From NCBI GenBank assembly GCA_020725425.1, contig DYFA01000005.1, positions 1 through 34,482 of the forward strand: 34,482 bases of DNA, given 5' to 3'. This document shows, piece by piece, positions 1-34,482 of the stretch. A model generated the notes under the pieces. The model was given only the letters and a program-made list of their open reading frames with translations, was not told the DNA's origin and ran no database searches. Origin of the DNA: Aneurinibacillus sp. Its GTDB lineage: Bacteria; Bacillota; UBA5301; DYFA01. Position numbers and translations under genes: made by a program. Numbering within the stretch: position 1 is the stretch's first letter; every line of letters begins with the position of its first letter.

Positions 1-40
1 ACCGAACCCTTAATTGTTATTCTAATACAAAAAATCAGCT

Positions 41-69
41 TTGTCCACTACTTTTCGCTGTAGTATTAT
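41..69 (+). promoter_or_regulatory. candidate sigma-A promoter
   Basis: TTGTCC at 41-46 and TATTAT at 64-69 are separated by 17 bases in an AT-rich stretch. It lies about 60 bases upstream of the first reading frame and could drive the nitrogenase-like genes. The -35 box matches consensus at four of six positions, so this is a moderate call made by eye. Confidence 0.35.
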
Positions 70-129
70 GTATACTTTGATAAATATTTAAACCTGGACA
101 GAATTTCGGGTTGTTACCGGGAAGTGGCC

Positions 130-627
130 ATGAAACTTGGGATATGCCTGGATGAGGACATCATGCAGCTGCGAATACAGGCTGAGGAAGACGTAAAAAC
201 ATATGGAGCTGTTCTGTATGGCAAGTCATTCATTTACGGGAATACCCCTTTACTGGCCTTTGAGCTTTGCAGCTTCCTCTGCAGCCTGGGAATGATTCCG
301 ACTCTGCTCCAGGCCAGAGACTTATACGTCAATGACCACACCTATATCAGGGAGATCCTGGATATGGGCCATAACCCTCATGTATGTCGTATTGCCAACA
401 TTGCTCCCCTTCAGCAGCTCTATGGTGTTTTACAGCCAGATATCTATATCGGCCATGAAAATCCCGTCACTCTGATGGAGAAAGGGATTGTCCAGGTGGC
501 CATGGACGGGGTGGCAAAAAAGTTGGGCTTTGAAGTTCCTGTACTGGTGCTGAGCACCCTGGCTGACTCAGTCCGGGCCTTTGAGAATATGGTTGGAAAG
601 GAGCGCCGTCACTATGCGGCTTTATAA
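130..627 (+). CDS. nitrogenase component 1-like protein, C-terminal part (5'-truncated)
   Basis: This 165-residue product resembles only the C-terminal third to half of a nitrogenase component 1 subunit (NifD/NifE/BchN family, normally about 400-500 residues). Seen: a Rossmann-like segment starting near residue 25 (GAVLYGKSFIYGN), a GM-IPTLLQARDL stretch, and a PDIYIGHENPV motif near residue 105, typical of the last domain. The frame is open back to position 64 but has no earlier ATG, and the N-terminal cluster-binding domain is absent. I chose ATG 130 because GGGAAG lies five bases upstream; an in-frame GTG at 124 is equally possible. It overlaps the next gene by 14 bases. It is probably a truncated gene remnant. 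A short expressed subunit cannot be excluded because a promoter-like sequence precedes it. Confidence 0.6.
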   Translation: MKLGICLDEDIMQLRIQAEEDVKTYGAVLYGKSFIYGNTPLLAFELCSFLCSLGMIPTLLQARDLYVNDHTYIREILDMGHNPHVCRIANIAPLQQLYGVLQPDIYIGHENPVTLMEKGIVQVAMDGVAKKLGFEVPVLVLSTLADSVRAFENMVGKERRHYAAL

Positions 628-1888
628 ATACCTGCCGCAACCATCGGACAGGATGGGTACCCTGTGGGCGCTGGCCAGCATTAAAGATGCCTGTATCATA
701 GAGTATGGTCCTGCCGGCACCACCCATTACGCGTTGGAAGGACTGATGCAGTTTAATTCCCAGCTGGAAGCGCGGCTTTTTACCACCCACATGGACGAGA
801 ACGACATAATTATGGGGGACACTACCCGCCTGGAGGAAACCATCAGGGAAGTGGACGCCGTGCACAAACCGCCGGTAATATTTGTGTTGGCTTCAACTAT
901 AGCTGCTATCACAGGCACAGATATTGAGCGCATTTGTGATGGGTTACAGAAGGAAATAGGGGCCAGGCTGATCTGCTTTACCGGCGGCGGCTTCCGCGGC
1001 GATTATCCCGTAGGCATCAGGGAAGTGCTCACCACACTTGCCGAAAAACTGGTCAGGGCGCCTGAGGAAAAACTGGAGCATACGTATAACATCATTGGCA
1101 GCAACATTGATTTATACAATTTTGCCGCTGACTGCAAAGAAGTGAAAACCATCATGACGGATTGCTTTGGCCTTAGGCTTAACAGCGTATTCACCGCCGG
1201 CTCATCTGTGAAGCAAATTGAAGGTGCAGCCAGGGCTGGATTCAACTTGGTTTTAAGGGCGGAAGGGAGCGATTGCGCAGAAATTCTTAAACAAAAATTC
1301 GGTATGGACTATTATGTCGGTTGCCCCTATGGCTTCAGGGGGACATTACAGTGGGTGCGAAATGTTGCCAAAGCCTTCTCTCTTAAATCAAACGATATCT
1401 ACCTCTATCAGCAAATGGAAACGGGCAAAAAGTACCTGATGAAAATTAACCAGGTCTTGTTCAATTACAACAACTTAAACGTCGTTTTAGCTGGCACATA
1501 TGACTTTGTGACGGATATTTACCCCTTCCTTACAGAAGAGATTATGATTAATATCGAAAAGGTCATAGTTAACCACAGCCTGCGCGGAAAAGGCTACCGT
1601 CCGTCCACCGGCCCGCTGGAAAAAAAGCTGGTCATCAATCCCGGCGAGGAAGAAAAGGAGGGGATAATCAACTCGGTAGCACCAGAGCTTCTTTTGGGTG
1701 ACGGTGTGTTACTGGAAATGGGAGCCCATGTACCTGCCAGGGTGCAGGTGGCAAACCCTAATCCCCGGCATTATTGCCGCATTTATGATAACACGCCTTT
1801 TATGGGGTTTAACGGGGCTGTTTATCTGATTGAAACCATACTTAATCAGATCCACGCCAACCGTAAAGCTCTGAAAGCCAGATTTTAG
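614..1888 (+). CDS. nitrogenase component 1-like oxidoreductase (atypical, P-cluster Cys missing)
   Basis: A full-length 424-residue member of the nitrogenase component 1 superfamily (NifD/K/E/N, BchN/B, CfbD). The start is ATG 614, with GGAAAGGAG at 595-603, ten bases upstream; the in-frame ATG at 581 has no such site. Seen: the region that is usually HGPxGC reads YGPAGTTHYALEG (residues 31-43), so the usual P-cluster cysteine is Thr36. The segment that usually carries another ligand Cys reads ASTIAAITGTDI (93-104), with no Cys. C27 and C237 (VGCPYGFRGT) remain. The end reads PFMGFNGAVYLIETI, as usual in the family. It is therefore unlikely to be a nitrogen-fixing subunit or to hold a canonical P-cluster. 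No NifH-like reductase gene is in the window; one may lie to the left. Substrate unknown. Confidence 0.8.
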   Translation: MRLYKYLPQPSDRMGTLWALASIKDACIIEYGPAGTTHYALEGLMQFNSQLEARLFTTHMDENDIIMGDTTRLEETIREVDAVHKPPVIFVLASTIAAITGTDIERICDGLQKEIGARLICFTGGGFRGDYPVGIREVLTTLAEKLVRAPEEKLEHTYNIIGSNIDLYNFAADCKEVKTIMTDCFGLRLNSVFTAGSSVKQIEGAARAGFNLVLRAEGSDCAEILKQKFGMDYYVGCPYGFRGTLQWVRNVAKAFSLKSNDIYLYQQMETGKKYLMKINQVLFNYNNLNVVLAGTYDFVTDIYPFLTEEIMINIEKVIVNHSLRGKGYRPSTGPLEKKLVINPGEEEKEGIINSVAPELLLGDGVLLEMGAHVPARVQVANPNPRHYCRIYDNTPFMGFNGAVYLIETILNQIHANRKALKARF

Positions 1889-1902
1889 AAAGGGGCTTTA
1901 AG

Positions 1903-2415
1903 TTGAAGTCATTGGTAGTATACTCCAGCAAAACCGGCAATACCAAAAAAGTGGCGGAAGCGATTTATGAAGTAATGCCTGAAGGTGCAAAAATCTATCC
2001 TGTGGAGGAGGCGCCGCCACCGGACAGTTATGATTTTATAGCGCTCGGCTTTTGGGTGGACAGAGAAAATGCCGATAAAAAAGCGCAAGAATATATGGAC
2101 ACCATCAAAGGCAAAAAAGTAGCGCTGTTTGGCACATTGGGAGCGGAACCGGATTCTTGGCATGGTATCAACAGCATGAATAATGCCAGGAAAACAGTGG
2201 AGAGGGATAACCAAATTGTTGGTGATTTCCTTTGCCAGGGGAAAATTGATCCCAGGCTGACGGAAGCATTAGCAAAACTGCCACCCGATCATCCCCATGC
2301 CTTAACACCGGAGCGGGCCGCCCGTCATGAAAAGGCCAAAAACCACCCAAACGATGAGGATCTGCGTAGCGCGCAGGAATGTTTCAGGGATATAATCAGC
2401 CGTATTTTGCGATAA
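1903..2415 (+). CDS. flavodoxin-like protein
   Basis: A 170-residue protein starting at TTG 1903, with AGAAAGGGG eight bases upstream. The N-terminus VVYSSKTGNTKKVAEAI (residues 4-20) is the flavodoxin FMN phosphate-binding loop (S/T-x-T-G-N-T). A GFWVDRENADKKAQEYM segment near 49-65 and LFGTLGAEPDSWHG near 75-88 match the short flavodoxin-family proteins found in anaerobes, often beside redox enzymes. A helical tail of about 60 residues follows. It lies 14 bases after the nitrogenase-like gene and so is probably cotranscribed; an electron-donor role to that oxidoreductase is inference. A strong stem-loop follows. Confidence 0.8.
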   Translation: MKSLVVYSSKTGNTKKVAEAIYEVMPEGAKIYPVEEAPPPDSYDFIALGFWVDRENADKKAQEYMDTIKGKKVALFGTLGAEPDSWHGINSMNNARKTVERDNQIVGDFLCQGKIDPRLTEALAKLPPDHPHALTPERAARHEKAKNHPNDEDLRSAQECFRDIISRILR

Positions 2416-2422
2416 ATGCCAA

Positions 2423-2450
2423 AGGGGCTGTCTTAAATCGGACAGCCCCT
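2423..2450 (+). terminator. stem-loop downstream of flavodoxin-like gene
   Basis: AGGGGCTGTC (2423-2432) and GACAGCCCCT (2441-2450) form a perfect 10-bp stem with an 8-base loop, eight bases after the flavodoxin stop. No clear T-run follows, so termination is inferred from position and stem strength. Confidence 0.55.
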
Positions 2451-2484
2451 GCCATCAAGCTAACAATAGAAAAGGTGATGCTTT

Positions 2485-3876
2485 TTGCTTGACAAGTATG
2501 CCCGTGATTTAACCCGGGGCAACATGCTGGCCCACATTTTGAATTTTTCCGTCCCTATGTTTATCGGAAACATTTTACAATCGATTAATACCGCTATGGA
2601 CGGGATTTGGGTGGGGAGGTTTCTTGGCCCCGGTGCCCTGGGTGCTGTAGCGGTCACCTTCCCGGTTATATTTTTGCTGGTTTCGCTGGTGATGGGTCTT
2701 GCCATGGCCACAACTGTATTGGTATCACAGTATGCAGGTGCCAAAAACCCAAAAAAAATAATGGAAACAATATATAATTCGTTTATCTTGCTTTCAGTGG
2801 CAGGTTTTCTGATATCAGCAGCAGGCATAATTTTTAACAAGGCCATCTTGCAGATGATGAATGTGCCGCCGGAAATTATTTCTGCAGCCTCCGGCTACCT
2901 GGTAATTCTGCTTGGCGGTCTGATCTTTCTTTTTGGTTACAATGGTATAAGCGCCGTGTTAAAAGGGTTGGGCGATCCCAGAACACCACTTTTGTTTTTG
3001 GCCGTTTCAGTTGCATTTAACATTATCCTGGACCCGTTCCTTATTTTGGGTCTGGGATTTTTCCCGGAGCTTGGACTGTACGGCGCGGCACTGGCCACTG
3101 TCATATCCCAGTTTATAGCCTTTCTGGCGTCATTTGCTTACTTTGCCAAAAATACAATGACAGCCGGCTTACATTTCAGAGATTTAAAATATAGTAAGGA
3201 ACTGATGGTCAGAACACTGAAAATTGGTATTCCCACTGGCGTACAAGCAACTGTAATTGCAATGGCATCAATGTTTTTGGGGTCTATTATAAATTCGTTC
3301 GGAACATTGGCTGTGGCCGCATACGGTATCGCCACCAGCCTGGATAAAATGGCTATCGCCGTAGCTATGTCAATTACAGCCGCTGTTACCACCATAACTG
3401 CCCAAAATATCGGAGCAGGTAATGAGCATAATATAAAAGAAACACTAAAGTGGTCCTGGCTGCTGGTTATTGCTACGGGAACCCTGTTTTCTTCACTTGC
3501 CCTGTTCTTCCCGGAATTGATTCTCGGCATGTTTACCAAAGATCAAAGTATTATTCTGGTCGGCAAACAATATTTACGTATCGCAGCCCTGTCCTACATC
3601 CCGCTGTCTATCGGTTATGTTACAAACGGTGTGCTTAGAGGAGCTGGCGATACCTTCCCCGCCATGCTTTTTACCATGATAACACTTTGGGGTGTCAGGG
3701 TGCCTTTGGCAAAATTATTTGCAGTGCCGATGGGTGTCAGTGGAGTCTGGCTAGCCATTGCTGCCAGTTCCTTTATTGGCATGTTGCTTAGTACGACGTA
3801 TTACGCCACCGGCAGGTGGAAACCAAAGCATCTGACCACCATCCGGGCAGCAGTACATCAGTGGGGAAGGACTTAA
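2485..3876 (+). CDS. MATE family efflux transporter
   Basis: A 463-residue integral membrane protein with about 12 hydrophobic segments in two similar halves, the normal size for multidrug and toxin extrusion (MATE) antiporters. These export cationic compounds using Na+ or H+ gradients. Family signatures seen: FSVPMFIGNILQSINTAMDG near residues 18-37, GLGDPRTPLLF near 160-170, the second-half counterpart IGIPTGVQATVIAM near 249-262, and GVLRGAGDT near 383-391. The start is TTG 2485, with AAAGGTGAT six bases upstream; the nearby ATG at 2478 is out of frame. It has its own spacing behind the stem-loop at 2423-2450. The substrate cannot be told from sequence. Base composition matches the AT-richer left part of the window. 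Confidence 0.92.
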   Translation: MLDKYARDLTRGNMLAHILNFSVPMFIGNILQSINTAMDGIWVGRFLGPGALGAVAVTFPVIFLLVSLVMGLAMATTVLVSQYAGAKNPKKIMETIYNSFILLSVAGFLISAAGIIFNKAILQMMNVPPEIISAASGYLVILLGGLIFLFGYNGISAVLKGLGDPRTPLLFLAVSVAFNIILDPFLILGLGFFPELGLYGAALATVISQFIAFLASFAYFAKNTMTAGLHFRDLKYSKELMVRTLKIGIPTGVQATVIAMASMFLGSIINSFGTLAVAAYGIATSLDKMAIAVAMSITAAVTTITAQNIGAGNEHNIKETLKWSWLLVIATGTLFSSLALFFPELILGMFTKDQSIILVGKQYLRIAALSYIPLSIGYVTNGVLRGAGDTFPAMLFTMITLWGVRVPLAKLFAVPMGVSGVWLAIAASSFIGMLLSTTYYATGRWKPKHLTTIRAAVHQWGRT

Positions 3877-4028
3877 ACTGCACATTTTTCCACACGTTTG
3901 CCAATTAAGGGCTGGCCATAACTGACGCATGAGTTAAGAAAGGCTTGCCTGTTAAGGATTTAGATGGCAAGGCAGAAAAAATTTGTCGCCAAGGGGGCTG
4001 GACATTTCAAAAGAATTATGAGATAATT
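3877..4028. other. intergenic stretch, no gene seen
   Basis: About 150 bases between the MATE gene and the leader of the DruA-like gene. A short inverted pair CTTGCC...GGCAAG flanks a central AT-rich segment. The left end of the transposable element that carries the DruA-like gene is expected here, but I could not pin terminal inverted repeats by eye. Confidence 0.4.
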
Positions 4029-4063
4029 AGTGTGGGAAAGTGTAGATATAGGAGGCCCACACT
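4029..4063 (+). promoter_or_regulatory. inverted repeat enclosing the ribosome binding site of the DruA-like gene
   Basis: AGTGTGGG (4029-4036) and CCCACACT (4056-4063) are perfect 8-bp complements. The 19-base loop carries GGAGG (4051-4055), and the ATG follows immediately at 4064. In mRNA this would close a hairpin directly against the start codon and could hold back translation, a known way for mobile elements to limit expression from read-through. The structure is seen; the role is inferred. Confidence 0.5.
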
Positions 4064-4966
4064 ATGATAAAAACCAAAGACAATCAGACTATCCTTTTAT
4101 TTGGGCGCGAATTTACAGCTTTGGATCTCTGGATAGTGACTGAAACCGTACGAAGGTTTCCCAAACTCAGTCGGACAGAACTGGCAAACACGATCTGTGA
4201 AAATCTCAAATGGGTGGCGCCAAACGGCCGCAACAAGGTTGAATCTTGTATTCAGCTTTTAGATCGACTGAATTCTGAGGGCAAGATAAAACTACCCGAA
4301 AAGCGGAGCCCAGGCAATAGAACGTCCAGGCGAGTCATTCCGACGGCAAAGACAGACGCTCCTGCCGACATCACAGGCAATCTGGCGGATGTGGGATCTG
4401 AATTGAAGCCTGTATTGGACAGATACGAGGTAAGCCTTTGGAACCAATATGTTGAACGCTATCACGCCCTTGGCTACAGGTTGCCTTTTGGCGCGCACCA
4501 GCGTTACTTCATATTATCTGACCGTGGTCAGCCACTTGGCTGCCTTCTGTTTTCTGCGGCCGCCTGGGCACTGGAGGCCCGGGACCATTGGATTGGGTGG
4601 ACAGCAACCGACCGCAGCAAGAGGCTGCACTTGGTTGTCAACAACACCCGTTTTCTCATCTTCCCGTGGGTTCATGTAAAAAATCTGGCCAGCAAAGCTT
4701 TATCCTTAGCGGCAAAGCGTATCGGTTACGACTGGCATGACCGTTATGGCTACAGCCCGGTGTTGCTGGAAACCTTTGTGGACCCGGAAAAATACCGGGG
4801 CACCTGTTACAAGGCAGCGAACTGGGTAATGTTGGGATGGACAGCGGGAAGGGGCCGGATGGACCGGTACAAACAATATCCATCTACCCCCAAACAAATC
4901 TATGTGTATCCCCTGCATCGTGATTTCCGGGCAATACTGCGTGGAGAAAGCGGGGGTGGCCAATGA
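4064..4966 (+). CDS. DruA-like DUF4338 domain protein
   Basis: This 300-residue protein matches the DUF4338 family whose best-known member is DruA of the Druantia anti-phage system. Seen: an N-terminal helical region (about 1-90) with TVRRFPKLSRTELANTICE, which looks like a helix-turn-helix-type segment. The DUF4338 core then runs from about 120 to 290 with YHALGYRLPFGAHQRYFI, GCLLFSAAAWALEARDHWIGW, LVVNNTRFLIFPWVHVKNLASKAL and YRGTCYKAANW. GGAGG lies eight bases before the ATG. No druB-druE genes are present, so this is not a complete Druantia locus. It is followed by transposase remains, and the reading frames overlap as ATGA. It is best read as an orphan DUF4338 gene carried by a transposable element; DUF4338 genes beside transposases are common. 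Activity unknown. Confidence 0.75.
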   Translation: MIKTKDNQTILLFGREFTALDLWIVTETVRRFPKLSRTELANTICENLKWVAPNGRNKVESCIQLLDRLNSEGKIKLPEKRSPGNRTSRRVIPTAKTDAPADITGNLADVGSELKPVLDRYEVSLWNQYVERYHALGYRLPFGAHQRYFILSDRGQPLGCLLFSAAAWALEARDHWIGWTATDRSKRLHLVVNNTRFLIFPWVHVKNLASKALSLAAKRIGYDWHDRYGYSPVLLETFVDPEKYRGTCYKAANWVMLGWTAGRGRMDRYKQYPSTPKQIYVYPLHRDFRAILRGESGGGQ

Positions 4967-5461
4967 GCGAGCGGAGAAAGCAGCAACCGCAAAAGTAGCC
5001 ATAAAACAACGGAGGGAGAGCAGGAAGCACTACAGGCTGCCACCGAAGAGAAACTCAAAGTTGCTTATCAATTGCTGCCGGAGCTTTTAGAAAAATTATC
5101 CCACATTCCTGACCCCCGGGATCAAAATAAATTAAACACCAGATGTCAGTGATGATGCTCTATGGTATCCTCTTGTTTGAGATACTCTATGCCGCCTGTT
5201 GGAGGGGATGGATGTGGACCGGATTGAAAGCTGTTACTTAGATTTGTTGAGGCACTTAATACGCAGAAAGAAGTTTAGGCATCTTCTGCATAAGAACAGG
5301 TGCCTTGTAGCCATCGACGGCACACAAAAATATGTTATGAAGGAATGTTGGGACGAACGCTATCTTTTCCGCAAGGTCCAGGGCAAAGACGGGGAATGGC
5401 AGTATTACGCTTACGTGTTGGAAGCGGTCCTGGTGTTTGCCAATGGCATGGTGTTGCCGCT
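4963..5461 (+). pseudogene. decayed DDE-type transposase following the DruA-like gene
   Basis: The pieces only make sense when joined across frames. ATG 4963 overlaps the DruA-like stop (ATGA) but stops after 11 codons. Another frame then reads QLLPELLEKLSHIPDPRD and ends at a TGA near 5150. A third gives VMMLYGILLFEILYA. A fourth, from about 5190, gives RLLEGMDVDRIESCYLDLL, KKFRHLLHKNRCLVAIDGTQ (the first catalytic Asp region, AIDGTQ) and YYAYVLEAVLVFANGMV before breaking off at about 5461. The jump from FEILYA to RLLEGMD skips roughly 35-40 codons usually found in this transposase type. So there are at least two frameshifts, one internal deletion and a lost C-terminus. It is dead as a transposase. 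The exact IS family is not assigned. Confidence 0.75.
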
Positions 5462-5535
5462 GCCTCCTTTACAGAGAGCTTGCCTTCTAAGCTGTCCTGG
5501 ATCACAGTATACTTCTTAATCTCTTCTTGTGACAT
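5461..5535 (-). pseudogene. N-terminal stub of a second transposase
   Basis: On the minus strand, ATG 5535 begins MSQEEIKKYTVIQDSLEGK followed by LSVKEAA. This is the typical N-terminal helix-turn-helix opening of an IS1202/ISNCY-type transposase. After about 25 codons the match ends at the junction with the plus-strand transposase remnant. An in-frame ATG at 5562 would add nine residues. It looks like the terminus of an element that inserted into, and was later deleted with, the first transposon. Confidence 0.6.
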
Positions 5536-5603
5536 TAGCACCTTGCCTCTCATAGGTGACATTATATCACGATAATTAACAAGGTGACATTATCACACGA
5601 TAA
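5529..5603 (+). repeat. direct repeats at the end of the second insertion element
   Basis: GGTGACATTAT followed by ATCACGATAA (5555-5575) is repeated at 5583-5603 with two or three changes. A shorter copy of GTGACATTA sits at 5529, giving a period of 27-28 bases. Such tandem sites next to a transposase N-terminus are probably transposase-binding sites at an IS end. Confidence 0.6.
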
Positions 5604-5625
5604 ACACAGCAGCTGGCACTTCCAG

Positions 5626-5654
5626 TTGACATCGCCTGACGGATGTTGTATAAT
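5626..5654 (+). promoter_or_regulatory. consensus sigma-A promoter for the tRNA pair
   Basis: TTGACA (5626-5631) and TATAAT (5649-5654) are separated by exactly 17 bases, a perfect match to the vegetative promoter consensus. The first tRNA starts 28 bases after the -10 box. Confidence 0.85.
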
Positions 5655-5682
5655 CAAAAAGCTGAATTAAGGGAAGTTTCCC

Positions 5683-5756
5683 GCGGGTGTAGCTCAATGG
5701 CAGAGCTCCAGCTTCCCAAGCTGGCTACGTGGGTTCGATTCCCATCACCCGCTCCA
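5683..5756 (+). tRNA. tRNA-Gly (CCC)
   Basis: The acceptor arms GCGGGTG and CACCCGC pair over 7 bp. The anticodon stem CCAGC/GCTGG holds the loop TTCCCAA, giving anticodon CCC for GGG codons. The T arm GTGGGTTCGATTCCCAT is regular. CCA is encoded. It is cotranscribed with the next tRNA, 34 bases downstream. Confidence 0.93.
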
Positions 5757-5790
5757 GTTAAAAAACTCAATAGATTAAATATATTAACGA

Positions 5791-5866
<76 letters not shown>

Positions 5867-5874
5867 GCATTTAA

Positions 5875-5908
5875 AGGCTGTCCCAAAGTATGGGGCAGCC
5901 TCTTTCTT
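5875..5908 (+). terminator. rho-independent terminator of the tRNA pair
   Basis: AGGCTGTCCC (5875-5884) pairs with GGGGCAGCCT (5892-5901) around a 7-base loop, including one G-T pair. The pyrimidine tract TCTTTCTT follows. Confidence 0.75.
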
Positions 5909-5979
5909 GTGAACAGGGAGAAGGGTCGAGCCTGCAGCCGGCGAATGAAAAGGCGGGTTCCACCGGGGAGGTTTGGGTC

Positions 5980-6840
5980 GTGGACCTGTCGGTCATCATA
6001 GTCAGCTACAACACCAGGGAGCTCCTGAAGGAGTGCCTGGAATCCATACACGCCGCGGAACCGCAGGTCGAATACGAGGTGATCGTGGTCGACAACAACT
6101 CGTCCGACGGATCCCCAGACATGGTCCGAAGTCGCTTCCCCGAGGTAGTAGTGCAGGCCAACCCGGAGAACCTCGGGTTCAGCGCCGCCTGTAACCAGGG
6201 AATCAGGCTCTCCACGGGCCGCTACGTGCTGTTGCTGAACAGCGACACGGTGGTCCTGCCGGGCTGTTTCGACCGCCTGGTACAATTTGCGGACTCCCAT
6301 CCAAACGCCGGGGTGGTCGGCTGTTCCCATCTCAGCCCTTCAGGAAAGATGGTGACGTGCTTCGCTTACGGGTTCCTCTTCTCCCGGCCGGCCACCTCTC
6401 GTAAGGTGAAGGCTTTACGTAATGGGTGGGTTTCCGGGGCGTGCATGCTCTTGCGGCGGCGCGCCTGCGAAGAGGTCGGCGGGCTGGACGAGGACTTCTT
6501 CTTCGGGTCCGAGGACCTCGAACTCTGCTGGCGCATCCTCAAGAAGGGGTGGAAAGTGTACTACACCCCGGACGCCCAGATCATCCACTACGGCGCCATG
6601 AGCAGTGGACGAGGGTTCAACCCCCGCACCTACTATGAGGCGAAGCGCGGCAGTGGGTTGCTGATGAAGAAGCACGGTACTGCCGTCCACCGCCTGGTCT
6701 GGTCGTTGCTTATCTGGCTGCAGCTTATCCCGGATCTGGTTGCAGCAGTTTCAACCGGGCAAACTGAGCGGATTACGGTTTGCCTGAAGGTGTTCAGGAT
6801 GTCCCTCCTCCACGACTTCCGGCCACCGGCATCCGGATGA
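5980..6840 (+). CDS. family 2 glycosyltransferase
   Basis: A 286-residue GT2-fold enzyme that would transfer a sugar from a nucleotide donor, probably to a cell-surface polysaccharide. Seen: N-terminal DLSVIIVSYNTRELLKECL; VVDNNSSDGSPDMV, the nucleotide-binding segment; LLLNSDTVVLPGC, an NSD-type metal-binding motif; GWVSGACMLLRRR; and FFGSEDLELCWRILKKGW, with the ED of the catalytic-base region. This matches rhamnosyltransferase-like (WbbL-type) GT2 proteins. A hydrophobic stretch near the C-terminus (LIWLQLIPDLVAAV) may touch the membrane. The start is GTG 5980, with GGGGAGG eight bases upstream. The in-frame ATG at 5890 lies inside the preceding terminator and is unlikely. It is GC-rich like the rest of the right side. 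No other polysaccharide genes are adjacent, so the acceptor is unknown. Confidence 0.9.
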   Translation: MDLSVIIVSYNTRELLKECLESIHAAEPQVEYEVIVVDNNSSDGSPDMVRSRFPEVVVQANPENLGFSAACNQGIRLSTGRYVLLLNSDTVVLPGCFDRLVQFADSHPNAGVVGCSHLSPSGKMVTCFAYGFLFSRPATSRKVKALRNGWVSGACMLLRRRACEEVGGLDEDFFFGSEDLELCWRILKKGWKVYYTPDAQIIHYGAMSSGRGFNPRTYYEAKRGSGLLMKKHGTAVHRLVWSLLIWLQLIPDLVAAVSTGQTERITVCLKVFRMSLLHDFRPPASG

Positions 6841-6859
6841 TGCTCCGGCCGCAAGACAA

Positions 6860-6892
6860 AAGCCCCGAACCGCCTCCGGCTCGGGGCCTTTA
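6860..6892. terminator. bidirectional terminator between glycosyltransferase and tRNA-Thr
   Basis: AGCCCCGA and TCGGGGCC form a stem around GCCTCCGG-containing loop sequence. A T-containing tract follows on the plus strand (CTTTACTT), and TTTTGTC follows on the minus strand. It serves the convergent glycosyltransferase gene and tRNA-Thr. Confidence 0.7.
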
Positions 6893-6900
6893 CTTCTCTT

Positions 6901-6976
6901 TGGAGCTGGCGATGGGACTCGAACCCGTAACCTGCCGCTTACAAGGCGGCTGCTCTGCCAGTTGAGCTACGCCAGC
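6901..6976 (-). tRNA. tRNA-Thr (TGT)
   Basis: Read on the minus strand, the acceptor arms GCTGGCG and CGCCAGC pair. The anticodon stem GCCGC/GCGGC carries the loop CTTGTAA, giving anticodon TGT for ACA codons. The T arm is regular and CCA is encoded. Confidence 0.94.
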
Positions 6977-7029
6977 CGACTGCCTTCCGGGCGAAGTAAG
7001 TATAACACTCTCCGGAAGAAAGCGTCAAC

Positions 7030-9234
7030 TCAGGGCCGGGCCGAATCGACTGTCGGAGCGCTGAGGACTTCAGGCCCCCACCGGACGGGAGGCCGGTCGG
7101 CGACGAACACCTCATAGCTGTTCCGGAACACCTCACCCTCATACTCCAAGTCCAGGAGGACGAGGTACTTCCCCGGGATCGCAGGAATGAAGCTCAGTTC
7201 CCCCGGAGAGAAGGCGCGCGCGTCGGCCGGCAGCCGGGCGGAGAAGCGGCCGGCCGCCACTTCGTCGCCTGCCGGTCCGATGACCCTCGCCCGCGCCTCG
7301 ACCTGGGGGTAGCTGCGCAGCGAGTCGCTGGTAAGGTAGACCGGAAGGCGGACCGTCTCTCCCGGACGGTACGTGTCCTTGTCGAGCAGCGTGAAGACGT
7401 ACTCGGGGTGGTAACAGCGGGCCAGGTGGTGATAGGAGGCCTTCGGCACGCGCCAGTAATCCACCACCGCCCAGGAGACGGCGGGGTTTGGGTCGGCGAA
7501 GCTGAAGGCGAGCATGCCGCCGGTGGGCCGGTACTTGTGGAAGCGCAGCCGGTCGATGTAGAACTGGTTCAACCGCATCTGATACCACTGAGTCAGGGCG
7601 ATGAGGGTCTCCAGGTCCCGGCAGGCGTCGAGGTCGAGCCAAAGGCGCATGATATCGGGCTGCGCCGAGTGCCGACGGGCAAGGGTCTCCCAGTCGAGCC
7701 GGGCCAGGTCGGAGGCCATGAAGCGAACGGCGCTCTCCTTGTTGGGGAAACTCTGCGCCCCGAACTCCGAGAGGAACCGGATGTTCCGCGGGACAAGGCG
7801 GCGGACCAGGTCGAAGAGGCGAAGCGGCCCGTGCGTCTTGTACCAGCCGAAATACCAGTGGGTGTCCCCTCCCCGGTGGAGGAGGGCGATCTCACCCGAG
7901 GCCCGAAGGACCGGGCGGGAGGGGTCCTCCCGGCGGGCCGCCCGGGCGAGCCGCCGGTCCATCACGTCCCGGTTCCAGCTATAGACGAAGACGCTGAAAT
8001 CGGTCTTGAGTGCCCGCCCGAAGCTCTCGTCCTTCGTGTCGACCATGTAGACCGGCTCGTTGTGCATGCACCAGAGGGCGATCGAGGGGTGATTCCCCAG
8101 GAGGCGCACCATCTCCCGCACCTGGCGCTCCGCTTCCGGCATGACCTCCCGGGCGTACAGCCACTGCAGAGGGAAGTCCTGCCAGAGCAGCATCCCTTGC
8201 TCGTCCGCCGCCTCGTAGAACACCGGATGGTCAATATGAGCGTGGACCCGCAGCATGTTCATGTGGGCCGCCGCGGCCAGCTTCAGGTCGCCCTCGGCTC
8301 GTTCCCTGGTCACCCGGCTCAACCGGGCCTCCGGCGGCGGGTAGTTGTTCCCCTTGATGAACAGCCGCTCCTGGTTGACGTAGAAGACCCACTTGCGGAG
8401 AGCCACGGTGCGCAGGCCGGTCCGCACCTTCAGCCGGTCGAGGCTCGCCCCGTCCCGGCCGGCCAGAGTCGCCTCGACCTCATAGAGATGCGGCTCTCCC
8501 AGGCCGCGGGGCCACCAGAGACGGTATTGCTCGATTTCGCACTGGTAGGATAGCCGGTTCATCCCAGGCTGCAGCGGGGCGCGGAACTTGAAGACCTGGG
8601 TCTCCCCCACGAAGTTGGCCGGCGTGAAGGCGAGGGTCACCAGCGGGTCGGCGGCTTCGACGGCGTCGACGTCCAGCAAAACCCGAACCTTGGCGCTGCG
8701 TGTGTCGAAGCCGCGGGTCTCCACTCCCATCCAGGCAAGTCTGGCCGGACCGGTGACGAGCAGCTCGACCGGGAGCCACACCCCGCCCGGCTCAATCATC
8801 GGGTCCAGGTGGTCCCAATGGGAGAAGATGCCGGTGATGAGGCGCTTTCCAAGTTTGCGGGTTTCCGGGGGGCACTCCACCTCGAGGAGTAGCAGGTCGT
8901 CGCCGGTGAGCTGCCCCGTCACTTCGAAGTCGGCGGGGGCGAAGTATCCCTCGTGCGCCCCGAGGAGGCACCCGTTGAGGTAGGCGGAGTAGCGGTAGAA
9001 GACCCCGTTCAAGCGGAGGAAGTACCGTCGGCCCGGCTCCGGCCGGGAGACAACCCGGCGGCGGTAGACCACCCGGCCCGTGTACTGCTCAAGGGCGGGG
9101 TGCTCCTGCCAGTGGGCGGGCAGCTCTTGCTCCAGCCAGCCATCCCCCGGCCAGGGAGCCTGGCGCACCGCCGCCGAGAACTCCTCCACCGCTCTCAACT
9201 GCCAGGTCCCACTCAGGTTCAGGCGGTCCAGCAC
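7030..9234 (-). CDS. glycoside hydrolase family 2 protein (beta-mannosidase/beta-galactosidase type)
   Basis: A 734-residue GH2 enzyme. The start is GTG 9234, preceded by AAGGAGGGG with six bases spacing; the earlier in-frame TTG at 9252 lies upstream of and next to that site. Seen (numbering from the TTG, subtract 6 for the GTG): an N-terminal sugar-binding jelly roll (about 10-170) with [20 protein letters not shown], an immunoglobulin-like domain (about 170-285), then a TIM barrel (about 290-610). WCMHNEP carries the acid/base Glu399, and [11 protein letters not shown] the nucleophile Glu496. A further beta domain follows with [13 protein letters not shown]. There is no signal peptide, so it is predicted to be cytoplasmic. 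FIKGNNYPP resembles beta-mannosidase-type members, but the substrate cannot be fixed from sequence. It stands alone, with no sugar transporter beside it. Confidence 0.9.
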
Positions 9235-9422
9235 CGCCGACCCCTCCTTCAAGGTGTTGAACTCCAGCTTGTCTGATTTGGGCAGAAGCAGGCATGGCTG
9301 CTGGAAGTTTCACCAACACTATACCACCAGGAGTGGACTCATGAAAGTCTTCGTACTCACCCCTGCCTGCTTTTGACAACGCAGGAAGCGGCCACCTCGA
9401 CGCCGTATCTAGCGGTGAAGGG

Positions 9423-10317
9423 GTGACCGTTGTGGCCTTTATCGATCTGCGCAGTGACACCGTGACCCGACCGACGCCGGCCATGCGCCGGGCGATGGCC
9501 GAGGCGGAGGTGGGCGACGACGTCTTCGGCGAAGACCCGACCGTCAACGAGCTGGAAGCGGTCGGGGCGGACCTCGTGGGCAAGGAGGCCGCCCTCTTCG
9601 TCCCCTCCGGCACCATGGGGAATCAGGTGGCGCTCGCCGCCCACACCAGCCGGGGCGACGAGGTGATCGTGGACTCTGAGTCCCACATCTTCCACTATGA
9701 GAACGCCGGGCCGGCGGAACGGTCCTGCCTCCGGCGGAATTGGCGGCCCTGGCCGGCCTGGCTCACTCCCGGGGGCTCGCTGTCCACCTGGACGGGGCGA
9801 GGATCTCAACGCCGCCGCCGCAGTCGGGTACGACGTGCGGGAGTTCACCCGCCAGGCGGATTCGGTGATGTTCTGCCTTTCCAAGGGCTTGGCCGCTCCG
9901 GTCGGCTCACTGCTCGCCGGCAGCCGCGAGTTCATCGCCCGGGCACGCAAGCACCGGAAGCTGTTCGGCGGCGGGATGCGCCAGGCGGGGATCCTCGCCG
10001 CAGCGGGGCTCGTGGCCCTGCGGGAGATGGTCGGACGGCTGGCCGAGGATCACGCCAACGCCCACCGGCTCGGGGAGCTCCTCAGCGAGGTGCCAGGCCT
10101 CCGGGTGGACCTCGCCCGGGTCCAGACGAACATCCTGCTGGTGGACTTCTCCGGGACTAACCTCTCCGGCGAGGCCTTCCTGGCCAAGCTCCAGAAGGCC
10201 GGCGTCAAAGCGGTCGCCTTCGGTCCGACCGTCGCCCGCTTCGTCACCCACAAGGACGTCTCGGCGGCAGACGTGGACGAGGCGGCGGCCCGCATCCGAA
10301 AGGCCTTGGCAGAGTAG
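9423..10317 (+). pseudogene. low-specificity L-threonine aldolase, broken
   Basis: PLP-dependent aldolase (Thr to Gly + acetaldehyde), normally about 340 residues, here spread over three frames. Frame A from GTG 9423 gives [35 protein letters not shown] and [10 protein letters not shown]. At about 9707-9713 the text jumps to a second frame reading [19 protein letters not shown] and [10 protein letters not shown], skipping about 45 expected codons. At 9806 a missing base (ATCTCAAC where ATC TTC AAC is expected) moves to a third frame, which gives [18 protein letters not shown] and [14 protein letters not shown] with the PLP lysine, then continues to the stop at 10317. A deletion of about 135 bases plus a frameshift make it nonfunctional unless the assembly is wrong. 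Every block is otherwise well conserved, so inactivation looks recent. Confidence 0.85.
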
Positions 10318-10339
10318 AAATCGGCAAGGAGGTCCACAC

Positions 10340-11242
10340 ATGCGTGCGATCAAGCTGAAGCTCTTCTGGACGCTAGTCCTGGCCCTGGCGCTGCTTCTGG
10401 GGGCAGTTCCGGCGGCGGCGCAGGAGAGCCTGGAGGGCTACCGCGCCCGGTACGCCCTGGAGGCCAAGATCTCGGCCAGCCGAGCAGGCCAGATGATCGG
10501 TTCCTGGCCTGTGGAAGGCGAGTTTTGCCTCGCTTTCCGCCGGCGGAACGAGGACGGGCTCCAGGAAGTGGAACTCTCCCTCGATCGCTTGGCGGCCCCC
10601 GGCGTTCCCGGGTTAGACGAGGCCCTGGACGGGTTCGTCGGCCAGAAGGCCACCCTGGTCTTCGATGAACGCGGCCGGCTAGTCGACCTCGACCTGGCTC
10701 TGCCCGAGGAGATGCTGGAGGAGCTGCGGTCGCGCCTGAACGCCATACCCCAGACCGCTACCAGCGGAGAGGCCCGCCCCACCCTGGTCGAGGCGCTGCG
10801 TGAGCTTCGCCGGGGAACCTTGATCACCTTCAGCATAGTCATGCCCCGCGAGCAGCGCGAGGGGAAAGACGAAGTCGCGGTGGAGGTGGAATTCGCCGGC
10901 CCCGACGAGCACCGGGACGTATACGTCGTGCTGACCCGCCTCAGCTTCGACCTCGCCGGGACGGCTATAGGTGCGACAGATAAGAACAAGGCGGCGAAGG
11001 CTGAGGTGCGCTCCGACGTGCAGGCCAAGCTCCGGGGAAGAACCGAGTTCAGCCTGGAGAACGGCCTGCTGAGTCTGCTCGACCTGGAAATGGCGGTCGC
11101 GGTGGTTCCGCCTGAGGAATCTCCGCTCGACGTGGGGGTCAAGTTCACGGTGAGCCTGGCGGAGATTACCCCGTTGACGGAGGCCGCCTCTCCGTCCGAG
11201 GTGCCGTCACCCGCCCCCGAGTCTCACCGGCGCGAGCCTTAA
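10340..11242 (+). CDS. secreted protein of unknown function
   Basis: A 300-residue protein with a classic signal peptide: basic start MRAIKLK, hydrophobic core LVLALALLLGAV, and a likely cut after AAA near residue 27. No lipobox cysteine is seen. AAGGAGGT lies seven bases before the ATG. The mature part is predicted to be mostly beta-strand, with charged segments (GQKATLVFDERGRLVDLDL, about 112-130) and a Pro/Ser-rich tail (PSEVPSPAPES). I recognise no family. It starts 22 bases after the broken threonine aldolase stop, so it may share its transcript. A role at the cell envelope is likely only from export. Confidence 0.75.
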   Translation: MRAIKLKLFWTLVLALALLLGAVPAAAQESLEGYRARYALEAKISASRAGQMIGSWPVEGEFCLAFRRRNEDGLQEVELSLDRLAAPGVPGLDEALDGFVGQKATLVFDERGRLVDLDLALPEEMLEELRSRLNAIPQTATSGEARPTLVEALRELRRGTLITFSIVMPREQREGKDEVAVEVEFAGPDEHRDVYVVLTRLSFDLAGTAIGATDKNKAAKAEVRSDVQAKLRGRTEFSLENGLLSLLDLEMAVAVVPPEESPLDVGVKFTVSLAEITPLTEAASPSEVPSPAPESHRREP

Positions 11243-11245
11243 GGC

Positions 11246-11295
11246 TCACTCCTCCAGCCTGATCGCCTGCACCGGGCAGACCGCGGCGGAGTGGT
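11246..11295 (-). pseudogene. C-terminal tail of a ferredoxin
   Basis: On the minus strand the last codons before TGA (11246-11248) read SAAVCPVQAIRLEE. This is the CP-containing second half-cluster motif and end of a 4Fe-4S ferredoxin. No matching N-terminal part with CxxCxxC is found upstream. It is a gene fragment only. Confidence 0.55.
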
Positions 11296-11434
11296 GCAAT
11301 GAGCGGTGAGGGCCTCTGAAGAGCCAACCATGATGCGGGGCGGCGCCAGATTGACGGCCTGCGCGAGCGCGCCCGCCAGAGACACCAAACCAGCAATCGG
11401 CTCCCCCTGCCGCCTTAACCCCACAAAGTTAATT
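11296..11434. other. intergenic remnant DNA
   Basis: No convincing gene. A minus-strand frame here has a short stretch, ALAQAVNLAPPRIMVG, that vaguely recalls the end of ROK-family sugar kinases, but it is too short to call. Confidence 0.3.
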
Positions 11435-11468
11435 CGGCGAAGTTAACCTTCGAGGGTTAACTCCGCCG
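11435..11468 (-). terminator. stem-loop downstream of the methyltransferase gene
   Basis: AGTTAACC (11441-11448) and GGTTAACT (11455-11462) pair perfectly. The stem is extended by CGGCG and CCGCCG with a bulge. On the minus strand it lies 32 bases after the methyltransferase stop and is followed by AATTAACTTT, consistent with a terminator. The GTTAAC symmetry also leaves room for a protein-binding site. Confidence 0.5.
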
Positions 11469-11499
11469 GCTATTGGCAAAAACCTTCAGCGGCTGGCGG

Positions 11500-12126
11500 T
11501 TACGGCTTCTCGCCGGAGGCGACGAAAATGCTCACGCTGGCGGACTCACAGCCGCAAGTCGAGTTGGCGCAGCAGTTCTCGCCGACGCAGTCCACCGCCA
11601 CGTTCTGGAGCCCCGCCTCGCTGAACCACTGCCGGATGTCGTCCCGCTTGAACCCCATCCAGCGGTCGTGCTGTTCCTCGACGAGGAAGCGGAAGCGGTG
11701 TTCGTCCAGGTCCGTGAGGACCAGTTTTCCGCCGGGGCGGAGGATCCGGGCCATCTCCCTGATGGCAGCGGGCGGCGACTCAACGTGGTGAAGGCACATG
11801 TTGGCGAAAGCGTAGTCCACCGCTCCCTCCGGAAGCGGAAGGCGTTCGGCGTCACCCACCCGGTACTGCACGTCTCCGGCGCCGGTGAACTTCCGCCTCA
11901 TCTCCCCGAGCATCGCCTCAGACTGGTCGATTGCGATCACCCGCAGCCCTCGGGCGAGGAGTCCCCCGGTGATGAAGCCGCTCCCGGCTCCGATGTCGGC
12001 CGCCAGTTCCCCCGCCCGGACGCCCGCCACCGCCAGTGCCTTCTCCCGGACGGCGTCGGAGAAGAAGCTCTGTCGCAGGCTGTCCCACTCGGCGGCCACC
12101 TGATCAAAGTACGGTTTGCTACTCAT
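11500..12126 (-). CDS. class I SAM-dependent methyltransferase with Cys-rich tail
   Basis: A 208-residue Rossmann-fold methyltransferase. Motif I, DIGAGSGFITGG, is at residues 44-55. An acidic ribose-binding position lies in VIAIDQSEAML, and the later motifs NMCLHHVESPPAAI and ARILRPGGKLVLTDLD are present. The C-terminal 30 residues carry five cysteines (C180, C185, C186, C191, C193) in DCVGENCCANSTCGC. The N-terminal part resembles the ArsR-associated and UbiE-like methyltransferases. The Cys cluster suggests metal or metalloid contact, but arsenic methylation is only a guess. The start is ATG 12126, with AGGAGG upstream. It is surrounded by pseudogenes yet reads through intact. Confidence 0.85.
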   Translation of the reverse strand: MSSKPYFDQVAAEWDSLRQSFFSDAVREKALAVAGVRAGELAADIGAGSGFITGGLLARGLRVIAIDQSEAMLGEMRRKFTGAGDVQYRVGDAERLPLPEGAVDYAFANMCLHHVESPPAAIREMARILRPGGKLVLTDLDEHRFRFLVEEQHDRWMGFKRDDIRQWFSEAGLQNVAVDCVGENCCANSTCGCESASVSIFVASGEKP

Positions 12127-12166
12127 GGCAGCCTCCTGATGGAATGTTTTCCGGTCTTAGTGTATC

Positions 12167-12421
12167 ATGGGAGATGGATTGACGTATGCGATAGTTCAGA
12201 TGAAACCCATCGTTCTCCTCAATAGTATCCCCGCCCAAGGGGAGACGCCCGTGGAACTGCTCCAGTCGAAGGTCTTCCGGGTGGTGGCCCGGGCAGGCAT
12301 CCGGGCGGGGCTCCGCAGCGGGGCGCTGGACGTCGCCTTCCTTCTGGACCGGCCGGTCGCCTCCCCCGACCTGGTCGCCGAAGCCCTGCGCCTGGAACCG
12401 ATGGCGTTAGGTGCGGCATAA
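12167..12421 (+). CDS. short hypothetical protein
   Basis: 84 residues, divergent from the methyltransferase gene. The middle part, VELLQSKVFRVVARAGIRAG followed by LRSGALDVAFLLDRPVAS and DLVAEALRLEP, has protein-like composition and predicted helices. No family is recognised. No strong ribosome binding site precedes ATG 12167, and the first 12 codons look non-coding. It may be the 3' end of a decayed gene. Confidence 0.3.
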   Translation: MGDGLTYAIVQMKPIVLLNSIPAQGETPVELLQSKVFRVVARAGIRAGLRSGALDVAFLLDRPVASPDLVAEALRLEPMALGAA

Positions 12422-12489
12422 GGACAAGTGGCTCTCCCCTGGCCTCTCTGCCCTGTTGGGCTTGACCCGGGAGCTGCCGGCCGTCTAGG

Positions 12490-12685
12490 ACCACCGAGCT
12501 CGCTCACCTGGCGGTGCCCCGGCTCGACCTCCTCCCCCGGCCCCCGCACAACTGATGTCGTGGTTCTGGCAGAAGAGGCAGGCCAGGTTGCAGTGGCCGA
12601 AGAAGATGGGGCCCTCGGACCTCCATTTCGACCTGGACCTGGGGCTCTCTCTCGGACAGTCGTCCAGCAGGTTCTGCGGGCTCAA
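12490..12685 (-). pseudogene. fragment of a PflX-like radical SAM protein
   Basis: A minus-strand frame reads SEGPIFFGHCNLACLFCQNHDIS. This is the CxxxCxxC 4Fe-4S/SAM motif in the form typical of PflX / pyruvate-formate-lyase-activating-enzyme-like radical SAM proteins (usually GTIFFSGCNLRCVFCQN). Upstream, LLDDCPRESPRSR resembles the ruined N-terminal CxxCPRxC region. Downstream the frame is lost; another frame continues with GPGEEVEPGHRQVSELGG, matching the expected GxEVSxEELA block. The rest of the roughly 300-residue protein is missing. Confidence 0.6.
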
Positions 12686-13362
12686 GGCCGTGCAGGACTT
12701 TTGAGATGCAGCCGCTCGGCCCGTCTCTTCACGCCCCGCATGAAGGCCGACTCCTGAATGAAATACCCCGGTTCCAGGACATAGTTCAGCCAGGTCAGAC
12801 CACCCATGGCGAAGTCCATCCGGTCCCGGACGACCATCCGGGCGGTCCGCCCGTCCGCCGGCTCCAGCAAGATCACCTGGCTGCTGTTCAGGTATTTCTC
12901 CGGCCGGGGGCCGGTCAGCGCGAAGGGGTTGCCGGTAGTGAAGTCGATCCGGGCAAGAAAGATGAGCAGGCGCTGGGGTTCGAGGGCCTGGACCGTCCAG
13001 CCGAAGCCCTTCGCCATCGGCACGAGGTCTCCCACCTTCAAGTCCTGGAACTGTGGGAGGATCCGGCTGGAGGAGCGGTGCCCCTCGTAGTAGTCCGCCA
13101 CGCCCAGCAGGCGGTTGATCCAGTCGTGGTTATACCAGCCGGCCCGGCCGTAGCCGACCTGGACCAGCCAGGGCCAGACCCGCTCCACCGGGGCGTTGAT
13201 GGTGATCGCCCGGGTAGCCGCCAGCTTCGGCTCCGGGACCAGTTCATCCCCCGGCATGGCCTGCTGCGCCTCTGCCGCGGTGGCGCCCCACCGGAGATAC
13301 CAGGGTCGGATCGTCAGGAAAAAGAGCAACGCCAGCGCGATCAAGCCAAGCGCGGCGTACAT
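12682..13362 (-). CDS. membrane-anchored SRPBCC-fold protein
   Basis: A 226-residue protein starting at ATG 13362, with GGGAGG upstream; the longer frame up to 13506 is Arg-rich and unlikely. Residues 1-20 form a hydrophobic segment (MYAALGLIALALLFFLTI), probably an uncleaved membrane anchor. The rest (about 45-220) matches the SRPBCC/polyketide-cyclase-like fold: ATRAITINAPVERVWPWLVQ is its characteristic first strand and helix, followed by YGRAGWYNHDWINRLLG. Members bind hydrophobic ligands; no ligand is predictable. Its stop overlaps the fragment of the PflX-like gene by a few bases. Confidence 0.75.
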   Translation of the reverse strand: MYAALGLIALALLFFLTIRPWYLRWGATAAEAQQAMPGDELVPEPKLAATRAITINAPVERVWPWLVQVGYGRAGWYNHDWINRLLGVADYYEGHRSSSRILPQFQDLKVGDLVPMAKGFGWTVQALEPQRLLIFLARIDFTTGNPFALTGPRPEKYLNSSQVILLEPADGRTARMVVRDRMDFAMGGLTWLNYVLEPGYFIQESAFMRGVKRRAERLHLKSPARP

Positions 13363-13436
13363 GAGCCACCAGCCTCCCTTTCCTTCCTGACCCTGTTCTC
13401 TGCAGGCTCCACAACACCTTCCCGAAGGCCTCCAAC

Positions 13437-14000
13437 ATGGCCCGCTGGTCTCGCGGCGGCACCCGCCAAAACGACGGCCGGGGGTTGGGTAACTCGGCCA
13501 CCTCACCGGTCGGCATCTGCCATAGCTGGGCCGCCGATGGCCGGATGGAGGCGATGCTTCGGGTCGTGCGCAGGCTCAGGCTGGAAGAGGGACTCCAGCT
13601 GTTCGCCGACCGGCTCAGCGTCAACATCGAGTTCGCCTCGGAAAGAGCCCTGGCCACCCTGGCGCCGGGCAAGACTCACCAGGCGCTCCTGGCCCCAATG
13701 GCCTTCATCGGCTCCGAGATCCGGGCCCATCGGGAGGAGGCAACGCGCTTCCGCCACTCCCCCGCTTTTATCTCCGCCGGGCAGAGCACCCAACTCATCG
13801 CCGGTGCAATGCGGGAGACCGATTTTTCAGATCATCCACCTGGCCGAGCGACTGTACCAGAAGGTCAACCTGAAGCGGGTCTACTATTCCGCGTACATCC
13901 CCGTCAACAGTCATCACCTGCTGCCGTCCATCTGCTTCCCGCCGGTTACGGCACTCGGCTTGACGCTGCCTGGTTTCCCAGAACTCCCTGACCGCATCGG
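13437..14000 (+). pseudogene. putative DNA modification/repair radical SAM protein, decayed
   Basis: Normally about 400 residues, this protein belongs to the family that pairs with a uracil-DNA-glycosylase-like protein. Recognisable pieces are RQNDGRGLGNSATSPVGICH followed by SWAADGR, then a jump over the whole radical SAM cysteine core, then LFADRLSVNIEFASERAL, LAPGKTHQALLAPM and RHSPAFISAGQSTQLIAGAM. A frameshift at about 13825 leads to HLAERLYQKVNLKRVYYSAY, and a further shift leads to RLDAAWF, the end of the family. The three-Cys cluster motif is deleted, so it cannot be a working radical SAM enzyme. No glycosylase partner gene is present. Confidence 0.7.
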
Positions 14001-14036
14001 AGGATAACCGCCAGCTCCAGTCGGTAACTGCTGTGT

Positions 14037-14319
14037 TCAAGGCGGTGACGCGCCGTGGCGAAGCACGCTGCGGATACGGCGCCGGGGTAGACACACGTCG
14101 CCCACCACCACAACCAGCCGGCCGCCGGGGACCAGAACCCGGAAAACGTGCCGCTTGGCCTTCCCTGGCGGGGTACTCCTTCAGCGTCCAGTAGGGCGGT
14201 GAAGTGACCACCAGATGGACGCTTTCCTCAGGGACTTCCTCCATGTTCCGGCAATCCCCGAGAAAGAGTCGATGCCCCGTCGGCAATCGGTGGACCGCCT
14301 GCTCGATGGCCTGAACCAT
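14037..14319 (-). pseudogene. truncated site-specific DNA methyltransferase (beta-class, N4/N6)
   Basis: From ATG 14319 the minus strand reads VQAIEQAVHRLPTGHRLFLG, then SVHLVVTSPPYWTLKEYPA. TSPPYW is the catalytic motif IV of amino-DNA methyltransferases. After EGQ about 20-30 codons are missing and the frame shifts to VFRVLVPGGRLVVVVGDVC, a later family block. The match ends at about LPRRR, and the stop is at 14037-14039. Roughly the C-terminal half, including the target-recognition and SAM-binding FxGxG regions, is gone. No restriction endonuclease is nearby. Confidence 0.75.
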
Positions 14320-14516
14320 GGCTCCATCCTTGGCCAGCGCAGGTATCGCTGTCTGCTGCCTTTCTTCCAGAAGCGCCCTAGCCCGGGGCGGGATCAAGTC
14401 TTCAGACAGCGACGGCTCGCCGCTGTTGCGGGCACCAACAAAAAAGCCACGGCCCTCGCCGTAGCTCAGAGTTTCTTTTGATGTGCCGCCGAGGCCGACT
14501 GGGCGGCGAGCGGTCG

Positions 14517-15179
14517 CTAGGCGCGCGCCTCCTGGCCGTTGCGCTTTTCGAGGTACCGTTCGAGCTTGCGCTTCACCCGCTGGAGAGCGTTGTCGATCGA
14601 CTTGACGTGGCGGTGCAGGTCCTCGGCGATCTCCTGGTAGGACTTCCCTTCCAGGTAGAACATGAACACCTGCCACTCGAGGTCCGACAGGAACTCCCCC
14701 ATCTTCGACTCGATGTCCACATAGTTCTCGCGGTTGATGATCAGTTCCTCCGGGTCGGTGACCCGTACCCCCGAGAGGATATCGAGCAGGGTCCGGTCCG
14801 ACTCTTCGTCGTAGATCGGCTTGTTCAGCGAAACGTACGAGTTGAGCGGCATGTGTTTCTGGCGCGTTGCCGTCTTGATGGCGGTGATGATCTGCCGGGT
14901 GATGCAGAGTTCGGCAAAAGCGCGGAACGAGGCCAGCTTGTCTGACCGGAAGTCACGAATAGCCTTGTAGAGCCCGATCATCCCCTCCTGGATGATGTCT
15001 TCCCGGTCCGCTCCGATGAGGAAGTAGGACCGGGCCTTGGCCCGCACGAAGTTCTTATATTTGTTGATCAGGAATTCCAGGGCGATGTCATCATTGCTGC
15101 GCGCGTGCTCGACGACCTCTTCGTCGCTCATGTCCTCGTAATTCCGGTACAAGCGCTTGATGGCCTGCGACGCTCCCAC
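14517..15179 (-). CDS. sigH: RNA polymerase sporulation sigma factor SigH
   Basis: A 220-residue sigma-70 family protein that directs RNA polymerase to transition-state and early sporulation genes. Region 2 shows FLINKYKNFVRAKARSYFLI followed by GADREDIIQEGMIGLYKAIR, nearly diagnostic for SigH. Region 4 is at the C-terminus with EFLSDLEWQVFMFYLEGKSY, QEIAEDLHRHVKSIDNALQR and VKRKLERYL. I chose GTG 15179 because GGGGGAGG lies seven bases upstream (15187-15194); an ATG at 15197 is in frame but has a poor site. It is the last gene of the core block in its conserved place after rlmB, with a VanW gene in between. A strong promoter 205 bases upstream gives it separate control. Confidence 0.95.
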   Translation of the reverse strand: MGASQAIKRLYRNYEDMSDEEVVEHARSNDDIALEFLINKYKNFVRAKARSYFLIGADREDIIQEGMIGLYKAIRDFRSDKLASFRAFAELCITRQIITAIKTATRQKHMPLNSYVSLNKPIYDEESDRTLLDILSGVRVTDPEELIINRENYVDIESKMGEFLSDLEWQVFMFYLEGKSYQEIAEDLHRHVKSIDNALQRVKRKLERYLEKRNGQEARA

Positions 15180-15388
15180 CGTGTCGCCTCCCCCCATGAT
15201 GCGGTCTTCCAAAAGACGCGCGACGGGTTACCGCCCTGACCTCCAAGGAACCGTAGCAGTGGGAATCTGCACTCATTGGTCGGAGATGTGAACGGACTGC
15301 CGCATGATCCGCGGGGACCTCTCATGATCTGCCCAAAAGTCCAAAAGCAGCATCCCGCCTGCTTCGGACCGCTTCGTCTGAAGTCAAC

Positions 15389-16813
15389 CTAATTATACAA
15401 TACAGAGGGGGACAAGTCAACGTCGGGCGGGACCGGCAGAACCTGGCGGGACGGGCTTTTCGCGGCGTTCGCCGGCGGTGGGCCGACCTTCACCCGCCGC
15501 GGACGCGGGGGGTAATAATCCTCGGAGACCACCTCGGAGGCCACCTGCCGGCTCTCCCGGTAGTAGCGCCGGTACAGCTTGACCCGGTAACCGGGGCGCG
15601 CCTCCTCGACGACCACCCGCTCACCAGGAGAAAGAGCGGGATCGACCTCGACCAGCTCCGGCCCGGGTTCCACCGGCACGAGCGGGCTCAACTCCAATCT
15701 CACCTCAGGGGAGTCCTCTTTCTGTCCGCAGACCGCGACCGTCAACGTGTCCCGGCCGACCGTCGTGGCGAACACCACCGGCCGGCGCCGGTTGTTCCGG
15801 ATCTTGAGGTCGATTAGGCCGTAGTAGACGGTTGCGTCCCGGCCGGGCGGGACGTAGCCCAAAGGCTGGGAGTGGGCGGTGCGCTCGCGCACCTCCAGCC
15901 CGGCCAGCAGTGCGGCATTGTACAGGGTGGAAGAGACCTGGCAGGTTCCTCCGCCGATACCCGCTACGAACCTCTCCTGGACGATCTCCGGCGCCGGGCG
16001 GTAGCCGCGGGCTTCGGTGCGCTCCCCCACCGTGCGGTTGAAGGACAGGATCTCGCCCGGGCGGAGAAGCGTGCCGTCCAGAGCCTGGGCGGCGAGGCAG
16101 AGGTTGTGCACCCGGTTGGCGTCGCCCGGATCGAAGCGGGTGGTGTACTTAGCCAGGAGCTGCCGGATGCCTGCCCGGCGGAGCTCAGCCAGCGTGACTC
16201 GGGGGCTGACCGGCCGGACGACCAGAGCCACCTCCCGACCTACCGGTGAGGCGAAGGCGGCTCGGAGACGGCGGTACGAGTCAGCCAGGGCGATCTCCCG
16301 GCCCGGCGCCTCCGGCGCCAGTGCACCCGTGGCCGGATCGAAGCGGGCGTTGCGCGGAGGCTGCCCCACCTCGGTGCAGAGGCCCTCCAAGAACCGGCGC
16401 AAGGAGCTTTCACCCCCGCACAGGACCGGTGCCACCGCGACTCCACCCGACCGGAGGCGGCGGAGGATAAGGGCCCGTTCGCCGAGCGAGCCGCGGCGCC
16501 CCACCTGAAACGCCCGGTCCACCGTCGCCTCCACGTCCAGGCCGAGGCCGAAGTCGCGGGGCCACAGGGTCAGGGGCCGCTCGGGAAGAGCGAGGAAGAC
16601 CGGGCGCTGGACCACCTGCCGGTCGTACTCCACGAGCAGCGCCCGGGCCTGGGACCGAGTCAGGCCTCCCACCGGCAGCCCACCCATCCGCACCCCGGGC
16701 AGGATCCGCCCCCCACCGGAGAGGAGAAAAGCGGCCGCCCCAGCCACCCCGCCGAGCGCTGCGGCGGAGATGGCCAGGGCGAGGACGGGGAATATCCTGG
16801 CGCGCCTCCGCAC
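15389..16813 (-). CDS. VanW family protein with peptidoglycan-binding and G5 domains
   Basis: A 474-residue exported or membrane-anchored protein of the YoaR/VanW type. Residues 8-32 form a hydrophobic segment (VLALAISAAALGGVAGAAAF). A YoaR-like putative peptidoglycan-binding region follows (about 40-200). The VanW domain (about 220-350) shows LRPGEILSFNRTVGERTEAR, GYRPAPEIV and the conserved GIGGGTCQVSSTLYNAAL. A G5-like domain (about 370-445) contains RPGYRVKLYRRYYRES, and a Pro-rich tail ends the protein. The start is GTG with GGGGAGGG upstream. VanW was named from vancomycin-resistance clusters, but its function is not established. It lies 33 bases after rlmB and so is probably cotranscribed. 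It is an insertion relative to the plain rlmB-sigH order. Confidence 0.88.
   Translation of the reverse strand: MRRRARIFPVLALAISAAALGGVAGAAAFLLSGGGRILPGVRMGGLPVGGLTRSQARALLVEYDRQVVQRPVFLALPERPLTLWPRDFGLGLDVEATVDRAFQVGRRGSLGERALILRRLRSGGVAVAPVLCGGESSLRRFLEGLCTEVGQPPRNARFDPATGALAPEAPGREIALADSYRRLRAAFASPVGREVALVVRPVSPRVTLAELRRAGIRQLLAKYTTRFDPGDANRVHNLCLAAQALDGTLLRPGEILSFNRTVGERTEARGYRPAPEIVQERFVAGIGGGTCQVSSTLYNAALLAGLEVRERTAHSQPLGYVPPGRDATVYYGLIDLKIRNNRRRPVVFATTVGRDTLTVAVCGQKEDSPEVRLELSPLVPVEPGPELVEVDPALSPGERVVVEEARPGYRVKLYRRYYRESRQVASEVVSEDYYPPRPRRVKVGPPPANAAKSPSRQVLPVPPDVDLSPSVLYN
15392..15420 (-). promoter_or_regulatory. sigma-A promoter for sigH, overlapping the VanW gene end
   Basis: On the minus strand TTGACT (15420-15415) and TATAAT (15397-15392) are separated by 17 bases. 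The site covers the last codons of the VanW gene. Transcription would start near 15385, leaving about 205 untranslated bases before the sigH GTG. Confidence 0.75.
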
Positions 16814-16846
16814 CTGGCGACCCTCCCCGGCGAGGGCCGCCCGTGC

Positions 16847-17815
16847 TTACGGGGAAGCGGCCCTCTGCCGCACGATTTCGTACAGGAGCACCGCCGCCGC
16901 CACCCCGGCGTTCAGGGAGTTGACCCGCCCGCGCATCGGCAGGCGGACCAGGAAGTCGCACCTCTCCCGGACCAGCCGGCTGAGGCCGGTCCCCTCTCCC
17001 CCGATGACCACCGCCAGTGGCCCGGTCAGGCGGGCCCTGGTGAATTCCTGCTCAGCGCTCTGATCCGCCCCCACTACCCACAGGCCCGCCGCCTTCAGCG
17101 CCTCCAGGGCCTGGACCAGGTTGCCCACCCGGGCCACCGGCACGTACTCGACCGCGCCGGCCGAGGTCTTGGCGACTGTAGCGGTGAGCCCGACGTTACG
17201 GTGCCTCGGGATGATCACACCGTGGGCTCCCACCGCGTCGGCCGTCCGCAGGATGGAGCCGAGGTTGTGGGGGTCCTCCAGAGTGTCCACCGCGATGAGC
17301 AGTGGTTCCTCCCCGCTGTTCCGGGCCCGACCCAGGAGGTCGTCCAGTTCGACGTACTCCTTGGCGGCAGCGTAGGCGACCACACCCTGGTGTCCCGGCC
17401 CGGCCAGCCACTCGAGGCGCTTCCGCTCCACCTCCTGGACCGGGACGCCCTTCTCCCGAGCGGCAGCCACGAGCGCCAGGAGCGCCCCGCTCCGCCCGCC
17501 CTTGGCAACCAGCAGGCGGGTGATGGGGTGCCCCGCCCGCATCGCCTCCAGCACCGGGTTCCGCCCTTTCAGCAGGCCGGTAGGCTCGCGCTCAGCCCGC
17601 TCGGGCGGCGCGGGTGGAGCCGGGCGGACGGGCGCCGCCGGCCGGGCAGGCGCCGCCTTCCGGGCGCGCCGGTCTGCTCCCGGCTTCTCCAGGCGGGCCG
17701 GAGGCGGCCGCCGGCCGCCAGCCGGGTGATCCGGGACTGTGGCGCACTTCCGGCCCCCCGGTCGCCCCAGTCCCTTGCCGGACGTGGCTTTCGGTATCCT
17801 TCCCGCTCTTGGCAG
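16847..17815 (-). CDS. rlmB: 23S rRNA 2'-O-methyltransferase RlmB (TrmH family)
   Basis: SPOUT-class enzyme that methylates the ribose of a conserved 23S rRNA guanosine (G2251 in E. coli). Seen: GRNPVLEAMRAGHPITRLLV (substrate-binding domain start), GHQGVVAY, DTLEDPHNLGSILRTADAVG (motif 1), VVIGGEGTGLSRLVRERC (motif 2) and LPMRGRVNSLNAGVAAAVLL (motif 3). Start problem: the conserved GRNPVLE lies upstream of or at GTG 17554, so translation must begin earlier. The frame is open back to just after the thyX stop with no ATG, GTG or TTG. CTG 17815 has GGGGAGGTG eight bases upstream and would give 322 residues with an 85-residue Pro/Ala/Arg-rich, basic N-terminal extension. Identity is sure, the start is not. 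Confidence 0.9.
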   Translation of the reverse strand: MPRAGRIPKATSGKGLGRPGGRKCATVPDHPAGGRRPPPARLEKPGADRRARKAAPARPAAPVRPAPPAPPERAEREPTGLLKGRNPVLEAMRAGHPITRLLVAKGGRSGALLALVAAAREKGVPVQEVERKRLEWLAGPGHQGVVAYAAAKEYVELDDLLGRARNSGEEPLLIAVDTLEDPHNLGSILRTADAVGAHGVIIPRHRNVGLTATVAKTSAGAVEYVPVARVGNLVQALEALKAAGLWVVGADQSAEQEFTRARLTGPLAVVIGGEGTGLSRLVRERCDFLVRLPMRGRVNSLNAGVAAAVLLYEIVRQRAASP

Positions 17816-17818
17816 AAC

Positions 17819-18508
17819 TTACACCTCCCCGCCGGCCTCGGCCTTAGCCTTCGCCAGCCGCCCGCAGGTCATGCGCCCCTCCCGGCAGTAGCCCCTCGCC
17901 ACGCAGGTCGGGCCGGCCAGGCGGAAGAGGTTGGGCGCCACCTTCCGCACTTCTGCCAGCATCGCCTCGGCCAGTTGCCGGATCTCCCACTGGGCCCGGG
18001 TGCAGCACCGCAGCTCGAAGAAGTTCTTGAGGCTGCGGGCATTCATGGTGACGACGACCTTCGTCTCACAGGCGTTCGGCAGAACGTAGCGGGCGTCTTC
18101 CCGGGGAACCAGCTCAACCAGGCGGGAGTAGGCGTCCCGCAGGTCAGCCATCGTCCGCCGGAAGAGGTCTCGGGCCTGCGGTATGGCGGCGATGGAGGGG
18201 GGCATGACGTAATCGAACTGGTCCTCCCGTACGTACCGCTGGGACTGCTGCGAGTAGGAGGCGATGCGGTGCCGGACCAGTTGGTGGGTGAGGGCCCGGC
18301 TGACCCCCTCCACAGCGAAGGTGAAGCTGGCGTGCTCGGTGGGGGAGTCGTGCCCGGCCTCGGCCAGCTTGTCCAGGAATTTCCCGACCTCCTCGTCGGT
18401 GAGGCCTTCCAAGAGTTCCGCCGCCCCCACCGGGGAGTAGCAGAGCCGGGCGGCGGCGGCCACCACCCGCTCGGGGTCAGGGGTATAGGCGACGAGGGTG
18501 ACTTTCAT
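17819..18508 (-). CDS. thyX: FAD-dependent thymidylate synthase ThyX
   Basis: A 229-residue flavin-dependent enzyme making dTMP from dUMP with methylenetetrahydrofolate and NAD(P)H. The ThyX signature RHRxxSxxxxSxR is complete at residues 79-91 ([13 protein letters not shown]). [20 protein letters not shown] precedes it, and [20 protein letters not shown] follows, with the dUMP/FAD-contacting residues. The start is ATG 18508 behind GGGAGGGG. Its stop lies just before the putative rlmB start, so the two are probably translationally coupled. Its place between mrnC and rlmB is the usual clostridial one. There is a 556-base gap on its upstream side. Confidence 0.95.
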
Positions 18509-19064
18509 TGGTCACCCCTCCCTTCAATTGTGTCTTCTGTGTCTTCCTCTGTGATACGCACCCATCGCGCGTACACGAAAAGTATCCGTTGACATCATGG
18601 CAGAAAAGGAATATGGTTAAGGCAGAAGAACACGTTATACACGCGCCACCGGTGATCGAATCCCGTGATTCATATCACGGAGGGCCTCCTTGAAGGGGGG
18701 ATAGACACCGGGGCGCCGTGTTTTTTAGGACGAAGGTTGAACTGCCAAATGTTGAATTGACTAGCTAAACACGGCGAAGCTGGATCGGGTCGTGACAAAC
18801 GTAGAGCAATATGTTGTGCGAGTCGAACTTTAGCTTGTTTTGCTCCAAGCTTTTTATGAAGACCATTCCAGTGATATCCAACGGCGCCCAATAAAACGTC
18901 AACCCCCCGATGAGCATGAACCGTTCCGCAGTTTGACGGCTTTCATCACCCCAGATGTGGATAACCGGTCTCGTGGCCAAGGTGTCGCTTCCCCCTTGCA
19001 GGAAGCGGTTCGCCTTTTGGCCGTGCTTTTCCTTGTAGGCTCATAAGATAGCGCCGGTCTTGTC
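18509..19064. other. 556-base gap between mrnC and thyX, with remnants
   Basis: No intact gene is seen. It contains a perfect hairpin CCGTGAT/ATCACGG (18663-18680), and a promoter-like pair TTGACA (18589) and TATGGT (18612) with 17 bases spacing on the plus strand that leads to no gene. It also contains the DUF3800-like remnant listed separately. Its composition is more AT-rich than the flanking genes, suggesting inserted DNA that has since decayed. Confidence 0.6.
18855..18980 (-). pseudogene. possible N-terminal remnant of a DUF3800 protein
   Basis: From TTG 18980 the minus strand reads VIHIWGDESRQTAERFMLIG followed by GLTF. This resembles the conserved opening of DUF3800 proteins (acidic DES motif, then a hydrophobic GG strand), which have an RNase-H-like fold and often travel with mobile DNA. 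After about 35 codons the resemblance is lost. The match is short, so the assignment is tentative. Confidence 0.35.
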
Positions 19065-19439
19065 CTAAATGCTAACTTGAGGCCAGGTCTGGTCAAGCAG
19101 GTAAGCCAGCCGTTCTGTCCGGCCGCTTAGGTAGAGATATCCCAGCAGCGCCTCGAAGGCCGTGGCATGGCGGTAGTCCTGGACTGGGACGCCCCGGGGG
19201 GCCGGACCGGACTTGGCGTTGCGCGCCCGGCGGACGACCTCTTCCTCCTCGGGGGTGAGGAGACCTTCCAGTCGGCGCAGGAGGGCAGCCTGGGCGGGGG
19301 CCCGGACCAGGGCCACCGCCTTCCGGTGGAGATTGACCATCCTCCCCGGCTCCCGGCGGGCCAGCCGCTCCCGGACCCAGAGCTCGAAGACGGCGTCCCC
19401 CACGTAGGCCAGGACCAGGGAGGAGGTCGGAACGCTCAT
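19065..19439 (-). CDS. mrnC: Mini-ribonuclease 3 (MrnC)
   Basis: A 124-residue protein consisting of an RNase III catalytic domain without a dsRNA-binding domain, the hallmark of Mini-III, which matures 23S rRNA in Firmicutes. Seen: LAYVGDAVFELWVRERL with the catalytic Asp, RRARNAKSGPAPRGVPVQDY, and TAFEALLGYLYLSGR with the catalytic Glu. ATG 19439 overlaps the cysS stop by four bases (ATGA), indicating translational coupling. The upstream in-frame start at 19454 would lie deeper in cysS and is less likely. The cysS-mrnC pairing is standard in this lineage. Confidence 0.93.
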   Translation of the reverse strand: MSVPTSSLVLAYVGDAVFELWVRERLARREPGRMVNLHRKAVALVRAPAQAALLRRLEGLLTPEEEEVVRRARNAKSGPAPRGVPVQDYRHATAFEALLGYLYLSGRTERLAYLLDQTWPQVSI

Positions 19440-20941
19440 CGCGGCTCTTCCCACTTCCAGCGGACGCCGTGGGGGGTGTCCTCCAGAACGATGCCCAGGG
19501 TCTTGAGCTCATCCCGGATCCGGTCCGCCGTGGTCCAGTCCTTCGCCGCCCGGGCCTCCTGGCGCCGGGCGATCAACTCCTCCACGCGTACTTTGTCGAT
19601 CGACTTCTCCCCCCGCGCCTCGTCCCCTCCACTCGTCTGATCGGCGCCGAACCGGTGCCGGGTCTCCTCAGCCTCCCCGTGGAGCACCCGCAGGACGTCG
19701 TCGAGCCCGGCAAAGACTTCACGGACCTCCTTCAGGGCGGTTAGGGTCTCGCCCGTCAGACGGAAACCGCGGTCGTTCACCTCGCGGTTCACCTGGGAGG
19801 CCAGGCTGTGCAGGGCTGCCAGTGCCAGGGCGGTGTTCAGGTCGTCGTCCATCGCCGCCTCGAACTCCCGGCGGGCAGTCTCCGCCGCAGCCTGCAGGCG
19901 CTCTGCCGCCTGTGGAGCCGCAGTAGCGGCCTGCTCACCGCCGTCCTTGCGCAGCAGGTCGTCCACTACCCGGACCGCCTGGACCAACCGCCGGCGGGCC
20001 TGGTCGGCCGCCTTGAGCTCGTCCCGGCTGTAGGTCAGGGGGCTGCGGTAATGGGCCGAGATGAGGAAGTAGCGGACGGTCCGGGGATCCCAGGCCGCCA
20101 GCACGTCCTTGACGGCAAAGGTGTTCCCCAGCGACTTGGACATCTTCTCCTCCGCCACATTGAGCATCCCGTTGTGCACCCAGAAGCGGGCGAGCGGTTG
20201 CCCCGTGAAGGCCTCGGACTGGGCCATCTCGTTCTCGTGGTGTGGGAAGACCAGGTCCAGCCCGCCGCCATGGATGTCGAAGGCTGCCCCCAGGTACTTG
20301 TAGGACATGGCTGAGCACTCAATGTGCCAGCCGGGGCGCCCCGGCCCCCAGGGGCTCTCCCACGCCGGCTCCCCCGGCTTGGCGGCCTTCCAGAGGGCGA
20401 AGTCCATCGGGTGGCGCTTCAGCGGGTTGACCTCGATCCGAGCCCCCGCCTCCATCTCCTCGACGCTCCGCCCGGAGAGCCTGCCATAGCCGGGGAAGCT
20501 CTCCACGGAATAGAAGACGTCCCCGCCGGCCGGGTAGGCGTGCCCCTTCTCGATCAGTACGCCGATGAAGTCGACGATGGCGTCGATCTCGGTGCTCACC
20601 CGGGGGTGGAGGTCGGCCGGAGCGACCCCGAGCCTGGCCATCCCTTCGTGATAGTCGTCGATGAACCGCTGGGCCACCTTCCAGGCCGGCCGCCCCTCCT
20701 GGATCGCCCGGTTGATGATCTTGTCGTCCACGTCGGTGAAGTTCTGGACGAACTTGACCCGGTAGCCCCGGTAGGCGAAGTACCGGCGGAAGACGTCCCA
20801 CAGGACGGAGACCCGGGCATGTCCGAGGTGGGTGTAGTCGTAGGGCGTCACCCCGCAGACGTAGACGGAGACCTCGCCGGGGCGCCGGGACACGAACTCC
20901 CGCTTCTGCCTGGTCAACGTATCGTAAAGGCAGATGCTCAT
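19436..20941 (-). CDS. cysS: cysteinyl-tRNA synthetase
   Basis: A 501-residue class I synthetase charging tRNA-Cys. HLGH (residues 38-41) is the HIGH motif and KMSKS (266-270) the second signature. The active-site Zn ligands C29, C209, H234 and E238 are in place ([30 protein letters not shown]). A C-terminal helical anticodon-binding region follows, with a charged insert near residue 430 ([10 protein letters not shown]). ATG 20941 overlaps the cysE stop as ATGA, so cysE, cysS and mrnC form a tightly coupled set under the T-box leader. Confidence 0.96.
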
Positions 20942-21648
20942 GCCGTCTCCTCCTGTTTCTCCCCCGAGGTTTCGCCTTGGTTCTCCTTTTGGCCTGCCTC
21001 AAGCCGGCGCACCTCGGTCTCGAGCGCCTCGACCTTGGCTTCGAGGTGCTCCATTGTGCGGAGAAGGCATTTCAGCATCTCAGCCTCGGGGTCGGGAACG
21101 TCGCCATGGTCCAGTTCCTTCCCGACCCGGACCCCGTTGTGCACCACGACCCGCCCCGGCACTCCCACCACCGTGGTGTTTGACGGGACCTCGCGCAGGA
21201 CCACTGCCCCGGCGCCGATCTTCACGTTGTCGCCTACCTTGAACCCGCCGAGTACCTTCGCTCCGGCCGAGATGACCACGTTGTTGCCGATCGTGGGGTG
21301 GCGCTTCCCTTTCTCCTTCCCCGTCCCTCCGAGGGTCGCTCCCTGGTAGATGGTGACGTTGTCGCCGATCTCAGCGGTCTCGCCGATCACCACGCCCATG
21401 CCGTGGTCGATGAAGACCCCCTTGCCGATCTTGGCCCCCGGGTGGATTTCGATTCCGGTTAGCTGCCGCCCGAGGTGGGAGACCAGCCGGCCGAGGAAGT
21501 AGAACTTCCTCACCCACAGCCAGTGGGCGAGGCGGTGGATGAGAATGGCGTGGAAGCCGGGGTAGAGGAAGATGACCTCCCAGACGCTGCGGGCCGCCGG
21601 GTCCCGGTCGAAGACGGCTTTGATGTCGCTTTTGATGCGGTCGAACAC
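20938..21648 (-). CDS. cysE: serine O-acetyltransferase
   Basis: A 236-residue left-handed beta-helix acetyltransferase producing O-acetylserine for cysteine synthesis. Seen: an N-terminal helical part with [37 protein letters not shown], then hexapeptide repeats ([56 protein letters not shown]). The catalytic HG is in IDHGMG. A tail predicted to be coiled coil ([19 protein letters not shown]) replaces the usual short C-terminus. The start is GTG 21648 with GGGGGTGA upstream; the frame extends further, but that part is the T-box leader. The tail may alter CysK binding or oligomerisation. Confidence 0.94.
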
Positions 21649-21664
21649 GCCTTCACCCCCATAA

Positions 21665-21915
21665 AGACGAACTGGCCGCCCCGAGCGCAAGGCTCCAGAG
21701 GCGGCCGAAAACCGCGGTTCCACTCTGGTTGGGTCGTACCAACCCGTCTCTTGGCGCGCTAACGGGCGCTCCCGGGGCCACCTACCCACGGCGGCGCGGG
21801 CTCCGTCATCCTATGCCCCCCGCCTCCGCTTCGGCACCCGGCTCGCGGGCGCACTTCCCCGCTTCCCGGAACGGGGCGCTTTCAGCCGCCGGCGCCCCTC
21901 TCTGACCGGTCCGGT
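21665..21915 (-). promoter_or_regulatory. T-box leader (Cys type) of the cysE-cysS operon
   Basis: On the minus strand the T-box core AGAGTGGAACCGCGG lies at 21726-21712. It is preceded by a hairpin GGGTTGG/CCCAACC, as expected for stem III. It is followed by a terminator, GGCCGCC pairing with GGGGCGGCC (21706-21674), that competes with the antiterminator. Upstream, AGAGAGGGGCGC and a GAAGTGC site (TGC at 21853-21851) fit stem I with a Cys specifier codon. Uncharged tRNA-Cys would let transcription through into cysE and cysS. The core is convincing; the specifier assignment is by eye. Confidence 0.8.
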
Positions 21916-21921
21916 CCACGG

Positions 21922-23430
21922 CTACTCTGCCCGGTCTTCGCCTATAGCCTGATTATACGCGCCCAACCGGGCCAGGGTCAACTCCTTGCCCAGGAGCCAC
22001 ATGACCACCGGCAGTTCAGGACCGGAGGCCTGGCCCGTCAGGGCTGCCCGGAGGGGGCGGAAGACCTTGGCCGGTCCCAAGCCCAGTTCGGACGGTAAGC
22101 GGTGGAGAATCTCCCCTAGCCGTTCCGACCGCCACTCCTCCTCAGGTACGGGCTTGAGAAGCGCCGCCGACCGAGCCAGGAGGGTCGGGACATGCTCGCC
22201 GTCCAAGAGGCGGGCCGCCTCTCTCCCCATTTCCAGCCGGCTTCCTCCCCGGTATGGGCTAAGCGCCACAGCCAGGGCGGATAGAGTGGGCACCCCCTCC
22301 CGGAGCACCTCCACCGCCCGCCGCAGACGCTCCGTCTCTGCGCTCCGCTTCGAGGAGATTCCCTCCGGCCAGTCGAGGAACGGCTGGAGGCGCCTCCAGA
22401 GTTCGGAGGGCGAAAGCCGCCGCAGGTACTCCCGGTTCATCCAGTCCAGCCGCTCCCGGTCGAAGACGGCCGCCGCCTTCGAGACCCGCTCCAGGGCGAA
22501 GACCTCAATCAGCTCAGACTTCGAGAAAAACTCCCGCCCGGCCGGGTCCGACCAACCGAGCAGCGCCAGGTAGTTCAGGAGCGCTTCCGGCAGGTAGCCC
22601 TCTTCGCGATACCGGCGGAGGGCGGTGGCCTGCTCCCTCTTGGACAGCTTCCGCCGGCCGGGGCCCAGGAGCATCGGCAGGTGGGCGAAGGTCGGAACGT
22701 CGGCCCCCAAAGCCTCAAAGAGGAGGATCTGGCGGGGGGTGTTGGTAAGATGCTCCTCCGCCCGAATTACATGGGTGATCGCCATCTTCCAGTCGTCCAC
22801 GGTGGCGGCGAAGTTGTACAAGGGAGTCCTGTCGGGGCGCAGGAGAAGGAAGTCGTCAAGGTCGCGGGTATGGAAGACGGTGGCCCCGTGCACCAGGTCG
22901 TGCACGACGACCTCCCGGTCCTCGTCGGGCAGCCGGAAGCGGAGAGCCGGCCTGAGACCGGCGGCAGCCAGCTCGTCCCGGCGCCGGGCCGCCTCCGAGG
23001 GCGAGAGACCGCGGCACCGCCCGTCGTACCGGGGCGGCGCCCCTCGAGCGAGGGCTGCCGCCCGACGCTCTGCCAGTTCTTCGGGGGTGCAGAAACAGTC
23101 GTAGGCGTACCCGCCCTCCTTGAGCTGGGCTGCCGCTTGCTCATAGAGGCGGCCCCGCTCCGACTGCCGGTAGGGGCCGAAGGGGCCGCCGACGTCCGGC
23201 CCCTCGTCCCAGTCCAGGCCAAGCCAGCGCAGGTCCGCCAAGACAGCCCCCTCGGCGCCCGGGACGAGCCGTTCCACGTCGGTGTCCTCGAAGCGCACGA
23301 GGAAGACGCCCCCGTGGTGCCGGGCGAAGAGCCAGGCGAAGAGAGCGGTGTGGGCGTTGCCGAGGTGCAGGTCCCCGGTGGGACTGGGAGCGAACCGGGT
23401 GCGCACCTTCCCGGGCCGGTGGGGCTCCAT
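21922..23430 (-). CDS. gltX: glutamyl-tRNA synthetase
   Basis: A 502-residue class I synthetase. The HIGH-type motif is in FAPSPTGDLHLGNAHTALF (HLGN at residues 22-25, with Asn in the last position). Zn-type cysteines are seen in YDCFCTPEEL (112, 114) and GRCRGL (139). The second signature KLSKR is at 261-265, and a long helical anticodon-binding domain fills 330-502. RTPLYNFAATVDDWKM and THVIRAEEHLTNTPRQ are the expected catalytic-domain blocks. It is preceded by the CBS gene at close spacing. Whether it is discriminating (tRNA-Glu only) cannot be judged here. Confidence 0.96.
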   Translation of the reverse strand: MEPHRPGKVRTRFAPSPTGDLHLGNAHTALFAWLFARHHGGVFLVRFEDTDVERLVPGAEGAVLADLRWLGLDWDEGPDVGGPFGPYRQSERGRLYEQAAAQLKEGGYAYDCFCTPEELAERRAAALARGAPPRYDGRCRGLSPSEAARRRDELAAAGLRPALRFRLPDEDREVVVHDLVHGATVFHTRDLDDFLLLRPDRTPLYNFAATVDDWKMAITHVIRAEEHLTNTPRQILLFEALGADVPTFAHLPMLLGPGRRKLSKREQATALRRYREEGYLPEALLNYLALLGWSDPAGREFFSKSELIEVFALERVSKAAAVFDRERLDWMNREYLRRLSPSELWRRLQPFLDWPEGISSKRSAETERLRRAVEVLREGVPTLSALAVALSPYRGGSRLEMGREAARLLDGEHVPTLLARSAALLKPVPEEEWRSERLGEILHRLPSELGLGPAKVFRPLRAALTGQASGPELPVVMWLLGKELTLARLGAYNQAIGEDRAE

Positions 23431-23440
23431 GATCTGGCTC

Positions 23441-24214
23441 CTAGATGGTGCTGTATCCGACCGACAGCTGCTCCGGTCCGTCGGCCAGGGCGTGTCCGAA
23501 GCGGCCGAAGATGGCCACCGAGACCCGTCCCTCGCCCCGGACGCACGACACCTTGAAGCCGCCGCCCAGCCCCGGATTGATCAGCGCCAGCTGCATATAG
23601 GCGTCCCGGACGGCGTTGGATACGCCGATCTTCTCCCGGGCCTCCTCCGAGATGACTCCCCGGGCGATAGCCGCGGCGATCGTGGATTCCCGAAGCTTCA
23701 CCGCGAGCTTCTCCGGCGAGGCCCCGACCTGGGTGATAGCCGCCCGGTAGCCGTAGCCCTGGATCTTCTCCAGCCAGTAGTGCTCGTACTCCCGCGAGCG
23801 GGTCATCACCAGATAGATGGCGGAGCTCTCGATAGTCAGCCGGACGCGGTCGTCGTCCCGCTGGTATCCGCGGAGGATGTCCCGGGAAGTCAGAAGCCCC
23901 ACCAGTTGTCCCTCGTGGTTGACCACCGGCAGGCCGTCGATGTCGTTCTCCAAAAGCATCCGGCCGGCTTCCCGGATCACCTGGCTTTCCAGCACCTGTA
24001 CCACGTTGGGGGACATGACCGTCTCCACCGACGCCTCGGGGTGTTCCGCCTTGAACAGGTCGCTATCGGTGACGATCCCGATGATCCGCCCCTCCTCCAT
24101 TACCACCAGCCGGCTCTGCCGGTTGTCCAGCATCACCCGGCGGGCCTCCTCGATCGTCGCCCGCCGGCCGATCACCGCCGGATAGGTCTGCATCATGTCC
24201 CGCACCAGCATCAT
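23441..24214 (-). CDS. CBS-domain protein with an unassigned C-terminal domain
   Basis: 257 residues. Two CBS domains occupy about 1-60 (MMQTYPAVIGRRATIEEARR, GIVTDSDLF) and 65-120 (MSPNVVQVLESQVIREAG, GLPVVNHEGQLVGLLTSRD), together a Bateman module that usually senses adenosine nucleotides. Residues 125-165 hold a linker-like segment, and 165-257 a conserved-looking tail with SNAVRDAYMQLALINPGLGG and VAIFGRFGHALADGPE that I cannot assign. GGAGGTG overlapping the ispDF stop serves ATG 24214, so it is coupled to ispDF. Function unknown. Confidence 0.85.
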   Translation of the reverse strand: MMLVRDMMQTYPAVIGRRATIEEARRVMLDNRQSRLVVMEEGRIIGIVTDSDLFKAEHPEASVETVMSPNVVQVLESQVIREAGRMLLENDIDGLPVVNHEGQLVGLLTSRDILRGYQRDDDRVRLTIESSAIYLVMTRSREYEHYWLEKIQGYGYRAAITQVGASPEKLAVKLRESTIAAAIARGVISEEAREKIGVSNAVRDAYMQLALINPGLGGGFKVSCVRGEGRVSVAIFGRFGHALADGPEQLSVGYSTI

Positions 24215-24215
24215 G

Positions 24216-25406
24216 TCACACCTCCATTACTATCAGGCAGACTGCCTGAGCGGCGATGCCCTCGCCGCGCCCGGTGAAGCCCAGCCCCTCCGTGGTGGTG
24301 GCCTTGACGCTCACCGCCTCCGGAGAACACCCTAAAGCAGCGGCGAGGCGTTCCCGCATGGCCGGAAGGTGGGCGACGAGGCGGGGGCGTTCCGCCGCTA
24401 CTACTGAATCGACGTTGGCTACCCGGTATCCTTGGTCCTTCACCTTACGGACGACCTCCCGGAGCAGGGCGAGGCTGTCGGCCCCGGCGTAGGCGGGGTC
24501 GGTGTCCGGGAAGTGCTGGCCGAGGTCTCCCAGGGCCGCCGCTCCCAGCAAGGCATCCATGATGGCGTGGGTCAGGACGTCGGCGTCGGAGTGTCCCAGA
24601 AGCCCCTGCTCAAAGGGGATGGTCACGCCGCCCAGGACGAGCGGGCGCCCCTCAACCAGCCGGTGGACGTCGAACCCGATTCCGACCCGCATCCTCTCCC
24701 GCCTCTCCTCCCCGCCCCGGCCGCCCGCCAGGAGGGCCTCGGCGAAGGTCAAGTCCTCGGGGGTGGTGAGCTTCAGGTTGGTGAAAGAGTCCGTCACCAG
24801 CCAGACCGGGACCCCCAGTCGTTCGACCAGGGCGCAGTCGTCCGTCACCACGACCCCCGCCGCCTCGGCCTCTGCATGGGCCCGTCGAAGGAGGCCGGCC
24901 GGAAAGACCTGGGGGGTGTGGATCGCCCACAGCCGCTGGCGCGGCGGGGTCTCCACGATGCGGCCGTGGTCGTCGACCAGCTTGATGGTGTCCTTGACCG
25001 GGACGGCCGCTCCCACCCCAGCGACCCCGCCCTTCGCGGCCAAAAGTTCCAGGGCGGCCCGCACCACCTCCGGTTCCACCAGCGGGCGAGCCCCATCATG
25101 GACCACCACCGTGTCCACCTCGGGCGAGAGTGCCGAGAGCCCCGCGGCAACCGACTGCTGCCGCTCCGCTCCGCCGGGCACCACCGCCTTGACCTTGGCA
25201 AACCCGGCGTCCGCCAGGCGCTGGCGGGTCGCTTCCACCTCGTCCGGCGCCACCACGACCACGATCTCTGCAACCTCATCGACCGCGGACAGCCGCTCCA
25301 GCGTCCAAAAAAGAACCGGCTTCCCGCCGAGCGGCAGGAAAGCCTTGTTCACGAAGCCCATCCGGGCGCCGCGCCCGGCTGCCGGAACAACGGCTCCTAC
25401 GAGCAC
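24216..25406 (-). CDS. ispDF: bifunctional IspD/IspF, MEP isoprenoid pathway
   Basis: A single 396-residue polypeptide. Residues 1-230 are IspD (MEP cytidylyltransferase) with [12 protein letters not shown], the CTP-binding loop, and [10 protein letters not shown]. Residues 239-396 are IspF (MEcPP synthase) with [10 protein letters not shown] (metal ligands D246, H248), [20 protein letters not shown] (H280) and [13 protein letters not shown], closing with [20 protein letters not shown]. The two enzymes act two steps apart. Separate genes are usual in most Firmicutes, so the fusion is notable. A short charged linker (GGEERRERM) joins the halves. There is no frame break. Confidence 0.95.
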
Positions 25407-25427
25407 GCTCCCATCCCCCGCCGCCGC

Positions 25428-26510
25428 TCAGGCCCGGTTCTGGGGCCGGCCGAAGATCATCCGCCCGGCCGCCGTCTGAATCACGCTCGTCACCACCACG
25501 TCAACCGCCTCGCCGATGAACCGGCGGCCGCCTTCGACGACCACCATCGTCCCGTCCGCCAGGTAACCGACGCCCTGTCCGGGTTCCTTGCCCTCCCGCA
25601 GGACCTGAAGGTTGAGCAGTTCCTCCCCCGGCAGCACGGCCGGTTTCAAGGCGTTGGCCAAGTCGTTCAGGTTCAGGACGGGGACGCCGTGTACTCCGCA
25701 TACCTTGTTCAGGTTGTAGTCGTTGGTCACCACAGTTCCGCCGATGGCCTTGGCCAGGCGGACGATCTGGTCGTCCACCTCCTCGACCCCCGGCCAGTCA
25801 CGCTCGTCCACCTCGACCTCGCGATGGAGCTCCCGCCGGAGCCGGTCGAGCAGCTCCAGCCCGCGCCGGCCCCGGGCTCGCCGGAGCGATTCGGCCGCGT
25901 CGGCGATATGCTGGAGTTCGGCGAGCACCGCCTTGGGCACCACCAGCCGCCCCTCCACAACCCCTGTTTGGAGGACGTCGAAGATGCGCCCGTCCATGAC
26001 CACGCTGGTGTCCAGGACTTTGGGCCGGGCGACGTCGACCCCCCCGTCCCTGGGCCAGCCTCGCCATCGGGCGGGCCGGGACACCACGGGTAGAAGCTCG
26101 GAGATCTCCCGGCTCTTGCGGGTCGCCACCACAAGGCCCACGTAGCCGAAGACGGCCGTCACCAGGCTCGGGAGATAGGGCCCGATGATCGGAAGCTGCC
26201 GGGGCAAGGGGAAAGTCAACAGGACCCCGATCAGAAGAGCGGTGATCAGCCCGACCGCCCCGGCCATCAACTCGACTGCGGAGGCCTGCTCCAACGCCGA
26301 GAAGCTGCGCAGGACAGCGAAGCTGATGATCCGGAAGAGGAGCGAAACGAAAAAGAGCCCGACCAGGGCCCCCAGAACGATCGCCGCGGCGATCCTGGCC
26401 CAGCCGGGCAGCCAGCCGAGGCGGCTGTCCACCAGGTAGGAGACAGCAGCAAAGGAGCCGGAGACGGCCCCCAGCCCGAGAAAGGCGTAACGCAGTATCC
26501 GGTCGGTCAA
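25428..26510 (-). CDS. PIN/TRAM domain membrane protein (YacL type)
   Basis: 360 residues. Four hydrophobic segments span about 6-27, 38-66, 81-100 and 112-130. A PIN nuclease-like domain (about 163-290) then begins PKVLDTSVVMDGRIFDVLQ, with acidic residues D167, D246/D247 and VTNDYNLNKV. A TRAM domain (about 293-350) follows with REGKEPGQGVGYLADGTMVV. This is the standard arrangement of the Bacillus YacL family, found between carD/disA and ispD in many Firmicutes. RNA cleavage at the membrane is suggested by the domains but not proven for the family. Confidence 0.92.
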   Translation of the reverse strand: MTDRILRYAFLGLGAVSGSFAAVSYLVDSRLGWLPGWARIAAAIVLGALVGLFFVSLLFRIISFAVLRSFSALEQASAVELMAGAVGLITALLIGVLLTFPLPRQLPIIGPYLPSLVTAVFGYVGLVVATRKSREISELLPVVSRPARWRGWPRDGGVDVARPKVLDTSVVMDGRIFDVLQTGVVEGRLVVPKAVLAELQHIADAAESLRRARGRRGLELLDRLRRELHREVEVDERDWPGVEEVDDQIVRLAKAIGGTVVTNDYNLNKVCGVHGVPVLNLNDLANALKPAVLPGEELLNLQVLREGKEPGQGVGYLADGTMVVVEGGRRFIGEAVDVVVTSVIQTAAGRMIFGRPQNRA

Positions 26511-26526
26511 GAGGAAGGCACCTCCG

Positions 26527-27033
26527 CTAGCTCGACGCCGCCTCGGCGAGCACGCGGTCGACCATCGACCGGACCTGGTCTTCGTCTGAGTTCATCGCCA
26601 GGACGATCTCGCTGACCAGGATCTGCCGGGAATTCTCCAGCATCTTGCGTTCGCCGGTGGACAACCCCTTTTCGTGGTCGCGCAGGGTAAGGTTCCGGAC
26701 CACCTCGGCAACCTCGTAGATGTCGCCGCTCTTGATCTTCTCCATGTTGGCCCGGTACCGCCGGTTCCAGTTGCTGGACATCTTCGTCTGCTGGCCGCGG
26801 AGGACTTCGAAGACGCGCTCCACCCCGGCGGCATCGATGACCTGCCGCAACCCCACCTCGTTCACGCTGCGCGTCGGGATCATGACCCGCATATCGCCGA
26901 TGGGAAGCTTCATGATATAGTATTTCTGACGCTCGCCGAGGACCTCGCGCTCCTCGATCGCCTCGATGACCCCGGCGCCATGCATCGGGTAGACGACCCG
27001 GTCACCGATGTTGAACATCGCTGCATCGGCCAT
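26527..27033 (-). CDS. carD: CarD family transcriptional regulator
   Basis: A 168-residue CarD/CdnL-type protein that binds the RNA polymerase beta subunit and stabilises open promoter complexes. The Tudor-like N-terminal domain shows MFNIGDRVVYPMHGAGVIEA (residues 6-25). The C-terminal helical domain follows with MSSNWNRRYRANMEKIKSGD and VRNLTLRDHEKGLSTGER. The frame runs open to 27528, but that part is not CarD-like and contains the promoter. I chose ATG 27033; ATG 27018 (MFNIG) is an alternative. It is transcribed from a strong promoter at 27083-27111. Confidence 0.94.
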   Translation of the reverse strand: MADAAMFNIGDRVVYPMHGAGVIEAIEEREVLGERQKYYIMKLPIGDMRVMIPTRSVNEVGLRQVIDAAGVERVFEVLRGQQTKMSSNWNRRYRANMEKIKSGDIYEVAEVVRNLTLRDHEKGLSTGERKMLENSRQILVSEIVLAMNSDEDQVRSMVDRVLAEAASS

Positions 27034-27082
27034 CGTAGTCCTGGCCCCCGTTTCGGCGTAGACGCAAAACTGACTAAATTTT

Positions 27083-27111
27083 ATTTTACCATCGTGAGCC
27101 ATCTGTGTCAA
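27083..27111 (-). promoter_or_regulatory. sigma-A promoter of carD
   Basis: On the minus strand TTGACA (27111-27106) and TAAAAT (27088-27083) are separated by 17 bases. The carD ATG lies about 45 bases beyond the expected start site. Confidence 0.8.
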
Positions 27112-27137
27112 TGAAGCGCAGGCCGGGCCGGGCTTCC

Positions 27138-27167
27138 TTGACAAGGCCTCTGAACGGCTTCTATAAT
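27138..27167 (+). promoter_or_regulatory. sigma-A promoter of the divergent conserved gene
   Basis: TTGACA (27138-27143) and TATAAT (27162-27167) are separated by 18 bases. The -35 boxes of this promoter and the carD promoter are only 26 bases apart, back to back. Confidence 0.8.
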
Positions 27168-27198
27168 GAGCACAGAAGCGGGAGGGGAGTGAGGAGTC

Positions 27199-27594
27199 GT
27201 GCCCGGGCTGGACTACGCCCAGTTCCAGAAGACCGTCTCGGAATGCCTTATCCGCCACCGCAGCGTCCTCGACGTCACCACCAAGCTTCAGGAAGCCACA
27301 GCCCGCGTCAACCGCGCCATCGCCAAGTCGGTCACCACTTGCGGGTGTGTCAAGGTCAACGCCAGTCGCCAGTGCTGTCCCGCCAACGTCACCTTCGGGG
27401 AACTCCGGGAATTCATGCAGAACCATCTCGAAGGGCAACTCTGCGAGAACTGCCGGGAAGTGGTCGAGAGCGAGATCGGGCAGACCTTGTTTTATCTCGC
27501 CGCCCTGTGCGAACTCTTCGACCTGCACCTCTCGGACATCGTCAATCAGGAACAGGGCCGTATCTCCACTCTGGGCCCCTACACCCTCACCTGA
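27199..27594 (+). CDS. conserved clostridial protein, MazG-like tail, unknown function
   Basis: 131 residues, the only plus-strand gene inside the core block. I recall similar proteins at this place between carD and disA in related Clostridia. Seen: FQKTVSECLIRHRSVLDVTT followed by KLQEATARVNRAIAKSVTTC, then cysteines in TTCGCVKVNASRQCCPANVT and GQLCENCREVVE. The tail ESEIGQTLFYLAALCELFDL recalls the helical pair of MazG-like pyrophosphatases. CxC, CC and CxxC could bind a metal. The start is GTG 27199 with GGAGGGGAG nine bases upstream and a consensus promoter just before it. Function unknown. Confidence 0.85.
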   Translation: MPGLDYAQFQKTVSECLIRHRSVLDVTTKLQEATARVNRAIAKSVTTCGCVKVNASRQCCPANVTFGELREFMQNHLEGQLCENCREVVESEIGQTLFYLAALCELFDLHLSDIVNQEQGRISTLGPYTLT

Positions 27595-27643
27595 GCGGAG
27601 CGTCCCCTCCGACCCGGCGCGCCGGCCACATACCGGGCGCCCC

Positions 27644-28726
27644 CTACATGTGGCGGTCGATCAAGGTCTGCTCCCTCAACCGGCGCAGGCCTTCTTTGAT
27701 GGCTCGCGCCCGAACCTCGCCGATCCCTTCCACCTGGTCCAGTTGGTCGATGGAGGCCTCCAGGATCTTCGGCAGCGTGCCGAAGACCGCCACCAGGTTG
27801 TCGATGACCGGGAAGGGCAGGCGCGGGATCTTGGTCAGGATACGGTAACCCCGCGGCGTCACCAGGTTCTCGAGGGCGTTCATGCCGCTGGTGTACCCCA
27901 GGGACCGGGTGATGAGGGTCAAGTCCAGCAGATCCTCGCTGCTCCAGCCGAGCATCTGCTCCCAGAGCGCCTCGGGCTTCGGCTGTCCTTCACCCCGCAG
28001 ATAGTCCCGGATCACCAGCAGCCCTTCGTCCTCAATGTCCACCATCAACTCGTCCAGCTGCATGGAAACCAGGCGGCCCTCGCTGCCCAGCTCGGCAATG
28101 TACCGCTCGATCTCGCTGGCGATGCGCGCCACCATCTGGGTCCGCTGGATGGCGGTGGCAACGTCGAAGGCCGTCGCCAGATCCTCGAACTCCAGCGCGG
28201 TGAGGTTGGTCAACACCTGCTCCAGGACGCTCTTGTACTTCTCCAGGGTCTGCAGGGCCTGGTTGGCCTTGGCGAGAATCACGCCGATATCCTGGAGCAC
28301 GTACTTCGCCGGCCCTTGATACAGGGTGATGACGTTGCGCCGCTGGGAGATGGCGATCACCAGCTCCCCGGTCTGGATCGCCACCCGCTGGGCGGTCCGG
28401 TGGCGGGTTCCCGTTTCAAGCGACGGAATAAGCGGGTCAGGTGCCAGGTGGGTGTTGGCCAGGAGGATCCGCCGGGCGTCCCGGGAGACGATGATCGCCC
28501 CGTCCATCTTGGCGAGCTCGTAAAGATTGGCCGGGTTCAGCTCGCCGTCGACGTGGAAGCCCCCGTCGCACAGCTTTAACACGTCCTCCGAATCGCCAAC
28601 CACGATCAGCGCTCCCGTCCGAGCCCGGAGGATGTTCTCCAGCCCCTCGTAGAGGGTCGTGCCCGGCGCCAAGAGGCGCAAGCTGCGCATCAAGCGCGTC
28701 TCTGGCGTCTTCTCCTCCCGTATCAT
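27644..28726 (-). CDS. disA: DNA integrity scanning protein DisA (diadenylate cyclase)
   Basis: A 360-residue octameric enzyme making c-di-AMP while scanning DNA for branched structures. The N-terminal DAC domain carries DGA (residues 75-77, KMDGAIIVS) and RHRTA (108-112). A helical spine (about 150-290) follows, then a C-terminal helix-hairpin-helix DNA-binding domain with LDQVEGIGEVRARAIKEGL. I chose ATG 28726, which has GGGAGGGAC upstream; the frame runs 19 codons further, but those overlap the radA end region without a signal. It is downstream of radA, its usual partner. Confidence 0.96.
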   Translation of the reverse strand: MIREEKTPETRLMRSLRLLAPGTTLYEGLENILRARTGALIVVGDSEDVLKLCDGGFHVDGELNPANLYELAKMDGAIIVSRDARRILLANTHLAPDPLIPSLETGTRHRTAQRVAIQTGELVIAISQRRNVITLYQGPAKYVLQDIGVILAKANQALQTLEKYKSVLEQVLTNLTALEFEDLATAFDVATAIQRTQMVARIASEIERYIAELGSEGRLVSMQLDELMVDIEDEGLLVIRDYLRGEGQPKPEALWEQMLGWSSEDLLDLTLITRSLGYTSGMNALENLVTPRGYRILTKIPRLPFPVIDNLVAVFGTLPKILEASIDQLDQVEGIGEVRARAIKEGLRRLREQTLIDRHM

Positions 28727-28767
28727 CCAGTGTCCCTCCCTGCCCGTGGCCTTCGCCTCCCCGCCGA

Positions 28768-30150
28768 TCAGCGGGCCACGCACTCCTCCAGCGCTTCCTC
28801 CACGCGGCGTACCGGGACGGCGGCCAGACCCTTTGGCAGGCGCAGGCCCTCCCGGTTGGTCGCCGGAATGACCGCCCGCGTGAAGCCTAGCTTGGCTGCC
28901 TCGCTCAGGCGGTATTCCAGCCGGGCCACGCTCCGGACCTCGCCGGCCAGCCCCACTTCCCCCACTGCCACCGTATCCTGCCCGACCGGAACGTTGCGCA
29001 GGCTCGAAGCAACCGCCAGCGCCAGGCCCAGATCGGCCGCCGGCTCCTGCACCCGCACTCCGCCCACGACGTTCACGTAAACGTCCTGGCTCCCGAGGGC
29101 GAGCCCGGCGCGCTTCTCCAACACCGCCAGGACGATCGCCACCCGGTTATAGTCCGCTCCGGTCACGAGGCGTCTGGGCGTGCCCATGAAGTTCGTCGAC
29201 CCGACCAGGGCCTGTACCTCCACCAGCACCGGCCGGGTGCCTTCCATCGCGGGTATCACGACAGAGCCGGCGGCGTTCGGCGGCCGCTCGGCCAGGAACA
29301 GGCGGGAGGGATTCTCCACCTCCGAAAGGCCGGCCTCGGTCATCTCGAAGATGCCGACCTCGTGGGTGGGTCCGAACCGGTTCTTCACCGCCCGCAGGAG
29401 GCGGAAGCTCGTCTGGCGCTCGCCCTCGAAGTAGAGCACCGTGTCCACGATGTGCTCGAGCACCCGGGGCCCGGCCAGCTCTCCGCTCTTGGTGACGTGC
29501 CCGACCAGAAACACCGGGACCGACGCCGCCTTGCCCCACCGCAGCAACGCCGCGGCGCATTCCCGCACCTGGGTTACGCTCCCCGGCGCTGCCGGGAGAT
29601 CGGGGTGGAAGACGGTCTGGATCGAGTCCACCACCACCGCCCGGGGGCGATTCCCGGCCAGGGCCGCCTCGATGACGGAGAGGTCCGTCTCGGCCAGGAA
29701 GAAGAGGTCCCCGCCCACTGCCCCGAGCCGCTCGGCACGTAGCCGCACCTGCTGCGCCGACTCTTCCCCCGAAATGTACAACACCGGGCCCAGAGTGGCG
29801 CCCAAGCTGTTCATGACCTGGAGGAGAAGGGTGGACTTCCCGATTCCGGGGTCTCCCCCGACCAGCACCACCGCGCCGGCCACGATTCCTCCGCCCAGCA
29901 CCCGGTCGAACTCGCGCAGTCCTGTCGGGGTACGCTCCTCCGGTGCGGCCCTGGCGTCCAAAAGGCGCAGCGGGCGCGCCTCACCGTTCCTCTTCTGAGT
30001 ACCGAGGGTCCGGGCAGCCGGTCCCGCCGCCGAGGAGGCGCGCTCCTCCACGAAGGCGTTCCAGGCAGAGCAGGCCGGGCACCGCCCCAACCACTTGGGG
30101 GACTCGTGGCCGCACTCCTGGCAAACGAAGACCGCCTTGCTCCTGCCCAC
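28768..30150 (-). CDS. radA: DNA repair protein RadA
   Basis: A 460-residue RecA-like branch-migration helicase. Seen: an N-terminal zinc finger with C10, C13, C24 and C27 (FVCQECGHESPKWLGRCPAC), Walker A GGDPGIGKST (98-107), SGEES, the RadA-specific KNRFG (256-260), and a C-terminal Lon-protease-like domain (about 340-460) with VYVNVVGGVRVQEPAADL. The start is GTG 30150 with AGAGGAGGT upstream. It has its own promoter at 30178-30207, separating it from the activase genes. Confidence 0.96.
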   Translation of the reverse strand: MGRSKAVFVCQECGHESPKWLGRCPACSAWNAFVEERASSAAGPAARTLGTQKRNGEARPLRLLDARAAPEERTPTGLREFDRVLGGGIVAGAVVLVGGDPGIGKSTLLLQVMNSLGATLGPVLYISGEESAQQVRLRAERLGAVGGDLFFLAETDLSVIEAALAGNRPRAVVVDSIQTVFHPDLPAAPGSVTQVRECAAALLRWGKAASVPVFLVGHVTKSGELAGPRVLEHIVDTVLYFEGERQTSFRLLRAVKNRFGPTHEVGIFEMTEAGLSEVENPSRLFLAERPPNAAGSVVIPAMEGTRPVLVEVQALVGSTNFMGTPRRLVTGADYNRVAIVLAVLEKRAGLALGSQDVYVNVVGGVRVQEPAADLGLALAVASSLRNVPVGQDTVAVGEVGLAGEVRSVARLEYRLSEAAKLGFTRAVIPATNREGLRLPKGLAAVPVRRVEEALEECVAR

Positions 30151-30177
30151 GCCTGACCTCCTCTGCCTAACTACCAT

Positions 30178-30207
30178 ATTTTATCATCCAGCCCATCAGC
30201 CTGGCAA
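30178..30207 (-). promoter_or_regulatory. sigma-A promoter of radA
   Basis: On the minus strand TTGCCA (30207-30202) and TAAAAT (30183-30178) are separated by 18 bases, just upstream of the radA ribosome binding site. Confidence 0.6.
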
Positions 30208-30238
30208 GGCAGGGGCTTCCGAGGATGACCGGCCTCCT

Positions 30239-31243
30239 TCAACCGGCACAACTCAAACACTCCGACTCGTCGGGCCGTTGCACCGGCCGTTCGAGATCGC
30301 TCCACCTCCCGCACCGGTCGCCCCACCGGGCCTGCACCTCGCTGCCGAGGCGCACTTCCACGACCTCGCACCGGTTCGCGCAGCCCTGACATTCGAAGCT
30401 GGAGGTCCGAAAGTCGAACTCGCTGAGAGCGAAGCCCCGAAAACCGGTCCGGCCCGTCCGCTCGACCTCTTCCTTGGCCAGGAGCGCCACCCCGATAGCG
30501 CCCATCACCCCGTGGAAGGGCGGCACGATGACCGGCTGCCCCAGGTTTTTTTCGAACGCGGCCCGGATGCCCTCGTTGGCAGCCACTCCTCCCTGGAAGA
30601 CGACGGGTCCGAGAATCTGCTTGCCCCGGGCCACGTTGTTCAGGTAGTTCCGCACCAGGGCCTCGCAGAGCCCGGCGATAATGTCCTCCACAGCGTACCC
30701 CATCTGCTGCTTGTGGACCATGTCGGACTCGGCGAAGACCCCGCAGCGGCCGGCGATCCGCACCGGGTGCTTCGACCGCAGGGCGATCTCCCCGAACCGC
30801 TCGATCGGGATCCCGAGCCGCGACGCCTGGTGGTCGAGGAAGGAACCGGTCCCGGCAGCGCAGACCGTGTTCATGGCGAAGTCCACGACGACCCCGTCCC
30901 GGATCAGGATGAGCTTGGAGTCCTGTCCGCCGATCTCGAGGACCGTCTGCACCTCGGGGACGACCTTCAGGGCGGCGACGGCGTGGGCGGTGATCTCGTT
31001 TTTGACCACGTCCGCCCCGATCATCACCCCCGCCAGCCGGCGGGCGCTGCCCGTGGTGCCTGCCCCGCGCACGGCCACCCCCGGCCCTATCCGCCTGGCG
31101 AGCACCCGGATTCCCTCCTGCACCGCCCGGATGGGCTGGCCGTTGGTGCGGAGATAGAGGCTCTCGACGGCATTGCCGTCATCGTCGATCAGGGCCAGGT
31201 CGGTACTGACCGAGCCGACGTCGACTCCCAGATAGACCTCCAT
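30239..31243 (-). CDS. acyl-CoA dehydratase activase (BadF/BcrA ATPase family)
   Basis: A 334-residue ASKHA-fold ATPase of the type that drives one electron at low potential into 2-hydroxyacyl-CoA dehydratases, benzoyl-CoA reductases or double-cubane cluster proteins. Seen: VYLGVDVGSVSTDLALIDDD (phosphate 1 loop), LEIGGQDSKLILI, and the two cysteines that share the dimer-bridging 4Fe-4S cluster in NTVCAAGTGSFLDHQ (C128) and AGRCGVFAESDM (C167). The C-terminal extension has six more cysteines: CQGCANRC, GDRCGRW and ECLSC (residues 285-332). The next two genes are its likely partners. No dehydratase is in the window. Confidence 0.92.
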   Translation of the reverse strand: MEVYLGVDVGSVSTDLALIDDDGNAVESLYLRTNGQPIRAVQEGIRVLARRIGPGVAVRGAGTTGSARRLAGVMIGADVVKNEITAHAVAALKVVPEVQTVLEIGGQDSKLILIRDGVVVDFAMNTVCAAGTGSFLDHQASRLGIPIERFGEIALRSKHPVRIAGRCGVFAESDMVHKQQMGYAVEDIIAGLCEALVRNYLNNVARGKQILGPVVFQGGVAANEGIRAAFEKNLGQPVIVPPFHGVMGAIGVALLAKEEVERTGRTGFRGFALSEFDFRTSSFECQGCANRCEVVEVRLGSEVQARWGDRCGRWSDLERPVQRPDESECLSCAG

Positions 31244-31246
31244 GGA

Positions 31247-32371
31247 TCACCGCCTCCTGCGCTTCATAAGATCGACGAAAGCCTCGAGCCGCGTCAAGAG
31301 CCCGGCCTTGCCCGTCTGCTCGTCCAGCGTGATGGAGAGCACCGGCAGGGCGAACTCCCGGCTCACTCGCTCCAGCACGCTCTTGGCCACGATCTCGGGG
31401 ATGCAGGTGAACGGCGCCAGCTGGATCACCCCGTCGAAGCCCCGCTTCGCGTACATGACGGCGTGTCCCACCGAGTCCTGACCGTGGCCGCCGATCATCT
31501 CGCCGAGATAAGGCCCGGCCACCTCCTTCACCCTGGTCCGGTTGTACCGGCCGGGCTTGCCGAGAAGCTTGCTCTCCCTGGTCCAGCCGGTGAGGTAGAT
31601 CGAGCGCTCCGTCTCCACACCCATCTCCCCCAGCGCTTCCTCGATCTCAAGGTTGGCGGAGGGTTCGAGCAACACGTAGATCTCGCCGACGATGCCCACC
31701 TTGAGCGGCTCGTAGCCGCTTTTTTGCGGGACCTCCCGCAGCAGGCCTTCGGCCCGGCTGTACGCCTCGTCGATCTCCCGGGCACCCTGCGCCGCATAGA
31801 CCAACTGGAGGGCTTTCCGGTAAACCGGCGTGGTCGAACCGCGGACCAGCTCCCGTGCCCGCACCCGGTGGGAGAGGCGTTCCAGGCTGTCCAGCGCCCC
31901 TAGCTTCTTCAGGCCAGCCTGAATCAGCTTGATGATCTGCCAGGCGGAGAGCCCCTTCGCATTGAGAGCACTGATCTTGCCGAGGAAATCGCGCAGGTCG
32001 AGCCGGGGCGGCTCGAACACGATCACGTCGACCTCGTGTCCCAGGTCCCGCAGGATCAGCTCGTGGAGCGGGGCGTACTGCCCGGCCCGGCACGGCCCGA
32101 CTCCGCCGCTGGCCACGATGGTGTCCGCGCCCATCTCGATGGCCTCCAGGTAGGAGCCCATCAGGATCTTGTACGGGAGGCAGGCGAATTCCGGGGAGTA
32201 CTTCGTCCCCAGCGACAGCGTCCGGCGGTTGGGCCGGGGAGGTATCACCACCTCGTTGCCGAGGGCGGCAAGGACCTCCCGGAAGACCTCCGGGGAGGTC
32301 CCCATATACGGGAAGGTGACGACGCGTCGGCGGCGCTCGAACCGCCCGCGTTTCCTAACCGAGGCTGGCAA
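31247..32371 (-). CDS. activase-associated D-component-like protein (DUF2229/CoA-dehydratase type)
   Basis: 374 residues related to the 2-hydroxyglutaryl-CoA dehydratase D-component and DUF2229 proteins, which hold iron-sulfur clusters reduced by the BadF-type ATPase. Three cysteines in conserved-looking blocks, C64 (SPEFACLPYKILMGSYLE), C94 (ASGGVGPCRAGQY) and C323 (LAPFTCIPEIV), could bind a cluster. The C-terminus SITLDEQTGKAGLLTRLEAF closely matches the end of the next gene upstream, showing common ancestry. Its stop is three bases before the activase start. Its ATG lies inside the upstream gene's 3' end (17-base overlap), so all three form one operon. Substrate unknown. Confidence 0.85.
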   Translation of the reverse strand: MPASVRKRGRFERRRRVVTFPYMGTSPEVFREVLAALGNEVVIPPRPNRRTLSLGTKYSPEFACLPYKILMGSYLEAIEMGADTIVASGGVGPCRAGQYAPLHELILRDLGHEVDVIVFEPPRLDLRDFLGKISALNAKGLSAWQIIKLIQAGLKKLGALDSLERLSHRVRARELVRGSTTPVYRKALQLVYAAQGAREIDEAYSRAEGLLREVPQKSGYEPLKVGIVGEIYVLLEPSANLEIEEALGEMGVETERSIYLTGWTRESKLLGKPGRYNRTRVKEVAGPYLGEMIGGHGQDSVGHAVMYAKRGFDGVIQLAPFTCIPEIVAKSVLERVSREFALPVLSITLDEQTGKAGLLTRLEAFVDLMKRRRR

Positions 32372-33425
32372 TGCCCGACACCCCGCTTGACGCTTCCTTC
32401 GCTGCCCCGGCCCGCTCCGCCGCGCCCCGTCGCTTGCGCCGCCGGACCAGGTCCGTGAAGGCCTCCAGCCGGGTCATCAAGCCCGCCTCGCCCGTGTGCT
32501 CGTCGATCATCAGGGACATGAACGGCACCGCCTGGCGCTTCTTGGCCATCAGCTCTATCACCTTGTCCACCACCGAATCCGGGCCGCACCCGAACGCAGT
32601 CAGGTGGATGAGGCCGTCGATCTCTTCCGGCCGCTCCAGATAGTAGTGGGCGGCCCGGACCGCCTCGTCGCTGTACGTCCAGAAGAGGTCCTTGCGGAGC
32701 ACCTGGCAGGCGGAGAGTTCCCGCGGTGGCACCATCTCCACGGTGACCGGTTCGACCCCCAATCGCCGGAGTTTGCCCAGGAGATCCAGGCTGAGGTAAC
32801 GGTCGTGGACGATGTAGGGATAGCCGACTACCGCGAAACGCAGCCCGCCTGTCGCCTGCCCGCCGGTCTGCCGCTCCAGCGCGCCCATCGCCGCCTGCGG
32901 GCCCAACCCGCTCACCAACAGCCTCTTATAACGGCGCAGATCGGTGAGCGAATGGCCCAGGGCGCGCAGGATGCGGAGCTTGTTCCCCGTGAAGAGCCGC
33001 CCCACTTTGAATGCTGCTCGTAAAAGCTCCAGCCGTCCCGCCCGGGCGTCGAAACGGACGTCGATGAGGCGGGGCAGGTCTCGGACCGAACTCCGGATCA
33101 TGTCCGGCAATCCGAGGAACTTGGGGCAGTAGACGGTGCGGCGATTGGTGCATACCACCCGGGGGAGGAAGAGAAAGTCCACCTTCTTCGCTACCAGGTC
33201 CAGGACGTGCCCGTGCATCACCTTGACCGGCACGCAGGCGTCGGTCACCGCCACCCGTACTCCGTCGTCCAGGATCTGCTTGCTCGTGTGGCCGGACGCC
33301 ACGACCTGGGCGCCGAGTTCCGCAAAGAACCGCTTCCACATCGGGAAGTAGGTGTAGTAGAACAGAGTGCGCGGGATCCCGACGCTCACCCCGGCGGCGG
33401 TTCTTGCGCTCAGTGCTTCGTCCAT
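32355..33425 (-). CDS. activase-associated DUF2229 protein
   Basis: 356 residues from ATG 33425. The frame is open to TTG 33569, but the extra 48 codons cover a likely promoter (TTGACC at 33569). Seen: VSVGIPRTLFYYTYFPMWKR, the usual DUF2229 opening; TDACVPVKVMHGHV (C64); VVCTNRRTVYCPKFLGLP (C92, C100); LTAFGCGPDSVVDK; and the end SLMIDEHTGEAGLMTRLEAF. The cysteines suggest an iron-sulfur cluster. It is the first gene of the three-gene activase operon. A GGGAGG lies about 11 bases before the ATG. Confidence 0.87.
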   Translation of the reverse strand: MDEALSARTAAGVSVGIPRTLFYYTYFPMWKRFFAELGAQVVASGHTSKQILDDGVRVAVTDACVPVKVMHGHVLDLVAKKVDFLFLPRVVCTNRRTVYCPKFLGLPDMIRSSVRDLPRLIDVRFDARAGRLELLRAAFKVGRLFTGNKLRILRALGHSLTDLRRYKRLLVSGLGPQAAMGALERQTGGQATGGLRFAVVGYPYIVHDRYLSLDLLGKLRRLGVEPVTVEMVPPRELSACQVLRKDLFWTYSDEAVRAAHYYLERPEEIDGLIHLTAFGCGPDSVVDKVIELMAKKRQAVPFMSLMIDEHTGEAGLMTRLEAFTDLVRRRKRRGAAERAGAAKEASSGVSGIASLG

Positions 33426-33579
33426 TCCTCTTCTGCGGCCTCCCTCCAGGGTGCCTTCCTGTGACAGCGCCTCCAGGATCACTCTACCGAATCCGGCGAT
33501 CTGCTCCTCCGCCTCCCGGGCACTTTGGACATCTCGAAATAGCTTACCGCCCTTGCCGGTGTTGGTCAACTATGGAAAG

Positions 33580-33614
33580 GGGGACTGTCCCCAAGGGGTC
33601 TTGAGGCAGTCCCC
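33580..33614 (-). terminator. stem-loop between clpC and the activase operon
   Basis: GGGGACTG (33580-33587) and CAGTCCCC (33607-33614) pair perfectly, with an inner CCCC-AA-GGGG pair inside the loop. On the minus strand it lies about 40 bases after the clpC stop and is followed by CTTTCC. It may end clpC transcription. The sequence also has the look of a dispersed intergenic repeat. Confidence 0.5.
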
Positions 33615-33654
33615 GTAGCAGATCCTCGCCACAGCCGGAGCGGCTGCGCGCCTG

Positions 33655-34482
33655 TCACGAAGTAGCCGGGGCGGCGGCTTTGAAGACCACTTTGTCCTCC
33701 TCGGCATCCACCAGGACCGCGTCGCCCGGCTTGAACCGGCCCTGGAGCACCTCCTCGGCCAGGGGGTTCTCGACCAGATGTTCGATCGCCCTCCGCAAGG
33801 GCCGGGCGCCGTACTCGGGGTCGAAGCCCTTCTTGGCCAGGAGCTCCCGAGCAGCGTCGCTGATCGTGACGTGGAGTCCCGTGTCCTTGAGCCGCTTCAG
33901 GAACTGGTCGATCATGATGTTCACGATCCGTTTGATCTCGTCCTCGGTCAAGGCGTGGAAGACGATGATCTCGTCCACCCGGTTCAGGAACTCCGGCCGG
34001 AAGGTCTTCTTGAGTTCCTCCAGCACGTGGTCCTTCATCTCCTCGTAGGATTGGATCTCGCCCTTCGGGCCGGTCGTCCGGAAGCCCAGGGCGGTCCGTT
34101 TCAGCTCCCGGGCGCCCACGTTCGAGGTCATGATGAGGATGGTGTTGCGGAAGTCCACCGTCCGGCCCTTGCCGTCGGTCAGCCGCCCGTCCTCCAGGAC
34201 CTGGAGCAGGACGTTGAAGACCTCCGGGTGGGCCTTCTCCACCTCGTCGAAGAGCACCACCGAATAAGGCTTCCGGCGGACCTTCTCTGTCAGCTGACCG
34301 CCCTCGTCGTAGCCGACGTAGCCCGGCGGAGCTCCGATCAGGCGGGCCACTGTGTGCCGCTCCTGGTACTCCGACATGTCGAGCCGGATCATGGCGTCCT
34401 CGTCGCCGAACATCGCCTCGGCCAAAGCCCGGGCGAGCTCCGTCTTGCCCACGCCGGTCGGGCCGAGGAAGATGAAGGAGCC
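33655..34482 (-). CDS. clpC: ATP-dependent Clp protease ATPase subunit ClpC, C-terminal part
   Basis: The 275 residues seen run off the right edge, so about two thirds of the roughly 810-residue protein is missing. Present: the second AAA+ domain from Walker A ([20 protein letters not shown]), [20 protein letters not shown] (pore loop GYVGYDEGG follows), Walker [16 protein letters not shown], the sensor segment [13 protein letters not shown], and the D2-small domain [20 protein letters not shown]. It unfolds substrates for ClpP and represses competence and stress regulators in Firmicutes. It is the first core gene in the minus-strand order. Confidence 0.95.

Follow-up and report, generated by a model that had tools for sequence, protein, structure and literature searches.

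The window examined here, a stretch of DNA of 34,482 nucleotides, carries on its minus strand a system of three genes, which we refer to as P3, P2 and ACT. The end of clpC lies upstream of the trio, and radA, followed by disA, lies downstream. The features of the locus are listed below.

32355-33425, minus strand: P3, 356 aa, ATG start, DUF2229
31247-32371, minus strand: P2, 374 aa, TTG start, DUF2229-like
30239-31243, minus strand: ACT, 334 aa, BadF/HgdC-type ATPase
30311-30391, minus strand: four-Cys extension of ACT (CxxCxNxC...C, residues 285-311), kept in 59/59 homologues
33655-34482, minus strand: 3' end of clpC, partial (Pfam AAA_2 and ClpB_D2-small), a flank outside the system
28768-30177, minus strand: radA (identified by Pfam), a flank outside the system

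All three open reading frames are intact and follow one another in the order P3-P2-ACT, in agreement with the first-pass annotation, which described a three-gene activase system placed between clpC and radA. The stop of P3 overlaps the start of P2 by 17 nt, the spacing from P2 to ACT is 3 nt, and the three are tightly coupled genes. The region between clpC and P3 holds a GGGGAC...GTCCCC palindrome with no genome-wide enrichment (10 matches, versus 17 for a reversed control), while a sigma-70-like site, a consensus match only, is located directly upstream of radA (30207-30178).

Loci of the window type form a clade (group A, support 99) in which the usual order is P3-P2-ACT. A link between the trio and clpC, which the first-pass annotation had proposed for a survey, was not borne out once the survey was run: of the 23 loci of group A that were surveyed in relatives, none is close to clpC or radA, and a single other locus, with the order P2-ACT-radA-disA-carD (L177), shows the radA side alone. 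The match at L177 indicates that the clpC-radA position is common to only a few lineages, and the placement of the trio there is incidental.

Domains, cysteines and predicted fold

The earlier description of ACT as a BadF-type ATPase is upheld by its match to Pfam PF01869 (E 6e-47) and by a score of 177 bits with NCBIfam TIGR00241, which is over the cut-off of that model; ACT also aligns with HgdC (PDB 1hux) at E 3e-35. Two of its cysteines, C128 and C167, are conserved in 59/59 homologues and would be expected to hold a dimer-bridging [4Fe-4S] cluster. The six-Cys extension noted previously was correct as a count of the cysteines in the ACT tail, but those conserved in 59/59 homologues are four rather than six, namely C285, C288, C292 and C311. 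This four-Cys extension is not covered by the alignment with HgdC 1hux and is found in the Act2 domain of PlsA, not in Act1; ACT is 29-34% identical to PlsA Act2 and 27-28% identical to Act1.

The remaining two genes encode related DUF2229-type proteins, as had been recognised before. P3 matches DUF2229 (Pfam PF09989) with E 1e-47 and P2 matches it weakly (E 1e-9), and the two are homologous to each other, with 25% identity across 357 columns (E 6e-20). The C-terminal block that they were said to have in common is likewise apparent: it is the only part of either protein that matches the HGD-D profile (PF06050), with scores of 25.8 bits for P2 and 20.4 bits for P3 against a cut-off of 28.4. Each protein has exactly three invariant cysteines, which are C64, C94 and C323 in P2 (71/71 sequences) and C64, C100 and C280 in P3 (69/69 sequences).

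Structures of the single proteins were modelled with AlphaFold2 from 50 homologues for P2 and 23 for P3, yielding confident models with pLDDT values of 90.8 and 91.4, respectively. Foldseek searches of the PDB with the two models returned, at E<1e-4 and with probability 1.00, only DCCP, HadBC, BzdNO and MbdON: the top 15 matches of the P2 model all fall in the DCCP, HadC, BzdNO and MbdON class, and P3 matches solely 2-HAD/DCCP/BCR structures at this threshold. TM-scores of ~0.40-0.59 against these PDB structures indicate that P2 and P3 have their fold in common with the superfamily and that the relation is distant. On the strength of these models, P2 and P3 are predicted dehydratase-fold subunits, with the fold common to 2-hydroxyacyl-CoA dehydratases (2-HAD), benzoyl-CoA reductases (BCR) and the double-cubane cluster protein DCCP. 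In both HadC (3o3m_B) and DCCP (7yyl), the residue aligned with the third invariant Cys of each protein is the Cys of a conserved C-x-P motif. The locus combines several features of BCR/2-HAD systems: a predicted HGD-D-type fold, three invariant Cys in each reductase subunit as possible cluster ligands, and an HgdC-type ATPase with two cluster Cys.

Comparison with characterised members of the superfamily refines this picture. P2 and P3 resemble the class I benzoyl-CoA reductases BzdNO and MbdON in their fold, in the logic of a heterodimer, in the ATP-driven electron supply that is inferred for the trio, and in the possession of a BzdO-type three-Cys site. In BzdO, three cysteines (Cys95/128/380) hold one [4Fe-4S] cluster (PMC11971306), and with this precedent the three invariant Cys of P2 and of P3 would fit one [4Fe-4S] apiece. 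BzdN, by contrast, carries a double cubane with six Cys in one subunit (Cys36/73/100/263/293/327; PMC11971306), as against the three invariant Cys in each of P2 and P3. A further difference concerns the acid/base residues of BzdO, Glu65 and His131, of which the His lies three residues past the second Cys (PMC11971306); at the same offset P2 has Gly97 and P3 has Phe103. The 2-hydroxyacyl-CoA dehydratases HadBC and HgdAB, with their activators HgdC/HadI, are similar to the trio in fold and in the HgdC-type activator, but differ in that only the C-terminal block of P2/P3 matches the HGD-D profile, and does so under its cut-off. Direct support for a P3:P2 unit comes from natural fusions, in which P3 and P2 form a single ORF of 767-769 aa in the two closest relatives (L098/L099); a P3-P2 fusion also occurs in L077-L079.

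PlsA, PlsR and Ger as closest characterised relatives

The first-pass annotation overlooked characterised homologues of the trio: the plasmalogen synthase PlsA/PlsR and the glycerol ester reductase Ger, whose domains and cysteines correspond to those found here. The published domain order of PlsA is Act1, Act2, Red1, Red2; the protein of L. cremoris has been expressed, and in C. perfringens Red2 is a separate gene, PlsR (PMC12838417). Orthologues of plsA/plsR have also been reported in Listeria (PMC9702350). In two relatives the arrangement ACT-ACT(ext)-P3-P2 is read as one ORF, of 1418 aa in one case and 1488 aa in the other, and the shorter product shares 51% identity over 99% with a protein of Listeria monocytogenes. 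The Listeria protein and those of Fusobacterium were typed as PlsA by similarity and architecture alone.

At the level of individual domains, the P3 profile matches residues 668-970 (Red1) of Listeria PlsA, with a whole-protein E of 1.8e-45, and the P2 profile matches the PlsR (Red2) of Fusobacterium (E 1.1e-23), where Red2 is also a separate gene, as in C. perfringens. The Red1/Red2 domains of PlsA-type proteins carry all six reductase Cys of P3 and P2, and four further residues of P2 (R95, Y99, E230 and N240) are nearly invariant in PlsA Red2 too. Judged by sequence, P3 is the equivalent of Red1, P2 of Red2/PlsR and ACT of Act2. The trio thus reproduces Act2-Red1-Red2, including the four-Cys extension of the activase, with the reductase halves in the same domain order. 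However, PlsA fuses Act1-Act2-Red1(-Red2), whereas the trio consists of three genes with one activase domain, a single 334-aa activase with no Act1 before it. Profile searches of the window genome detected no fused PlsA.

Identity of P3 and P2 to PlsA is 18-23%. In the phylogenetic tree every split trio stands apart from the PlsA-type sequences, which include two taken from named records and group together with 100/100 support, so that the trio lies outside the PlsA clade; a very long branch divides the two, and the program flagged long branches meeting, which leaves the exact rooting unsure. As far as sequence comparison can tell, the trio is a distinct and distant clade, a relative of PlsA that is split into three genes. 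The low identity and the separate clade suggest that its substrate may differ from that of PlsA. Split pairs and a full-length PlsA-like protein occur together in two genomes (G021 and G031), which argues against simple redundancy between the split and fused forms.

The second relative, Ger or modified PlsA, is a PlsA homologue with activation domains that is associated with ester-to-ether chemistry in Thermotoga maritima and Desulfatibacillum, the candidate in T. maritima being Tmari_0479 (PMC8788747, PMC13274423). Among our control genomes, both T. maritima and L. lactis contain PF09989 matches, that in T. maritima being over cut-off, consistent with membership of Ger, which we compared by description, in the DUF2229 family; unlike in the trio, two activation domains are located in one Ger protein according to that published description.

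From these observations we consider that the trio is probably a self-contained ATP-dependent P3:P2 reductase of the BCR/2-HAD radical-enzyme superfamily, belonging to the DUF2229 branch together with PlsA/PlsR and Ger. In favour of a PlsA-like reductase are the coupled and intact genes, the domain-by-domain match to PlsA, the fold, the three-Cys pattern, and the lack of a full-length HGD-D protein in the host genome described below. While the domains, modelled fold, ligands, gene coupling and fusions were observed for the trio and its relatives, the mechanistic steps are borrowed from the superfamily. ACT would form a homodimer, receive an electron with ferredoxin or flavodoxin as the donor, and spend ATP to deliver this electron, at very low potential, to a [4Fe-4S] cluster of the P3:P2 heterodimer. 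One of the two P3:P2 clusters, with three Cys ligands and one free iron site, would then act as the reducing site, and could reduce an acyl carbonyl or ester through single-electron (ketyl) chemistry. By analogy with the characterised relatives, the likeliest single class of substrate would be a membrane-lipid ester, converted to a vinyl or alkyl ether.

Distribution and candidate substrates

Split trios are common in anaerobic bacteria. Counting the host, 55 of 61 genomes in the phylum have a P2-family match, and eight genomes of Gastranaerophilales/Melainabacteria have one ACT orthologue (58-61% identity) together with the P2 family. The trio is a widespread split variant of the known PlsA-type system. 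Around group-A loci nothing recurs beyond synteny with genes that we take, from their sequences, to be fur-, surE- and folE-like, seen in at most five loci, and no lipid genes recur there. The other, paralogous pairs, here called group B, are found in 35/61 genomes next to spoVAD, a spoVAE-like gene, lysA, a site-2 protease or scpA. SpoVAD itself occurs in 53/61 genomes, which means that it is the linkage of group B, not mere co-occurrence, that carries information. The host genome has a second P3-P2 pair, on a different contig (C28), between spoVA genes and lysA. Melainabacteria are not known to sporulate, and the presence of relatives in these bacteria indicates that the family as such is not confined to sporulation. 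A literature search for papers tying spoVA to such activases found none.

Within the general ATP-driven P3:P2 mechanism, with which it is compatible, a non-lipid substrate is quite possible: P3:P2 may reduce, for example, a cofactor, a sugar or an amino-acid-derived carbonyl, in a reaction new to the superfamily. The low identity to PlsA and the separate clade are in line with such a divergence, and the occurrence in most genomes of the phylum and in Melainabacteria suggests a core anaerobic role. Furthermore, a trio of Monoglobus is located near dapF and a gene for an LL-DAP aminotransferase, and group B is found beside lysA; the variable neighbours of group A, however, speak against this reading.

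More tentatively, and by analogy with PlsA/PlsR and Ger, the trio may be an ether-lipid enzyme that converts the acyl esters of phospholipids into vinyl (plasmalogen) or alkyl ethers, a refinement at the level of the substrate that is compatible with the P3:P2 reductase explanation. The homology with PlsA/PlsR is colinear and includes every cluster Cys, the near-invariant residues of P2 and PlsA Red2 point the same way, and since no fused PlsA is found in the window genome, the trio and its paralogue are the only candidates there. Set against this are the 18-23% identity and deep separation of the clade from that of PlsA, the PlsA-like protein that is present alongside in G021 and G031, and the absence of recurrent lipid genes next to group-A loci. 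Should the trios prove to make such lipids, it would become possible to test in many more anaerobes where bacterial ether lipids, including those used as palaeoclimate proxies, come from.

A bolder extension, which we regard as unlikely, is that split DUF2229 trios constitute a major branch of PlsA-type ester reductases with a housekeeping copy and a spoVA-lysA copy, the latter placing a reductase in the sporulation gene set. Were this true, many anaerobic Bacillota would have a reductase devoted to sporulation, which might act on lipid esters of the spore membrane.

A 2026 survey described PlsA homologues of Bacillota that have no activation domain and called their role unclear (PMC13274423), a point that weighs against the P3:P2 reductase explanation; our analysis suggests that at least a part of these homologues could belong to split systems, in which the activase is a separate and often adjacent gene.

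The partner of the activase

The search for unlinked dehydratases proposed in the first-pass annotation was carried out with PF06050 in the genome of the host, which measures 2.38 Mb and is 96.85% complete; nothing scored over cut-off there and no full-length HGD-D protein was found; three weak matches correspond to the C-terminal blocks of DUF2229 proteins. Activases with a Cys-rich tail number two in this genome, the window ACT and a paralogue beside prs on contig C52, and a third BadF protein is presumably GlcNAc-kinase-like. Comparing by hand two profile-search listings for the 61 phylum genomes (host included), we counted ~15 genomes, again including the host, that have a strong pair and no full-length HGD-D protein, 13 of which are at least 90% complete. 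The same eight Gastranaerophilales/Melainabacteria genomes, whose completeness is not given, also have no full-length HGD-D match, while HGD-D is present in the ninth genome of that search for ACT relatives, a Prometheoarchaeum MAG. In the HGD-D-free genomes no partner for the activase is apparent other than the DUF2229 pair. Most likely, then, the P2/P3 pair is itself the cluster-bearing enzyme and no separate dehydratase is needed, a role that had been suggested for the two partners and that fits their 2-HAD/BCR/DCCP fold. The accompanying remark that no dehydratase follows the activase is true of a separate classical HGD-D gene, but not of the dehydratase fold, which P2 and P3 themselves are predicted to have.

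It is highly improbable that ACT instead serves a classical dehydratase, or a DCCP, whose gene lies at another site, with P2 and P3 as accessories. Although ACT resembles generic activators and full-length HGD-D proteins are present in many other relatives, none is found in the host (96.9% complete), in the ~14 other pair-bearing genomes or in the eight Melainabacteria, and the extension of ACT is common to PlsA Act2, not HgdC. A hidden dehydratase as the partner of ACT is largely refuted for the host genome.

We likewise give very little credence to the comparison, made in the first-pass annotation, of P2 and P3 with double-cubane cluster proteins, and reject it on Cys count and profile score: DCCP (7yyl) is the best structural neighbour and top Foldseek match of both proteins and the best PDB sequence match of P3, but it is a homodimer with a six-Cys double cubane, whereas P2 and P3 are two different subunits with three invariant Cys each where six are needed, and the match to the NCBIfam double_cubane model NF040772 reaches 10.7 bits, far below its cut-off of 350.

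At least one such trio, that of Monoglobus, carries the annotation of a 2-hydroxyacyl-CoA dehydratase and its activase, a label that invites wrong pathway predictions.

Additional pair and activase genes in the host genome

Two further loci related to the window trio were identified in the host genome (G000):

7852-10163 of L004 (G000:C28:25000-44000): second P3-P2 pair of DUF2229-type reductase subunits
1486-2466 of L005 (G000:C52): a second, orphan activase that carries the four-Cys extension

The second P3-P2 pair, which has no activase gene adjacent to it, is flanked by spoVAD/spoVAE-like genes on one side and lysA on the other, and pairs of this type were found in a spoVA-lysA-scpA setting in 35 of the 61 genomes of the phylum set. 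The orphan activase shares 71% identity with the window activase and has prs directly downstream.

Distribution and domain architectures of related systems

Trios were recovered from a Prometheoarchaeum MAG (L172) and a Nealsonbacteria MAG (L161), and a complete one from Monoglobus pectinilyticus (L179), with dapF and an LL-diaminopimelate aminotransferase gene a short distance behind it. Together with lysA beside the spoVA-associated pairs, this arrangement hints at a repeated link of such systems to the DAP/lysine pathway. Among L129-L176, mostly from Gastranaerophilales/Melainabacteria, members of the P2 family are in most cases not linked to the activase, and some genomes contain several DUF2229-like matches each.

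A further architecture, in which a two-domain activase gene adjoins a fused P3-P2 gene, was observed at L089, L090 and L091, which stand apart in the tree on a long branch of their own. In addition, the C-terminal block shared by P2 and P3 (window 31247-33425, minus strand) has a match in methanogenesis marker 15 (TIGR03286), at positions 67-151 in its N-terminal part, and the later part of this marker matches the activase; judged from these matches, the marker appears to represent this block fused to an activase.

Other genes of the window

Two features lie near the start of the window:

124-3876, plus strand: nitrogenase component-1-like proteins (Oxidored_nitro), then a BilS-like flavodoxin and a MatE transporter
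4064-4966, plus strand: DruA-domain protein (PF14236, E 1e-45)

No further Druantia genes were noticed among the annotated neighbours of the DruA-domain gene, annotation having covered part of these neighbours. The best NCBIfam match of the nitrogenase component-1-like proteins is NifE, with a score far under the cut-off, and these genes possibly encode another ATP-driven low-potential reductase in the window.
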